Both the position numbers and the translations under genes were made by a program. A stretch of DNA of 64,000 nucleotides from positions 332,894 through 396,893 of the forward strand of contig NZ_MBFM01000002.1 in assembly GCF_001696715.1 (NCBI RefSeq). The letters are read 5' to 3'. The first letter of the stretch is position 1, and each line of letters begins with the position of its first letter. Source of the DNA: Thauera phenolivorans. Its GTDB lineage: Bacteria > Pseudomonadota > Gammaproteobacteria > Burkholderiales > Rhodocyclaceae. This document shows, piece by piece, positions 1 through 64,000 of the stretch. The notes beneath the pieces were generated by a model, which saw only the letters and a program-made list of their open reading frames with translations, did not search any database and had not been told where the DNA came from.

Positions 1-4
1 GCAG

Positions 5-30
5 AAAAAAAGCCAGGACCGCGCCTGGCT
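5..30 (-). terminator. Rho-independent terminator downstream of ppiD
   Basis: A perfect 7-bp stem (AGCCAGG/CCTGGCT) with a 6-nt loop is followed on the minus strand by a T-rich run (positions 10 down to 5). It would end minus-strand transcription coming through ppiD and the tRNA-like fragment. Confidence 0.8.
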
Positions 31-41
31 TCTTTCACGCA

Positions 42-80
42 TGGTGGGTGCTGACGGGCTCGAACCGCCGAACACCTCCT
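42..80 (-). other. tRNA 3'-end fragment (T arm, acceptor strand, CCA)
   Basis: Read on the minus strand, this segment has the 3' third of a tRNA: a 5-bp T stem (GGCGG/CCGTC, one G-T pair), a canonical TTCGAGC T loop, an acceptor 3' strand AGCACCC, discriminator A and an encoded CCA. It resembles tRNA-Val most, but that is a guess. The 5' half is absent: the preceding minus-strand bases are the end of ppiD, with no D arm and no GGGTGCT partner strand. It is therefore a remnant, or a duplicated attachment-site-like core, rather than a working tRNA. Confidence 0.6.
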
Positions 81-83
81 CGT

Positions 84-1973
84 TCACTCGGTGGCGACGC
101 CCGGCAGCCGCACCTCCACTGCGTAGCGTTTGCGAAGTTCGGCGAGCAGCACGTCGAAGTCGCGTGCCCCGAGCAGCTGTGCGTACTGCTCTCCCACCGC
201 CTGAAGACGGGGGTCGTCTTCGGCCAGTTGCGGACGCTCGACGGCGTCGATGCGGTAGATCACATAATCGCCCTCGGGCAACGTCACCCCGACCTGGACC
301 GGCAGCTTTCCCGTCGGCGCGCCGAAGACCGCCTGCATGGCCGCCGCGGGCAGGCTCGGGCCCCCCCGGCTCACACTGCGCGGATCGCTCCACGCGACAC
401 CGGCTTCTTCCCCTGCGTCGAGCCTTCCTAGGGCAGCGACGCCCTCCTTCGCGGCACTCGCTCTGGCCAGTTCCGCCCGCAGTTCGGATTCGATCTCCTT
501 GCGCACGCTCTCGAGCGACAGCTGCGTCGCATCCTCGAACTCGGCGATCCGCGCCGCCACGAGGGTGTTCGAGCCGACCTCGATCGCATCGGTGTTGCGC
601 TTGTTCTTGACCGCGTCGTCGGCAAAGAGCGCCGACAACAGGCGCTCGCTTCGATATGGACCGATGGAATCGCTGCCCTTCTCGATCCAGTCGGAGGTCT
701 GGACCTGCACGCCGAGCACTTCGACCACCGGCTGGAGGCTATCGGGCTGCTCGTACACGGTGTTGGCGAAGATCTCGGCCTGCTCGGCGAACTGCCGGCC
801 CGCCGCCTGACGCCGCAGATCGGCCTCGATCTCCCCACGCACCTCCTCGAACGGACGCACGCTGCTCGGCTTGATTGCGGTGACCTGGATGATGTGAAGC
901 CCGAACTCCGATCGCACCGGCTCACCGATCTCGCCCTCCCTCTGGGTGAAGGCGGCGTCCTCGAAGGCCTGCACCATCGCGCCGCGCGCGAAGAAGCCGA
1001 GGTCTCCGCCGCGAGACGCCGATCCGGTATCGCTCGAATTCTCGCGCGCGAGCGCTTCGAAACGGGACGGGTCCTGTCGCAACTGGGCGAGCAGTTCGGC
1101 GGCCCGCGCGTTCACCGTGGCGACGTCCTCCTCGCTCGCATCGGCCGCGAGCTCCAGAAGAATGTGCCGCGCCTGCCGTTCCTCCGGCCGGCCGAAGCGA
1201 TCCTGATTGCCTTCGTAGATGGCACGCACGTCGTCTTCCGCTATATCCACGCGCGCCTCGAGCGCCGCCTGATCGAACACGACGTACTCGGCTCGGACTC
1301 GGGCGGGGCGCTCGAAGCGGGCGCGGTTCTCCTCGTAGAACTTCTCGACCGACGTTTCGTCCAGGATCACCCGATCGACGTAGCGTGCAACCGGGAAGCG
1401 GGCCTCGCGCACGCGACGCTGCTCGAGCTGGGCGGCGAGGAAGCGCTCCGCGGAGGCCCTCGCGGGCAGCGCGGTCTCCCCCACCGGCAAGGCGAGCTGC
1501 TGGATACGCACGTCCTGCGCGAGACGCGCCTCGAACATCTGCGGACTCATGCCCTGGGCACTGAGCATGGTCTCGTAGCGTTGCAGGGAGAAGCGTCCGT
1601 CCTCCTGGAACGCAGGAACCTCCGCGATCGTTTGCTGCAGTTCCTGCGGCGTGACGACGAAACGGTTCTCGGCAGCGTAAAGCGCGAGCACGCGCTGGCT
1701 GATCAGGTTGTCGAGCACTGACCGACGAAAGCTGTCCGATTCGAGCATCGCGCGATCGAGTTCGCCACCCGCGCTGCGGATGCGATCCTGCTGATCACTC
1801 AAGGCCCGATCGAACTCCATCGCGCTGATCGTGGTTCCGCCGACCGTGGCGACATCGCTGCCGCCAGGACCGTCCGTGAAATAGGCATCCATGCCGAAGA
1901 AGGCGAAGGGAACGATGATGATCGCCAGGATCACCTGGGCAACGCGCTTGTTTTTACGAACGGACTCGAGCAT
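84..1973 (-). CDS. ppiD: PpiD-like SurA_N/rotamase periplasmic folding factor
   Basis: Membrane-anchored periplasmic chaperone with a peptidyl-prolyl isomerase domain that assists outer-membrane protein folding. The 629-aa product starts with a short basic segment (LESVRKNKR) and one transmembrane helix (about residues 12-30), as in PpiD. A SurA_N-type chaperone region follows (about 35-190). A parvulin domain lies near 265-365, with the family pattern ARHILL...GGDLGFFARG...F...IIQV. The long C-terminal part is poorly conserved. I chose the ATG at 1973 over one at 2006 because the family begins with this sequence. In many betaproteobacteria ppiD follows hupB and tRNA genes; here a diguanylate cyclase diverges upstream instead. 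Confidence 0.9.
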   Translation of the reverse strand: MLESVRKNKRVAQVILAIIIVPFAFFGMDAYFTDGPGGSDVATVGGTTISAMEFDRALSDQQDRIRSAGGELDRAMLESDSFRRSVLDNLISQRVLALYAAENRFVVTPQELQQTIAEVPAFQEDGRFSLQRYETMLSAQGMSPQMFEARLAQDVRIQQLALPVGETALPARASAERFLAAQLEQRRVREARFPVARYVDRVILDETSVEKFYEENRARFERPARVRAEYVVFDQAALEARVDIAEDDVRAIYEGNQDRFGRPEERQARHILLELAADASEEDVATVNARAAELLAQLRQDPSRFEALARENSSDTGSASRGGDLGFFARGAMVQAFEDAAFTQREGEIGEPVRSEFGLHIIQVTAIKPSSVRPFEEVRGEIEADLRRQAAGRQFAEQAEIFANTVYEQPDSLQPVVEVLGVQVQTSDWIEKGSDSIGPYRSERLLSALFADDAVKNKRNTDAIEVGSNTLVAARIAEFEDATQLSLESVRKEIESELRAELARASAAKEGVAALGRLDAGEEAGVAWSDPRSVSRGGPSLPAAAMQAVFGAPTGKLPVQVGVTLPEGDYVIYRIDAVERPQLAEDDPRLQAVGEQYAQLLGARDFDVLLAELRKRYAVEVRLPGVATE

Positions 1974-2080
1974 CTTGATTTCCGGGCAAACCTGTTGGGG
2001 CACCACGGCGCTCGGGCCGCGGCGACAAAGGGCTGCAGTTTACACCGTATCCGGCCGACCTTCAGCGCACAGCGTTCGGC

Positions 2081-2115
2081 AGTTCACGTTGTCATATCCT
2101 GACTATAATTTCCCC
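2081..2115 (+). promoter_or_regulatory. Candidate promoter for the diguanylate cyclase gene (leaderless?)
   Basis: A perfect TATAAT lies at 2104-2109, only 6 nt before the ATG at 2116. No convincing -35 is present (AGTTCA at 2081-2086, 17-bp spacer) and no Shine-Dalgarno precedes the ATG. If the -10 is used, transcription would begin at about the A of the start codon. Confidence 0.4.
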
Positions 2116-4643
2116 ATGCCCGCCGCCCCCTCCCGCTTCGTCCTGCTGACGCTCGCCTATGCACTGACGGGTTGGCTTTCGCTCGCCGTGGCGGTGCCGC
2201 CCGGATACGCCGCACCGGTCTTTCCGGCTGCGGGGCTCGGCCTTTCGGCGCTGCTGATATTCGGCACTCGCAGCTGGCCTGCGATCTTTCTCGGTTCGCT
2301 CGCCGTCCAGGCCGCGATCCTGCACGGCGACCAGGTCACCCGGCCGGAGGCGCTCAGCAGCCTGGCAGTTGCGCTCGCGGTGAGCCTGCAGGCGGTGCTC
2401 GGCGCCGCCCTCGCGCGCCGACTGGTCGGTTATCCCTGCCTGCTCGACACCCCGCGCTCGATCGTCCCCTTCCTGACGCTGGTCGCACCGCTCAGTTCGT
2501 TGATCGCGCCATGCATCGCGATTCCGGCGCTGTACGCCTCCGGCCGCCTGGCTGCCGGCGAGCTCGCCTTCAACGGGTGGATCTGGTGGATGGGAGACAC
2601 CCTCGGCGTGCTGATCATGGCACCACTGATGTTCGCCTTGTTCGGTCAGCCCGCGGAGCACTGGCGTTCGCGGCGGCTGGGCGTGGCCGTGCCGCTGGCC
2701 GTGGCCCTGCTCCTGCTCGGGTTCGGCTTCCGCCAGTTGCTGCTGTGGGAGTCGGAGCGCGTCCAGGCGCAGTTCGACCGGGACGCCCGCCACCTGGCCG
2801 GCGAACTCGAGAAGCGACTGGGCACGCAGATCGACGTGCTGATGTCAATCGAGCGACTGATCATCGCCAGCGAGAACGTCACGCCGGCGGAGTTCCAGCA
2901 ATTCGTCCAGCCCTGGCTCAGACGTCAACCGGATACGATCAATTTCACCTGGCGTCCGCTGGTCCCGTCCGTCGAACGTGCCGACTTCGAAGCCGCGGTG
3001 CGCGCGAGCGGCGAGCCCGGCTTCAGCATCCGCAGCCACAGCACGACGGGCCACATCCTGCGCGCCGGGCCGGCGCCCGAGTACCTGCCGGCGCTCTACG
3101 TGGAGCCCGCGGCGGACGCGACGCGCGTGCTCGGTATCGATGCCCTCAGCCTGCCGGCGACTTCCCGAGCGGTGGCGGAGACGCGGGCCACCGGCCTCCC
3201 GATTGCCACCGAAGGCCTCCTGCTCGCCGAAGAGCGGGCCAGCAAGACCGGAATCGTCGTCTTCCTCGCGGTTCGTGCGCCGCAGGACGACGGAACGATG
3301 CGGCTGCGCGGCGTCGTCGCCAGTGCGCTGCGCATGGACGACGTCCTTTCCAGGCTCGCGCGCGAGTCCGGCAGGCGCAACGTGGACGCCTGCCTGGTCG
3401 AAGTCGGCGGCGCCGACTCGTCCCGCCGCAGACTCGCCGGCCCGACGGGCTGCGCCGCCGACGATTGGCTTGCCGGCCCGGTCGGCCGCTCGTTCCCCTT
3501 TGAATTCGCCGGTCGCGAGTGGTCGCTCGATACCCGGGCGAACGAAGACTATCTCGCCGAGATGCGCAGCTGGGGCGTCTGGGCGACCGCGGCGGTGGCG
3601 CCGTTCGCGGTCGGTCTGCTGGGCGCTTTCCTGCTGGTGAGCACCGGCCAGCACCGACGCATCGCCACGCTGGTCGAGCAGCGCACGCGCGAGCTCGCCG
3701 AGGCGCAACGACTGGCACGGATGGGAAGCTGGGAGCTGGCCGCCGGGGAGGATCGGCTCCGTCGCTCCGCCGAGCTCGACTGCCTGCTCGCGCTGCCCGC
3801 CGGGCAGGGCCTCACGCTCGATGACCTGACGCAACGGGTCGTTCCGCGCGATCGCGCGGCCCTCGCGGACGCGCTCGAAACGGTCGGTCACGCGCCGGCC
3901 CGGATCAGCCTCGACTGCCGCATCAGCGACCTGCCTGCGCACGTACTGAACTTCTGCATCGAGAGCGAGTGGTCGGATGCCCGCATGGTCCGACTGCGCG
4001 GCACCGTGCAGGACGTGACCACCGCCCGCGAAGCGGAGGAACACATCAAGTACCTCGCCCGCTACGACACCCTGACCGGCCTGCCGAATCGGGCGACCTG
4101 GCTCGAGGGCGCCCACGCGGTCCTTCACGCCGCCCAGCGCCACGACGATACGATGGCGGTGCTCTTCATCGATGTCGACGAGTTCAAGGCGGTCAACGAC
4201 ACCTATGGCCACGACGTCGGCGACACTCTGCTCACTACGATCGCGAAGCGGCTGTCGAGCTGCATGCGCGAGGAGGATCTGCTTGCAAGGCTGGGTGGGG
4301 ACGAGTTCGTCGCCCTTCTGACACGCATCGAACGCCGCCGCGACGCGGGGGCCGTCGCAGCCAAGATGCTGTCGGTGCTGAGCGAGCCGGTGGAGATCGG
4401 ACACCGGCAGCTGCTCCCCTCGGTGAGCGTGGGCATCGCCTTCTATCCGTTCGACGGCACCACGATCGAACAGCTGCTGCGCAGCGCGGATGCGGCGATG
4501 TACCTCGCCAAGCAGGCGGGTCGCAATGCCTTCCGCTTCCGCACCGAACCACCCGACCTCGATGCCCTGCGCACGCCGGAACGCGACGAGGCCGCCGCCA
4601 CCCCAGGGGATGACGGCGGCCTCGCGGACGAAGCGCTCAAGCG

Positions 4644-4647
<4 letters not shown>
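2116..4647 (+). CDS. Membrane diguanylate cyclase, MASE1-CHASE-PAS-like-GGDEF
   Basis: Makes cyclic di-GMP from two GTP in response to a signal sensed at the membrane or in the periplasm. In the 843-aa product, roughly residues 1-225 are a multi-helix MASE1 membrane domain. A CHASE-like extracytoplasmic sensor follows (about 225-480), then another transmembrane helix near 485-510 and a weak PAS-like region (530-640). The catalytic domain carries an intact GGDEF (727-731) and an inhibitory-site REED (718-721) exactly five residues upstream, so product inhibition is expected. The ATG at 2116 is preferred because the MASE1 domain begins there. Its stop overlaps the clpB stop within one CTAG, so the two genes converge without a gap. 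The signal is unknown. Confidence 0.92.
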
Positions 4648-7226
<2,579 letters not shown>

Positions 7227-7259
7227 GGCGCTCTTCCTCTGAAATCGGATCTGCACCCT

Positions 7260-7287
7260 ATGTGGGGTGCATCGCTCCGCAATCAAG
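7260..7287 (-). promoter_or_regulatory. Sigma-32 (heat-shock) promoter of clpB
   Basis: On the minus strand: CTTGATT (-35), a 13-bp spacer, then CCCCACAT (-10). The RpoH consensus is CTTGAAA, 13-14 bp, CCCCATNT. The -10 lies 34 nt upstream of the clpB ATG, giving a leader of about 27 nt that holds the ribosome binding site. Confidence 0.75.
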
Positions 7288-7296
7288 ATGCCCGCT

Positions 7297-9336
7297 TCAG
7301 CCGCCCTTCTCTTGACTCCCCGGCAGCTGCGGATAACGGACGAAATCGATCAGTTCCTGCACCTCGGCCGAGGGCGGCCGGGTCAGCAGGCTGACGACCA
7401 CGATCGTGGCGAAGCCGAGCGGCACGCCGAACACGCCGGCCGAGATCGGGTTGATCTCGAACCAGGCGTTCTCCATCGAGCCGCCGAAGAAGGGATGGGT
7501 GCGCACCGCGTACAGGAGCGTGACGCCGAGCCCGGCGAGCATGCCCGCGATCGCCCCCGGACGATTCGCGCGCCGCCAGAAGATGCCCAGCACCAGCGCG
7601 GGAAAGAAGGCGGCGGCGCCGATCGAGAAGGCCAGGCCGACCATGAACAGGATGTTGTCCGGGCGCAGCGAGGCCACCCAGGCGGCGACCACCGCCACCA
7701 CCAGCAGCTGCGACTTCGAGATCACCAGCCGGCGGTGGGTGCTCGCCTCGGGGTTGATCACCTTGTAGTAGAGGTCGTGCGACAGCGCGTTCGAGATCGT
7801 CAGCAGCAGGCCGTCGGCGGTCGACAGCGCGGCAGCCAGCCCGCCCGCCGCCACCAGCCCGGAGATCACGTAGGGCAGCCCGGCGATCTCGGGCGTGGCG
7901 AGCATGATGACGTCGGTGTTTATGCTGAGCTCGGCCAGCTGCAGGATGCCGTCGCCGTTGAGATCGTCGATGCTGACCAGTCCGACCTTGCCCCAGGATG
8001 CGACCCAGTCCGGCAGCACCGCGAGACTCGAGCCCACCACGTTGGTGTACACCTCCCACTTCGCGAAGGCGGCATAGGCCGGCGCGGTGAGGTAGAGCAG
8101 CGAGATGAAGAACAGCGACCACAACACCGAGCGCCGCGCCGCCGCCACGCCCGGCGTGGTGTAGTAGCGCATCAGGATGTGCGGCAGCGCCGCCGTGCCG
8201 AGCATCAGCACGAAGGTCAGGGCGAGGAAGTTCCTGCGCGCCACCGTCGCGGCTTCGGGCGTATCGCCCGGATGCGCCTCGGCGTGGCGCGGCGGCGGTT
8301 GCGCGCGCTCGAGTGCCAGCGTCCGCTCGCGCGACCAGATCGCCCGCGCCTGGGCGGTGGTGCGGGGCAGCTCGCCGAGCTCGCGCTCGGTCTGGGCGAT
8401 GTCGCGCGCGCCCGCGTTATCCAGTCGCAACTGGTTGAGCCGCTCGATCAGCGCCCGCCGCTCGTCCTCGAGCGACGCGGGCAGTGCCGCCATCTTGCGC
8501 GCGTACTCCTCGGCGCGCTGCTGGTACATCTGCCGCACCTCCAGCTCCGCGGGCGCATTGAACAACACCTCCTCGCGCTCGCCGATCTGCTGCACGACGC
8601 CGCCGTACATCAGCTGCGGCACCGGGATGCCGGTCATCTTGTAGGACAGGATCACCACCGGAACGAGGTAGGCGATGATCAGGATCACGTACTGCGACAC
8701 CTGGGTCCAGGTCACCGCCCGCATGCCGCCCAGGAAGGAGCACACCAGGATCCCGGCGAGGCCGACGAAGAGGCCGATCTCGAACTCGATGTTGATGAAG
8801 CGGCTGGTCACCAGACCGACGCCGTAGATCTGCGCGACCAGATACACGAAGCTCGCCAGCATGGTGGCCGCCAGCCCGATCAGGCGTGCGGCGTTGCCCT
8901 CGTAGCGCGCACCGAGGAAGTCGGGGATCGTGAATTGGCCGAACTTGCGCAGGTAGGGCGCGAGCAGCAGGGCGACCAGCACGAAGCCGCCGGTCCAGCC
9001 GGTGACGAAGGCGAGCCCCTCGAAACCGGAAAAATACAGCGTGCCGGCGAGCCCGATGAAGGAGGCGGCGCTCATCCAGTCGGCGGCGGTCGCCATGCCG
9101 TTGAACACCGCCGGCACCCGACGCCCGGCGACGTAGTATTCGGTGACGTCGGAGGTGCGGCTGATGACGCCGATCGTTGCATACACCGCGATCGTCACGA
9201 ACAGGAAGACGTGGCTGATCACCCGCTCGCTCAGGCCGTACTGCTCGCCGATCGCCAGCACCACGACGAAGAAGACGAAGGTGAGCGTGTACAGCGCGTA
9301 GTAGCGCCTGAGCTCGCGCGAGAACTGCCCAGGCAT
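7297..9336 (-). CDS. Sodium/solute symporter, VC_2705-like (acetate permease relative)
   Basis: Inner-membrane Na+-coupled carrier of the SSS family, probably for acetate or another short monocarboxylate. The 679-aa product has about 13 predicted membrane spans and SSS hallmarks such as [19 protein letters not shown] and a late [23 protein letters not shown] segment. A charged, coiled-coil-prone insertion of about 110 residues (roughly 235-345) interrupts the spans. This is characteristic of the VC_2705 subgroup and makes the protein longer than typical ActP (about 550 aa). It is the last gene of a minus-strand run, starting 27 nt after the exonuclease fusion. Substrate is inferred from family and from the nearby acsA. 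Confidence 0.85.
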
Positions 9337-9363
9337 CAGCCCCGCCCCGCCCGCGCCGGCATC

Positions 9364-11604
9364 TCAGTACTTGATCCGGGCGTAGTAGGTCTGCTCGGCC
9401 GCTTCGCGCGCCTGGCGCAGGGTCACCACGCCCTTTTCCGCCAGCAGCGGGATCAGCTTCAGCAGCACCTCGGCGGTGACGATCGCGTCGCCGAGCGCGG
9501 TGTGGCGCCCGATGATCGTGAGCCCGAGCCGCTCGGCGATCGCCTCCAGGCGGTGCGAATCCTGGTTCGGGTGCACCACCGCCGACAGCAGCAGGGTGTC
9601 GAGCACCGGCTGGTCGAAGCGCAGGCCGGTCTCGGCTTCCTTGAGTTGCAGGAAGCGCATGTCGAAGGCGGCGTTGTGGGCGATCAGCACGGTGTCGGCG
9701 GCGAAGGCGTGGAAGGCCGGCAGCACCTTGTCGATGGTCGGCTGCCCGCGCAGCATCTCGCGCGTGATGCCATGGATCTTCGCCGACTCGGGCGCCAGCG
9801 GGCGGCGCGGATCGACCAGCTGTTCGAAGGACTCGCCACGCAGCAGCTTGCCGTTGAGCACGCGCGTCGCGCCGATCTGGATGATCTCGTCGCCCTGCGA
9901 GGGGTGAAGTCCGGTGGTCTCGGTGTCGAACACCGTATAGGTGAGCGCGGTGAGCGGCCGGTCATCGAGCGCGTGCGAGCGTTCGGACCACTGGAAGAGG
10001 TCGAAGTCGTAGTACTCGGGCCGGCTCTCGCCGCGCAGGAAGGTCTCTGACTCGACCTGCTCCTGCGGCCGGGCCGCCGGCAGCACGATGCGGAAGAAGG
10101 CACGGTGGCGCACCTTCTCGCGCTCGAGCCACATCTCCCCATCGTGGCGCTCGATGACGTCGCGCACGCTCAGCGGGGAGCGCTCGCCCTCCATGTTCAT
10201 CGACTCGAGCTCCCAGCTCATCACCGTCTCGGTGCTCATCGCCTGCCCCGACCAGATCAGGTCGAGATGCACCAGGCGGCCGTGGGCGGTGAGGCGGAAG
10301 CGAACCTCGCGCACGCCGAACTCGTCCGACAGCCGGCTCGCGATGTAGGTCAGCGCCTGGATCAGCGAGAAGCTGTCGACCTTCAGCCAGATCGCCTCGT
10401 CGACCTCCTCGAGTTTGGTCGGCAGCGACAGCCGCTCCTCGATGCGCCGGCGGGCCGCCGCGATCAGGTCGGAACCGAGCATCTCCTCGAGCGGCCAGCG
10501 CGCCTTCAGCGAGTCGGCGAACTCGCGCGCGGTGTCGTCGAGGCGGGCACTCATCGCCTCCACCTCGTCGCGTACCACCTTGCGGAAGCGTCGCCGCATG
10601 TCGTCGGTGAGATCCTCGTATTCGAGCATGTCGGCCGCGGCGCGCACGTTGCCGAGCGAGGCGCGGTTGCCCTCGGTCAGGTTGTGCAGCATCTGGTCGC
10701 GGCGCGACTCGGTCTCGAAGGTGCGGGTGATGTTGTCGAGCATCAGGATGAAGCCGGTGATCGTGCGGGCGGTGGGGACCTCCGCCTCGGCAGCCTCGAG
10801 GGCGTCGACGGGCAGCGCCGCCTTCGCCTCGCCCCCCGCCTCCTCCCCCGCCATCGCCGGCTCTGCCGCCAGCACCGGCGCCATCTGCACCCGCAGCAGC
10901 TGGCCGGCGCGCGTCGTGGTGACGAAATTGGCCTGCGCCTGGCCGCAGCGTTTCAGGCGCTGCTGGATCGTGTCGAGCGCGTGGGCGATCATGGTGCGGT
11001 CGAACACGCCGTAGATCGAACGCCCCAGCCCGATCAGCTCACCGCCGCCCGCCACCGCAGGCGCGTCCGACAGGGCGCGGAACTGCAGCCGCGCGCGGTT
11101 GTTGTAGAGCAGGATGCGGCCATCGAGGTTGCACACCACGACGCTCTGGGTGAGCTCGGACATCAGCGCGGCGAGCCGGTTGCGCTCCTCCTCGATCGAG
11201 GCCTTTGCGCGGCCGATCTGCGCTTCCACGTCCGCCGTCAGGCTGTCGCGCTGTTCGGCGAGCTCGTTGACCGCGCGCGCCAGCAGCTGCACTTCGGGCG
11301 GCCCCTCGGGTTCGACCCGGAAGCCCCGGTTGGCGCCGAGCATCAAACGCAGGTTCTCCGCCATGCGCAGCAGTCCCTGCACGTACTGCCGGAACAGGCC
11401 GCGCAGCACCGCGACCCCGGCGCCGAAGCCCACCAGCGTCAGCAGGGTGCCGATCGGCAGGTGCGGGGTGACGACATCGACCAGCACCTGCCGATCGGCA
11501 CCCTTGGTCTCGAGCCACACGAACATCGCGGTGAGCAGGAAGGGGCCGGTCATCAGCAGACCCAGCACGATCACCGAGAGGATGAAGCGCATGCGGGCGG
11601 ACAT
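9364..11604 (-). CDS. Membrane sensor pseudokinase fused to a DEDDh 3'-5' exonuclease
   Basis: A 746-aa fusion. Residues 6-30 and 48-70 are two membrane helices flanking a short periplasmic loop. A HAMP-like linker (70-125) and a PAS-like domain (145-295) follow. Residues 300-370 align with a histidine kinase dimerisation helix, but Glu311 stands where the phosphoacceptor His should be. Residues 400-510 resemble a degenerate ATPase domain lacking recognisable N, G1 and G2 boxes. The C-terminus (550-746) is a complete DnaQ-type exonuclease: D560/E562 (FDTETTGL), D648 (HNAAFD), H701 and D706. It sits 3 nt after the receiver gene and before the symporter. Exonuclease genes are neighbours of ActP-like symporters in other proteobacteria (general recollection). 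Nucleic-acid substrate and signal are unknown. Confidence 0.85.
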   Translation of the reverse strand: MSARMRFILSVIVLGLLMTGPFLLTAMFVWLETKGADRQVLVDVVTPHLPIGTLLTLVGFGAGVAVLRGLFRQYVQGLLRMAENLRLMLGANRGFRVEPEGPPEVQLLARAVNELAEQRDSLTADVEAQIGRAKASIEEERNRLAALMSELTQSVVVCNLDGRILLYNNRARLQFRALSDAPAVAGGGELIGLGRSIYGVFDRTMIAHALDTIQQRLKRCGQAQANFVTTTRAGQLLRVQMAPVLAAEPAMAGEEAGGEAKAALPVDALEAAEAEVPTARTITGFILMLDNITRTFETESRRDQMLHNLTEGNRASLGNVRAAADMLEYEDLTDDMRRRFRKVVRDEVEAMSARLDDTAREFADSLKARWPLEEMLGSDLIAAARRRIEERLSLPTKLEEVDEAIWLKVDSFSLIQALTYIASRLSDEFGVREVRFRLTAHGRLVHLDLIWSGQAMSTETVMSWELESMNMEGERSPLSVRDVIERHDGEMWLEREKVRHRAFFRIVLPAARPQEQVESETFLRGESRPEYYDFDLFQWSERSHALDDRPLTALTYTVFDTETTGLHPSQGDEIIQIGATRVLNGKLLRGESFEQLVDPRRPLAPESAKIHGITREMLRGQPTIDKVLPAFHAFAADTVLIAHNAAFDMRFLQLKEAETGLRFDQPVLDTLLLSAVVHPNQDSHRLEAIAERLGLTIIGRHTALGDAIVTAEVLLKLIPLLAEKGVVTLRQAREAAEQTYYARIKY

Positions 11605-11607
11605 CGC

Positions 11608-11976
11608 TCAGCGCTCCAGCAGCTCGCGCACCCGCTCCACCAGCTCCTTCGTCGCGAAGGGCTTGGTCATGTAGGCATCGGCACCGAGTGCGAGGCCCTT
11701 CGCCACCTCGGTGTCCCTGCCTTTCGCGGTGAGCATGAGGATGCGGATGTCCGCCAGCGCCGGGTCGGACTTGATCTCCTGGCAGACCTCGAAGCCGCTC
11801 TTCTTCGGCATCATCACGTCGAGCAGCACAAGATCCGGGCGGTCGCCGCGGATGCGCTGCACGGCCTCATCGCCGTCGTTGGCGATCAGCACGTCGAAGC
11901 CCTCGCGCTTCATCAGGAACTCGAGCGAAATGACGATGTTCGGCTCGTCGTCGGCAATCAGTATTTTTTTGGCCAT
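11608..11976 (-). CDS. CheY-like single-domain response regulator
   Basis: A 122-aa receiver domain without an output domain. The acidic pocket (D9, D10), phosphoacceptor D53 (LLDVMMP), T83 and K105 (TKPF) are all present, so it should be phosphorylatable. It is 29 nt downstream of the symporter-fused histidine kinase, its likely phosphodonor, and 3 nt upstream of the pseudokinase-exonuclease, a plausible binding partner. In the related CrbS/CrbR acetate switch the regulator has a DNA-binding domain; this protein has none, so it must act through another protein or a phosphorelay. Confidence 0.93.
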   Translation of the reverse strand: MAKKILIADDEPNIVISLEFLMKREGFDVLIANDGDEAVQRIRGDRPDLVLLDVMMPKKSGFEVCQEIKSDPALADIRILMLTAKGRDTEVAKGLALGADAYMTKPFATKELVERVRELLER

Positions 11977-12005
11977 GCGTCTCCCCCCGAGGGCGTCATT
12001 CTAAG

Positions 12006-14753
12006 TCATTGATCGGCGGCCGCCGACGCCAGCGGCAACTCGAAGGAAAAGGTCGCCCCCTCCCCCGGCGTCGACTCGAGCCACAGCCGGCCGCCGAAAT
12101 GCTCGACGATCTGCCGGCTGATCGGCAGCCCCAGGCCGGTGCCTTGCGGACGTGAGAGCGAATCGCCGCCCTGGCGGAACTTCTCGAACACCACCCCCTG
12201 CTGGGCCGGCGGGATGCCCGGCCCGTTGTCGCGCACATCGACGCGGATCCGCTCCCCATCGCAGCCGAGCGAGACCCAGACCTTGCCGCCCGGCACCGGC
12301 ACGAACTTGGCCGCGTTCGAGAGCAGGTTCAGCACCACCTGCAGCAGGCGGTCGCGGTCGGCGCGCAGGCTGGGCACCGCATCGGGCAGCGCCAGTTCCA
12401 CGATCGCGCCGCGATCCCGCATCAATTGCGCGGTGGTCTCCACCGCATGCTGCACGAGCTCGCGCATGTCGAGGTCGGTATTGTGCCATTCGGCATGACC
12501 CGACTCGATCTTCGCGAGGTCCAGCACCTGATTTACCAGACGCGACAGGCGTTCGGTTTCGGACACGATGATGCCGAGGAAGCGCTGCCGGCTGTCGATG
12601 TCGATGTCGGGGTCGTCCACCATCATCTCCGACAGCGCCCGGATCGAGGTCAGCGGCGTGCGCAGCTCGTGCGTCACCGAGGACATGAAGTCGTCCTTGA
12701 GGCGGTCGAGTTCCTTCAGCTGCTCGTTGGCGGCGCGCAGCTCCGCGGTCGCGGCCTCGAGCGCGCGCGACTTCTCCTCCAGCTGATGCGAATACGCGCG
12801 CACCTGGGAGGCCTCGTCGAGGATGTTCATCACCTCGTCGAGGCCGAGCGGCTCCTCCTTCACCACGGTCGACACCATCACCCGCGCCGAGGCGCTGCCG
12901 ATCGCGCCCGCGAGCAGGGTCTCGGCGAAATGCACGAGTTCGGGATCGGCCTTGAGCTGGTCGATGCCGCTCAGGCCGTGCGAGCGCGCATAGGCGGCGA
13001 AGGCATCGCGGGTGCGCCGTTCGCCGAGAAAGCGCGCCACCAGCGGCAGCAGCTCGCGCACCTCGGCGCCCGCGCGCCAGAAACTGGTCGGCACCGACTC
13101 GCCGCGGCGGAAGATGTCGACGAAGAGCGTGCCCTGGCTCGCCTCCTGCCCGGTGGGCGCGCGCAGCAGCGACACGCCCAGGTAGCAGCCGATGTTCGCG
13201 AGCAGGCTCCAGAATAAGGCGTGGCTGACGTTGTCGATGCCGCCGAGGCCGAACAGCTGCTCGGGCATCAGCAGGCCGATGCCGAACGGGCCCGCGTCGA
13301 GAAAGTCGCGCGCGAGCCAGCCGGACTTGGCGAAGGACGGCAGCAACAGGGTGTAGGCCCACACCGCGAAGCCCGCCGACAGGCCGGCGAGCGCACCCTC
13401 CCGGGTGCCGCCGCGCCAGTACATCCCGCCGAGCACCGCCGGCGCGAACTGCGCCACCGCGGCGAAGCTGATCAGGCCGATGCTCACCAGCGCATAAGCC
13501 TCGCCGGCGAGCCGGAAGTAGAGATAGCCGAGCAGCAGCACGACGACGATCGCGCCCCGCCGGATCCCGAGCAGCAGGCCGGTGAGATCGCGCCGGGCGG
13601 CGAGGCCGAAGCGGCGCACATGCAGCAGCATCGGCATCACCAGGTCGTTGCAGACCATGGTCGACAGGGCGATCGCCTCCACGATCACCATCCCGGTCGC
13701 CGCCGACAGGCCGCCGACGAACACCAGCAGTGCGAGCGCCGCCTGGTCGTGGGCGAGCGGCAGGGTGAGCACGAAGGTGTCGGGATCGACGGTGCCGCGA
13801 CCGAAGTGCAGCAGCCCGCCGAGCGCGATCGGAATCACGAAGATGTTGATCGCGAGCAGATAGGCGGGAAACAGCCAGGTGGCGCGGCGCAGATGCTGCT
13901 CGTTGACGTTCTCCACCACCATGATCTGGAACTGGCGCGGCAGGAAGATCACCGCCAGCCCCGCCAGCACGACGTGGGCGAACCAGCCGCCGTAGCCGAT
14001 GCTGCCGGTACCGTCGAAGACCAGCACGCCGGCGAGATCCGGTTCCGCGACGGCGCGTGCGTAGAGGTCGCCGAAGCCGTCGTAGAGCACGAAGGTGACG
14101 TAGATGCCGACGGCGAGGAAGGCGAGCAGCTTGACCACCGACTCGAAGGCGATCGCCGCCACCATGCCCTCGTGGCGCTCGGTGGTGTCGAGATGTCGGG
14201 TGCCGAACAGGATGGTGAACAGCGCCAGCGTCAGCGCGATGTAGAGCGTACCGTCGGTCCACCAGCCGCTGTCGACCGCCCCCTCGCCGTCGCGAAGCGC
14301 GCCGAGCTCGCCCACCAGCAGGCCATAGCCGCTCGAGATCGCCTTCAGCTGCAGGGCGATGTAGGGCACGGTGCCGACCACCGCGATGATCGTCACCAGG
14401 CCGCCGAGCAGGTGGCTCTTGCCGTAGCGCGAGGCGACGAAGTCGGCGATCGAGGTGATCCGATGGGTGCGGGCGATGCGGATCATCTTCAGCACCACCA
14501 GCCAGGCGAGCGACATCGCGAGCGTGGGGCCGAGATAGGTGGGCAGGAACCAGATGCCGCCCGAAGCGGCCCGTCCGACGCTGCCGAAATAGGTCCACGC
14601 GGTGCAGTAGACCGCGATCGAGAGCGCGTAGGTCCACGCGTTGGAAATGATCGAGCGTCCCTGGTCGGCGCGGCGGTCGCCGAAGTAGGCGACGGCGAAC
14701 AGCACCAGCAGGTAGCTGAAGGATGCTGCGACGATCAGCCAGCCGGGCAGCAT
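12006..14753 (-). CDS. Hybrid SSS-symporter/histidine kinase (CrbS/CbrA-like)
   Basis: Sensor kinase whose input domain is a complete Na+/solute symporter fold. In the 915-aa product, residues 1-530 form about 13 membrane spans of SSS type. Residues about 555-640 resemble the STAC linker found between such domains and kinases. A coiled coil (about 650-690) leads to the H box THELRTPL with H695, then an N box (NLLSNAAKF), a G1 box (DNGPGIPP) and a G2 box (GTGLGLPIS). I see no PAS or receiver domain. The architecture matches CrbS and CbrA, the former controlling acs in Vibrio and Pseudomonas. Transport activity is possible but not provable here. It lies 13 nt after the small membrane protein gene with a good CCGGAG ribosome binding site. 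Confidence 0.92.
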   Translation of the reverse strand: MLPGWLIVAASFSYLLVLFAVAYFGDRRADQGRSIISNAWTYALSIAVYCTAWTYFGSVGRAASGGIWFLPTYLGPTLAMSLAWLVVLKMIRIARTHRITSIADFVASRYGKSHLLGGLVTIIAVVGTVPYIALQLKAISSGYGLLVGELGALRDGEGAVDSGWWTDGTLYIALTLALFTILFGTRHLDTTERHEGMVAAIAFESVVKLLAFLAVGIYVTFVLYDGFGDLYARAVAEPDLAGVLVFDGTGSIGYGGWFAHVVLAGLAVIFLPRQFQIMVVENVNEQHLRRATWLFPAYLLAINIFVIPIALGGLLHFGRGTVDPDTFVLTLPLAHDQAALALLVFVGGLSAATGMVIVEAIALSTMVCNDLVMPMLLHVRRFGLAARRDLTGLLLGIRRGAIVVVLLLGYLYFRLAGEAYALVSIGLISFAAVAQFAPAVLGGMYWRGGTREGALAGLSAGFAVWAYTLLLPSFAKSGWLARDFLDAGPFGIGLLMPEQLFGLGGIDNVSHALFWSLLANIGCYLGVSLLRAPTGQEASQGTLFVDIFRRGESVPTSFWRAGAEVRELLPLVARFLGERRTRDAFAAYARSHGLSGIDQLKADPELVHFAETLLAGAIGSASARVMVSTVVKEEPLGLDEVMNILDEASQVRAYSHQLEEKSRALEAATAELRAANEQLKELDRLKDDFMSSVTHELRTPLTSIRALSEMMVDDPDIDIDSRQRFLGIIVSETERLSRLVNQVLDLAKIESGHAEWHNTDLDMRELVQHAVETTAQLMRDRGAIVELALPDAVPSLRADRDRLLQVVLNLLSNAAKFVPVPGGKVWVSLGCDGERIRVDVRDNGPGIPPAQQGVVFEKFRQGGDSLSRPQGTGLGLPISRQIVEHFGGRLWLESTPGEGATFSFELPLASAAADQ

Positions 14754-14766
14754 CGGCGACTCCGGA

Positions 14767-14967
14767 TCAGCGTGCGCCGCGCTCGGCGATCCACGCGATC
14801 ACCAGGATCAGCGCCGCCCACACGACGAACACATAGAAATGGAGAAGCGGCACGCCCCATACACGCAGCGGGCGGTCGAACAGCGACAGCAGCGGAAAGT
14901 CGAACAGCAGAACGCCGGCGAGAAAGACCGCGACCAGCCGCTGTCCCGCGAGTCCCTTGCGCATCAT
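14767..14967 (-). CDS. Small two-helix membrane protein preceding the symporter-kinase
   Basis: A 66-aa hydrophobic protein with two predicted membrane helices (about 11-28 and 38-58) separated by a short RPLRVWG loop. It ends 13 nt before the symporter-kinase start, so the two are surely cotranscribed. Small partners of this kind often accompany SSS symporters (DUF485 or DUF4212 types), but I cannot place this one in either family. The start could be 14973, 14967 or 14964. I chose 14967 for its 8-nt spacing from a GGGAGG ribosome binding site. It may help fold or gate the kinase's transporter domain (inference). Confidence 0.7.
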   Translation of the reverse strand: MMRKGLAGQRLVAVFLAGVLLFDFPLLSLFDRPLRVWGVPLLHFYVFVVWAALILVIAWIAERGAR

Positions 14968-15143
14968 TCGCATCCCCTCCCGACTGCGGTGAGCGAATCA
15001 TACCTTGAGTGCGAACGCGCCCGCCGCTCTTGCCGGCGGACTGGGCGCGTTGCGTGATGCACGGGCGCGACTTGCGCGCGCCCCATCCCCTGATTTCCCG
15101 CCGCTGGATGCCGGCGGGCCTCCCCTCCCGTCATTCGGTGGCG

Positions 15144-15165
15144 TGCCGGGCCGTGCGGCCCGGCA
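15144..15165 (-). terminator. Strong hairpin after acsA, no U tract
   Basis: A perfect 9-bp stem (TGCCGGGCC/GGCCCGGCA) with a 4-nt loop starts 8 nt after the acsA stop. It lacks a T run, so it may be a partial terminator or an mRNA 3' stabiliser that lets some transcription reach the signalling operon. Confidence 0.45.
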
Positions 15166-15172
15166 GCCATCC

Positions 15173-17137
<1,965 letters not shown>

Positions 17138-17412
17138 ACTCACCTCTCCTCGACTGATCGATTGTTCTTCAAGCGAACCACACAGCCCGACCGGTTGGTT
17201 CCGGCCTGGAATTGCTCTTGTCACGACGCTGGATGGGCCGATCGCGTTCGGCCCGTATTAAAGATTAGCTAACTTACAAAGGACTTACACTGCCGATCAC
17301 AGCACCAACACCTCGTACCAGCGGCGACCGCGGCGTCCCCTCCCCCGCAGATGCTAGAATTCCGGCCGCCCGGCGCGGCCGCGCCGCAACCCGCTCTCAC
17401 GGAGACCAGCCC

Positions 17413-18945
17413 ATGACCGTAATTCGCGAAGAAGACCTGATCCAGTCCGTCGCGGATGCCTTCCAGTACATCAGCTACTACCACCCGCTCGACTATATCA
17501 AGGCGCTCGGCGAAGCGTACGAGCGCGAGGAAAGCCCGGCGGCGAAGGACGCGATCGCGCAGATCCTGACCAACTCGCGCATGTGCGCCGAGGGCCATCG
17601 ACCGATCTGCCAGGATACCGGCATCGCGGTGGTATTCCTCAAGGTTGGCATGAATGTGCAATGGGACGCCCGCATGAGCGTCCAGGAAATGGTCAATGAG
17701 GGCGTGCGACGCGCCTACCTCAACCCGGACAACAAGCTGCGCGCCTCGGTGCTGCTCGATCCCGCCGGCAAGCGCCAGAACAGCAAGGACAACACCCCGG
17801 CGGTGGTCCACTACGAGATCGTCCCCGGCGACGACGTGGAAGTGATCTGCGCGGCAAAGGGCGGTGGCTCGGAGAACAAGTCGAAGCTGGCGATGCTCAA
17901 CCCGTCCGACTCGATCGTCGACTGGGTGCTGAAGACCGTCCCGACCATGGGCGCCGGCTGGTGCCCGCCCGGCATCCTCGGCATCGGCATCGGCGGCACC
18001 CCCGAGAAGGCCATGCTGCTGGCCAAGGAATCGCTGATGGCGCCGGTCGACATCCACGAGCTCAAGGCCAAGGCCGCCTCCGGCGCCGAGCTGAGCCGGG
18101 TCGAGGCGCTCCGCCTCGAACTGCTCGAGAAGGTCAACGCGCTTGGTATCGGCGCGCAGGGCCTCGGCGGCCTCACCACCGTGCTCGACGTCAAGATCAT
18201 GGACTACCCGACCCACGCCGCTTCGCTGCCGGTGGCGATGATCCCGAACTGCGCCGCTACCCGCCACGTGCACTTCCACCTCGACGGCTCGGGCCCGGCG
18301 AAGCTCGAAGCGCCCCGGCTCGAAGACTGGCCGCAGGTCACCTGGAAGGCCGATACCAACGTCGCCACCCGGGTCAATCTCGACACCCTCACCAAGGAGG
18401 AAGTCGCCTCCTGGAAGCCGGGTCAGATCCTGCTGCTCAACGGCAAGATGCTCACCGGCCGCGACGCCGCGCACAAGCGCATCGCCGACATGCTCGAAAA
18501 GGGCGAGAAGCTGCCGGTCGATTTCACCAACCGCGTCATCTACTACGTCGGCCCGGTCGACCCGGTGCGCGATGAGGTGGTCGGCCCCGCCGGTCCTACC
18601 ACCGCCACCCGCATGGACAAGTTCACCCGCATGATGCTGGAGAAGACCGGCCTCATCTCGATGATCGGCAAGTCCGAGCGCGGCCCGGTCGCGATCGAGG
18701 CGATCAAGGACAACCAGTCGGCCTATCTGATGGCGGTCGGCGGCTCCGCCTACCTGGTGTCGAAGGCGATCAAGGAAGCGAAGGTCGTCGGCTTCGAGGA
18801 CCTGGGCATGGAAGCGATCTACGAATTCACCGTGCAGGACATGCCGGTGACGGTCGCGGTGGACGCCACGGGCAGCAGCGTGCACGAAACCGGCCCGAAG
18901 GAGTGGCAGGCGAAGATCGGCAAGATCCCGGTTACCGTCGCCTGA
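17413..18945 (+). CDS. Fumarate hydratase, class I (Fe-S)
   Basis: Interconverts fumarate and malate in the TCA cycle using an oxygen-labile [4Fe-4S] cluster. The 510-aa product carries the alpha (about 1-290) and beta (about 300-510) parts in one chain, as in FumA/FumB. The N-terminal CAEGHRPICQDTG segment provides Cys residues expected at the cluster site, and the beta part contains ATRMDKF. The start at 17413 has an upstream GGAG. The gene diverges from acsA across 275 bp and ends in a strong terminator, so it is monocistronic. Class I fumarase is common where oxygen is limited, which suits a denitrifier. Confidence 0.95.
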   Translation: MTVIREEDLIQSVADAFQYISYYHPLDYIKALGEAYEREESPAAKDAIAQILTNSRMCAEGHRPICQDTGIAVVFLKVGMNVQWDARMSVQEMVNEGVRRAYLNPDNKLRASVLLDPAGKRQNSKDNTPAVVHYEIVPGDDVEVICAAKGGGSENKSKLAMLNPSDSIVDWVLKTVPTMGAGWCPPGILGIGIGGTPEKAMLLAKESLMAPVDIHELKAKAASGAELSRVEALRLELLEKVNALGIGAQGLGGLTTVLDVKIMDYPTHAASLPVAMIPNCAATRHVHFHLDGSGPAKLEAPRLEDWPQVTWKADTNVATRVNLDTLTKEEVASWKPGQILLLNGKMLTGRDAAHKRIADMLEKGEKLPVDFTNRVIYYVGPVDPVRDEVVGPAGPTTATRMDKFTRMMLEKTGLISMIGKSERGPVAIEAIKDNQSAYLMAVGGSAYLVSKAIKEAKVVGFEDLGMEAIYEFTVQDMPVTVAVDATGSSVHETGPKEWQAKIGKIPVTVA

Positions 18946-18970
18946 CGATCGCGGTTCTCCAGCCATCTGC

Positions 18971-19002
18971 GCCGCCCGGTTTCGACCGGGCGGCTTTTTT
19001 TT
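18971..19002 (+). terminator. Rho-independent terminator of the fumarase gene
   Basis: A perfect 10-bp GC-rich stem (GCCGCCCGGT/ACCGGGCGGC) with a UUCG tetraloop is followed by eight T residues, 25 nt after the fumarase stop. Confidence 0.95.
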
Positions 19003-19166
19003 GTAACCGCCCGAAAGCAGCGCCAAGTGCTGCACAATGGCACTGCCAAGACATGGCGGCGAACCTCAGCGGCGCGTTCGCGGAGCTCGGAAAAAAATTC
19101 TCGATTTTTGAACTTAATCTGCTAGATTTCCGCTCCCCATAAAATTTTTTGCTAGGAGGCTGAATC

Positions 19167-21053
19167 TTGAACCCGAACATCCCCATGGACAGCCCGGAGA
19201 TGGCGCGCAAGCGGCGCAGTACCATCACCTGGGTGATCGCCCTCGCCTTCGTCGGCCTGGTTTTCGATGGTTATGACCTCGTCGTCTACGGCGCCGTTCT
19301 GCCCGGCTTCATGGGCCCCGACTCCGCCAAATGGATCGGCGACCATGCGCTGACGCCGAAGGATGCCGGCATGCTCGGCTCGTACGCGATGATCGGCATG
19401 ATGCTCGGTGCCCTCATTGCCGGCACCCTGGGCGACCTGATCGGTCGCCGCAAGGTGATGATCGGCGCCATCGCCTGGTTCTCGATCGGCATGGCCGTGT
19501 CGGCGATGGCCGAATCGCTCACCGCCTTCGGCATCTGGCGCTTCATCACCGGCCTCGGCGTCGGCGCGCTGGCCGGCACCACGGGCGCGATGGCGGCCGA
19601 ATTCGCCCCGCCGGGCAAGAAGAACCTGGCCACCGCCTTCACCTATGCGGGCATCCCGCTGGGTTCGCTGCTGTCGGCGCTGCTGGCGATCTTCCTGCTG
19701 CCGATCATCGGTTGGCGCGGCATGTTCCTGATCGGTGCGCTGCCGCTGGTCACCCTGCTGCCGCTGGCGATCTGGAAGCTGCCCGAGTCGGTGGCCTGGC
19801 TGGCCTCGCGCGGCCGCCTGGACGAAGCCCGCCGCGTCTCCGAGCGCACCGGCGTGCCCATCCCCGAGACCGAGATCAAGCCGCAGCAGAGCGCCGCGGC
19901 CAATGCCGCCGACGAGCGCGCGGGCTGGGCGGGTCTGTTCACCGTCTATCTCGTCCCGGCGATCGTCATCGGCTTCGTGTCGGCGTTCTGCCTGCTGCTG
20001 GTCTATTCGCTCAACACCTGGCTGCCCAAGATCATGCTGCCGATCATGGGCCAGAACGGTTCGCTGGCCTTGCTGCTGGTGCTCAACGCCGGCGCCATGG
20101 TGGGGACGCTGTACGGCTCCACGCTGGCCGACAAGCACAGCCCGCAACGCATCGTGGCGCTGGGCTTCCTGGTCGGTGCGCTCGCCATGGGGGCCATCGG
20201 TCTGATCGCCGCCACGATCGACGTCCCGGCCGTCGCCAAGGCCGGCGAGGTTCAGCAACTCGCTAACGTCAGCGTGCTCGTCGTGGGCCTGCTGCTGCTC
20301 ACGATCGCGATCACCGGTCTGGGGACCTCGGGGACGCAGACCCTGATCTACGGCCTGGCCGCCAACTACTACCGCACCAACGTCCGTGGCGCCGGTGTGG
20401 CCTGGACGGCTGCTTTCGGCCGTATCGGCGGCATCTTCGGGCCGATCTTCGGTGCCTTCCTGGCGGTCAAGTTCGCCGGCGAGCTGCACAGCATCTTCTA
20501 TGTGCTCGGTGGCATCAGCCTGATCGGTCTGGTCCTCACGCTGATCATTCCGAAGGGCAAGGCCGAAGCGGTTGCGCAGGCGATGGGACCGACCACGGCG
20601 CCCGCGGCTGCCGTGTCCGCCAGCAAGTCCCGGCTCTACGGCACGATCATGGCCGTGGTCGATCACACCGGCAACAAGCTGACCCGCGAGCGGATCTCCG
20701 AGTTCGTCTCGCTGACCGGCTCGAAGGTCCATCTGGTGTATCTCGCGCCGGAGCACGTTCTTTCCGCCGAGGTCAGCGAGACCGACAAGCTCATCGATCC
20801 GAAGCACGTGGCGAACCTGCAGGAGTATGTGAACGAGGTCAACGCGCAGGGCGTCCCGACCGAAGGCCGGGTCCTGACGGCCACGCTGTACGACCGCGGC
20901 AAAGCGGTGGTCGATCTGGCCGGGCAGCTGGGCTGCGACCTGATCATCCTCAACACCGAGGAAGGCGGCCAGCGCGCCAAGGCCGAGCTCGCGCAAGAGG
21001 TGGCCAAGCAGAACCCGAAGATGGCGGTGCTGATCGCACGCTCCACGCGCTAA
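19167..21053 (+). CDS. MFS transporter (aromatic acid:H+ symporter type) with C-terminal Usp-like domain
   Basis: Residues 1-470 are a 12-helix MFS carrier of the AAHS type (PcaK/BenK relatives). It has the DGYD motif in helix 1, GxLGDLIGRRKVM in the helix 2-3 loop, and a long central cytoplasmic loop. Such carriers import aromatic acids such as benzoate or 4-hydroxybenzoate; the exact substrate cannot be read here. Residues about 484-628 are an added alpha/beta domain resembling universal stress proteins (VVDHTGNKLT...DLIILNTEEGG...KMAVLIARS). The usual Usp ATP motif (GxxGx9G) is not evident. The start is TTG at 19167, with AGGAGG 7 nt upstream; the next ATG (19185) is too far from it. Flanked by terminators, so transcribed alone. 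Confidence 0.87.
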   Translation: MNPNIPMDSPEMARKRRSTITWVIALAFVGLVFDGYDLVVYGAVLPGFMGPDSAKWIGDHALTPKDAGMLGSYAMIGMMLGALIAGTLGDLIGRRKVMIGAIAWFSIGMAVSAMAESLTAFGIWRFITGLGVGALAGTTGAMAAEFAPPGKKNLATAFTYAGIPLGSLLSALLAIFLLPIIGWRGMFLIGALPLVTLLPLAIWKLPESVAWLASRGRLDEARRVSERTGVPIPETEIKPQQSAAANAADERAGWAGLFTVYLVPAIVIGFVSAFCLLLVYSLNTWLPKIMLPIMGQNGSLALLLVLNAGAMVGTLYGSTLADKHSPQRIVALGFLVGALAMGAIGLIAATIDVPAVAKAGEVQQLANVSVLVVGLLLLTIAITGLGTSGTQTLIYGLAANYYRTNVRGAGVAWTAAFGRIGGIFGPIFGAFLAVKFAGELHSIFYVLGGISLIGLVLTLIIPKGKAEAVAQAMGPTTAPAAAVSASKSRLYGTIMAVVDHTGNKLTRERISEFVSLTGSKVHLVYLAPEHVLSAEVSETDKLIDPKHVANLQEYVNEVNAQGVPTEGRVLTATLYDRGKAVVDLAGQLGCDLIILNTEEGGQRAKAELAQEVAKQNPKMAVLIARSTR

Positions 21054-21071
21054 GCGAAACCGCATCAGGAC

Positions 21072-21109
21072 GCCAGCCCCGACCGTCAAGGTCGGGGCTG
21101 GCTTTTTTT
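21072..21109 (+). terminator. Rho-independent terminator of the MFS-Usp gene
   Basis: A perfect 13-bp stem (GCCAGCCCCGACC and its complement) with a 5-nt loop and seven T residues, 19 nt after the stop codon. Confidence 0.95.
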
Positions 21110-21150
21110 GCGTCCACGATCGACGACGGTCTGCGGGCGATCCGAGCTGC

Positions 21151-21176
21151 TATCGCCCCGGGGGCAGGGCCCCTAC
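21151..21176 (-). repeat. REP-like palindromic unit (single copy)
   Basis: Read on the minus strand: a GTAGGG head, a 6-bp stem (GCCCTG/CGGGGC, one G-T pair) around CCCC, then GATA. It belongs to the dispersed family described at 26274, 47111, 52261, 56288 and 59589, and lies between the two convergent terminators. Confidence 0.75.
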
Positions 21177-21181
21177 AGGCG

Positions 21182-21210
21182 AAAAAAAAGCGACCCGATG
21201 GGTCGCTTTT
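21182..21210 (-). terminator. Rho-independent terminator of ppsA
   Basis: On the minus strand, AAAAGCGACCC pairs with GGGTCGCTTTT around a 3-nt loop and runs into eight T residues, about 22 nt after the ppsA stop. Confidence 0.92.
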
Positions 21211-21231
21211 CTGCCCTTGCGCGGGACGGAC

Positions 21232-23601
21232 TTACCTGCCGCTGGCGTGCTCGGACAGCTTCAGCCAGGTGTCGACCACCGTATCCGGGTTCAGCGAGAT
21301 GGTCTGGATGCCTTCGTCCATCAGCCACTCGGCGAGGTCCGGATGATCCGACGGGCCCTGGCCGCAGATGCCGACATACTTGCCCATCTTGTTCGCCGCC
21401 TGGATCGACATCGACAGCAGCTGCTTCACCGCCGGGTCGCGCTCGTCGAAGGCGTGCGCCACCAGGCCGGAGTCGCGGTCGAGGCCGAGGGTGAGCTGGG
21501 TGAGGTCGTTCGAGCCGATCGAGTAGCCGTCGAAGTGCTCGAGGAACTGCTCGGCGAGGATCGCGTTCGACGGGATCTCGCACATCATGATCAGCTTGAG
21601 ATCGTTCACGCCGCGCTTCAGGCCGTGCTCGGCGAGGAGATCCACCACGCCCTTCGCCTCTTCGACGTTGCGCACGAACGGAATCATGATCTGCACGTTG
21701 GTCAGGCCCAGCTCGTTGCGCACCTTCTTCATCGCCGCCACTTCCATCTCGAAGCAGTCGCGGAAGCTGTGGGCGATGTAGCGCGAGGCGCCGCGGAAGC
21801 CGAGCATCGGGTTCTCTTCTTCCGGCTCGTAGATCTCGCCGCCGAGCAGCTTGCGGTACTCGTTCGACTTGAAGTCGGACATGCGCACGATCACGGGCTT
21901 CGGATAGAAGGCCGCGGCGATGGTCGCCACGCCCTCGACCAGCTTCTCGATGAAGAACTGCTTCGGCGTCGCATAGCCGCGCGAACGGCGCTCGATCTCG
22001 GCGCGCAGGCCGGCGGGGACCTGGCTCAGCTCGAGGATGGCCTTCGGGTGGATGCCGATCATGTTGTTGATGACGAACTCGAGGCGGGCCAGACCGACGC
22101 CACCGTTGGGGATCTGCGCGAACTCGAAGGCGAGTTCCGGATTGCCCACGTTCATCATGATCTTCACCGGGATCTCGGGCAGATGGCCCATGTCGGTGGT
22201 GACGACCTCGAACTCGAGCTTGCCGCGATACACGTAACCGGTATCGCCCTCGGCGCAGGACACGGTGACCGAATCACCCTCCTGCAGCACCTCGGTGGCG
22301 TTGCCGCAGCCCACGATCGCCGGAATGCCCAGCTCGCGCGCGATGATCGCCGCGTGGCAGGTTCGGCCGCCGCGGTTGGTGACGATCGCGCTGGCGCGCT
22401 TCATCACCGGCTCCCAGTTGGGGTCGGTCATGTCGGTGACCAGGATGTCGCCGGCCTGCACGCGGCTCATCTCGGAGGCGTCGCCGACCACGCGCACGGT
22501 GCCGGCGCCGATCTTCTGGCCGATCGCGCGGCCGTGGGTCAGCGCCTTGCCGTACTGCTTGAGGCGGTACTTCTCCATCACCAGGCCGTCGTCCTGGCTC
22601 TTCACCGTTTCGGGGCGCGCCTGCAGGATGTACAGCTTGCCGTCGACGCCGTCCTTGCCCCACTCGACGTCCATCGGGCGACCATAGTGCTTCTCGATGA
22701 TCACCGCGTAGCGGGCCAGCTCGAGCACGTCCTCGTCGGTGAGCGAGAAGCGGTTGCGATCGGCCTCGGGCACGTCGACCGTGCGCACCGAGCGGCCGGC
22801 GACGGCCTTGTCGGTGAACACCATCTTGATCAGCTTGGAGCCGAGGTTGCGGCGGATCACCGCCGGCTTGCCGAGCGCCAGGGTGGGCTTGTGGACGTAG
22901 AACTCGTCCGGGTTCACCGCGCCCTGCACCACCGTCTCGCCGAGGCCGTACGAGGCGGTGATGAACACCACCTGATCGAAGCCCGATTCGGTGTCGATCG
23001 AGAACATCACCCCCGAGGCGCCGGAATCGGAGCGCACCATGCGCTGCACGCCGGCCGACAGCGCGACGTCGGCGTGGGCGAAGTTCTTGTGCACCCGGTA
23101 GGAGATCGCGCGGTCGTTGTACAGCGACGCGAACACCTCCTTCATCGCGTGCAGGATGTTCTCGTAGCCGTGGATGTTCAGGAAGGTTTCCTGCTGGCCG
23201 GCGAAGGAGGCGTCCGGCAGGTCTTCGGCGGTCGCCGACGAGCGCACCGCGAAGCTGCCCTCCCCTTCGGCGGTGAGCGCCTCGTAGGCGGCCTTGATCT
23301 CGGCCTCGAGCTTCGGCGGGAACGGGGTATCGACGATCCACTGGCGGATCTCGGCGCCGGTCTTCGCCAGCGCATCGACGTCGTCCACGTTCAGCGCGTC
23401 GAGCGCGGCGTTGATGCGATCGGCCAGGCCCTCGTGGGCGAGGAATTCGCGATACGCGTCGGCGGTCGTGGCGAAACCACCCGGGACCCGCACGCTTGCC
23501 GGCAGTTGGCTGATCATCTCGCCGAGCGAGGCGTTCTTGCCGCCTACGAGTTCGACGTCAGACATGCGCAGTTCATTGAAGGGAATGACGTAGCGGGTCA
23601 T
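21232..23601 (-). CDS. ppsA: Phosphoenolpyruvate synthase (pyruvate, water dikinase)
   Basis: Makes PEP from pyruvate and ATP for gluconeogenesis. The 789-aa length is typical. The N-terminal ATP-binding domain contains [11 protein letters not shown] and the [20 protein letters not shown] stretch. The swivelling domain has the catalytic His in GGRTCHAA. The C-terminal PEP/pyruvate TIM barrel contains [16 protein letters not shown] and the CGQGPS segment. The ATG at 23601 fits the conserved start ([12 protein letters not shown]). It diverges from ppsR, whose product switches PpsA activity. Its presence with acsA supports growth on acetate or other non-sugar carbon. Confidence 0.97.
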
Positions 23602-23726
23602 GAGTGGCCTTCCGAAAAAAGTAAGAAGAAAGCAAAATGCAATTTTAACGGGTTTTTGTGCTGCACCGCACGGCAGGGTTTGCCCCAATGCTGCGGCCGG
23701 CCCCAAGCCAAACGAGACAGGACACC

Positions 23727-24560
23727 ATGAGCGAGCCCGACATCCGCACCGTATTCTTTGTCTCCGACGGCACCGGCATCACCGCGGAAACCCTCGGACA
23801 CAGCCTCCTCGCGCAGTTTCCGGACGCGCGCTTCCGCCAGGTCCGCGCGCCCTTCGTCGACGGCATCGACAAGGCGATCGAGTGCGCGAACCAGATCCGC
23901 GAGGCCGCCCGCGAAGACGGCGTGCGACCGATCGTCTTCAGCACCCTGGTCAATGCGGACACGGTTGCTGCATTGCACAAGGCAGATGCCCTCTATCTCG
24001 ACCTGTTCGAAAGCTTCATCGGTCCGCTCGAGTCCGAGCTCGGCCAGCGCTCCACCCACACCGTCGGCCGCTTCCACGGCATCACCGACAGCATCGACTA
24101 CAAGATGCGCATCGAGGCGATCAACTTCGCGATGGCTCACGACGACGGCGTCTCCACCGACGGCGAGCTGTCCGAGGCCGACGTGATCCTGGTCGGCGTG
24201 TCGCGCTCGGGGAAAACCCCCACCAGCCTCTACCTGGCGCTTCAATTCGGTGTCAAGGCCGCCAATTATCCGCTCATTCCCGAAGATTTCGACCGCAACA
24301 AGCTGCCCGGCGACCTCGTCCGCTACCGCGGCAAGCTGTTCGGCCTCACCATTTCGCCCGAGCGGCTGTCGCAGATCCGCCAGGAGCGCCGCCCCAACAG
24401 CCGCTACGCCTCGCTCGAGAACTGCCGCTACGAGATCGACGCCGCCCACCGTCTGATGCGGCGCGAGAACATCCGCTGGCTCGACTCCACCACCAAGTCG
24501 ATCGAGGAAATCTCCGCCACCATCCTGCAGACCGTGCGGGTGCACCGCCCCGGATTCTGA
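23727..24560 (+). CDS. ppsR: PEP synthase regulatory kinase/phosphorylase (PpsR, DUF299)
   Basis: Bifunctional enzyme that inactivates PpsA by ADP-dependent phosphorylation of a threonine next to the catalytic His, and reactivates it by phosphate-dependent removal. The 277-aa product shows the family start ([20 protein letters not shown]) and the P loop [11 protein letters not shown] at about residues 156-166. ATG at 23727 is the family start. It diverges from ppsA across 125 bp, the usual arrangement in betaproteobacteria. Confidence 0.97.
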
Positions 24561-24652
24561 CGCGGGAGTCCCGGCCGGCTTGGGCTAGAATGTGCGGTCC
24601 TCGGCGGCGCGCTCATTCCGCCGCCGAAGCTGGAATCACCCAAGGACTCAAC

Positions 24653-25822
24653 ATGAAAAGAACGCGCCTGAAGCGCCGTGGCGGCCTCGCCCGCAACGCC
24701 GAACACCTCGCCTGGCTCGCCACCGGCCTCGCCGCCTCCGGCAGCCGCATCGAGGACCGCTACTGGGACCTGCGCCTCGCCGCGGCGATCGACCTGGCCC
24801 TCGAGGAACACGACGAAGAAGGCATCAACGCCGCGCTCGACCACCTCTTCAGCGTCGATGCCCGCGCCTACGACGAACTGGCCGACGCGGTCGAGTCGCG
24901 CGCCGAGTCGGCCGCCGGCGCCTCGCAGGAATTCGACACCCTCCTGCTCGCCGCGCCGGTGCTCGCCTGGTCGCGCTACCGCATCCCCGCCAACGCCATC
25001 CCCGCCGCGGTGCTCGCCAACCTGCGGGTGCATCTGCAGGCCCACGTGCTCGCCAGCGGCGCCCGCCTCGCGATCGCCGACTTCCTCTTCAGCCCCGACC
25101 AGCTGCCGCAGGGCTACTGCGACACCGCCGACTTCGCCCGTGCCCTGGTCGGCGCCGCGATCGGGCAGAAGAACCTGCCGATCGAGACCGAAGGCCTGCC
25201 CGAGACCACCCAGTTCCTCTCCGACACCCGCTACCTGCTCGCCGCGGTCGCGGTGCCGCGCGGCGAAGCGATCTTCCGCTGGCAGGAGAAGGACGGCAGC
25301 CGCGACGACGCGCTCGCCCAGTGGCGCCAGCAGGGCGGCGCCTGCCTCGCCCCGCTGCTGCCCGGCTGCGCCACCGACCTCGTGCTGCCCGAGGCCTATT
25401 TTTCCGCCAGCCGCGCCGCGGAAAAGGCCAGCCGCCCCTACTCGGTGCGCGCCTCGGTCGCCTTCCTGGGCACCGCGCTCGAGACCCCGGCAGCCAACCT
25501 GCGCGCCACCATCGCTCCCTTCTGGGACCGCGACCTCGAGGAATACCGCATCGGCCTGAGCGTGCGCGGCAGCGAGCAGGTGGTGCACGGCATCGTCTGG
25601 CCGCTGCTCGGCGACGAGACGGACAACAGCGACTGCGTCACCGAGATCGAGACCGTGCTCCGCCAGTCGGGCGTCACCGACATCGTGAACCTCAGCCATC
25701 GTTTCCCGCTCGAATACTGCGAGGACTGCGGCGTGCCGCTCTACCCCTCTCCCGAAGGCGAAGTGGTGCATGCCGAGATGCCAGAGGAGCAGGCCGAGCA
25801 GATGCCGCGCCACCTGCACTGA
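24653..25822 (+). CDS. DUF2863 family protein, function unknown
   Basis: A 389-aa soluble protein without signal peptide or membrane helix. It begins with a basic stretch ([14 protein letters not shown]), then an alpha-helical, Ala-rich region. The C-terminus holds a CEDCG motif (about residue 355) in [23 protein letters not shown], which looks like half of a zinc ribbon. I recognise it as DUF2863, a family found mainly in betaproteobacteria; no function is established to my knowledge. ATG at 24653 follows a CAAGGA ribosome binding site. It is 92 bp after ppsR and 19 bp before msrB, so it probably shares a transcript with msrB. Confidence 0.8.
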
Positions 25823-25841
25823 CCCCACGGAGGCCCCGCCC

Positions 25842-26255
25842 ATGAGCCGCAAGATCGACAAGCCCGACGCCGAGTGGCGCAGCCAGCTCACGCCGCAGCA
25901 GTACCACGTGACCCGCGAGAAAGGCACCGAACGCGCATTCACCGGCGAGTACTGGGATGCATGGGACCAGGGCAGCTACCACTGCGTGTGCTGCGGCGCG
26001 CCGCTGTTCCGCTCCGAGCACAAGTTCGACGCCGGCTGCGGCTGGCCCAGCTTCTGGACCGCCGCCGAACCGGACAATGTCGACACCGCGGTCGACCGCA
26101 GCCACTTCATGACCCGCACCGAAGTGCTGTGCCACGACTGCGGCGCCCACCTCGGCCACGTCTTCGAGGACGGCCCCCAGCCCACCGGCCTGCGCTACTG
26201 CATCAACTCCGCGTCCATCAAGCTCGAACCCGACGCCGAGCCGGACAAGGGCTGA
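25842..26255 (+). CDS. msrB: Peptide-methionine (R)-S-oxide reductase
   Basis: Repairs oxidised methionine (R-sulfoxide) in proteins with thioredoxin as reductant. The 137-aa product has the two zinc-binding pairs (C48/C51 and C97/C100), the GCGWPSFW signature, and the catalytic C120 in RYCINSAS. The resolving Cys is probably C66. Start at 25842 has an upstream GGAGG. No msrA is nearby. Confidence 0.97.
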
Positions 26256-26273
26256 GCCCTCCGCGAGCCCCGC

Positions 26274-26459
26274 TATCGCGCAGAGGGCTGCGCTCCTACC
26301 GCGCCCCCCGTGTAGGCGCCCTGCCCCCCGTGTAGGAGCCCTGCGCCCAGGGCGATAGCGGCCGCCATCACCAGCACAACCACAGCAATCGCGCAGAGGG
26401 CTGCGCTCCTACCGCGCCTGCGGCGCCCTCCCGTGTAGGAGCCCTGCGCCAGGGCGATA
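26274..26459. repeat. REP-like repeat cluster (four units plus one truncated)
   Basis: Four units of the dispersed family lie in alternating orientation: 26274-26299 (minus), 26332-26357 (plus), 26388-26412 (minus) and 26435-26459 (plus). A truncated plus-strand copy starts near 26312. Minus-strand units have stem GCGCAG/CTGCGC; plus units have GCCCTG/CAGGGC with loops of CGCC or CGC. The cluster fills almost the whole 230-bp gap between convergent msrB and the dehydrogenase gene, and nothing else is visible there. Confidence 0.85.
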
Positions 26460-26485
26460 ACAACCGCCCCGCCCGCGAGCGCCGC

Positions 26486-27445
26486 TCAGCTCACCACGTT
26501 GCGCGGGCGGCCCGCGATGAAGGCCTCCAGGTTGGCGATCAGCTCGGTCACCAGCTTGGTCTGCGCCTCGCGGCTCGCCCAGGCGACGTGCGGCGTCACC
26601 AGCAGGCGCGGGTTGTCGCGCAGATCGTCGGCGAGCAGTGGCGAACTCCCCGGGCGCGGCGGCTCCTCCGCCAGCACGTCCAGGCCCGCCCCGCCGATCC
26701 GTCCCTCCCGCAGCGCCGCCGCCAGCGCCGACTCATCCACCAGCGGCCCGCGCGCGGTGTTGATCAGCAGCGCGCCCGGCTTCATCCGCGCCAGCTCGGC
26801 CGCGCCGATCAGATGATGCGTCTGCGGCGTCAGCGGCAGGTGCAGGCTCAGCACGTCGGCGGTCTCGAGCACCTCGTCGAAGGCCACATGACCCGGCCGC
26901 ACCGCCGCCGCACCGCGCCGCTCGGCTTGCAGCACCTGCATGCCGAAGCCGGCGCCGATGCGCGCCACCGCGCTGCCGATCGCCCCGCTCCCCGCCACGC
27001 CGAGCCGGCTGCCGGCGAGGTCGGCGATCGGGTGATCGACGAAGCAGAAGTTCGGCGCCCGCTCCCAGCGCCCCGCGCGCACCTCCGCCACGTATTGCAG
27101 CAGCTTGCGCCGCAGCGCCAGAACCAGCGCGAACACATGCTCGGCCACCGACTGCGGCCCGTACGACGGCACGTTGCACACCGTCACCCCGCGCCGGCGG
27201 CAGGCCTCGAGGTCGACATTGTTGGTGCCGGTGGCCGGAATCGCGATCAGCCGCAGCGCGGGCGCCCCCGCCAGCACTGCTTCGTCGATCCGCACCTTGT
27301 TGCTCACCACGATGCTCGCCTCCGCCACCCGCGCCGCCAGCTGCTCGCGCGCGGTGTGCGCATGGTCCACCCACTCGTGCGCGAAGCGCGGCCGCGGCAC
27401 GGGCACCGACAAGGTGTCGCGGTCGAGCACGACGATTCGTTCCAT
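26486..27445 (-). CDS. D-2-hydroxyacid dehydrogenase (NAD-dependent)
   Basis: Oxidoreductase of the D-isomer 2-hydroxyacid family, closest in appearance to glycerate dehydrogenase/hydroxypyruvate reductase. The 319-aa product has the nucleotide motif GSGAIG near residue 150. The catalytic triad is visible as Arg (INTARGPLVDE), Glu (GLDVLAEEP) and His (TPHVAWAS). The ATG at 27445 is preferred because GGGAGAGGG lies 2-10 nt upstream. The thiolase terminator separates it from the upstream gene. The substrate (hydroxypyruvate, glyoxylate or another 2-oxoacid) cannot be fixed from sequence. Confidence 0.88.
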   Translation of the reverse strand: MERIVVLDRDTLSVPVPRPRFAHEWVDHAHTAREQLAARVAEASIVVSNKVRIDEAVLAGAPALRLIAIPATGTNNVDLEACRRRGVTVCNVPSYGPQSVAEHVFALVLALRRKLLQYVAEVRAGRWERAPNFCFVDHPIADLAGSRLGVAGSGAIGSAVARIGAGFGMQVLQAERRGAAAVRPGHVAFDEVLETADVLSLHLPLTPQTHHLIGAAELARMKPGALLINTARGPLVDESALAAALREGRIGGAGLDVLAEEPPRPGSSPLLADDLRDNPRLLVTPHVAWASREAQTKLVTELIANLEAFIAGRPRNVVS

Positions 27446-27462
27446 ATCCCTCTCCCCCATTG

Positions 27463-27488
27463 AAAAAGGCCCGCCGAAGCGGGCCTTT
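27463..27488 (-). terminator. Rho-independent terminator of the thiolase gene
   Basis: On the minus strand, AAAGGCCCGC pairs with GCGGGCCTTT around TTCG and ends in five T residues. It lies between the thiolase stop and the dehydrogenase start, so the latter needs its own promoter or readthrough. Confidence 0.9.
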
Positions 27489-27513
27489 CGCCTTGCAGGC
27501 TGGCGGGTGACGC

Positions 27514-28695
27514 TTACACGCGTTCCCAGATGGTGGTGATGCCCTGGCCGCCGCCGATGCACATGGTGGCCAGACCGTAGCGGCCATTCACGCGGATCAG
27601 CTCATGCAGCAGCTTGGTGATGATCACCGAGCCGGTGGCGCCCACGGGGTGGCCGAGGGCGATCGCGCCACCGTTCGGGTTCACCTTGGCCGTGTCGAGG
27701 CCGAGGGCGCGGTTCACCGTGATCGACTGCGCCGCGAACGCTTCGTTCGACTCGATGACGTCCATCTGGTCGAGCGACAGGCCGGTGCGCTGCAGCGCAA
27801 TCTTGGTGGCCGGGATCGGGCCTTCGCCCATCACGTCGTTGGGCACGCCGGCGATCGCGTAGCCGACCAGGCGGGCGATCGGCTTGTGACCGGCGGAAGC
27901 GGCCTTGGCGGCATCGGCCAGCACCAGGAAGGCGGCGGCGTCGTTGATGCCCGAGGCGTTGCCGGCGGTGACCGAGCCGTCCTTCTTGAACGCCGGCTTC
28001 ATCTTCGCCAGCGCTTCCATGGTGGTCGCGCGCGGATGCTCGTCGGTGTCGAACACCACCGTGCCCTTGCGGGTCTCGAAGGTGATCGGGACGATCTGGT
28101 CCTTGAAGCGGCCCTCGGCGATCGCCTTGGCGGCGCGGTTCTGCGACTCGAGCGCAAAGGCGTCCTGCTCTTCGCGCGAGATGCCGTGCTTGGTGCACAG
28201 GTTCTCGGCGGTCACGCCCATGTGCCCGACGCCGAACGGGTCGGTGAGCACGCCCACCATCGCGTCGAAGGCCTGGGTGTCGCCCATGCGCGCGCCGTTG
28301 CGCAGCGCCGGCAGCAGGTAGGCGCCGCGCGACATCACTTCGACGCCGCCGCCGATTGCATAGTCGGCGTCGCCGAGCATGATCGCCTGGGCCGAGTTGA
28401 CGATCGCCTGCTGAGCCGAACCGCACAGGCGGTTAACCGCGTAGGCCACCGAATCCATGCTCATGCCACCGCCGATGGTCGCCAGGCGGGCAACGTAGGC
28501 ATAGCGCACATCGGTCGGAATGCAGTTGCCGACGGCGGCGAACGAAACCGCCTTCGGATCCACGCCGGCGCGGGCGATGGCTTCCTTGACGACCACCGCA
28601 CCCAGGTCGCCCGGCGTCATGTCCTTCAGCGAACCACCGAAACCGCCGACCGCGGACCGCACTGCGCTCAGGACGACCACTTCACGATTTGCCAT
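27514..28695 (-). CDS. Acetyl-CoA acetyltransferase / beta-ketothiolase
   Basis: Thiolase that condenses two acetyl-CoA to acetoacetyl-CoA, or cleaves 3-ketoacyl-CoA. The 393-aa product is full length. Catalytic residues are C91 (RLCGSAQQA), H349 (ALGHPVGATG) and C379 (MCIGGGQG). The start has a strong GAAGGGGAACAAGG leader. It could supply polyhydroxybutyrate synthesis (PhaA/BktB type) or degrade ketoacids or aromatic-derived acyl-CoA. No phaB, phaC or CoA transferase is adjacent, so I leave the symbol blank. Confidence 0.93.
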   Translation of the reverse strand: MANREVVVLSAVRSAVGGFGGSLKDMTPGDLGAVVVKEAIARAGVDPKAVSFAAVGNCIPTDVRYAYVARLATIGGGMSMDSVAYAVNRLCGSAQQAIVNSAQAIMLGDADYAIGGGVEVMSRGAYLLPALRNGARMGDTQAFDAMVGVLTDPFGVGHMGVTAENLCTKHGISREEQDAFALESQNRAAKAIAEGRFKDQIVPITFETRKGTVVFDTDEHPRATTMEALAKMKPAFKKDGSVTAGNASGINDAAAFLVLADAAKAASAGHKPIARLVGYAIAGVPNDVMGEGPIPATKIALQRTGLSLDQMDVIESNEAFAAQSITVNRALGLDTAKVNPNGGAIALGHPVGATGSVIITKLLHELIRVNGRYGLATMCIGGGQGITTIWERV

Positions 28696-28731
28696 ACCTT
28701 GTTCCCCTTCTTCTCTATGAAAAATACCGCC

Positions 28732-29658
28732 TCAGCCCCCCGCCACACCCGCAAGGGTAAGCAGGATGAGCACCAGCAGGCACACTACCAGCGCGCGCCA
28801 GATCAGTCTGACGACCCCACGCATGTGGTCCGCGCTCGTCTCCTCGCCCAGGCCCATCTCGGGCCTTTCGACGATCTCTCCCGACTGGTGGATCGGCATC
28901 CCGAGCTTCAAGCCCATCGCGCCGCCACCGGCCGCAATCAGTATAGCGGACGACTTGTCCGGCCAATTCATCGATTGCGTGCGCCAGCAGTACAGGGCGT
29001 CCTCGAAATCCCCCACTACCGACAGCGACGCCGCGGTGAGCCGCACCGGCAGCCAGTCGATCAGCTCGAACGCGCGCCGCGCGAACGACGCGCGCTCGCC
29101 GAAGCCGGCATCGGCCTGCCGCGCCCACGCTTCCCGCAGGAAGCGCGCCACCCGGTAGAGCACCGCGCCGCTCGGCCCCGGCAGCACCACGAACCAGAAA
29201 ATTACCGCAAACACGTTGCGATGCGACGACACCAGCGCCTGCTCGATGGCCAGCCGCGCCACCTCGCTCTCGTCGGCGGCGCTGCTGTCCGCTCCGCGCC
29301 ATTCGCCGAGCAGCGTGCGCGCACGCTCGAGCTCGCCCATGCGCAGCGCCAGATCGATGTCGGCAAAGCGCTGATGGTCGCCGGAAAATCCGGTCGCCCA
29401 ATACAGCACCGCCACGTTGAAGGCAAAGGCGATCGTGGGGTGGACATCCCACAGGAAGGCGTGCGCGAGTGCCGCGCCCACGGTCGTCGCCAGCACGATG
29501 AGCCACCACGGCAACCGGCCGCGCTGCGCCGCACGATTTCCGGCTCTTTCGAGCACCCAGGACGACAACCGACCGAGCGGCGAATACACCAGCGCCTGCG
29601 CCTGCAAGGGGCGCAACTGCTCAATCACCAGCGCGATGAAGACCGCCAGAATGGCCAT
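28732..29658 (-). CDS. CobD/CbiB-family membrane protein
   Basis: A 308-aa inner-membrane protein with four or five predicted helices (about 2-18, 55-72, 75-95, 145-165, 285-305). It resembles the CobD/CbiB fold, whose classical members attach aminopropanol during cobalamin synthesis. This shorter variant occurs in betaproteobacteria outside cobalamin clusters, and no cob gene is nearby, so its activity is uncertain. An upstream GTG (29708 region) is possible; I chose the ATG at 29658 because the hydrophobic family start (MAILAVFIALVIEQLRP) begins there. The gene follows the Nudix gene on the same strand, 93 bp away. Confidence 0.7.
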   Translation of the reverse strand: MAILAVFIALVIEQLRPLQAQALVYSPLGRLSSWVLERAGNRAAQRGRLPWWLIVLATTVGAALAHAFLWDVHPTIAFAFNVAVLYWATGFSGDHQRFADIDLALRMGELERARTLLGEWRGADSSAADESEVARLAIEQALVSSHRNVFAVIFWFVVLPGPSGAVLYRVARFLREAWARQADAGFGERASFARRAFELIDWLPVRLTAASLSVVGDFEDALYCWRTQSMNWPDKSSAILIAAGGGAMGLKLGMPIHQSGEIVERPEMGLGEETSADHMRGVVRLIWRALVVCLLVLILLTLAGVAGG

Positions 29659-29751
29659 GCGGAAAGGATGGGCGGCATCGCCGCCGCGCTGCACAAAGAA
29701 TGCGCCCACGATACCACACGCGGCCCCCTTCAGCGCGCCCGGAATGCGGGT

Positions 29752-30363
29752 TTACCCGTGACTCAGCACCTTGTAGAGCGACATGATCATCCCGGCGGTG
29801 GCCCCCCAGATGTAGTAGTCACCGTAGGGCATGGCATGGAAGTGACGCAGCCGGCCCTCATGCATCATGCTATGGCGCTGGTGGTTGGCCGGATCGAGAA
29901 AGTGCGACAGCGGCACCTCGAAGGCCTCCGCCACCTCGAAGGCGTCGAGCCGCAGCCGGAACGGCGGATGCACCAGCCCCACCACCGGCGTCACCCGGAA
30001 GCCGGTGCCGGTCAGGTAATCGGGCAGCGCGCCGAGCAGCTCGATATGGCTGCGCCCGAGGCCGATCTCCTCCTCGGTCTCGCGCAGCGCGGTGCCCACC
30101 GGCGACTCGTCGCGCTCCTCCACCCGCCCGCCGGGAAAGCTGATCTCGCTCGGGTGGTGATGCAGGTGGTCGGTGCGCTTGGTGAGCAGCAGCGACAGCG
30201 AGGACTCGCGCTCCACCACCGGCACCAGCACCGCGGCCGGGCGGGCGGCGGCGGGGTTCATCGCCGTCTCGGACGGCATGCCGCCGCCGCGACCGCGGGC
30301 GAAGGCGGTGCGGAACCAGGTGGCGTCCGCGGCGGGGTTCGCCAGGCCTTCCTTGCCAGTCAA
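29752..30363 (-). CDS. Nudix CoA pyrophosphatase (NudL-like)
   Basis: Hydrolyses CoA or acyl-CoA to phosphopantetheine and 3',5'-ADP. The 203-aa product has the CoA-specific motif LLLTKRTDHLHHHPSEISF immediately before a complete Nudix box (GGRVEERD...ALRETEEEIGL, about 95-117). The start is TTG at 30363: a GGGAGAC ribosome binding site sits 6 nt upstream and gives the usual family length. Upstream in-frame ATGs would add about 90 arginine-rich residues unlike the family. It probably shares a transcript with the CobD-like gene. Confidence 0.9.
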   Translation of the reverse strand: MTGKEGLANPAADATWFRTAFARGRGGGMPSETAMNPAAARPAAVLVPVVERESSLSLLLTKRTDHLHHHPSEISFPGGRVEERDESPVGTALRETEEEIGLGRSHIELLGALPDYLTGTGFRVTPVVGLVHPPFRLRLDAFEVAEAFEVPLSHFLDPANHQRHSMMHEGRLRHFHAMPYGDYYIWGATAGMIMSLYKVLSHG

Positions 30364-30583
30364 TTGTTGTCTCCCTGAATCCGCGCCGCCGCTCGGGCGC
30401 GCAACCACCCTTGTGACCCGCAACGCCCTGTGAACGTTCGATGCGCGGGCCAACCGGCGACGACCGCGTCCCGGTCGGATGAGATGACAAACACATTCGG
30501 CGCCGATGCGGCCCACTCCTCGCCCAAAGCGGCTGTGCCTCCCGCGCGGGGTGTGCGCAACATACCCCCGGACGACGCCTTCG

Positions 30584-30907
30584 CTACCTCGGCGTGCGTT
30601 CGAGCAAGGTGTTGGCAGCAGGGTCCCGGAACCGTTCCTCACCGAGAATGATGCATTGATTCACCACGACCATCGGCTGCCGAGCCGATTGGCGCCCGCG
30701 CGGTGCGCGCTCGCGCGCCGTCTCGAGGGCCTGCTCACGTTGATCTGCCTGGACAAAAACCAATTGCAGTTCGCCGTCGGGCGAGTGGCCTGCGCACGCA
30801 AAATCGGCCGCATTTGCCTGCGCTCCGCTCCCAAGTAGCAGGATCGCCGAAAGAAGGCGGGTCAATTTCAGCCTTCTCGATCGTCGCGCGGAAACACTGT
30901 TCATCAT
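30584..30907 (-). CDS. Small secreted protein at the end of the pilus operon
   Basis: A 107-aa protein with a basic N-terminus, a hydrophobic stretch (about 17-30) and a likely signal peptidase I site ANA|AD after residue 33. The mature part is about 74 residues, with two cysteines (C38, C85) that could form a disulfide. I recognise no family. The ATG at 30907 (or 30904) has GAGGAA upstream. It lies 20 nt after the pilin-like gene, so it is probably the last gene of the minor-pilin operon. Its role is unknown; the position suggests a periplasmic or surface accessory of the pilus. Confidence 0.65.
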   Translation of the reverse strand: MMNSVSARRSRRLKLTRLLSAILLLGSGAQANAADFACAGHSPDGELQLVFVQADQREQALETARERAPRGRQSARQPMVVVNQCIILGEERFRDPAANTLLERTPR

Positions 30908-30927
30908 GGATTCCTCGTCAAGCACGT

Positions 30928-31392
30928 TTACCAGCAATCGTTTCCGAGACTTCCGGTCGCGGTACGCTGGCCGGCGGAGGTCACCGAAAAGGCGGTGCAT
31001 TGCGAGTCGTTCGCCTGCGAACGCCCTGCAACCGGCGTTGCTGTCAGCGTGAAACACCTCGCAATATTCCCGCAGCCGCCGGCCGCCGCGGCCACCTCAT
31101 AGAAACCCTCCTCCGAGACAGCCGGATTCGCGGCGTAACCGAGCGCGCTCATATCTGTCGTATAGGTGCGCCGGTCGAGCATGAACTGCTCCTGGCGTGC
31201 GGCTGCCGCAAGGAGCAGGTTCTTTGCATCGATCCGCCGCGTGCGCTGTACATACTGGCTGTAATTCGGCAGCGCGATCGCGGCGAGGATGCCGACGATG
31301 ACCACGACCATCATCACCTCCAGCAGGGTAAAGCCACCGCATGTCCGGCACGGCAGCCGGCTGCCCAACAAGATACCGTCACGGTGTTGCAT
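30928..31392 (-). CDS. pilE: Type IV pilin-like minor pilin (PilE family)
   Basis: A 154-aa prepilin. Its 20-residue leader ends in Gly, followed by the class III signal FTLLEVMMVVVIVGILAAIA with Glu at mature position 5, so PilD should cleave and N-methylate it. The mature domain holds cysteines near the C-terminus (CTAF...DCW) forming a likely D-loop. GGAGGCGGAG precedes the ATG. It sits 20 nt after pilY1, the position of pilE in the fimU-pilVWXY1-E operon of Pseudomonas. It is more likely a minor pilin of the tip than the main pilin. Confidence 0.88.
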   Translation of the reverse strand: MQHRDGILLGSRLPCRTCGGFTLLEVMMVVVIVGILAAIALPNYSQYVQRTRRIDAKNLLLAAAARQEQFMLDRRTYTTDMSALGYAANPAVSEEGFYEVAAAAGGCGNIARCFTLTATPVAGRSQANDSQCTAFSVTSAGQRTATGSLGNDCW

Positions 31393-31412
31393 TACTCCGC
31401 CTCCCAGTCGGC

Positions 31413-34400
31413 TCAGTCATGCCAGTAGGTACGGACCGGTACCGGCGGAATGCAGGTAAGCCCCTGGCAGTCCGGCGGGGTGGGCCCGGGATTACAGGCC
31501 GCACCGACGCAACCGCCGAGCCCGCTTCCGCCGCCGCCGCTACCCGGAGGCAAGATCAGCCTGACCGTGCCGTCGCCTGACACATGGATGCCCGGGACAT
31601 CCGCAATCGAGGAGCCGATCGTCAGGAACCGGTCGGACTTATCGAACACATTGTTGTTGGTGAAGTCGATCGTCGCCGTTGCGTTCTGCAGCTTCACCAC
31701 GTAGAGCCGCGCAATACCCGGCGTCGGCATGCAGAGGTTGACCGTACCGGAACTCGTGTCGGGCGAAAAAGTGTTGAACACCACCCGACCACCCAGCGTC
31801 ACCGATTCGGAAAGCGCCTTTTCGCCATCACCGTTGCTCAGATCGATGTACCAGCCACTGGCTTCGCGCAAGTCTTCAGCCCCGTCCTTCTGCTGAGCCT
31901 CCGTTCCTTCCTGCAGGACGTTGTCGGTGGCGTCGAACAGATCGGCATTCTCGATCGGCAGGCTGCAGCGCGGGTCGGTGCTGGCGTCGCTGCAATCCGC
32001 ATCCGTGGTGTAGGGCACCGTACGGAGGTCCTTCAGCATGTAGAAGCGGTCGTCGTTGTCAGTCGCGTTCGGATTCGTGCGATCCCCGCTTCCGATCAGC
32101 ACGGCGTCGAAGACCTGGGAACCATCCCTCGTCGACACCGAATCGACCTTGTTGAAGAAACGCCGATCGCCCGCGTGCCCGTCCCCTGCCAGCGCAGCGA
32201 ACTTGACCACCCGCCAACTCGACCTGGCCGCACCGGGCAGGTCGATGCGCCATACGTTTCCGCCGACATCGGCCGCGTAGATGCGATCGGTCAGGCCGTC
32301 GCCGTTACTGTCCCGCACCGACACCGAGGCGGCAATGGAATGCACCATGCCGCTCACCTGAAGGTTGGTTTCCGAACTGCTCGCCGGCGTCGCGCGCCAG
32401 AGCAGCGCTCCGGTTGCCGCATCGACGATGAACACACCTCGGCCCTGCACATCCGCCACCTCGGCCGCCGTCGTCAGTCGATCGTCATTCGCCGGATCGT
32501 AACCGGCCCCGAAGATCAGCACCGGCTTGGGCTTGCCCTCGCCATCGGCATGACCCGGTATCGTGGTCACGACGGGCGTCGACCAGGTCTCGCCCAGCTC
32601 ACTGAAGCCGTTCGTCGCCGGGGAAACCTGCCACATGAAGCGCGGGCTGTCGGGGTCGGTGACATCCAGCGCATAGTAGGTGCTGCCGCCACGACGCAAG
32701 CCGAAGAAGATATACATCTTGTCTCCAGCGCCGCTTATCGTGCCGTCCCGGTCGTCGTCATGGCGATAGAAAGCCACTTCACCGTCCACACCGTAGACCG
32801 TGGCCCCGCCGGCGAGATCGTTCTTCCGCTCCCGCAACATGGGGGCCAGCTCCTTGGGAAATATGGCCCAGCTCTCCGCGCCGTCGGAGTTCCGGAACAT
32901 GTGCAAGAAGCCCGCATTCGTCCCCGCCACGATTCTCAGATCCGGCTCAGCGAGCGAATAGCCAGACCGCGCACCGTAATCGAGGACGACCGGCGTGCTA
33001 TGGAGAATGTCGCCGAGCATCCATTCGCGCCGGGCCGTCTTCGCCGAACTCGTCCAGCCGCGAGACCAGGCCAGCAGGTCCGCGAACTCGGCCGCGTCGG
33101 CAACCCCGAAGTGATCGTAAAGCGCCTGATCCGTGTCGAAGCCGTATGCGCTCGGTTTCAGATTAGCGACGGTGAAGTCCTGCAGCGCATTGTTGTCCCC
33201 CGTGTTGGTCTTGATGACGCGGGTGTCCGGGTCGCGCGCCGCGAGCACGCCGCCTACCCCGCCCGCCTCGACCTCACCGCCATCGCCCGCGTCGCTGCCC
33301 CAATAGGTGGCGGCGGCGTCGAGCAAGTCTCCGGTCGCAGCATTGAGCGCGGGGTTGCCGTTGCGATCGAGCAGCACGCCGTTGGCGGGATTGATGCTCA
33401 GCTTCTTGATATTGCCCGGCCAGTTGGTGCCGTTGGCCGGTTCGAACATTGCAAAAAAGACCTCGTTGCGGGTTTCGGTCCGGGTGAAATTGTTCGTCGC
33501 CACTGCGGGCGAGGTAAAGGTAGAGCGGGTCGCGAGGATCGAGGTCAGCGCCCCCTGGAAGGCTGCCGTCAGTTGTTCGGCGTTGTCGGCGGTGTAGTAC
33601 AAACCGCCGCCCTTGGTCGCCGCATCCTGCAGAAGCTGCTGCTTCGTGGCGAAGCCGATCGTGTAGAGGATGCCCTTCTGCTCGCCGTTGGCCGGGTCGC
33701 CATCGAGATCGGTGTTGTACATGTACTCGGCGAGTTCCGGTAGACAGTTCTCGATGTCGCCTGCATTGTTAGCATTCCGGTATTTCTTGCAGGTCTTGCC
33801 GGTAAGCGACTTGATTCGGTCGTTGGCATCGGTGTCGTACTGGGGCTCGCCGTCGGTCATCAGGATGATATAGGCGTACTGGCAGTCGCCCATCGGCGAA
33901 ACGTATTTGCTGCCGGACTCTGCCGCGACATCGCGCCCCGGCACATCGGACGAGTGCTTTTCGAGACCGTACAGGACGCGCCCCCCGGACAAGTAGCGGT
34001 AGGCCTCATAGACGCTCTCGCAGATCGGCGTCGACCCTTCCGCCTTGAGGCCATTGACAACGCCCACCAGGTTGGCGCGATCCGTGGCCGCCATGTTCTC
34101 GATGATGCGTTGCACGACGCGCGCGCCGTCGTAGTCCGTCGAACCATTTCTGCTGCCGTCGTAGTTCCTGTTGAACACCGCCAGCCCGAAGTCGATGCCG
34201 GTATTGGCCGAAACGATGCTGCCGATGACGTCCTGGGCGATCTCGAGCCGGGTGCGCGTCGCAGGAACCGGCGTGCCGTGATACCAGTTCATGTAGTTCG
34301 CGGTATAGACCCGATAGGGATCCCAGCGGTTCGCCACACTAGTCTGTCTCTGCGATCCGTACGGCCGAGGAGTGCTGCTTCGCGGATATCCGGTCCCTGT

Positions 34401-34973
34401 TCCAGTCCCGTTGTCGGTATTGCTGGAGGAAACGTCCTGACCGCACTCGATGTGCAGCGGGTCGTTCGCCTCGCTGCTCAGCCTGCTCCAACGGGTCGAG
34501 CTGCTCGAATTCCACCGGGCGAAGTTGCCCGAATAGAAGCCCGTCCCGCTCAACGGCGTATAGCTCGAGGCGCAGCGGTTCTTCTGCGCATTGAACCATT
34601 GGGAATTGGAAGTTTTTGCGCTCGGTGGCTTTCCCCCCCGGTCGTTCGCCCAATACAACCTCCCGGCCTGAATCCCCGAAACCGTTGGATAGGTGGTGTT
34701 CGGATCGTACGGCGCACGCTCGCCGACGACGTTGGTATCCATACTGCCGGAATCGTCGAAGACGATCAGCACCTTGGGCCGGGACGTCTCGGTATCCACC
34801 TCCAGCCGATAGATCTCGGTATCGTCCGCGGCGGCCTGAGCGCCCAGGAACAGCCCCAGCCAGAAGAGCGTCGTGCGACAGGCGGACGCCGCACGCCGGC
34901 CTGACCACGCACTGCTGCGCAGTGAAGCGCACGCCGATCCCTTCCTCAAGCCCCTTTGGTCACGAGCACTCAT
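31413..34973 (-). CDS. pilY1: PilY1 pilus tip adhesin/assembly factor
   Basis: Large secreted protein that sits at the type IV pilus tip with the minor pilins and promotes pilus extension and adhesion. In the 1186-aa product a signal peptide is near residues 34-48 (LFWLGLFLGAQAAA). A von Willebrand A-like region follows, with the metal motif DDSGS at about 72-76 and TDGEPQYD later. A C-terminal beta-propeller domain (about 600-1100) carries an EF-hand-like calcium loop DSNGDGLTD. The extreme C-terminus is Gly-rich with four Cys (GGGGSGLGGCVGAACNP...CQGLTC), unusual to my eye. It lies between pilX and pilE in the operon. Confidence 0.93.
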   Translation of the reverse strand: MSARDQRGLRKGSACASLRSSAWSGRRAASACRTTLFWLGLFLGAQAAADDTEIYRLEVDTETSRPKVLIVFDDSGSMDTNVVGERAPYDPNTTYPTVSGIQAGRLYWANDRGGKPPSAKTSNSQWFNAQKNRCASSYTPLSGTGFYSGNFARWNSSSSTRWSRLSSEANDPLHIECGQDVSSSNTDNGTGTGTGYPRSSTPRPYGSQRQTSVANRWDPYRVYTANYMNWYHGTPVPATRTRLEIAQDVIGSIVSANTGIDFGLAVFNRNYDGSRNGSTDYDGARVVQRIIENMAATDRANLVGVVNGLKAEGSTPICESVYEAYRYLSGGRVLYGLEKHSSDVPGRDVAAESGSKYVSPMGDCQYAYIILMTDGEPQYDTDANDRIKSLTGKTCKKYRNANNAGDIENCLPELAEYMYNTDLDGDPANGEQKGILYTIGFATKQQLLQDAATKGGGLYYTADNAEQLTAAFQGALTSILATRSTFTSPAVATNNFTRTETRNEVFFAMFEPANGTNWPGNIKKLSINPANGVLLDRNGNPALNAATGDLLDAAATYWGSDAGDGGEVEAGGVGGVLAARDPDTRVIKTNTGDNNALQDFTVANLKPSAYGFDTDQALYDHFGVADAAEFADLLAWSRGWTSSAKTARREWMLGDILHSTPVVLDYGARSGYSLAEPDLRIVAGTNAGFLHMFRNSDGAESWAIFPKELAPMLRERKNDLAGGATVYGVDGEVAFYRHDDDRDGTISGAGDKMYIFFGLRRGGSTYYALDVTDPDSPRFMWQVSPATNGFSELGETWSTPVVTTIPGHADGEGKPKPVLIFGAGYDPANDDRLTTAAEVADVQGRGVFIVDAATGALLWRATPASSSETNLQVSGMVHSIAASVSVRDSNGDGLTDRIYAADVGGNVWRIDLPGAARSSWRVVKFAALAGDGHAGDRRFFNKVDSVSTRDGSQVFDAVLIGSGDRTNPNATDNDDRFYMLKDLRTVPYTTDADCSDASTDPRCSLPIENADLFDATDNVLQEGTEAQQKDGAEDLREASGWYIDLSNGDGEKALSESVTLGGRVVFNTFSPDTSSGTVNLCMPTPGIARLYVVKLQNATATIDFTNNNVFDKSDRFLTIGSSIADVPGIHVSGDGTVRLILPPGSGGGGSGLGGCVGAACNPGPTPPDCQGLTCIPPVPVRTYWHD

Positions 34974-35009
34974 CTCATTTACCGATTGCAGATACGGCTT
35001 GCGCCGAAG

Positions 35010-35483
35010 TTAGTTTTTCAGCACGCGCATGTACGCGCCCCTAGCGACGCGGACGCTCGCGCCGGCCTCGTGTTCGGACTCGATCCGGTAGTAGTCGCAT
35101 CCGATTTTGTCCGCGCTCGTCGCCGCTTCGGCTCTGGGGCATTCCAGCGCCCGCTCGCGCACGAACAGTTCAGGCTCGACCCCGTTGTCCGTGAGCAGGC
35201 CCGGGGCCGATTCCCCGAACAGCGCCGTGGCGTCGAGCGTATCGTCCTCATTCAGGCTCGCGTCCTGGAACGGATTTCCGTCATCGACAATGAGGCTCAA
35301 TACCGCGGCAATTCCCGCTTCGGCCGAATGCAGCGATACCGCGGTTTCCTGCATGTTGCGCGCCATCCTCAGTCCCATGCTGCCGCCGCCGGCGAGATTG
35401 AGCCCGAGCAGCGTCATTACCAGCAGCAGCACGAGCGCAACCACAAGCACCATGCCTTTCTGCCTTTCAGCGCGTCCGTTCAT
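35010..35483 (-). CDS. pilX: Minor pilin PilX
   Basis: A 157-aa prepilin with a 10-residue leader ending in Gly, then MVLVVALVLLLVMTLLGL. It lacks Glu at mature position 5, as in GspK-like tip pseudopilins, to which PilX corresponds. The ATG at 35483 follows GAGGAAGG; an earlier ATG at 35501 inside pilW is less likely. It is 11 nt after pilW and 36 nt before pilY1. It initiates the minor pilin complex together with PilV, PilW and FimT/FimU. Confidence 0.88.
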   Translation of the reverse strand: MNGRAERQKGMVLVVALVLLLVMTLLGLNLAGGGSMGLRMARNMQETAVSLHSAEAGIAAVLSLIVDDGNPFQDASLNEDDTLDATALFGESAPGLLTDNGVEPELFVRERALECPRAEAATSADKIGCDYYRIESEHEAGASVRVARGAYMRVLKN

Positions 35484-35494
35484 GCCTGCCTTCC

Positions 35495-36430
35495 TCACCA
35501 TGCGCGATTCCTGAGCGCGACCGACCCCTCGAGCAGGGTGCGCTTGAAGTTGTCGCCCACCGGACCGAAATCCACCTCTCCCAGGCTATAGGTCTTATCG
35601 TCCTCGTAGCCCGCCTCCGGCTCGACGCTTCGGACCAGCAGGAAGAGTTGCAGATGCGCGACGTCCGTCCAGTCGTCGACCGCGTCAGGGGCGAGCACGC
35701 GATCCACCCGCCCGTCGCCGTCGCCATCGACAGCCGCCATCGCGCGCAGCTCCTCGACGCCCTCGACGATATCCTCGGTGACGATCCGCTGCTGACCACC
35801 GCCGAACTGCATGACCTTCCGTGCCAGGCTCGGGGCCGCGCCCGCCCGGATGTAATACGCGACGAAGCGGTATTCCCAGTAGTCCCCGTTGGGCACATCT
35901 CCCGTAGCGGAAATGCTCGGCGGGCTTGCGTCGTCCCCCGAAAACAGAACCCCTTGCAGGCGGTTGGTCGCCACGTAGATCCTGTTTTCGTCGGCAGCCG
36001 CGGCCAGACGTTGTGGCAGGACCGACTTCACGATCAGGATGCCGGTGTCGGGCACGGCGTCGTCGATGCATCCAAGCGCCGCCCCATCGTCGTCCGCCTC
36101 GGCAACGACAATGTAATTGTCGAGGTCGTAGGCGGCCGCAACACCACTGCAATCGTTCGAAACCTCCCCCAGATTCCGCCCGCGGTCGACGTTGTACACC
36201 GAGGCTTCGCCGAAAAAGCCGGCGAGACGCACGTCGGAGCTGACGAGATGTAGGGCGAAACGCCCGTTTTCGGCCATGCGCGAAACCTGATCGGTAACCG
36301 TGTAGGAGCGCTTGTAGGCGAGGAACATCGAGTACGTTGCGCCCACCAGGAAGAGTCCGATCACCATCGCCACAAGCAACTCGACGATCGTCATCCCTCG
36401 GCTGCAGGCCTGCGAGGTTCGCCGCATCAT
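35495..36430 (-). CDS. pilW: Minor pilin PilW
   Basis: A 311-aa prepilin with a 12-residue leader (RTSQACSRG) and the N-methylation motif MTIVELLVAMVIGLFLVGA, Glu at mature position 5. The length, longer than ordinary pilins, and the order pilV-W-X fit PilW. Its ATG overlaps the pilV stop (ATGA), giving translational coupling. An AGGA lies 9 nt upstream. Confidence 0.9.
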   Translation of the reverse strand: MMRRTSQACSRGMTIVELLVAMVIGLFLVGATYSMFLAYKRSYTVTDQVSRMAENGRFALHLVSSDVRLAGFFGEASVYNVDRGRNLGEVSNDCSGVAAAYDLDNYIVVAEADDDGAALGCIDDAVPDTGILIVKSVLPQRLAAAADENRIYVATNRLQGVLFSGDDASPPSISATGDVPNGDYWEYRFVAYYIRAGAAPSLARKVMQFGGGQQRIVTEDIVEGVEELRAMAAVDGDGDGRVDRVLAPDAVDDWTDVAHLQLFLLVRSVEPEAGYEDDKTYSLGEVDFGPVGDNFKRTLLEGSVALRNRAW

Positions 36431-37035
36431 GGAACAAGATCCTCCGGATCGACGACGATCGTGTCGAGAACGACCTGACGCCTGAAGCGCGCGTCGTCGT
36501 CGTCGATGTCACCGCATGCCGCCGCGCCGACCACGAGGGCATCGCTGGTCTCGCTCAACCCGAGCCAACTCACGATCACGCTCATCCGTCCTGAATTCGC
36601 CATGCCCGGATTCGGCTCGAACTCGATGCAGCCGCTCGCCTGGATCAGGCCGCCGATCGCGTTGCCGCCAACCCTTGTGCTCGCGCCGTCCAGCCTGCGG
36701 TCCCACTCCCAGCGGTCGCGGGCGACGGTTTCGGCAGCGGTGCACTCGGTTGCCACGCAGGCTGCCGGCTGCGAAACCGCGTTCCCGCGCCCGAGCGCAT
36801 TGCTGCCCATCCCGGTTTCGTAGGCCGCGGCGCCGCCCGGATTCGCCAGGATTCGTTCGAGCATGTCTGAGGCCAGCGCAACTGCCTGGGTGCGATCGAA
36901 GGAAGCCTGGCCGGAGCGCTGGCCGCTCATCAACAGCCCGGCAATGCCGAGCATCCCGACGGAGAGAACCGCGAATGCGACGAGCACCTCGATCATCGAG
37001 AAGCCGCGCTGCGATTTCCGCACACCGACCGTCAT
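36427..37035 (-). CDS. pilV: Minor pilin PilV
   Basis: A 202-aa prepilin with an 11-residue leader (KSQRG) and the motif FSMIEVLVAFAVLSVGMLGIAG, Glu at position 5. The pattern IEVLVA-x-lxVGxLG is typical of PilV/GspI. It contains several cysteines (CVATEC, GCIEF, ACGD). It starts 10 nt after the upstream fimT-like gene and overlaps pilW. Confidence 0.9.
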   Translation of the reverse strand: MTVGVRKSQRGFSMIEVLVAFAVLSVGMLGIAGLLMSGQRSGQASFDRTQAVALASDMLERILANPGGAAAYETGMGSNALGRGNAVSQPAACVATECTAAETVARDRWEWDRRLDGASTRVGGNAIGGLIQASGCIEFEPNPGMANSGRMSVIVSWLGLSETSDALVVGAAACGDIDDDDARFRRQVVLDTIVVDPEDLVP

Positions 37036-37045
37036 GCCTGCCCCT

Positions 37046-37630
37046 TCAGCACTGGATGTCACTGCCGGACGCATCATCGCGTACGCCGTTACCGTCGGCG
37101 TCGGTCGCCGCTCGCGTTCCGCCCGTCGGCAACACGATGACCCCGCGCGCACTGCCGCTGCCACGGCCGTCACAGATCGAGAAGGTGTGACGACGCTCCT
37201 CTGCCACGCTTCCCTCCCGTGTAAACCGTATGCTGACGACCTCTCCCGCAAGCCGGATCGCCACGCCGTCGGGAACGCCACTGACGAAAGCCCGCACTTC
37301 CTCACCCGCTGCACGTGCGCCATTGCCATCCGTATCCACAAAGCTCATCCAGCCTGCGCTCCAGTTTCCATTACAGGCGCCGCCGTCGGCGCTGCCGCAC
37401 ACGGTCACCGGCCGCGCACGGGCGACCGCATGGCTCCTTGCCTCGTTCAGGCTGCCAAGCAGGATGTTGGCCTGCGACACCAGGCGGTTGTTCTGGATGA
37501 AGGTGAGCATCGACGGAACGCCGATCGTCGCAAGAATTGCCGCAATCGCGATCACGACCATGAGTTCGACCAGCGTGACGCCGCGCTCGCGCCCGCGTTT
37601 GCGCAGGAAATGCAGACGAAAGATGATCAC
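37046..37630 (-). CDS. GspH/FimT-family minor pilin (first gene of the pilVWXY1E operon)
   Basis: A 194-aa prepilin of the FimT/FimU type. Its 17-residue basic leader ends RERG, followed by VTLVELMVVIAIAAILATIG with Glu at position 5. The body has the GspH-domain features of FimU (SHAVARARPVTVC, GWMSFVDTDGNG) and Cys at the C-terminus. The start codon is GTG with AGGAGG 5 nt upstream. The position before pilV matches fimU of Pseudomonas. Transcription probably begins in the 416-bp gap upstream. Confidence 0.88.
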   Translation of the reverse strand: MIIFRLHFLRKRGRERGVTLVELMVVIAIAAILATIGVPSMLTFIQNNRLVSQANILLGSLNEARSHAVARARPVTVCGSADGGACNGNWSAGWMSFVDTDGNGARAAGEEVRAFVSGVPDGVAIRLAGEVVSIRFTREGSVAEERRHTFSICDGRGSGSARGVIVLPTGGTRAATDADGNGVRDDASGSDIQC

Positions 37631-38046
37631 CGCGTACCTCCTACTGCCTCACCGGCAACCCATTGCGAACCGGCGCGGTCCTACGCGGATCGATCCACCG
37701 CGCGCCGCCTGGGGCGCCCGCCTCGCCCTCAGTGCGGCCAGCCACGCGGCCTGCCCCTTCCGCAGGCCTGCCGGAACCGCTAGCGGCTGATGAGGCAGTA
37801 CCGATGATGCTGGCTGGTTTCATTGGGCCTTTTGCGATGGATGCGGTTCGATGGTACGGGTGGCGCACGCTGCCCGGGGAGGTCCCCGCCGATCACGCAG
37901 GCTGCGCTCATGTGTGATTGTATGCGCCACGCAATACAGCGTTGGCACCCAAAGATCACATAAACATCATCGATGTGACCAATGTCACGCGACCTCTGGC
38001 GGACCGCTCGAGGCACGCGGCGCGGTCCCGGCCGGGCAAAGGGGCA
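37631..38046. other. 416-bp intergenic region upstream of the minor pilin operon
   Basis: No gene is visible. The half nearest the upstream fimT-like gene (about 37915-37990) is noticeably more AT-rich than its surroundings and holds a CRP-like palindrome and a further ATCACA half site. It is the most likely place for the operon promoter, but I could not pick a convincing -10/-35 pair. Confidence 0.5.
37972..37991. promoter_or_regulatory. CRP/Vfr-like palindrome
   Basis: TGTGA (37974-37978), a 6-bp spacer, then TCACG (37985-37989) matches the CRP half-site arrangement TGTGA-N6-TCACA with one mismatch. An ATCACA half site lies 14 bp to the left (37955-37960). Type IV pilus genes are under the CRP homologue Vfr in Pseudomonas; a similar role here is inference. 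Confidence 0.45.
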
Positions 38047-38580
38047 TCATCCCTTTCCGCATTCAGCCTCACGCACCAGGCGGGCCCGCCCGGTCGCGCT
38101 GATCACGATCCGCCGTGCCCGACCTTCCCCGCAGGCGGTGATGGTACCCATCTGCAGGGCGCCGTCGGTCAGCGCCGTTCGGCCCGAAGGCAGATAAGAA
38201 ACGTAGTTGCGAACCGGCGTATTGCCAGTGACCACAACCCCGCCCTCCGCCGCTCGCGCAGCATACAGAACCGTCTCCCCTTCCTCGCGCTGCGCGTTGC
38301 CGTTCGGATCTTCGAATACGATCCAGCCGCTGTGCCAGCCGACGCCGGAGACGCAGCGTTCGAGGTCGCTGCTGGTGCACAGGCTCACCCGTCGGCCCCG
38401 CTTGATCGCTTCCGAACGGGTGAAGACGAGCGAGGTGTGCAACTCGTTGGTCACCGTTGCAAGGCGATGCGCACTCACGAGACTGGCAAGGGAAGGCAGC
38501 GCAAGGGCAGACAGGATCGCCAGGATCGTCGTCGCCACGCTGAGTTCGACAAGGTTGAAACCAAGCTGCCGCCGGTGCAT
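38047..38580 (-). CDS. Second GspH/FimT-family prepilin
   Basis: A 177-aa prepilin with a 7-residue leader (HRRQLG) followed by FNLVELSVATTILAILSALA, with Glu at mature position 5. The GspH-type body (RSEAIKRGRRVSLC, GWHSGWIVFEDPNGN) resembles the downstream fimT-like protein, so the locus carries two FimT paralogs, as Pseudomonas carries FimT and FimU. The ATG at 38580 has GGGAGG 6 nt upstream. It is separated from the main operon by 416 bp and may be transcribed independently. Confidence 0.88.
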   Translation of the reverse strand: MHRRQLGFNLVELSVATTILAILSALALPSLASLVSAHRLATVTNELHTSLVFTRSEAIKRGRRVSLCTSSDLERCVSGVGWHSGWIVFEDPNGNAQREEGETVLYAARAAEGGVVVTGNTPVRNYVSYLPSGRTALTDGALQMGTITACGEGRARRIVISATGRARLVREAECGKG

Positions 38581-38745
38581 TCGCGACCTCCCGCAAGGAT
38601 GGGCACGAGACGGCAATGCATGCTTGGGAGGAACGGAAAAACGATCGCCCCGCCTCCAGCCGCCTCACGTGCGAAGAGACGCGAGGATATGCATTTGAGA
38701 TACTCAGGACAAGCGATTCGGATAAACGCCCCCCCACCGGGTGGC

Positions 38746-39402
38746 TCAGTAGCGTCTTTCCAGCCTCATCATCTGGCCTTCGCGCCGCATCTCCAGCCGG
38801 TTCAGCACGTTCATCCCGAGCAGGCCGACCGGAAGGCCCGATTCGAAAATGGCGGCCTCGACACCGTGAAAGGTGAATGGCCCGAACTGGACGCGCTCCA
38901 CTTTCACCCGCCATACATCCACCACGCCCGCAGCGGTGACCGCGCTTGCCTTTTCGCCCGAGCGGAAATCGATTCCTGCACGCGTCGCGTCGCTCGCGGC
39001 GAGTGATAGCAGCGTCGCGCCCGTATCGACGATGAACGGCACGCGCGCACGATTGATCAAGACTTCGCTAAAAAAGTGCCCCTGCGGGTCGGCGTACAGG
39101 GTGATTGCCTGGGCTCCGCCCGAGTCCACCCGTACCGGCTGAGTGCCGAGTTCGAGGTGCTGCCTTCGCCCGCCCACTTCGACCACGGCACGGTCTCCGT
39201 CCAGTACCAACAAGCGGATGCCTTCGCGCGTCTTAGCGCCGACGGCCAGGGTGATCGGCGTGCCGCCATCGATCGAGAGAATCGCGCGGCTTCCAATCCG
39301 CCCCACCAAGGCGACCTCCGTTGCCAGCGCCGGAAGGGTATGGGCACATATGAACAGGCCCAGTAAGCTCGCGTAAGCGGAGCGGCACTTGAGCAACATC
39401 AT
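38746..39402 (-). CDS. Retropepsin-like aspartic protease, secreted or periplasmic
   Basis: A 218-aa protein with a signal peptide (hydrophobic 11-25, likely cut after ALA at residue 27). A single-domain aspartic protease fold follows, with the active-site D126-T127-G128 (FIVDTGATLLSL) and a C-terminal LLGMNVLNRLE stretch typical of the family. Retropepsin-like enzymes act as dimers, each giving one Asp. It matches the clan AA bacterial family often annotated as TIGR02281. The start could be 39402 or 39399. Its neighbours give no clear substrate. Confidence 0.85.
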   Translation of the reverse strand: MMLLKCRSAYASLLGLFICAHTLPALATEVALVGRIGSRAILSIDGGTPITLAVGAKTREGIRLLVLDGDRAVVEVGGRRQHLELGTQPVRVDSGGAQAITLYADPQGHFFSEVLINRARVPFIVDTGATLLSLAASDATRAGIDFRSGEKASAVTAAGVVDVWRVKVERVQFGPFTFHGVEAAIFESGLPVGLLGMNVLNRLEMRREGQMMRLERRY

Positions 39403-39587
39403 CGACGGAGTCTCTTTCTGGTAGACGGGGGAAAAATGCCAAATGCCGCAGCGGGCTGATGGTAGCGTATGCGAAATCGATCCGACGCGCTCGAGCCGCG
39501 GCGGCATTACCCCCTCGCCGGCTGAACCAACCGGCTTCGTGATCGCGGTCACGACCGAGGCTGACCAAGGCTAGTCAGACCGGCGCC

Positions 39588-39613
39588 TTGGTTGTAAAAA
39601 TCAACCCTAAAAT
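39588..39613 (+). promoter_or_regulatory. Possible promoter/operator of the ankyrin gene
   Basis: TTGGTT (39588-39593) and TAAAAT (39608-39613) are spaced 14 bp apart, shorter than ideal. Between them is an inverted repeat GGTTG-N7-CAACC (39590-39606) that could be a regulator site. The ATG at 39629 has no clear ribosome binding site. Confidence 0.3.
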
Positions 39614-39628
39614 CCAAGCTGTGGACTC

Positions 39629-40411
39629 ATGAAACATTCCTTCTTTGCGTTCATGGGGGCGAGCTACCCCATTCACCTCGAGCGTTCGTTCGAGCGCATC
39701 CTGCTCAAGATCGAGGCGCTCTGGGATACACCCGAGATCCACGATTACTTCAGCGACCTGCTGATCGACAGGCGAGGCGGACGCAAGGGTTTTCCAGCCG
39801 AGGTGGTAGCCGACATCATCCAGTTGCGCGATACGCACGAGCTGGAGAGCTTCAGGCGCGCAGAGCTTGCCGAGTATGCGTTGGCCGAGATCGCCCGGCG
39901 TGGCGTCGCCTTCCTGCCAGAGAACTTCGTCCGGGCCCTGGAACGCGGGGACAAGGAACTCGTGGACCTGTTCGTCCGCGCCAATTTCAATGTGAACATG
40001 CCGCTCGAGGATGGCTCCTCGCCCCTGCTGTTCGCTCTCAAGCGCGGCCTGACCATCATCGCGCAGATCCTGCTGGGCGCGAACGCCGACCCCAATGCCA
40101 AGGATCGCCTCGGCCTCACCCCGCTGCTGGTTGCGTGCGGAAAGGCGACCGTGGGCTATGGCAACGCAGTGGCCATGCTGCTGAAAAAGGGCGCGGCGGT
40201 GAACGTGCGCGACCCGCTGGGCAACACGCCGCTGATGCTAGCGATTTCCGGTGAGTCGCCCGACATCGCAATGCTGCTGCTCGAGCACGGAGCAGATGTG
40301 CGCCCGCTCCGCCGCAACGGTGAAGGAGCGCTGTCGCTCGCCGAACGGCTCGGGCACGCTGACCTCGTGCGCTGCATCCGAGACAAGCTGGCGGCGGCGG
40401 TACAGCGATAG
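39629..40411 (+). CDS. Ankyrin-repeat protein
   Basis: A 260-aa cytoplasmic protein. An N-terminal helical region (1-95) has no family I recognise. About four ankyrin repeats follow (100-255): EDGSSPLLFALKRG, DRLGLTPLLVACGKA, DPLGNTPLMLAISGE and a final GALSLAERLGH. These bind partner proteins; the partner is unknown. It lies between the protease (divergent) and the nir cluster (convergent, 20-bp gap to nirH). Ankyrin proteins next to nir genes are not something I recognise as conserved. Confidence 0.85.
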   Translation: MKHSFFAFMGASYPIHLERSFERILLKIEALWDTPEIHDYFSDLLIDRRGGRKGFPAEVVADIIQLRDTHELESFRRAELAEYALAEIARRGVAFLPENFVRALERGDKELVDLFVRANFNVNMPLEDGSSPLLFALKRGLTIIAQILLGANADPNAKDRLGLTPLLVACGKATVGYGNAVAMLLKKGAAVNVRDPLGNTPLMLAISGESPDIAMLLLEHGADVRPLRRNGEGALSLAERLGHADLVRCIRDKLAAAVQR

Positions 40412-40431
40412 CAGGCACCACGGTGAGGCGG

Positions 40432-40995
40432 TCACCCCCCGATCCGTAACCCCGTCTTTTTCAGAATCCCGTTAGAGAACAGGACGTCCCGCCCCCTGCA
40501 GACCCCCGGGAACACATCCTCGATCAGCGTCGCGATCTCTGCGACGCGCTCGAGCGCGGCCTCGCGGCTGGCGGCGTGGACCATCGCGAAGAGGTTGTAG
40601 GGCCAGTCGGGCAGGTGGCGCGGGCGGCGGTAGCAGTGGGTGACGAAGGCCAGCCCGCCCACCCGCTCGCCCACCGCGTCGATCACGGTGTCGTCGATGT
40701 CCCACACGCTCATGCCGTTTGCGGTGTAGCCGATCGCGTAGTGGTTGGGCACGGCGCCGATGCGGCGGATGACGCCGGTCTCGAGCATCGCCGCCACCCG
40801 CGCGCGCAGCAGCGCCTCATCGACGCCGAGCCGCTCGGCCACCGCCGCCCACGGTCGCGGCACCAGCGGCAGGCCGCCCTGGGTGGCGAGCACGATGCTG
40901 CGGTCGAGCGCCTGCAGCGCGTCCTCCGGCCCAGCCTGCCGCCGGGCCCCGTGGTCCTGCCCGCCAGTGCCGGGAGAAAACCGTTGTGCCGACAT
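40432..40995 (-). CDS. nirH: Siroheme decarboxylase subunit NirH
   Basis: AsnC/Lrp-like protein that, with NirD, NirL and NirG, decarboxylates siroheme to didecarboxysiroheme in heme d1 synthesis. The 187-aa product has the winged-helix part (about 30-85, RIGAVPNHYAIGY) and the C-terminal ligand-binding half with CYRRPRHLPDWPYNLFAMVH, a signature shared with NirL. The N-terminal 25 residues are a polar extension. Its ATG overlaps the nirG stop by one base. It is the last visible gene of the operon. Confidence 0.88.
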   Translation of the reverse strand: MSAQRFSPGTGGQDHGARRQAGPEDALQALDRSIVLATQGGLPLVPRPWAAVAERLGVDEALLRARVAAMLETGVIRRIGAVPNHYAIGYTANGMSVWDIDDTVIDAVGERVGGLAFVTHCYRRPRHLPDWPYNLFAMVHAASREAALERVAEIATLIEDVFPGVCRGRDVLFSNGILKKTGLRIGG

Positions 40996-41474
40996 CAAGC
41001 CTCCAGCCTCATCTCGACGAAGTATTCCTTTTCCTTCGGGAACAGATGCACCTTCAGGCCGGTGGCGGCTTCGATACGCCGGCCGACGTCGGCGATGCCA
41101 CCCGGCGTTTCGGTGGCGAGCACGAACCACATGTTGAGCCGGTGCTCGCGGCGGTAGTTGTGCGCCACCTCGGGGAAGGCGTTGACCGCCTCGACCACCC
41201 GCGCCCAGTCGGCCTCCGGCACCGCGATTGCCGCCAGGCAGAAGGCGCCGCCCATGCGCTCGATCTGGTACATCGGGCCGAAGCGGGTGAGCACGCGGTC
41301 GTCGAGCATGGCCTGCAGGCGGGCGATGACTTCGTCCTCGGCGAGGCCGAGCGCGGCGCCGACCTCGGCGAAGGGTCGCTCCGAGAGCGGGAACTCGCCC
41401 TGCAGCGCGTTGATCAGGCGGCGATCGGTTTCGTCGGGCGCGCGGGCCGCGGCGAGGCGGCGGCGTTCAGACAT
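40995..41474 (-). CDS. nirG: Siroheme decarboxylase subunit NirG
   Basis: A 159-aa AsnC/Lrp-like subunit of the same enzyme system. It has the N-terminal helix-turn-helix (NALQGEFPLSERPFAEVGAAL) and the NirD/G-type motif NYRREHRLNMWFVLATE. It starts 8 nt inside the end of nirDL, so translation is coupled. Paralogy with the NirD half of NirDL is clear (NYEREHRFNLWFVV). Confidence 0.88.
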   Translation of the reverse strand: MSERRRLAAARAPDETDRRLINALQGEFPLSERPFAEVGAALGLAEDEVIARLQAMLDDRVLTRFGPMYQIERMGGAFCLAAIAVPEADWARVVEAVNAFPEVAHNYRREHRLNMWFVLATETPGGIADVGRRIEAATGLKVHLFPKEKEYFVEMRLEA

Positions 41475-42525
41475 GGGCGGCGGACTCCTTCGGCGGCAGG
41501 TAGCAGGCGCCCTGCTGCTTGAAGCGGCGCAGGCTGAACAGCACCGCGTGCGGCAGCGTGGTCATGCGGTGGCGTTCCACGAGTGCGCCGCGCGCGGCGA
41601 GCACCTCCTCGCGCGAGCTGCCGTGGATCATGCAGAAGAGGTTGTAGGGCCAGTCGGGCGGCACCCGTCGGCGGCGGTAGCACAGGGTGACCGCCGGCTC
41701 GGCGGCGAGCGCGCGGCCGAGCGCCGACACCTCGGCGTCGGGCACGTCCCACACGCACATCGCGTTGGTGTCGAGCCCGAGCTCGTGATGGCGCACCACC
41801 GCGCCGAAGCGGCGGATGAAGCCGATGTCGAGCCAGTGCGCGATCTGGCCGAGCACCGAGGCCTCGTCCGATGCGGCGGCGGCGGCGACCGCGGCGAAGG
41901 GCGCGGCCTCCAGCGGCAACCCGCCCTGCAGGCTGGCGATCAGGCGGCGCTCGGCCTCGGGCAGCGCGCTCGCGTCGCAGCGTCGCACGCCGCCTCGCCC
42001 GGCGCCCTGCGCCGCGCTCGCGCCGCGGTGACTCGGCCGGCGCGCGCCCGCGCCAGTGAGGTCGAAGCCGAGGTCGATGTGGAACTCCTCTTCCAGCGGC
42101 AGCACCATCACCGCGCAGCCGGTGTCGGCCTCGATGCGCGCGACCACCGCGTCGAGCTCGGCGGCCGAGGGCGCGGTGACGACGAACCAGAGGTTGAAGC
42201 GGTGCTCGCGCTCGTAGTTGTGGTTGATCGTCGCCTCGCGGCTGACGCGCGCCGCCACTTCCTCGAGCCGTGCGGGCGGCGCGGCGAGCGCGGCGAGCGC
42301 GCTGGCGCCGAGCCGGCGCGGGGTGAACACCGGGCCGATCCGGCTCAGCACGCCCTCGGCGGCGAGTTTGCGATAGCGCTCGACCACTTCCGCCTCGCCG
42401 ATGCCGAGCGCCCCGGCGATGCGGGCGAAGGGCCGCGGCACGAGCGGGAAGTCGCGCTGCCAGTCGTTGAGCAGGCGGAAGGCGGTGGCGTCCACCGCCT
42501 GCGGCAGCGTGAGCGTGCGCGTCAT
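41467..42525 (-). CDS. nirDL: Fused siroheme decarboxylase NirDL
   Basis: A 352-aa protein joining NirD (about 1-160, with HNYEREHRFNLWFVV) to NirL (about 190-352, with CYRRRRVPPDWPYNLFCMIHG). The joint is an Ala/Gly/Arg-rich linker (about 161-188) that looks flexible. Fused NirDL is known from Paracoccus-type and other denitrifiers, whereas Pseudomonas keeps two genes. The start overlaps the nirF stop by one base. Each half has the AsnC-like wing fold, reused as a decarboxylase rather than as a DNA-binding regulator. Confidence 0.93.
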   Translation of the reverse strand: MTRTLTLPQAVDATAFRLLNDWQRDFPLVPRPFARIAGALGIGEAEVVERYRKLAAEGVLSRIGPVFTPRRLGASALAALAAPPARLEEVAARVSREATINHNYEREHRFNLWFVVTAPSAAELDAVVARIEADTGCAVMVLPLEEEFHIDLGFDLTGAGARRPSHRGASAAQGAGRGGVRRCDASALPEAERRLIASLQGGLPLEAAPFAAVAAAAASDEASVLGQIAHWLDIGFIRRFGAVVRHHELGLDTNAMCVWDVPDAEVSALGRALAAEPAVTLCYRRRRVPPDWPYNLFCMIHGSSREEVLAARGALVERHRMTTLPHAVLFSLRRFKQQGACYLPPKESAAHV

Positions 42526-43763
42526 CAGAAGCCGGTGCGCGCGGCGCGGCTGGTGAAGAAGATCCCGCTCGGGCTGGCCGAGTCGAGCGTCTTGATCGGC
42601 TGCTTGGTGGCGGTGTCGTAGATCACCACCTTGTTGTCGTCGCGCGCCGACAGCCACACCTCGTGGCCCTTCGACAGGAACTCCATGTGCAGGATCGCCC
42701 GCCCCGGCTGCAGGGTGTCGGTGACCTTGCCGCCGACGGTGTCGATGACCTGCACCCAGCCGTTCTCGGGGAAGGCGAAGTTCACCCAGATCTCGCGCCC
42801 GTCGGGCCGCGCCATCACGAACACCGGCTGGCTGCGCACCGGGATGCGGCCGACCTCCTGCCAGCTGTCGGTATCGACCACGAGCACCTCGTGGCGGCCG
42901 ATCGCCGGCAGATAGGCGCGCCCGCCGGCGATCGACCAGCCGCGCAGGTGGGGCATCTTGTACACCGGCAGCGGCGTTTCGCCGCGGCCGTAGCCGGACA
43001 GGATCTTGCGGCTGCCCTTGTCGAGGTTCCACAGGTCGACCATCGCCAGGCCGTCCTCGCCGAACAGGCCGGCGATGTAGTAGCGGCCGTCGGGGGTGAC
43101 CAGCGCGTCGTAGGGCTGCTTGCCGCCGGCCAGGCGCTGCGTGCTCGGGTTCCTCGGATCGGAGAGGTCGGTGATCCAGATCTCGCCCGCCTCGAACAGC
43201 GAATAGATGAAGCGGTTGCTGGAGAGGTCGGCCAGCCCGACGACCTTCGAGCGGGTGCCGTCCTCGGTCACCGCCGGCACCTCGGCGAGCAGCTCGAGGG
43301 TGTCGGCGTCGAAGGCCTTGATGCCGCCCGGCTCGTAGTTCTGCGCCACCACGATGCGGCCGTCGTGCGAGATCGAGCCGCCGATCGCATTGCCGGCCTG
43401 CACCACGCGGCGGTCCACCCGCGCCAGCAGCAGGTCGACCTTGGTCAGCCCGCCGTCGCGGCCGAACACGTAGGCGTAGCGCGCATCGCGCGAGAACACC
43501 ACCGAGGCGTGCGACAGATCGCCCACCCCGGGTACGGTGGCGAGCACGCTGCGGCCCGTGGTCTCGACCACCTGCACGCGGCCGTCGGCGCGCTCGATGA
43601 CCACGCCGAGATCGCCCGTGCCACGCACCGTGTGCTGCGCGGGCACGCTGCTGCAGGCCGACAGCAGGGCGACGATCGCGGGCAGCACCAGGCCCCACAG
43701 GGCCACCGGCGCGAGCCGGGTCGAGGAGCGGGATTCGCTACGAGCGGTTTTCTTGTGATTCAT
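42525..43763 (-). CDS. nirF: NirF, heme d1 biosynthesis protein (lipoprotein)
   Basis: Periplasmic beta-propeller enzyme acting late in heme d1 formation. The 412-aa product resembles the d1 domain of NirS without the cytochrome c domain. A lipoprotein signal is visible: hydrophobic 18-33 and lipobox L34-S35-A36-C37, so it should be anchored to a membrane. The blades repeat patterns such as SHDGRIVVAQNYEPGG, TPDGRYYIAGLFGEDG and GREIWVNFAFPENG. It begins 19 nt after nirC. Confidence 0.93.
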   Translation of the reverse strand: MNHKKTARSESRSSTRLAPVALWGLVLPAIVALLSACSSVPAQHTVRGTGDLGVVIERADGRVQVVETTGRSVLATVPGVGDLSHASVVFSRDARYAYVFGRDGGLTKVDLLLARVDRRVVQAGNAIGGSISHDGRIVVAQNYEPGGIKAFDADTLELLAEVPAVTEDGTRSKVVGLADLSSNRFIYSLFEAGEIWITDLSDPRNPSTQRLAGGKQPYDALVTPDGRYYIAGLFGEDGLAMVDLWNLDKGSRKILSGYGRGETPLPVYKMPHLRGWSIAGGRAYLPAIGRHEVLVVDTDSWQEVGRIPVRSQPVFVMARPDGREIWVNFAFPENGWVQVIDTVGGKVTDTLQPGRAILHMEFLSKGHEVWLSARDDNKVVIYDTATKQPIKTLDSASPSGIFFTSRAARTGF

Positions 43764-43782
43764 CTTGCTGGCTCCGGACGGT

Positions 43783-44175
43783 TCAGCGGGCTTGGGCGGT
43801 GGGCACGGCGCCACCGTCGGCGGGGAATCCGCGCATCAGTTGATCGACGATCCAGACGGCCTCGGCCTCGCTGACGATGCCAAGGAAGGGCGGCATCGGC
43901 GTGCCGGGGCGGCCGCTGACGATGGTCGCCACCAGGCCTTCGGCGGGCTTGTCGGCGAGCGCGGCGGCCGTGAGCGCGGGGCCGAGACCGCCGGCCAGGG
44001 TGAGGCCGTGGCAGGAGCCGCAGTCCTGGCGCACGATGTGGATCAGCTCGCGGGTGCGCAGCGGATCGGGCTCGGGCACGACCTCGGCGGCGAGGAGCGG
44101 TCCGGTGGCGGCGAGCGCGGCGGCGAACAGGATCGCCCTGAAACGGGGCGGCGGGAAGGAAGACGGGGTTTTCAT
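43783..44175 (-). CDS. nirC: NirC-type monoheme cytochrome c (c55X)
   Basis: A 130-aa periplasmic c-type cytochrome. A signal peptide ends near residue 30 (LLAA|EVV). The single heme motif is C52-G-S-C55-H56, with a likely axial Met in GTPMPPFLG. In nirS clusters NirC is thought to donate electrons during heme d1 maturation or to NirS. It lies between nirS (169-bp gap with a hairpin) and nirF (19 bp). Confidence 0.88.
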   Translation of the reverse strand: MKTPSSFPPPRFRAILFAAALAATGPLLAAEVVPEPDPLRTRELIHIVRQDCGSCHGLTLAGGLGPALTAAALADKPAEGLVATIVSGRPGTPMPPFLGIVSEAEAVWIVDQLMRGFPADGGAVPTAQAR

Positions 44176-44264
44176 CGCGGCATCCGCTGATTTGCATCGG
44201 TCATCAGGATGCGGGCTGCGGCCGGGCGCTGCCTTGACTGCCATCAACCCACCCGCCCCCATGG

Positions 44265-44295
44265 AAAAGGGGCCGACGCTTGCGGCGCCGGCCCC
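44265..44295 (-). terminator. Hairpin between nirS and nirC (partial terminator)
   Basis: On the minus strand, GGGGCCG pairs with CGGCCCC around a 13-nt loop and is followed by only four T residues. It could reduce expression of nirC-F-DL-G-H relative to nirS, which is needed in larger amounts. Confidence 0.6.
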
Positions 44296-44344
44296 CTCGG
44301 TCGAAGGTCGCTGCGGCCGCCCCGCAGGGCGGCCGCCGGGACGA

Positions 44345-46129
<1,785 letters not shown>

Positions 46130-46149
46130 TCATGCACTACCGGTGATCC

Positions 46150-46163
46150 TTGATCTTGGTTAA
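46150..46163. promoter_or_regulatory. FNR/DNR-like operator between nirS and nirE
   Basis: TTGAT-CTTG-GTTAA matches TTGAT-N4-ATCAA at 8 of 10 positions. If it sits at -41.5, the nirS start would be near 46115, and a GATACT (-10-like, minus strand 46126-46121) lies at the right distance. The site is shared with divergent nirE. It suggests induction at low oxygen and/or by nitric oxide. Confidence 0.65.
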
Positions 46164-46271
46164 TTTTCCCCACGGTCTGAGGGGATAAAGTGCGGGCCAT
46201 CCAAGTGGCGTAGCGTGCGGTGCAATTGCCGGCGCTTTCGGACCATTCACCGGCGAGGCGGAGCGCGAGGC

Positions 46272-47090
46272 ATGATCGACGAGTCAATGACGAAGGCACA
46301 GCGTTCAGCACGGTCCGGCCAGCGCCGGACACGGCCAGGCAAGGTCGTCCTGGTCGGTGCGGGACCGGGCGACCCCGACCTGCTCACCGTAAGGGCGGCC
46401 CGACTGATCGCGGGCGCCGAGATCGTGGTGTACGACGCCCTCGTCGGCGCCGCGGTGATCGAAATGATCCCCGCGGGTGCGCGGCGGGTGTACGTGGGCA
46501 AGAAGGCCGGCAACCACGCGCTGCCACAGGAGGAGATCAACGCCCTGCTGGTCGAACTCGCGCGCGAGGGGCTCGAGGTGATCCGGCTGAAAGGCGGCGA
46601 CCCCTTCATCTTCGGCCGCGGCGGCGAAGAGCGCGCGGCGTGTCTGCAGGCCGGCATCGAGTGCGAGGTCGTGCCCGGCATCACCGCCGCCGCCGGCGCC
46701 GCTTCCACCACCGGCATCCCGCTCACCCATCGCAGCCACGCCCAGACCCTGGTGTTCGCCACCGGCCACCTGAAGGACGACACGGTCGATCTCGACTGGC
46801 CCGCGCTGGCCCGTCCCCACCAGACGGTGGTGATCTACATGGGCCTCGGCGCGCTCGAGATCATCTGCACTCAGCTGATCGCCCACGGCCTGCCGGCGAG
46901 CACGCCCGCCGCAGTCGTGCACGCGGCCACCACCGCCGCCCAGCGCGAAGTGCGCAGCACCCTCGGCGAGTTGACGGCGCACGTGCGGGCGGCGCGCCTC
47001 CAGCCACCGGCGCTGATCATGATCGGCGAAGTCATCGACGCCGACGCCGCCTTCGCCGCCCTGCCCCAGGCCGTCGCCCTCACCGCCTGA
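46272..47090 (+). CDS. nirE: Uroporphyrinogen-III C-methyltransferase NirE
   Basis: SAM-dependent enzyme making precorrin-2, the first dedicated step toward heme d1 and siroheme. The 272-aa product has the SUMT signatures VGAGPGDPDLLTVRA and VIRLKGGDPFIFGRGGEE, and the late VVHAATTAAQREVRSTLGEL. There is no CysG-type dehydrogenase domain, which suits NirE or CobA. The location divergent to nirS argues for NirE. The ATG at 46272 follows GGAGCGCGAGG; one at 46287 is possible. Confidence 0.92.
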   Translation: MIDESMTKAQRSARSGQRRTRPGKVVLVGAGPGDPDLLTVRAARLIAGAEIVVYDALVGAAVIEMIPAGARRVYVGKKAGNHALPQEEINALLVELAREGLEVIRLKGGDPFIFGRGGEERAACLQAGIECEVVPGITAAAGAASTTGIPLTHRSHAQTLVFATGHLKDDTVDLDWPALARPHQTVVIYMGLGALEIICTQLIAHGLPASTPAAVVHAATTAAQREVRSTLGELTAHVRAARLQPPALIMIGEVIDADAAFAALPQAVALTA

Positions 47091-47110
47091 TCCCGCGCCC
47101 CCGCACCCCA

Positions 47111-47248
47111 ATCGCGTAGGGGGCTGCGCTCCTAAGGTCGGTACCACTGCGGTCGACGAACGAACCGTGGGAGCCCTGCCCCCAGGGCGATAACAGCCGT
47201 CATCACACGCACGACCGCCGTCTATCGCGCAGAGGGCTGCGCTCCTAC
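47111..47248. repeat. REP-like repeat cluster (three units)
   Basis: Units at 47111-47134 (minus, degenerate stem GCGCAG/CTACGC), 47167-47192 (plus, stem GCCCTG/CAGGGC, head GTGGGA) and 47223-47248 (minus, stem GCGCAG/CTGCGC). They occupy the gap between nirE and the CBS/DUF294 gene. Confidence 0.85.
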
Positions 47249-47285
47249 ACCCGAACGCGGACGCCGTGTCAACGCATCCGCGATC

Positions 47286-47291
47286 TATAAT
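47286..47291 (+). promoter_or_regulatory. -10-like TATAAT upstream of the CBS/DUF294 gene
   Basis: A perfect TATAAT lies 37 nt upstream of the ATG at 47329. No good -35 is present at 16-18 bp. It lies just downstream of the repeat cluster. Confidence 0.35.
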
Positions 47292-47328
47292 CTCCGCTTA
47301 TTCTGCAATCGCCCGGAGCGCCGCCCTC

Positions 47329-48771
47329 ATGGCCGAAGACAACCACTTCTTTCGCCCGGTTCGGGATTTCTGCCGCCAGCAGGTCGTCACCTGCGAGGCC
47401 GACGACGCCCTGCTCGAGGTCGTGCGCACGATGCGTGACAGAAGCATCTCATCGGTGGTGGTCGTGCGCGAGGGCATGCCGGAAGGGATCTTCACCGACC
47501 GCGACCTGCGCAACAAGGTCGTCGCCGAGGGCCGCGCGCCCGACGGGCTGCGGGTCGCCGACATCATGAACGCGCCGTTATGGACGATCGGCGAGGACGA
47601 CGTCCTCTACGAGGCGCTCTACCGCATGTCGCGGCGGAACATCCATCGACTGGCGGTGGTGGATGAAGCGGGCGCGCTCGCCGGCATCGTCACCGACACC
47701 GACATCCTGCGCCTGCAGGCGCACTCGCCGCACCAGCTCGTGCTCGACATCGAGAACGCCGCTTCGCTCGACGACCTGCGCGCGCTGCACGCCAACATCC
47801 AGGAGCGGGTGCTGCACCTGAGCGCCACCGGCATCCCGGTGCGCGAGATCATGAAGCTGATCGCCGGCCTCAACGACCGCATCCAGGTGCGGCTCATCCA
47901 GATCCTGCGCGCGGACGAGTTCGCCGATCTGCCCGACAGCTTCGCCTTCGTGGTGATGGGCAGCGAGGGGCGCAGCGAACAGACCCTGTCCACCGACCAG
48001 GACAACGCGATCATCTACGACGACGCCCTCGGCCCGGACGAGGTGGCCCACGTCGAGGCCTTTTCGCGGGCGCTGATCGACGCCCTGATCTCGATCGGCG
48101 TGCCGCCCTGCCCCGGCGGCATCATGGCGAAGAACGCCGACTGGCGGCGCAGCCTCGGGGACTGGCGCAGCGAGCTCAACCTGTGGCTCGCCACCCCCAC
48201 CCCGGAAAACGTCATGACCGGCAGCATGTTCATGGACCTGCGCACGCTCTATGGCGACCCCGCCTTCGAGCTCGCGCTCAAGCGCCACATCTACGCCTAC
48301 ACCCGCGACAATCCGGTGTTCCTGATGCGCATGGCGCAGAACATGACCCGGTTCGCGACGCCGATCGGCTGGTTCGGCCGCCTCAAGGTCGAGAAGGACG
48401 GCGAGCACCGCGGCCAGGTCGACATCAAGAAGGCGGGCATCTTCGCGATCACCGACGGCATCAAGTCGCTCGCGCTCGAGGCCGGCCGGCTCGACGGCAG
48501 CACCCACGACCGCATCGAGATGCTCGCCGCCGAAGGCGTGCTCGGCGAGCGCCAGGCCGCCGACCTGCAGGCGAGCTTCGATTTCCTCGTGCTGATGCGG
48601 CTGCGCGGCCAGGTCGAGGCCCTGCGCCAGGGCCGCACGCCGGACAACTACATCGCGGTCGAGACGCTCAACGCGATGGAACAGGGCGAACTCAAGCTCG
48701 CGCTCGACGGTGTCGCGCAGTTCCAGGAGTTCATCCGCAAGCACTTCCGGCTGCACCTGCTCGGGAACTGA
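47329..48771 (+). CDS. CBS-pair / DUF294 nucleotidyltransferase-like signalling protein
   Basis: A 480-aa cytoplasmic protein. Two CBS domains span about 10-130 (SISSVVVVREG..GIFTDRDLR; NIHRLAVVDEAG..GIVTDTDILR) and may bind adenine nucleotides. A DUF294 nucleotidyltransferase-like domain (about 150-320) has GSEGRSEQTLSTDQDNAI, similar to GlnD/KNTase active sites with the GS...D-x-D pattern. A C-terminal DUF294_C substrate-binding-like domain follows (330-475). Such proteins are linked to ActP-like symporters and exonucleases in other proteobacteria (general recollection); here it lies about 36 kb from them. Start at 47329 is preferred for the GGAG upstream. Its last 41 bp overlap the convergent MATE gene. 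Confidence 0.88.
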   Translation: MAEDNHFFRPVRDFCRQQVVTCEADDALLEVVRTMRDRSISSVVVVREGMPEGIFTDRDLRNKVVAEGRAPDGLRVADIMNAPLWTIGEDDVLYEALYRMSRRNIHRLAVVDEAGALAGIVTDTDILRLQAHSPHQLVLDIENAASLDDLRALHANIQERVLHLSATGIPVREIMKLIAGLNDRIQVRLIQILRADEFADLPDSFAFVVMGSEGRSEQTLSTDQDNAIIYDDALGPDEVAHVEAFSRALIDALISIGVPPCPGGIMAKNADWRRSLGDWRSELNLWLATPTPENVMTGSMFMDLRTLYGDPAFELALKRHIYAYTRDNPVFLMRMAQNMTRFATPIGWFGRLKVEKDGEHRGQVDIKKAGIFAITDGIKSLALEAGRLDGSTHDRIEMLAAEGVLGERQAADLQASFDFLVLMRLRGQVEALRQGRTPDNYIAVETLNAMEQGELKLALDGVAQFQEFIRKHFRLHLLGN

Positions 48772-50101
48772 ACAGGCGCGGCAGCATCCGCCACAGCACC
48801 AGCCCGCGCAGACCCATGAAGAGCAGGAAGGCGAGCCACAGGCCGTGGTTGCCGAACGCCGGCTGCAGCGTGAGCGCGAGCGCGAGGAAGGCCGCGGCGC
48901 ACAGCACCATGGCCTGCATCAGCTCGCGGGTGCGGGTGGCGCCGATGAAGACCCCGTCGAGCACGAAGCCCCACACCGAGGCGAGCGGCAGCGCCGCCGC
49001 CCACGGCAGGTAGATCGCGGCCGCCTCGCGCAGCGCGGGCTGGTCGGTGAGCAGGGCAACGATCGCGCCGCCGCCGAGCGCATAGGCGAGCGCGAAGCCC
49101 GCCGAGCACACCACCGCCCAGCCCATCGACATCCGGATCGCCGAGCGCAGCGCCTGGCGGTCGCGCGCGCCGACGGCGGCGCCGGTAAGCGTCTCCGCGG
49201 CATGGGCGAAGCCGTCGAGCGCATAGGCCATGAAGGACTGGAAATTCAGCAGCAGCGCATTGGCGGCGAGCACCAGCTCGCCCTGCTGCGCGCCGGCGCG
49301 CGCGAACCAGGCGAAGCAGCCGAGCAGGCAGACGGTGCGCAGGAAGATGTCGCGATTGACCATCATCAGCCGGCGCAGCGCGGCACCGGCGAGCAGAGGC
49401 CGCCAGCCCGGCCAGCGCGCCGTCCCGGCCGGCATCGGCTCGCGCAGGCGCCACAACAGACCGAGGCCGAGCACGAAGCCGCTCGCCTCCGCCACCGCGG
49501 TCGCCGCGCCGATGCCGGCGACGCCGAAGTCGAACCGATACACCAGCACGAACACGGCCGCGATGTTGATCAGGTTGATCCACACCTGCAGCAGCAGGCC
49601 CACCCTCACCCACTGGCGGCCGAGCAGATAGCCGAGCAGCACGTAGTTGCCGAGCGCGAACGGCGCCGACCAGATGCGCGCACCGGCGTAGCTCGCCGCG
49701 TACGCCTGCACCGCCTCGCCACCGCCCAGCAGGGTCAGGCCCGAGGCGATCAGCGGCCCCTGCACCGCGAGCAGGCCGAGGCCGATCGCCGCCGCCAGCA
49801 GCAGCGCGCGCAGCAGCGCCTCGCGCAGGCCCGCGCGGTCGTCGGCGCCGTGCGCCTGCGCGATCAGGCCCGTGGTGCCCATGCGCAGGAAGCCGAAGCC
49901 CCAGAACAGAAAGCTGAACAGCACCCCGCCAAGGGCGACGCCACCGAGCGCCGCCGGATCCGGCAGATGGCCGGCGACCGCGGTGTCGACCGCGGCGAGG
50001 ATCGGCTGGGTGAGGTTGGCGAGCACGATCGGCACCGCCAGGCGCAGCACATGCAGGCGCCACGCGCTCGGCGTGGCGGGAAAGCGGCGGCCGGCGCTCA
50101 C
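48731..50101 (-). CDS. MATE-family multidrug/toxin exporter (DinF-like)
   Basis: A 456-aa inner-membrane exporter with 12 predicted helices, driven by H+ or Na+. It has typical MATE features: an N-terminal RLAVPIVLANLTQPILAAVDTAVAGHL and a duplicated half beginning near residue 240. It resembles the DinF branch; the exported compound is unknown. The start is GTG at 50101 behind GAGGGG. It is 24 nt after thiM and probably ends the pncB-thiM transcript. Confidence 0.88.
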   Translation of the reverse strand: MSAGRRFPATPSAWRLHVLRLAVPIVLANLTQPILAAVDTAVAGHLPDPAALGGVALGGVLFSFLFWGFGFLRMGTTGLIAQAHGADDRAGLREALLRALLLAAAIGLGLLAVQGPLIASGLTLLGGGEAVQAYAASYAGARIWSAPFALGNYVLLGYLLGRQWVRVGLLLQVWINLINIAAVFVLVYRFDFGVAGIGAATAVAEASGFVLGLGLLWRLREPMPAGTARWPGWRPLLAGAALRRLMMVNRDIFLRTVCLLGCFAWFARAGAQQGELVLAANALLLNFQSFMAYALDGFAHAAETLTGAAVGARDRQALRSAIRMSMGWAVVCSAGFALAYALGGGAIVALLTDQPALREAAAIYLPWAAALPLASVWGFVLDGVFIGATRTRELMQAMVLCAAAFLALALTLQPAFGNHGLWLAFLLFMGLRGLVLWRMLPRLFSSRAGAAGSACG

Positions 50102-50125
50102 CGGCCCCTCGGGGCCGATCCGGAT

Positions 50126-50935
50126 TCAGACACCGATCTCGCCGGCGAGCAGTTCCGCCGGCTGCAGCCGGTAGAGCGCGTCGAGGAAATTCCACTTGAA
50201 CGAACCCGGTCCCTCGGCCTTCGCCGCGGCCCGCGCACCGCACAGACCGGCGACCGCGCAGGCCGCGGCCACCGCGTCGAGCCGGTCGGGCGCCTGCGCG
50301 GTGAAGCCCGCCACCAGCGCCGACAGCGCGCAACCGGTACCGACCACCCGGGTCATGATCGGATCGCCCCACGGGGTGGCCCAGCTGCGCGCCCCGTCGC
50401 TGATGTAGTCGGTCTCGCCGGTCACCGCGACCACTGCGCCGGAGGCGCGCGCGAGCGCGATCGCCGCCTCCACCGCGGCCTCCGAGCCCACCGTGCTGTC
50501 GACGCCGCGACCGCCGCCGGCCAGGCCAGCGAGCGCGAGAATCTCCGACGGGTTGCCGCGGATCGCCGCCGGGCCCTGCGCCAGCAGCGCGCGACAGGCC
50601 TCGGTGCGATAGGCGAGCACGCCCACCGCCACCGGATCGAGGGTCCACGGCACGCCGGCGAGCTTGGCCGTGGCGACAGCCTGGCGCATCGACTCGAGCC
50701 GCTGTTCGTGGAGGGTGCCGACGTTGATCAGCAGCGCGCCCGCCATCGGGGTGAAGGCACGCACTTCCTGCCGCGCCACCACCATCGCCGGCGAGGCGCC
50801 GGCGGCGAGGAGCACGTTGGCGCTGATCTCCTGCACCACCTCGTTGGTCAGCACGTGCACCAGCGGCGCCGCGGCGCGGAAGCGCTCGAGCTCGCGCGCG
50901 ACGACCGCGAGCGGCAGGACGGGAATGTCAGCCAC
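50126..50935 (-). CDS. thiM: Hydroxyethylthiazole kinase
   Basis: Phosphorylates 4-methyl-5-hydroxyethylthiazole for thiamine salvage. The 269-aa product is full length, with the ThiM patterns [43 protein letters not shown] and the anion-hole/catalytic stretch GTGCALSAL. The start is GTG at 50935 with GGAGG 5 nt upstream, overlapping the end of pncB by 8 bp. No thiE or thiD is adjacent and I see no TPP riboswitch; the gene depends on the pncB promoter. Confidence 0.93.
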
Positions 50936-52133
50936 GACCCGCCTCCGGCGCCGGCACGTTGAAGACCTGCCGCAGGTAGGCCAGGAAGGTCTGGTCGTCA
51001 CACATCAGCTTGCCCGGGCTGTCCGACAGCTTGGCGACCGGCTGGCCGTTACCGCGCGTGAGCTTCATGACGATGTTGAGCGGCTCGAGGCCGACGTCGT
51101 TGGTGAGGCTGGTGCCGATGCCGAAGCCGAGCTGGGTGCGGTCGGCGAAATGGCGGTAGATGTCGAGCGCGCGCTCGACCGTGAGCCCGTCGGAGAACAC
51201 CAGGCGCTTGGTGTGGGGATCGATGCGCAGCTTGGCGTAGTGAGCGAGCGCCTTTTCGCCCCACACGATCGGGTCGCCCGAGTCGTGGCGCAGGCCGTCG
51301 AAGAGCTTGGCGAAGTAGAGGTCGAAGTCGGCGAGAAAGGCGTCCATGCCGACGACGTCGGTGAGTGCCACCCCGAGGTCGCCGCGGTACTCCTGCACCC
51401 AGGTCTCGAGCGCCGCCTTCTGCGAGTCGCGCAGGCGCACGCCGAGCGCCTGGAAGGTCTGCAGGTACTCGTGCGCCATGGTGCCGATCGGTACCAGGCC
51501 GAGCTCGCGCGCGTACATGACGTTCGAGCTGCCCTTGAAGTACTGCGGCAGCTCGGCGTGCAGCGTCGCCAGCACTTCGCGCTGCCAGGCCCGCGAATAG
51601 CGCCGGCGCACGCCGAAATCGAAGAACTCGAAGGGGTGGCGGCGCGCCGGTTCGGCCGGCAGCGCGCGCAGGCGCTCGATCTTGGCCTGCAGCCGGGCGC
51701 GCCCCTCGGCGAGCGCGGCGTCCGCGTCGAAGCGGCGGAAATAGAGTTCGTTGACGATCGCGAGCAGGTAGATCTCGAAGGCCATCACATGCACTTGCGG
51801 CCCTTTCGCCATGATCTCTAGCGTGTCGCCGACCGCGCGCGCGGTGATGAACTCGCGCTGGAAACGGAAGATGCGCAGGAAGTCGATGAAGTCCGACTTC
51901 ATGAAGCGCAGCCCGCCGAGATAGTCGAGCTCGTCGCGCGCGAAGCCGAGGGTGCACAGCTGATCGAGCTCGCGATCGACCTCGCCGAGCAGTTCGGCGA
52001 GCGGGTAGGCGGGCGTGTTGCGGCAGACGAAGGTGTATTCCGCCTGGGTTGCCGGGTGGTGATGCAGCATTGCCTGCCACATCGTGAATTTGTAGAGGTC
52101 GGTGTCGAGCAGGCTGTCGATCACGGGGGGCAT
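50928..52133 (-). CDS. pncB: Nicotinate phosphoribosyltransferase
   Basis: Converts nicotinate and PRPP to nicotinate mononucleotide in NAD salvage. The 401-aa product has the family start [16 protein letters not shown], the phosphorylatable His region within [20 protein letters not shown], and the PRPP/substrate segment [15 protein letters not shown] at 52133 follows AAGGACG. It forms a vitamin salvage operon with thiM. Confidence 0.95.
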
Positions 52134-52252
52134 TGGGTCGTCCTTGCGTGAGCGCTGCGGGCGCGCGTCGTGGCAGCGACGCCCGCGACCCGCCCCCTGC
52201 GGCAGTGCCCCGAGTATGCCCCCGCCGCCTCCAGCGCCACAAGCGAAGCCAA

Positions 52253-52446
52253 GGCTGCTGTCGCCCTGGGGGCAGGGCTCCTACACCGGGAGCGTTGATC
52301 GAAGGCACCGTAGGAGCGCACCCCTGTGCGCGATAGCGGCGGCCATGCCGGCGACGACGGCTGCTCTCGCCCTGGGGGCAGGGCTCCTGCAGCGGGAGCG
52401 TTGATCGAGGGCACCGTAGGAGCGCACCCCTGTGCGCGATAGCGGC
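52253..52446. repeat. REP-like repeat cluster with a tandem duplication
   Basis: Four units: 52261-52284 and 52367-52390 (minus, stem GCCCTG/CAGGGC), and 52310-52335 and 52416-52441 (plus, stem GCGCAC/GTGCGC). The pair occurs twice as a nearly identical block of about 88 bp (52253-52340 and 52359-52446), offset by 106 bp, so the cluster grew by duplication. It fills most of the 336-bp gap between pncB and the SDR gene; I see nothing else there. Confidence 0.88.
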
Positions 52447-52469
52447 CCCCGCACCCGCGACGACCCCCG

Positions 52470-53183
52470 CTACCAGGCGAGCGGCTGGCGGTCGTGGAAG
52501 AAGCCGCCGCTCGGCCCGTCGTCCGGCAGGGTGGCGAGCCAAACGACGGTGTCGACGCCCTCCTCCGGCGAACGCGGCGCGTCAGGGCCGCCGAGATCGG
52601 TGCGGCACCAGCCGGGACAGACCGAGTTGACCTTGATGTCGCTGCCCGCGAGCTCGGCGGCGAGGAGGGTCGTGAGCGCATTCACCCCGACCTTGGAGAT
52701 GCGGTACGCCGGCGCGCCCGGCGCCATCGCCGACAGCCGCCCCATCGAGGAGGCGAGATTGACCACCCTGCCCGCCGCGCTCGCACGCATCAGCGGCAGC
52801 AGGGCCTGGGTCACGCGCAGCACGCCGAAGAAGTTGGTCTCGAGCGTGCTGCGCAGCGTGTCGAGCGGCAGCTCGAGCAGGCTGGTGTCGAAGCGCTCGG
52901 GCGAGATCCCGGCGTTGTTGATCAGGACGTCGATGCGGCCGAAGCGCTCGGCGAGCCAGTCGCGCAACGCGGCGACCGACGCGTCGTCGGTGACGTCGAG
53001 CGGGTGGCAGTCGATCCTGCAGCCGAGCATCGCCAGGCGCGAGTGCATCGGCTCGAGCTGGGCCGGGTCGCGCGCGGTGGCGATGACGTGGTGGCCCTCT
53101 ACGCTGGCCAGGCGCTGCACCGCTGCGCGTCCGAGCCCGCGGCTCGCGCCGGTGACGACGGTGATCGGAGAATTGGAATCCAC
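52470..53183 (-). CDS. Short-chain dehydrogenase/reductase
   Basis: A 237-aa classical SDR. It has the cofactor motif TGASRGLG (11-18), NNAG (89-92), catalytic Ser145/146, and Y160-x3-K164. The residue pattern after beta-2 (ATARDP, with Arg) suggests preference for NADP(H). The start is GTG at 53183 with GGAGG 6 nt upstream. Substrate unknown. It lies 19 nt after the DUF393 gene and is probably cotranscribed. Confidence 0.88.
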   Translation of the reverse strand: MDSNSPITVVTGASRGLGRAAVQRLASVEGHHVIATARDPAQLEPMHSRLAMLGCRIDCHPLDVTDDASVAALRDWLAERFGRIDVLINNAGISPERFDTSLLELPLDTLRSTLETNFFGVLRVTQALLPLMRASAAGRVVNLASSMGRLSAMAPGAPAYRISKVGVNALTTLLAAELAGSDIKVNSVCPGWCRTDLGGPDAPRSPEEGVDTVVWLATLPDDGPSGGFFHDRQPLAW

Positions 53184-53202
53184 TTGGTGCCTCCTGCCGT
53201 GT

Positions 53203-53574
53203 TCAGAGCCGGCGCGTTGCGCGCAGCCGACGCATGACCATGCGCCGGTACAGCCGGGACACGAGCGAACGGATGCCGGGCAGCCCGATCAGCCACGCAA
53301 GCGGCCTCAGCACCACGATCCGCGACATCAGCAGGATGTAGGCGTCCAGCTCACGATGTACCGTGCCATCCGCATCGCGTACGTGCAACTCGCGCAAGGC
53401 CTGACCGGGGTCGATGCCGAGCTCACTCAGTTCGGCCTCGCGACCGGTGATGTCCACCCAGTCGGTGGGCTTGCCGTCGCGCGCGGCGAGCCGCTCGTAG
53501 AACGCGCGATCGCGCACGCAGCTCGGGCAGGCGCCATCGTAGTAGACGGTGAGATCGTCTTCATCGTCCTTCAT
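53203..53574 (-). CDS. DUF393 thiol-disulfide oxidoreductase-like protein
   Basis: A 123-aa protein with the DUF393 start VYYDGACPSCVRD. C16-P-S-C19 is a thioredoxin-like CxxC. The rest is basic and helical, with a hydrophobic patch near 85-100 (IVLRPLAWLIGLPG) that may associate with the membrane. Function of the family is unknown; a redox role is inferred from the CxxC. ATG at 53574 is preferred because upstream in-frame sequence is unlike the family. Confidence 0.85.
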   Translation of the reverse strand: MKDDEDDLTVYYDGACPSCVRDRAFYERLAARDGKPTDWVDITGREAELSELGIDPGQALRELHVRDADGTVHRELDAYILLMSRIVVLRPLAWLIGLPGIRSLVSRLYRRMVMRRLRATRRL

Positions 53575-53688
53575 GGTGCGGGCTCCCGATGCCAGCCAAC
53601 ACCAATGAGACCCCGCCGGGCGAAGAAAGTGCGCCCCCCGTAGCAGCGGCAAACGCCGCGTCATCGGCGGCGATCCGCCCCGCCGGCT

Positions 53689-54483
53689 TCAGAACGCCGG
53701 CACCACCGCGCCCTTGTACTTGTCGAGGATGAACTGCCGCACTTCGGGCGAGGTCAGCGCCGCGGCCAGCTTCTTCATCGCCGGGCTGTCGACGTTGTCG
53801 GTGCGGCCGACGAGGAGGTTGGCGTAGGGCGAGCTGGCGTCCTCGATGAAGAGCGAGCCCTCGAGCGGGTTCAGCTTGGCCTCGATCGCATAGTTGGTGT
53901 TGATCAGCGCGAGGTCGACCTGGTTCAGGATGCGCGGCAGGGTGGCGGCCTCGAGTTCGCGGATCCTGAGCTTCTTCGGGTTGTCGACGATGTCCTTCTG
54001 GGTCGCCGAGATGTTGCCCGGGTCCTTCAGCGTCACCAGACCCTGGCGGGCGAGCAGCAGCAGCGCGCGACCGGAGTTGGAGGGATCGTTCGGGATCGCC
54101 ACCGTGCCGCCTTCGGGAATGTCCTGCACCGACGCGTGCTTGGTCGAATAGCCGGCGAAGGGCTCGACGTGGATCTTCGCCACCACCGCCTGGATGTCGT
54201 TCTTCTGCTTCTTCTTGAACTCCTCGAGGTAGGGGCCGTGCAGGAAGAAGTTGCCGTCGACCCGCTTCTCGTTGGTCTGCATCGAGGGCTGCACGTAGTC
54301 GGTGAACACCCTCACCTCGAGCTCCACGCCGTCCTTCGCCAGCATCGGCTTGACGAACTCGAGCAGCTCGGCGTGCGGCACCGGGGTGGCGGCGATGACG
54401 AGTCTGTCGGCGGCGTGGGCCGCGCCGGCCACGGCGAGGCAGCCGAGCGAGGCGGCGAGCAGCTTGCGCAGGGAGGGGAACAT
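53689..54483 (-). CDS. metQ: D-methionine ABC transporter, substrate-binding protein
   Basis: Periplasmic binding protein delivering methionine to MetNI. The 264-aa precursor has a signal peptide, likely cut at AHA|AD. A cysteine occurs in SLGC but does not form a good lipobox, so it may be soluble rather than lipid-anchored, unlike E. coli MetQ. NlpA/MetQ patterns are present (VIAATPVPHAELLE, ALINTNYAIEAKLNP). ATG at 54483 has AAGGAG 7 nt upstream. It is 28 nt after metI. Confidence 0.93.
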   Translation of the reverse strand: MFPSLRKLLAASLGCLAVAGAAHAADRLVIAATPVPHAELLEFVKPMLAKDGVELEVRVFTDYVQPSMQTNEKRVDGNFFLHGPYLEEFKKKQKNDIQAVVAKIHVEPFAGYSTKHASVQDIPEGGTVAIPNDPSNSGRALLLLARQGLVTLKDPGNISATQKDIVDNPKKLRIRELEAATLPRILNQVDLALINTNYAIEAKLNPLEGSLFIEDASSPYANLLVGRTDNVDSPAMKKLAAALTSPEVRQFILDKYKGAVVPAF

Positions 54484-54511
54484 GAACGACTCCTTCTTCA
54501 CGGGAACGGGT

Positions 54512-55171
54512 TTACTTGCGGGTGAAATACAGCACCAGTCGGTCGCCCGAATACTGCAGCAACTGCACGAGCACGACCAGCACCGCGACCGTGATCACCA
54601 TCACTTCGGTCTGGAAGCGCTGGTAGCCGAAGCGGATCGCGAGGTCGCCGAGGCCGCCGCCGCCGATCACGCCCGACATCGCCGCATACGACATCAGCGT
54701 GATCGCGGTCACCGTGGTGGCGGCGATCAGGCCGGGCAGCGCCTCGGGCAGCAGCGCGCCGAAGATGATGCGGTGAGTGCGGATACCCATCGCCTGGCAG
54801 GCCTCGATGACGCCGCGGTCGATCTCGCGCAGCACGTTCTCGACGAGGCGGGCGAAGAAGGGCGCGGTGCCCACCACCAGCGGCGGGATCGCACCCTCGA
54901 CGCCGAGCGAGGTGCCGATCAGCAGCACGGTCACCGGGATCATCACGATCAGCAGGATGAGGAAGGGCACCGAGCGCAGCACGTTGACCACGAAGGACAG
55001 CACCACATACAGCCCGCGCTGCTCGAGCAGCTGGTTCTTGCTGGTGACGAAGAGCAGGATGCCGAGCGGCAGGCCGATCAGCACGGTAAACAGCAGCGAG
55101 AAGCCGGTCATCGCCAGCGTTTCCCAGGTGGCCTGCCAGATGTCGCCCCAGTCGATCAGGGAAAGGTCCAT
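54512..55171 (-). CDS. metI: D-methionine ABC transporter, permease
   Basis: A 219-aa inner-membrane permease with five predicted helices and the ABC coupling (EAA) motif in the loop near 120-140 (EACQAMGIRTHRIIFGALLPEALPG). Its ATG overlaps the metN stop (TAATG), so the two are translationally coupled. Confidence 0.95.
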   Translation of the reverse strand: MDLSLIDWGDIWQATWETLAMTGFSLLFTVLIGLPLGILLFVTSKNQLLEQRGLYVVLSFVVNVLRSVPFLILLIVMIPVTVLLIGTSLGVEGAIPPLVVGTAPFFARLVENVLREIDRGVIEACQAMGIRTHRIIFGALLPEALPGLIAATTVTAITLMSYAAMSGVIGGGGLGDLAIRFGYQRFQTEVMVITVAVLVVLVQLLQYSGDRLVLYFTRK

Positions 55172-56190
55172 TACTGCAGCACCTCATGGTGGATCTTGAA
55201 TGCGTCGAAGGCGCGGAACACCGCCTCGACCTCCTCGGCGGTGCCGTCGATCTCGACCAGCAGCTGACCGTAGGGCTGGTCCTTTATCGTGGACACCGTG
55301 CCCTGCAGGATCGTGATCCGCGCCGGGCTGATCGCCGCGACATGGCTGAGGATGGGCTGGTAGGTGACGTCGCCCAGATAGGTGAGCCGCACCGGCAGGC
55401 CGCGCACCTTGGCACCGAGGCCTGCGGGGTCGAGCAGCGCGGCGGTGAGCGCGTCGCTCTGCGCCACCATGCTGCGGGTGACCGCATGCTTGGGATGCAG
55501 GAAGACCTCGGACACCGGCCCGCTCTCGACGATGCGCCCGGCATCGATCACCGCGACGCGGTCGCAGATCGTGCGGATCACTTCCATCTCGTGGGTGATC
55601 AGCACGATGGTGAGGCCGAGCCGGCGGTTGATGTCCAGCAACAGGCGCAGGATGGCCTGCGTGGTCTCGGGGTCGAGCGCCGAGGTGGCCTCGTCGCACA
55701 GCAGCAGGTTGGGATGGTTGGCGAGCGCACGGGCGATGCCCACCCGCTGCTTCTGCCCGCCCGACAGCTGCGCGGGATACTTGCTGCCGTGCTCGGCGAG
55801 CCCGACCAGCTCGAGCATCTCCGCCACCCGCGCGGCGCGCTCGGCGGCACCGAAGCGGCCGGTGGTCTTCAGCGGCCAGTCGATGTTGCCCGCCACGGTC
55901 TTGGCATTGAGCAGGTTGAAGTGCTGGAAGATCATGCCGGTCCGCTGGCGGAGCTGGAAGAGCGCCTCGCGGTCGAAGCGGGTGATGTCCTCGCCGTCGA
56001 TGACGATCCGCCCGGCGCTCGGGCGCTCGAGCAGGTTCAGGGTGCGGATCAGCGTGCTCTTGCCCGCGCCCGAACGGCCGATGATGCCGAACACCTCGCC
56101 CTTGCCGATGTGCAGGTCGATGTCTTGCAGCGCGGTGATTTCGCGACCGTCGACGCGATAGGTCTTGTGGAGGTTCTCGATGTGGATCAC
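55171..56190 (-). CDS. metN: D-methionine ABC transporter, ATP-binding protein
   Basis: A 339-aa ATPase with Walker A (GRSGAGKST), signature (LSGGQKQRVGIARAL), Walker B (LLLCDEATSALD) and H loop. It also has the C-terminal NIL/ACT-like regulatory domain (about 265-339) that lets methionine inhibit transport. The start is GTG at 56190 with GGAAAG 6 nt upstream. It is the first gene of metNIQ. I see no SAM riboswitch or MET box in the 294 bp upstream, which mostly holds repeats. Confidence 0.96.
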   Translation of the reverse strand: MIHIENLHKTYRVDGREITALQDIDLHIGKGEVFGIIGRSGAGKSTLIRTLNLLERPSAGRIVIDGEDITRFDREALFQLRQRTGMIFQHFNLLNAKTVAGNIDWPLKTTGRFGAAERAARVAEMLELVGLAEHGSKYPAQLSGGQKQRVGIARALANHPNLLLCDEATSALDPETTQAILRLLLDINRRLGLTIVLITHEMEVIRTICDRVAVIDAGRIVESGPVSEVFLHPKHAVTRSMVAQSDALTAALLDPAGLGAKVRGLPVRLTYLGDVTYQPILSHVAAISPARITILQGTVSTIKDQPYGQLLVEIDGTAEEVEAVFRAFDAFKIHHEVLQ

Positions 56191-56287
56191 GAAGCGCTTT
56201 CCGGAGTGTGCCGAAAGGGATCGGAGTCTACCACCGGGCGAACGGCGGGATCGCCGCGCCGACACATCGCCCGCTCGGCCGCCGTTG

Positions 56288-56421
56288 ATCGCGCAGAGGG
56301 CTGCGCTCCTACAGTCGGTCCAACCTCTGACGCAGGCACCGTAGGAGCCCTGCCCCCAGGGCGATGACGGCCGTCATCGCCAGCACAGCCCCCCTGATCG
56401 CGCAGAGGGCTGCGCTCCTGC
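56288..56421. repeat. REP-like repeat cluster (three units)
   Basis: Units at 56288-56312 (minus, stem GCGCAG/CTGCGC), 56341-56365 (plus, stem GCCCTG/CAGGGC) and 56397-56421 (minus, stem GCGCAG/CTGCGC). They lie between divergent metN and the PLP enzyme gene, the only cluster located in a divergent promoter region. Confidence 0.85.
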
Positions 56422-56484
56422 ACACCATCGAGTGCGGCTTGTAGTAGCCTCGGCCCCCTGCGCAACGGCACCAGGAACCCTGAC

Positions 56485-57630
56485 ATGAGCCCGCAACACC
56501 GCCCCCTTCAACCCGACACCCTGGCGGCCCAGGGGATTGGCGAGCCGGCCCTGCCCTATCGCGACGTCGTGCCGCCGATCCACCTCGCCACCACCTTCGA
56601 GCGCGCGCCCGACGGCAGTCTGCCCGGCGGCCGCCTCTATTCGCGTGACGCCAGCCCGGCATACGACGCCGCCGAGACCCTGCTGCGCGAGCTCGAGCAG
56701 GGCGAAGCGGCGGCGCTGTTCGCCTCCGGCATGGCGGCGGCCTCGGCGGTGCTGCTCGCGCTGCGGCCGGGCGCGCGCATCGTCGCCCCGCACGACATGT
56801 ACTGGAGCCTGCGCAAGTGGCTGATCGAGTTCGCTGCCAACTGGCAGATCGCGCTCGACTTCTACGCCGGCGAGGACGAACTCGCCGCCCGCCTGCAACA
56901 GCCCGCCGACCTCGTGTGGGTGGAGACCCCGGCCAATCCGACCTGGGAGATCACCGACATCGCGCGCGCGGCCACGCTCGCCCATGCCGCGGGTGCCCGC
57001 CTGGTGGTGGACTCCACCGTGTCCACTCCGGTGTTCTCCCGGCCGCTGACGCTCGGCGCCGACATCGTCATGCACTCGGCCACCAAGTACCTCAACGGCC
57101 ACTCCGACGTCGTCGCCGGCGTGCTGGTGACGCGCGCGGCCGACGACTTCTGGGCCCGCATCCGCGCCGCGCGCGCCGCCGGCGGTGCGGTGCTCGGCCC
57201 CTTCGAGGCCTGGCTGCTGAACCGCGGCCTGCGCACCCTGTTTGCGCGCGTGCGCCTCGCGGCCGAATCGGCGCTGCGCATCGCGCGCCATTTCGAGCAC
57301 CACCCGGGCGTCGCCCGCGTGCTGTACCCCGGGCTGGCGTCCCATCCCGGTCACGAGATCGCCGCGCGCCAGATGCAGGGCGGCTTCAGCGCCATGCTGT
57401 CGCTGCGCGTCGCCGGCGGCGAGGCCGCGGCGCGCGAGGTCGCCGCGCGCGTGCGCCTGTTCAAGCGCGCCACCTCGCTCGGCTCGGTCGAGAGCCTGAT
57501 CGAGCACCGCGCCCCGGTCGAAGGCCCGGGCACGCGCTGCCCCGCCGACCTGCTGCGGCTGTCGGTCGGCATCGAGGACGCCCAGGACCTGATCGACGAT
57601 CTCGAGCAGGCGCTGGCCGGCGCCGCCTGA
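56485..57630 (+). CDS. Cys/Met metabolism PLP-dependent enzyme (trans-sulfuration type)
   Basis: A 381-aa fold-type I PLP enzyme of the cystathionine gamma-synthase/beta-lyase family. The PLP lysine lies in SATKYLNGHSD (about residue 200). Other family patterns are LYSRDASPAYDAAETLL, ETPANPTWEI and the late SLGSVESLIEHRA. Which reaction (gamma-synthase, beta-lyase or gamma-lyase) cannot be settled by eye. Being divergent from metNIQ supports methionine or cystathionine metabolism. ATG at 56485 follows CAGGAA. The radical SAM gene follows after 20 bp. Confidence 0.88.
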   Translation: MSPQHRPLQPDTLAAQGIGEPALPYRDVVPPIHLATTFERAPDGSLPGGRLYSRDASPAYDAAETLLRELEQGEAAALFASGMAAASAVLLALRPGARIVAPHDMYWSLRKWLIEFAANWQIALDFYAGEDELAARLQQPADLVWVETPANPTWEITDIARAATLAHAAGARLVVDSTVSTPVFSRPLTLGADIVMHSATKYLNGHSDVVAGVLVTRAADDFWARIRAARAAGGAVLGPFEAWLLNRGLRTLFARVRLAAESALRIARHFEHHPGVARVLYPGLASHPGHEIAARQMQGGFSAMLSLRVAGGEAAAREVAARVRLFKRATSLGSVESLIEHRAPVEGPGTRCPADLLRLSVGIEDAQDLIDDLEQALAGAA

Positions 57631-57650
57631 GCGGACCGGCCGCGACCCCG

Positions 57651-59582
57651 ATGCCGGAACGGACGATGCGCGTGCTGTCGGTCATCCCGCCGATGACCCA
57701 GCTCAACACGCCCTACCCCTCCACCGCCTACCTCACCGGTTTCCTGCGCTCGCGCGGGGTCGATGCGGTGCAGGAAGACCTTGCGCTCGCGCTCGTGTTG
57801 CGCCTGCTATCGCCCGCCGGCCTCGACGCGATCCGCGACCGCGCCGAGGCCCTGCCGAGGAAGCGGCGCACGCCGCTGGTGCAGGGTTTTCTCGAGCATT
57901 TCGCCCGCTACCGCTACACGATCGGCCCGACGATCGCCTTCCTGCAGGGCCGCGACCCGACCATCGCCCACCGCATCGCGAGCCGGACCTTCCTGCCCGA
58001 AGGCCCGCGCTTCGATACGCTGGACGCCTATGTCGACCCGGACGATCCCGAGGGCGGCGATCCGCTCGCCTGGGCCTTCGGCGCGCTCGGCCTCGCCGAC
58101 CGTGCGCGCCATCTCGCGACGCTGTATCTCAACGAGTTGGCCGACATCCTGCGCGATGCGGTCGATGGCCGCTTCGAGTTCGTGCGCTACGCCGAGACCC
58201 TGGCGATGAGCCAGCCGACTTTCGAGCCGCTCGCCGCCGCGCTGGCGGCCCCGCCCACGCTGGTGGATAAGTATCTGAAAGACCTCACCCTCGAGGCCCT
58301 GGCCCGCCACGCACCGCAGCTGGTGCTCGTCTCCACCCCCTTCCCCGGCTCGGTGTACGGCGCCTTCCGCATCGCGCAGGCGATCAAGGCGGCGCAGCCG
58401 GAAATCGTGACCGTGCTCGGCGGCGGCTTCGTCAATACCGAGTTGCGCGAGCTTTCGGAACCGCGGGTGTTCGACTTCTTCGACTACGTCACGCTCGACG
58501 ACGGCGAGCGTCCGCTGCTCGCCCTGCTCGAGCACCTGCAGGGCAGGCGCGGCAGATCACGTCTGGTGCGCACCTTCGTGCGCCAGCCCGAAGGCGCGAC
58601 GACGAACGCCGCGGTGCGCTACATCAACCTCGTCGAGCCCGACGTGCCCTTCGCCGAGGTCGGCACCCCCACCTGGGACGGCCTGCCGCTCGACGGTTAC
58701 CTGTCGGTGCTCGACATGCTCAACCCGATGCACCGGCTGTGGTCGGACGGGCGCTGGAACAAGCTCACCGTGGCGCATGGCTGCTACTGGAAGAAGTGCA
58801 GCTTCTGCGACGTCAGCCTCGACTACATCGGCCGCTACGACGGCGCCCCGGCCGCCCTGCTGGTGGACCGCATCGAGGCGATCATCGCCGAGACCGGCCA
58901 GACCGGCTTCCACTTCGTCGACGAGGCGGCGCCGCCCAAGGCGCTGCGCGCGCTCGCCGAGGAGCTGCTGCGCCGCGGGCTGGCGATCTCGTGGTGGGGC
59001 AACATCCGCTTCGAGAAATCCTTCACCCCCGAGCTGTGCCGGCTGCTCGCCGACAGTGGCTGCATCGCGGTATCGGGCGGGCTGGAGGTGGCCTCCGACC
59101 GCCTGCTCAAGCTGATGAAGAAGGGCGTGTCGGTCGATCAGGTGGCGCGCGTCACCCACGCCTTCACCGAGGCCGGCGTGCTGGTCCATGCCTACCTGAT
59201 GTACGGCTTCCCGACGCAGACGGTGCACGACACGGTCGACGCGCTCGAGTACGTGCGCCAGCTGTTCGAGGCCGGCTGCATCCAGTCCGGCTTCTTCCAC
59301 CGCTTCGCGTGCACCGTGCATTCACCGGTGGGCATGAACCCGGAGGAGTACGGGGTGGCGCTGGTGCCGCTGCCCGAAGTGAGCTTCGCGAAAAACGACG
59401 TCGGCTTCATCGACCCCACCGGTGTCGACCACGACGCGCTCGGCCGCGCGCTGAACAAGGCGCTCTACAATTACATGCACGGCATCGGCCTCGACACCGA
59501 TGTCCGCAGCTGGTTCGAGGAGCGCGTGCCGCGACCGCGGGTGGCCAGGCACTTCATCGCACGCGCCCTGCAGCAGACGTGA
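57651..59582 (+). CDS. B12-binding-type radical SAM protein, function unknown
   Basis: A 643-aa cytoplasmic protein. The N-terminal part (1-310) looks like a cobalamin-binding-type Rossmann domain (VSTPFPGSVYGAFRIAQ, VLGGGFVNTEL), but the DxHxxG motif of base-off B12 proteins is not visible. The radical SAM domain (about 365-580) has Cys residues C378, C383 and C386 (HGCYWKKCSFCDVS), spaced CX4CX2C rather than the usual CX3CX2C. VSGGLEVASDRLLKLMKKGVS follows. The C-terminus is helical. Start at 57651 or 57666. Substrate is unknown. It follows the PLP enzyme gene by 20 bp on the same strand. Confidence 0.82.
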   Translation: MPERTMRVLSVIPPMTQLNTPYPSTAYLTGFLRSRGVDAVQEDLALALVLRLLSPAGLDAIRDRAEALPRKRRTPLVQGFLEHFARYRYTIGPTIAFLQGRDPTIAHRIASRTFLPEGPRFDTLDAYVDPDDPEGGDPLAWAFGALGLADRARHLATLYLNELADILRDAVDGRFEFVRYAETLAMSQPTFEPLAAALAAPPTLVDKYLKDLTLEALARHAPQLVLVSTPFPGSVYGAFRIAQAIKAAQPEIVTVLGGGFVNTELRELSEPRVFDFFDYVTLDDGERPLLALLEHLQGRRGRSRLVRTFVRQPEGATTNAAVRYINLVEPDVPFAEVGTPTWDGLPLDGYLSVLDMLNPMHRLWSDGRWNKLTVAHGCYWKKCSFCDVSLDYIGRYDGAPAALLVDRIEAIIAETGQTGFHFVDEAAPPKALRALAEELLRRGLAISWWGNIRFEKSFTPELCRLLADSGCIAVSGGLEVASDRLLKLMKKGVSVDQVARVTHAFTEAGVLVHAYLMYGFPTQTVHDTVDALEYVRQLFEAGCIQSGFFHRFACTVHSPVGMNPEEYGVALVPLPEVSFAKNDVGFIDPTGVDHDALGRALNKALYNYMHGIGLDTDVRSWFEERVPRPRVARHFIARALQQT

Positions 59583-59588
59583 CCGGTC

Positions 59589-59613
59589 ATCGCCCTGGGG
59601 GCAGGGCTCCTGC
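59589..59613 (-). repeat. REP-like palindromic unit (single copy)
   Basis: Minus-strand unit with head GCAGGA, stem GCCCTG/CAGGGC around CCCC, then GAT, 7 nt after the radical SAM gene. Confidence 0.8.
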
Positions 59614-59718
59614 AGCTGGCGTCGAGGGCGATGTTTTGCCATGCCGCCACGCATCGTCTACCCTTGCGGGTCGAACCGGCACGCGCACTCGCGTGCCCCC
59701 TGGAAAGGATTGAAAACA

Positions 59719-60162
59719 ATGAGCAATACCCCCGAATTCCCCTGGAGCGACCGTTACCTCCTCGGCTACAACCCGATCGACGACACCCATCGGGAGTTCG
59801 TGGACTGCGTGGACGCGCTGCTGCGGGCGAGCGACGATCAGGTCGGCGCCGCACTCGAGGCTTTCGCCCGCCATGCCGAGGCGCATTTCGCCCAGGAAGA
59901 CGGCTGGATGACCGAGGGCGAGTTCCCCGCGCGCGACTGCCACATCGACGAGCACGCCAAGGTGATGGCCTCGGTGCGCGAGGTGCAGGAGCTGGTCGCG
60001 CAGGGCAACTACGAGATCGCGCGCGAACTGGCCCACGCCCTGATTGACTGGTTCCCGGGCCACGCCGACTACATGGACTCCGCGCTCGCGACCTGGATGG
60101 TCAACAAGAGCCACAAGGGCCGTCCGCTGGTGCTGCGCCGCAAGGAACACATCCAGGAATGA
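59719..60162 (+). CDS. Bacteriohemerythrin
   Basis: A 147-aa single-domain hemerythrin that binds O2 at a di-iron site. All expected ligands are present: H24, H56, E60, H75, H79, H115 and D120. Hemerythrins can store or sense oxygen, or shield oxygen-sensitive enzymes, which would suit a micro-aerobic denitrifier. ATG at 59719 follows GGAAAGG. The DUF938 gene starts 16 nt downstream and is probably cotranscribed. Confidence 0.93.
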   Translation: MSNTPEFPWSDRYLLGYNPIDDTHREFVDCVDALLRASDDQVGAALEAFARHAEAHFAQEDGWMTEGEFPARDCHIDEHAKVMASVREVQELVAQGNYEIARELAHALIDWFPGHADYMDSALATWMVNKSHKGRPLVLRRKEHIQE

Positions 60163-60178
60163 GAGCGGGCCGCTGAAG

Positions 60179-60784
60179 ATGCAGTTTGACCTGCGCCGCT
60201 TCGCCCCCGCCACCGAACGCAACCGCGACTTCATCCTGCCGATCCTGCGGCGCGTGCTGCCCGACCGCGGCAGGGTGCTCGAGATCGGCAGCGGCACGGG
60301 CGAGCACGCGGTATATTTCGCCGCCCAACTGCCCGACCTCGAATGGCAGCCGAGCGAACGCGAGCCGGAGGCGCTCGCCTCGATCCAGTCCTGGATCGCG
60401 CATGCCGGCCTCGCCAACGTCGCCCCGCCCGTGCTGCTCGACGTCCTCGCGCCGACGTGGCCGCTGGCCGCGGCCGGCGCGCTGGTGTGCATCAACGTCA
60501 TCCACTATTCGCCCTGGGAATGCACGCCTGCCCTGTTCGAGGGCGCGGCGCGACTGCTGCCCGCCGGGGCGCCGATCTATGCCTACGGCCCCTACCGCCG
60601 CGGCGGTGCCCACACCGCGCCGAGCAACGAGGCCTTCGACGCGTGGCTGAAGCAGATCGACCCGCGCTTCGGGGTGCGCGACCTCGAGACGGTGGCCGAT
60701 ACCGCCGCAGCCTGCGGCTTCCGCCTCGACGAGGTGACGGCGATGCCGGCCAACAACTTCAGCCTCGTCTTCCGCCGCGAGTGA
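60179..60784 (+). CDS. DUF938 SAM-dependent methyltransferase-like protein
   Basis: A 201-aa class I methyltransferase fold. Motif I is VLEIGSGTGEHAVYFA (about 33-48), and a later INVIHYSPW segment is typical of DUF938. The substrate is unknown. It follows the hemerythrin gene by 16 bp. Confidence 0.87.
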   Translation: MQFDLRRFAPATERNRDFILPILRRVLPDRGRVLEIGSGTGEHAVYFAAQLPDLEWQPSEREPEALASIQSWIAHAGLANVAPPVLLDVLAPTWPLAAAGALVCINVIHYSPWECTPALFEGAARLLPAGAPIYAYGPYRRGGAHTAPSNEAFDAWLKQIDPRFGVRDLETVADTAAACGFRLDEVTAMPANNFSLVFRRE

Positions 60785-60893
60785 ATCGGCGCCGCCCGCA
60801 GCGCGAGGCGGCGCAGGAGCGCGAACCCGGGCACAATGGGCCGCGGTCGACCCTCGGGCCGGCCTTCCCCCATCGAGAGAAAAGGAGATCGAT

Positions 60894-61448
60894 ATGGCTT
60901 CCTACCGGATCGCCGTCATCGTCGGCAGCCTTCGGCGCGACTCGTTCAACCGCAAGTTCGCGACCGCGCTCGCCCGCCTGGGCCCGGCAGACTTCAGCTT
61001 CGTCCAGCTCGAAATCGGCGACCTGCCGCTCTACGACCAGGACGACGACGACAATCAGGCGGCGCCGGTCAAGCGCCTGAAATCCGAAATCGCCGCATCC
61101 CACGGGGTGATCTTCGTGACGCCTGAGTACAACCGCTCGATCCCGGGCGTGCTCAAGAATGCGATCGACCACGCCTCGCGGCCGTATGGCGACAGCTCGT
61201 GGAAGGACAAGCCGGCGGGCGTGATCGGGGTGTCGCCGGGCGCGATCGGCACCGCGCTCGCCCAGCAGCACCTGCGCAACATCCTCGCCTGTCTCGGCAT
61301 GCCGACGCTCGGCCTCCCGGAGGCTTTCATCCAGGCCAACGACAGCCTGTTCGACGCCGAGGGCAACATCGGCGAGCGTAGCCGCAAGTTCGTTCAGGGC
61401 TGGATGGACACCTACGCCGCCTGGGTGCGGCTGCACACCGGGGCGTGA
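60894..61448 (+). CDS. NADPH-dependent FMN reductase family protein
   Basis: A 184-aa flavodoxin-like flavoprotein. The phosphate-binding loop GSLRRDSFNRK (11-21) and PEYNRSIPGVLKNAIDHASRP (about 78-98) are typical of the ChrR/YieF/ArsH-like branch. Likely a quinone, azo or chromate reductase protecting against redox stress. ATG at 60894 has AAGGAG upstream. Confidence 0.92.
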   Translation: MASYRIAVIVGSLRRDSFNRKFATALARLGPADFSFVQLEIGDLPLYDQDDDDNQAAPVKRLKSEIAASHGVIFVTPEYNRSIPGVLKNAIDHASRPYGDSSWKDKPAGVIGVSPGAIGTALAQQHLRNILACLGMPTLGLPEAFIQANDSLFDAEGNIGERSRKFVQGWMDTYAAWVRLHTGA

Positions 61449-61452
61449 AGCC

Positions 61453-61478
61453 GGCGCCGGTCCGCAAGGGCCGGCGCC
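61453..61478. terminator. Hairpin between convergent flavin reductase and gshA genes
   Basis: GGCGCCGG (61453-61460) pairs with CCGGCGCC (61471-61478) across a 10-nt loop. There is no T run on either side, so it is at best a weak bidirectional terminator. Confidence 0.35.
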
Positions 61479-61485
61479 CGCCGAC

Positions 61486-63066
61486 TCAACAGCGGCTCGG
61501 GCCGACGGCCGCCATGTAGCGTGCGACATAGTCCGCGAAATCGCCCTCGTCGGTGCGTTCGATCTCCGCCTGCGCCGCCAGCGACTCACGCGCCGACTGC
61601 TCGAAGCCCTGCTCCGCCGCGGCCTCCAGCGGACGCCCGCGGAACCACTCGGTATGGCGCTCGCACTGCCGCAGGCCGAACTCGAGGAAGCCGAGCCGCT
61701 CGCTGCGCATTTCCGCCAGCACCCGCGCGGAGGGGGTCAGGGCCGGATCGGCCAGCTTGGCGCGCTGCAGCGCAACCGCCTGCGCGTGCGCCTCGCCGCC
61801 TTGCGCGCCGTCGAGCAGCCCCGCACACACGGTCACGCCCTCGAGCAGCGCCTCGCCCCACTTCCTGAGGCTGCGCGGCTCGCCGTTCTGCCGTAGCGAC
61901 AGACCGGGACGGCGCCCCTCCTTCACCGAGAGGGCGAAGTTCGCCGTGCTCTCACGGCATTCCGCACCGCACATCGTCGGACTCTCCTCGAGCGCACAGT
62001 AGAGCAGGAAGGCGTCGAGGAAGCGCGCGGTCGACAGCTCGATGCCGAGTGGCACGAAGGGATCGATGTCGAGGCAGCGCACCTCGACATACTGGACACC
62101 GCGGGCGCCGAGCGCCTGGATTGGCCGCTCGCAGCGCCGGGCGACGCGCTTGGGACGGATGGACGAGTAGAACTCGTTCTCGATCTGCAGCAGGTTGGTG
62201 TTCAGTTGCACCCACTCGCCGTTGCGCCGGGTGCCGATTGCCTCATACGGCGGGTACGGCGTCGACACCGCGCGCCGCAGGCTGTCGAGATAGGCCTCCA
62301 GGGTGTTGTAGCAGGGCTCGATGCTCGCCTGGGCATTGTTCTGGTAGCCGAGATCGCTCATGCGCAGGCTGGTCGCCCATGGCAGGTAAAGGGTGTTCTC
62401 GTCGAAGGGCTCGAGGTCGTGCACCCGGTCGCGCAGGAAACTCGCGCCGACCGCCGGCGAAGCGCCGAACAGGTACATCAGGAGCCAGCTGTAGCGGCGG
62501 AAGTTGCGGATCAGCGCGATGTAGCAGGCGGACTGGTGGGCGGCCGCCGAATTCGCGGCGGCAGCGCCGTCCAGCAACGGCCACAGCGCATCGGGCAGCG
62601 AGAAGTTGTAGTGGACGCCGGCGATGCACTGCATCGCCTTGCCGTAGCGCACCGCCAGCCCCTTGCGATACACATGCTTGATCTGGCCGCTGTGGCTGGT
62701 GCCGTACCAGGCAATCGGGATGTCGGCCTCGTCGGGGAGCTCGCAGGGCATCGACAGCGGCCAAAGGCGCTCGGCGCCGAGCCGGCCGTAGGTGAAACGG
62801 TGGATCGCATCGAGCTCGGCGAGCGTGTCCTCGGGATTCTCCTCGGCGGCGGTGATGAATTCCATCAGCGCCTCCGAGTAGTCGGTGGTGATCTGCGGAT
62901 GGGTGAGCGCCGATCCGAGTGCGACCGGGTGCGGGGTCGTCGCCAGGCGTGCATCGCGATCGACGCGCAGGCTCTCCTTTTCCAGACCGTGCCGGCAGTG
63001 GCGCAGCAGTTCGCGGGATTCGGCCGTGTCGAACAGCGCCACGCGGCGGGAGAAAAGTTCGCTCAA
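61486..63066 (-). CDS. gshA: Glutamate-cysteine ligase
   Basis: First enzyme of glutathione synthesis. The 526-aa length and patterns ([65 protein letters not shown]) match the gammaproteobacterial-type GshA. The start is TTG at 63066 with AGGAG 8 nt upstream; no in-frame ATG occurs before residue 68. No gshB is adjacent. Confidence 0.95.
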
Positions 63067-63253
63067 AAGTCAGGCTCCTGTGTGCATTTGCCAGCACTAT
63101 GGGCACGCCGCAACGAGGATGCAAGAGGCAACTTGTCGGACGTGCGTGAAGGCCCTGCAAAGCAGCGAGCCCGCACGCGGCGGGCTCGCTGAAAAGTCGG
63201 TTGCCGGGGGGCGCAGATCGGCGTGCCGGCTACCCTGAGCAAGCGGACGGATT

Positions 63254-63781
63254 CTATCCTTCGGCGAGGAGGTCGGTGTAGTCGCCCACCTCGCCGCCAA
63301 TGACCTCCCGGGCGATGGCCGTCTCGGTCTCACTGCGTGTCTCGGCCACCAGCACGACCTGACCACTGACGATCGCGTCATGGACCAGGTCCGCCAGCGG
63401 CCCGGTCTTGCCGCCGCCCCCGGCGGTGGCACCGACGCCCGCACCGACGAGGGCGCCAATGCCGGCGCCCCAGCCCAGCATCGCCAGCGGCGCGAGAAGT
63501 GGACTGGCAATGAACAGGCTCGTGCTCCCCGCGACCAACGCGACCTGAGCAAGGGCGCCGAGCCCGGTGCCCACCGCGGTGCCGACGGCGCCATCGACGA
63601 GCACGTCCTTCAATACCGCGTTGCTGTCCTCTTTCGGTTCGGGAAGGGACTGCACCGACTCGGCGTCGAGCAGGTACAGCCGCTCGCGGGGCAAGCCACG
63701 CCCCAAGAGCAGGGAAAGCGCCCTTTCGGCGTCGACCCGGTTGGCGAAGAATCCGGATACGTGGTGGCGATAGTCGTTCAT
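63254..63781 (-). CDS. Glycine-rich membrane stress-type protein, function unknown
   Basis: A 175-aa protein. Residues 1-55 resemble the N-terminal fold of general-stress 17M-type proteins (YRHHVSGFFANRVDAERALSLLLGRGLP). A long Gly/Ala-rich hydrophobic region follows (about 63-130) with a glycine-zipper pattern (GWGAGIGALVGAGVGATAGGGG), likely spanning the membrane twice. A polar C-terminus (VVLVAETRSETETAIARE) completes it. ATG at 63781 follows AAGGAG. I do not know its function. Confidence 0.75.
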   Translation of the reverse strand: MNDYRHHVSGFFANRVDAERALSLLLGRGLPRERLYLLDAESVQSLPEPKEDSNAVLKDVLVDGAVGTAVGTGLGALAQVALVAGSTSLFIASPLLAPLAMLGWGAGIGALVGAGVGATAGGGGKTGPLADLVHDAIVSGQVVLVAETRSETETAIAREVIGGEVGDYTDLLAEG

Positions 63782-64000
63782 GCCTTGTCTCCTTGCGATG
63801 CTTCATCGACGAGAGCGCGAAACGGCAGCAAGCGGCAAGCCGCGGCGGCCGCATGCATTCGACCAGGGCGGTGCTCAGCGACTCACGCCGTTCCTACGGC
63901 GACCGCAACGCCGTCCGCGAAGCGAGCGCGAAATTCGCATTGCGACACATCCCAGATTAGCTCAATGTCCGGGGAAGCGCCGAGCCTGAGTTCCCGCCCC

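Follow-up and report, generated by a model that had tools for sequence, protein, structure and literature searches.

What could a membrane-anchored protein that joins an apparently dead histidine kinase to a complete exonuclease do within a cluster of signaling and acetate genes? The question is raised by one gene in the 64,000-nt window, the whole stretch of Thauera DNA that we analyzed, for which an earlier note had proposed that a membrane signal passes through the adjoining receiver to control the exonuclease. The neighbors proved to be as that note described them, a single-domain receiver and an SLC5-type kinase, both upstream of the fusion (Table 1). The receiver carries neither a DNA-binding part nor an output domain, and its residues D9, D10, D53 and K105 are kept in 84 of 84 rows and T83 in 83. 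The kinase is an SLC5-like membrane part fused to HisKA and HATPase domains, as in CrbS/CbrA-type kinases; Pfam SSF gave no match on it, and its residues 8–475 match the CbrA SLC5 structure 10ED with E = 7.8e-71 (PMC13022988), a match that stops at chain residue 451, before the STAC domain, for which Pfam likewise gave no match in the kinase. The operon of fusion, kinase and receiver recurs, often with the symporter and acs, and the receiver lies upstream of the fusion on the same strand in 81 of 97 loci and the kinase on the same strand in 77; related loci likewise have acs homologs on the upstream side of the kinase.

Table 1. Features of the fusion locus, in window positions.
Feature	Position	Strand	Basis
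VC_2705-family sodium/solute symporter	7297..9336	minus	27 nt downstream of fusion; NCBIfam TIGR03648, E 1.4e-233
Fusion gene, 746 aa	9364..11604	minus	one uninterrupted ORF; Pfam, predicted model, Foldseek
Residues 546-746, predicted DEDDh 3'-5' exonuclease, complete active site	9367..9969	minus	Pfam, Foldseek, homology to solved structures, column counts
Linker motif RPEYYDFDLF	9994..10023	minus	conservation across rows
Residues 366-512, degenerate ATPase-like domain, N-box/G-box residues replaced	10069..10509	minus	alignment to intact kinase core; model; fold match
Residues 293-365, DHp-like helical hairpin, E311 for His, R314 kept	10510..10728	minus	model; hhalign; DHp profile; column counts
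Codon of Glu311, at phospho-acceptor His position	10672..10674	minus	hhalign register; column counts
Residues 151-292, PAS fold	10729..11154	minus	Pfam in homologs; model; conservation
Residues 1-150, TM + HAMP-like	11155..11604	minus	hydropathy; model; HAMP weak in Pfam
Single-domain receiver, 122 aa	11608..11976	minus	3 nt upstream of fusion gene; Pfam
SLC5-type transceptor histidine kinase	12006..14753	minus	Pfam HisKA + HATPase_c intact
Acetyl-CoA synthetase gene (acs)	15173..17224	minus	upstream of kinase, 419-nt gap; named from translation

Searched with Pfam, the window protein matches exonuclease-type families only (RNase_T, residues 558–714, E = 2.2e-36); at E ≤ 0.1 it matches none of HAMP, PAS, HisKA and HATPase. 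A view denying these regions on that basis was overturned by homolog-wide scans and by the predicted fold. Specifically, at the lax limit of E ≤ 1 the N-terminal part matches PAS in 23 and PAS_4 in 26 of 40 homologs (best 9.4e-9) and HAMP in four (best 0.013; 0.08 for the window protein), and at the still lax E ≤ 10 region 280–520 matches HisKA in 11 of the 40 (best 1.1e-4) and HATPase_c in one (0.13). Hydropathy gives two hydrophobic segments at about 5–31 and 48–71 with a short loop between them, the HAMP-like part is modeled as helices 36–90 and 103–150, and within the PAS region N168 is invariant and C158 nearly so. The AlphaFold model of the fusion (mean pLDDT 85.4, pTM 0.52) is matched by Foldseek to WalK (E = 1.7e-19), VicK, ThkA, NifL and DivL over the kinase part, with TM-scores of only about 0.2 by query and large rmsd because the matches span several mobile domains, and to epsilon, PolC and ExoX over the exonuclease, which superposes on epsilon with a TM-score of 0.84–0.86 by target. 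Profile comparisons agree: hhalign aligns the fusion core to the neighbor kinase core with probability 98.8 (E = 5.6e-17), and hmmsearch pairs the kinase-like region with VicK 4i5s (E = 2.1e-9). The HAMP, PAS and kinase regions are thus real but divergent, on one chain with two membrane helices as first read from the letters, and the model predicts that the histidine-kinase fold, a DHp hairpin with an alpha/beta ATPase-like domain, is kept across residues 300–510, where its absence had been named as grounds for rejection. Between kinase and exonuclease, linker residues R528, P529, D533 and F534 are invariant in 90 rows, and a similar motif stays beside the exonuclease in two loci lacking the pseudokinase (L023 and L151); its DFDLF part might dock on the beta clamp, although it lacks the usual Gln of that docking consensus.

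Catalytic histidine kinases carry an N-box Asn and the motifs DxGxG and GxGxG. In the fusion, the positions that align with the N-box and with DNGPG and GTGLG of the intact neighbor core carry other residues, and E311 aligns by hhalign to the H of HELRTPL in the neighbor kinase; His occurs at position 311 in none of 99 rows, E in 71 and D in 19. As judged from these alignments, the core lacks both hallmarks of a catalytic kinase, the phospho-accepting His and the N-box and G-boxes, and the earlier description of a replaced His and a degenerate ATPase domain holds. So does that of a full DnaQ-type exonuclease: of 99 rows, 98 retain D560, E562, D648, H701 and D706 and one, L025, is without all five, and in 15 of the 16 rows inspected the exonuclease outranks every other part in conservation. 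The D/E/D/H/D residues of a DEDDh exonuclease are accordingly present in an RNase H-like fold, and activity is predicted.

In a class-wide sample of 368 other genomes, the fusion occurs in at least 17, with two more lacking an intact exonuclease, and the 80 closest loci also encode it, although two are cut by contig ends (L046, L107) and one looks frameshifted (L045). Among 33 genomes of the order, 16 had the kinase without the fusion when up to four candidates were scored in each genome, and a similar receiver was present in 15 of these 16 neighborhoods; because kinase and receiver occur without the fusion, the receiver may have other targets. We also observed a series of variant architectures, in which the exonuclease is joined to membrane and PAS-like parts without the pseudokinase core (L151, L192) or stands alone (L199), and full fusions in genomes without a close receiver (G394/G522 and G642). 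The G642 fusion lies after a symporter gene and a small ORF, in a genome where neither an SLC5-type kinase nor a close receiver turned up; one of the fusion copies in G068 adjoins a symporter. One genus has homologs without an intact exonuclease (L025, and a G295 copy whose match stops at residue 513), and these degenerate homologs lie in genomes without a close receiver. All seven Accumulibacter genomes hold an orphan copy plus a second complete copy directly after the kinase-receiver pair, which rules them out as cases of the trio being kept despite an unlinked gene. No gene fusion of receiver or kinase with the fusion protein was present in the ORF sets searched. The full fusion therefore recurs, and the idea that its two parts might be separate genes in homologs is borne out in part, because some related clusters carry the exonuclease part as a gene of its own.

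Does the pseudokinase read the receiver? One line of evidence comes from evolutionary rates. The receiver/kinase branch-length ratio is 0.61 with the pseudokinase and 1.22–2.40 in four clades without it, so that relative to the kinase the receiver evolves 2–4 times faster in these clades, whereas the ratio reaches at most 1.19 in 43 control subclades. For acs as control gene, the ratio to the kinase moves only from 0.37 to 0.51, although acs is itself somewhat faster in the pseudokinase-free clades, which number only four. The receiver has diverged too in G472, where a PAS-exonuclease lacks the pseudokinase core. A second line comes from the DHp region. Among 29 HisKA matches in the genome, the neighbor kinase fits the DHp profile of the pseudokinase best at 44.2 bits, with the next at 18.6; a tree also places the pseudokinase beside the neighbor kinase's family, but with a support of only 46, for which reason we do not claim a sister relationship. 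The DHp match is 10.9–39.3 bits in 72 loci, but in four lineages with the fusion and no close receiver it is 3.1, 0.6, −1.3 and −2.5 bits; in Accumulibacter it is 26–32 bits in the seven orphan copies and 32–38 in six operon copies. Among 70 rows with exonuclease identities of 75–85% to the consensus, the lowest DHp identities are those of G522 and G642 (32 and 38%), the only two of these rows without a close receiver, and the next lowest are 45 and 53%. Three exceptions were observed: the DHp of L022 (G365) scores only 2.7 although receiver and kinase adjoin the fusion, and L016 and L018 score 22.6 and 11.7 with no receiver at E ≤ 1e-30, in fragmented assemblies. We show here that the receiver and the DHp region depend on each other in their evolution, and outside these exceptions the genomic evidence points to a cognate single-domain receiver of the kind that a DivL-like pseudokinase would have.

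From this, the pseudokinase appears to read the adjoining receiver, which suggests that a nutrient signal controls a trimming exonuclease. We put the probability at roughly 55% for a DivL-like reversed relay in which the phosphorylated receiver acts on the pseudokinase and thereby controls a membrane-tethered 3'-5' exonuclease. In such a relay, the SLC5-type kinase would autophosphorylate and then phosphorylate the receiver, which would dock, possibly in a phosphorylation-dependent manner, on the DHp-like bundle of the pseudokinase; the bundle would keep a kinase-type docking face while neither accepting nor making phosphate. Docking would shift the PAS/DHp/CA arrangement and so may allosterically alter the C-terminal exonuclease, which would act on a 3' end near the membrane. 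The whole scheme would resemble the passage from DivK~P to DivL, except that it ends in a nuclease. We speculate that the substrate is most likely an RNA of the acetate/pyruvate programme, and an organic acid as the signal and the sign of control are guesses as well. More tentative, and in our view possible rather than probable, is the complete pathway: a transporter-like kinase that senses a carboxylate, a single-domain receiver that takes the phosphate on to the membrane pseudokinase, and a tethered exonuclease that is thereby switched and trims selected RNAs from their 3' ends, so that carbon use would be controlled after transcription with no transcription factor involved. The earlier proposal of a signal through the receiver is strengthened by the kinase fold, the DHp likeness to the neighbor kinase and the joint constraint on receiver and DHp, but receiver and kinase are not strictly tied to the fusion, as the lone exonuclease, the PAS-exonucleases, the receiver-less fusions and the orphan copies show.

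These same variants lend themselves to another account, in which the pseudokinase core serves as a structural spacer in the dimer, the membrane, HAMP and PAS parts govern the exonuclease, perhaps through direct contact with a sodium/solute symporter, and the receiver acts elsewhere. The core-less exonucleases, the receiver-less fusion of G642, the G068 copy beside a symporter and the orphan Accumulibacter copies all fit it, yet it explains neither the top rank of the neighbor kinase in the DHp comparison nor the joint loss of constraint in receiver and DHp, and we regard it as unlikely, though the best of the alternatives. The docking evidence is equally compatible with flow in the reverse direction, the pseudokinase sequestering or stabilizing the receiver as a sink or phosphatase-like adaptor that tunes the kinase pathway, with the nuclease secondary. 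The genus with homologs lacking an intact exonuclease would suit such an adaptor, but those homologs sit in genomes without a close receiver, the opposite of what it predicts, and the near-invariant active site and leading conservation of the exonuclease also speak against it, making this direction of flow improbable. Still harder to sustain is an ordinary DNA repair or proofreading-type exonuclease fused by chance to a decayed kinase and free of regulation: its nearest solved relatives by sequence are indeed PolC, DinG and epsilon domains, but kinase, receiver and, in many cases, symporter and acs recur with it in an operon, the DHp is constrained, and an acetate/pyruvate regulon includes a different RNase_T protein, PP_0353 (PMC9927547). 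An error of sequencing or assembly that joined two frames, a concern of the earlier note, is refuted by the same fusion in dozens of separate genomes and by the lack of internal stops over the fusion among the class-wide matches listed.

The reversed relay has its closest parallel in DivL and DivK of Caulobacter. Like the fusion, DivL has its His replaced, keeps the kinase fold, carries a PAS before the DHp and has a single-domain receiver as partner, which for the fusion is only proposed; chain 4q20 of DivL was matched both by fold and by profile (E = 0.0027 for the latter). DivL acts on another kinase, CckA, whereas the proposed output of the fusion is an exonuclease on the same chain. DivL serves as a pseudo-histidine-kinase precedent in PMC5361649, where it reads a single-domain response regulator and has Tyr at the acceptor position, which is mostly Glu or Asp in the fusion; according to that paper, bacterial two-component pseudokinases have been the subject of few reported studies. 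The neighbor kinase resembles CbrA and CrbS (MxtR) in its SLC5-like membrane part with HisKA/HATPase, and the adjoining acs and symporter recall an acetate regulon, known here from gene positions; CrbS, however, works with the transcriptional regulator CrbR (PMC5715377), and the receiver at the Thauera locus has no output domain. Opposite-strand regulators near fusion-free clusters were considered as CrbR and rejected, those of L144, L151 and L152 looking OmpR-type by eye. The fusion exonuclease shares the DEDDh fold and residues with PolC and DnaQ epsilon, DinG and ExoX, the closest by sequence being the T. maritima PolC exonuclease 2p1j (E = 7e-35). These relatives are replication or repair enzymes, and none of the exonuclease matches listed is fused to a kinase-like membrane sensor, as the fusion is. 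CsrD at most works alike, as a carbon-linked signaling protein steering RNA decay, and we claim no homology. It is a membrane protein with GGDEF/EAL-type domains and is itself no nuclease. CsrD promotes turnover of the CsrB/C RNAs (PMC5027483).

What appears new here is the evidence for a pseudokinase reading a neighboring receiver. To our knowledge, no two-component pathway described so far ends in a nuclease, and the titles and abstract openings of the PMC matches listed gave no description of this fusion. If the relay is true, nucleic-acid decay at the membrane would be under the direct control of a nutrient signal, and the series of exonuclease alone, PAS-exonuclease, full fusion and degenerate forms offers natural controls. 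It would also suggest a role for unexplained exonuclease genes in acetate/pyruvate regulons such as PP_0353 of Pseudomonas putida, a target of MxtR/ErdR that lies in an operon with the CBS protein gene PP_0354 and whose deletion impairs growth on pyruvate by delaying it (PMC9927547). We liken PP_0353 to the fusion by description only, as an RNase_T protein tied to an organic-acid regulon; it is given there an RNase_T match only, whereas the fusion adds membrane, PAS and pseudokinase parts. Judged by eye, the lone RNase_T gene of L199 adjoins acs, a symporter-like gene, a kinase with an SLC5-like end and a CBS/DUF294-type ORF.

The fusion is a real, recurring and constrained protein of unusual design. 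As the earlier note had read it, it is one chain. Its frame is open throughout, and it recurs in other genomes; in T. phenolivorans itself it is found full-length once, with four further places matching the exonuclease part only. The receiver and the symporter-type kinase do directly precede it on the same strand. Residues 8–475 of the kinase, its membrane part, match structure 10ED (E = 7.8e-71), the CbrA SLC5-STAC structure (PMC13022988), and its HisKA and HATPase domains are both intact. In the receiver, D9, D10, D53 and K105 are kept in 84 of 84 aligned rows and T83 in 83.

Genes of the locus and predicted parts of the fusion
Feature	Position	Strand	Context or source
Fusion ORF, 746 codons open	9364–11604	minus	reading frame
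Single-domain receiver	11608–11976	minus	upstream of fusion, 3 nt gap
SLC5-type histidine kinase, 915 aa	12006–14753	minus	upstream of receiver, 29 nt gap
VC_2705-family symporter	7297–9336		downstream of fusion, 27 nt gap
ClpB-like gene			next after symporter, downstream side; named by reading
acs gene			upstream of SLC5-type kinase; named by reading
Helices	residues 3–32 and 36–90		AlphaFold2 model
Long helix	residues 103–150		AlphaFold2 model
PAS-like fold	up to residue 291		AlphaFold2 model
DHp helices	residues 293–327 and 334–362		AlphaFold2 model
Alpha/beta domain	residues 373–510		AlphaFold2 model
Low-confidence stretch	residues 514–528		ahead of exonuclease; AlphaFold2 model

Conservation was read from 99 rows (the window's protein, L001 as its copy in the genome, and 97 further sequences longer than 600 aa), 90 of which (alignment A1, omitting L001, L025, L045, L046, L050, L061, L062, L092 and L109) were used to build an AlphaFold2 model of the fusion (mean pLDDT 85.4, pTM 0.52). 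Consistent with the proposed pseudokinase, the predicted structure has a kinase-like fold, with DHp helices followed by an alpha/beta domain. In Foldseek searches of the PDB it matches WalK (9a5d, E = 1.7e-19, 504 columns), VicK (4i5s), LOV kinases, ThkA-TrrA, NifL, HK853-RR468 and DivL (4q20), and its C-terminus matches PolC, DinG, epsilon and ExoX. The kinase matches come with low TM-scores and a large rmsd, since several mobile domains are aligned together, and the fold call rests on E-values and sequence profiles. In profile alignments, residues 280–520 match VicK in the PDB (E = 2.1e-9) and the neighbouring kinase core (E = 5.6e-17); E311 stands where that kinase has its His, and the residues of the N-, G1- and G2-boxes are replaced, which bears out the reading of a lost phospho-acceptor and a degenerate ATPase domain. 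By sequence the exonuclease is closest to PolC (2p1j, E = 7e-35), then DinG, epsilon, ExoX and Cas2-DEDDh.

Residue 311 is E in 71 rows, D in 19, Q in 3, T and R in 2 each, V and L in 1 each, and H in none, and R314 is kept in all 99. The exonuclease site is intact, as had been claimed, since all five catalytic residues are kept in 98 rows; L025 lacks all five. A nearly invariant Cys158 in the PAS core (VVCNLDGR, within 10729–11154) is a possible redox or ligand site. In an even draw of 369 genomes across the class, including its own, the fusion occurs in at least 17 others, and a version lacking an intact exonuclease in at least 2, among the matches listed. The species collection retains the best 80 of 579 related loci, so it is biased to near relatives; its members are mostly titled Rhodocyclales or Burkholderiales, some just Proteobacteria or Gammaproteobacteria. 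In one metagenome-assembled genome the gene lies in two overlapping frames (L045:1255–3613), which looks like an assembly frameshift.

Of 97 loci with the fusion gene, 81 have the receiver upstream in the same orientation and 77 have the kinase in that orientation (72 upstream, 5 downstream). Neither was seen within the available stretch in 16, nine of which had at most 1.4 kb of upstream sequence in that count; longer stretches show no adjacent receiver at L007, L021 or L025, and one about 5 kb off on the other strand at L012. Seven of the 16 are from Accumulibacter (neighbourhoods of four were read), and all seven genomes carry elsewhere, side by side, a kinase 64–66% and a receiver 70–73% identical, with a further complete fusion directly after the receiver (728–732 aa, 53–55% identical to that of the window). 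The operon is therefore kept in 7 of 7, with the orphan as a second copy. The orphans (L063, L069, L071, L073, L075, L082, L083) are more like the window protein than are the operon copies (L200–L206). Two copies also occur in genomes G068 and G199. Orphan copies and copies beside symporters, which count against a strict link, show that the fusion need not lie near receiver and kinase. Among 300 genomes of the order, apparently taken from the same draw, 20 carry the N-terminal part (E ≤ 1.3e-20), 33 the kinase at no less than 58% identity, and 17 both (chance expectation 2.2, kinship disregarded). Of the 20, G472 has no pseudokinase core, and three lack such a kinase (G394 and G522, of one genus, and G642). 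With at most four candidates scored per genome, 16 of the 33 have the kinase without the fusion, which was also absent from their fetched neighbourhoods; 15 of these have a similar receiver (in L133 it lies some 5 kb off on the opposite strand), and none was found in the L146 neighbourhood.

A DHp-region profile built from 40 of the 99 rows and scored on 29 genomic places matching HisKA (26 above the Pfam cut-off) gave 44.2 bits for the neighbouring kinase and 18.6 for the next; the whole 280–520 profile gave 50.8 and 18.1. Numbered from the His, the two proteins share E-14, D-8, T-1, A+11, P+20, R+27, F+30 and E+37, which are seldom present in 23 other kinases from this genome. Against this, the tree placing the pseudokinase beside the kinase's family has support of only 46.

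Receiver tests covered the window and 70 of 81 fusion-bearing loci (L035–L114 and L152; in 11 the kinase or receiver was too short or absent), 14 of 16 fusion-free loci (all but L143 and L146) and one locus, L151, with the exonuclease and no pseudokinase, leaving out the divergent L006–L022. At 65–70% kinase identity, receiver identity averages 72.0% among fusion-bearing loci (639 pairs) and 52.7% among fusion-free loci (53 pairs). When branch lengths were compared on a fixed kinase topology, the ratio of receiver to kinase came to 0.61 across 143 fusion-bearing branches, against 1.73 across 26 branches inside four pseudokinase-free clades (1.22, 1.88, 2.13 and 2.40 individually), so that the result is large in size and small in independent events; in 43 fusion-bearing subclades (2–8 tips, nested and not independent) it is at most 1.19, median 0.60. 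From fusion-bearing to fusion-free loci, a control acs/kinase ratio (33 and 12 loci carrying acs) goes from 0.37 to 0.51, versus 0.71 to 2.33 for receiver/kinase. One genus offers a natural series: L152 (G428) has the full fusion, L151 (G472) the exonuclease with membrane and PAS-like parts, and L141 (G512) no fusion found adjoining the kinase-receiver pair. L151 is paired with fusion-free G512, their kinases being 91% identical, and its receiver is about 52% identical to those of most fusion-bearing loci and 65% to that of one with 82% kinase identity, taken as its congener L152. As this receiver diverged though an exonuclease is present, the constraint follows the pseudokinase core, not the exonuclease. 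Across pseudokinase-free loci (L133–L148 and L151) the single-domain receiver is mostly retained and fast-evolving, and in 10 of 15 its D9 has become E.

Scored with a kinase DHp profile, the fusion DHp has a mean of 23.4 bits over 72 loci (range 10.9–39.3), with 32.6 in G428, 26–32 in the seven orphan Accumulibacter copies and, for six of these genomes, 32–38 in the operon copy. Scores are low in G522 (0.6), G642 (−1.3), G051 (3.1) and G326 (−2.5); the best receiver match is just 36–39% identical in G522, G642 and G326, and none was found in G051 at E ≤ 1e-22. Among 70 rows with exonucleases 75–85% identical to consensus, DHp identity is lowest in G522 (32%) and G642 (38%, R314 lost as well), the next being 45 and 53%. 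There are exceptions: L022 (G365) scores 2.7 although both receiver and kinase are kept, and L016 (G093) and L018 (G214) score 22.6 and 11.7 although their fragmented assemblies yielded no receiver at E ≤ 1e-30.

The best-supported mechanism is one in which the pseudokinase would read the receiver and in turn control the tethered exonuclease. The logic is analogous to that of DivK~P and DivL (PMC5361649); the pseudokinase would work like DivL, with family membership not claimed. We found no paper describing the fusion in the literature searched, which lacks most subscription journals.

RNase_T exonuclease genes recur in other forms near symporters of the VC_2705 symporter's superfamily. At L199 the exonuclease is a gene on its own, next to acs, a symporter-like gene and an SLC5-like kinase; at L192, close to a symporter, it carries membrane and weak PAS-like parts; and at L026 and L027, where a symporter neighbourhood was not seen, it is joined to parts resembling, by eye, CBS and a DUF294 nucleotidyltransferase, the latter a possible functional partner. 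A full fusion lies beside a DUF294 gene (Pfam) at L152. For a P. putida exonuclease, the authors of PMC9927547 speculate on mRNA decay and leave the mechanism open. Because of this speculation and the forms near symporters and acs, we favour RNA as the putative substrate over DNA 3′ ends or short oligonucleotides, at roughly even odds. A motif like RPxxYDFxLF in the low-confidence linker (9994–10023), present also in L151 and L023, accompanies the exonuclease even where the pseudokinase is missing and may be autoinhibitory or a docking motif. One genus holds degenerate homologs, L191 (the same gene as L025, G051) and L190 (G295). Given the catalytic loss in L025 and a match ending at residue 513 in L190, both parts, kinase and nuclease, look inactive. 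After the L025 fusion gene comes an ORF that by eye is polymerase-like.
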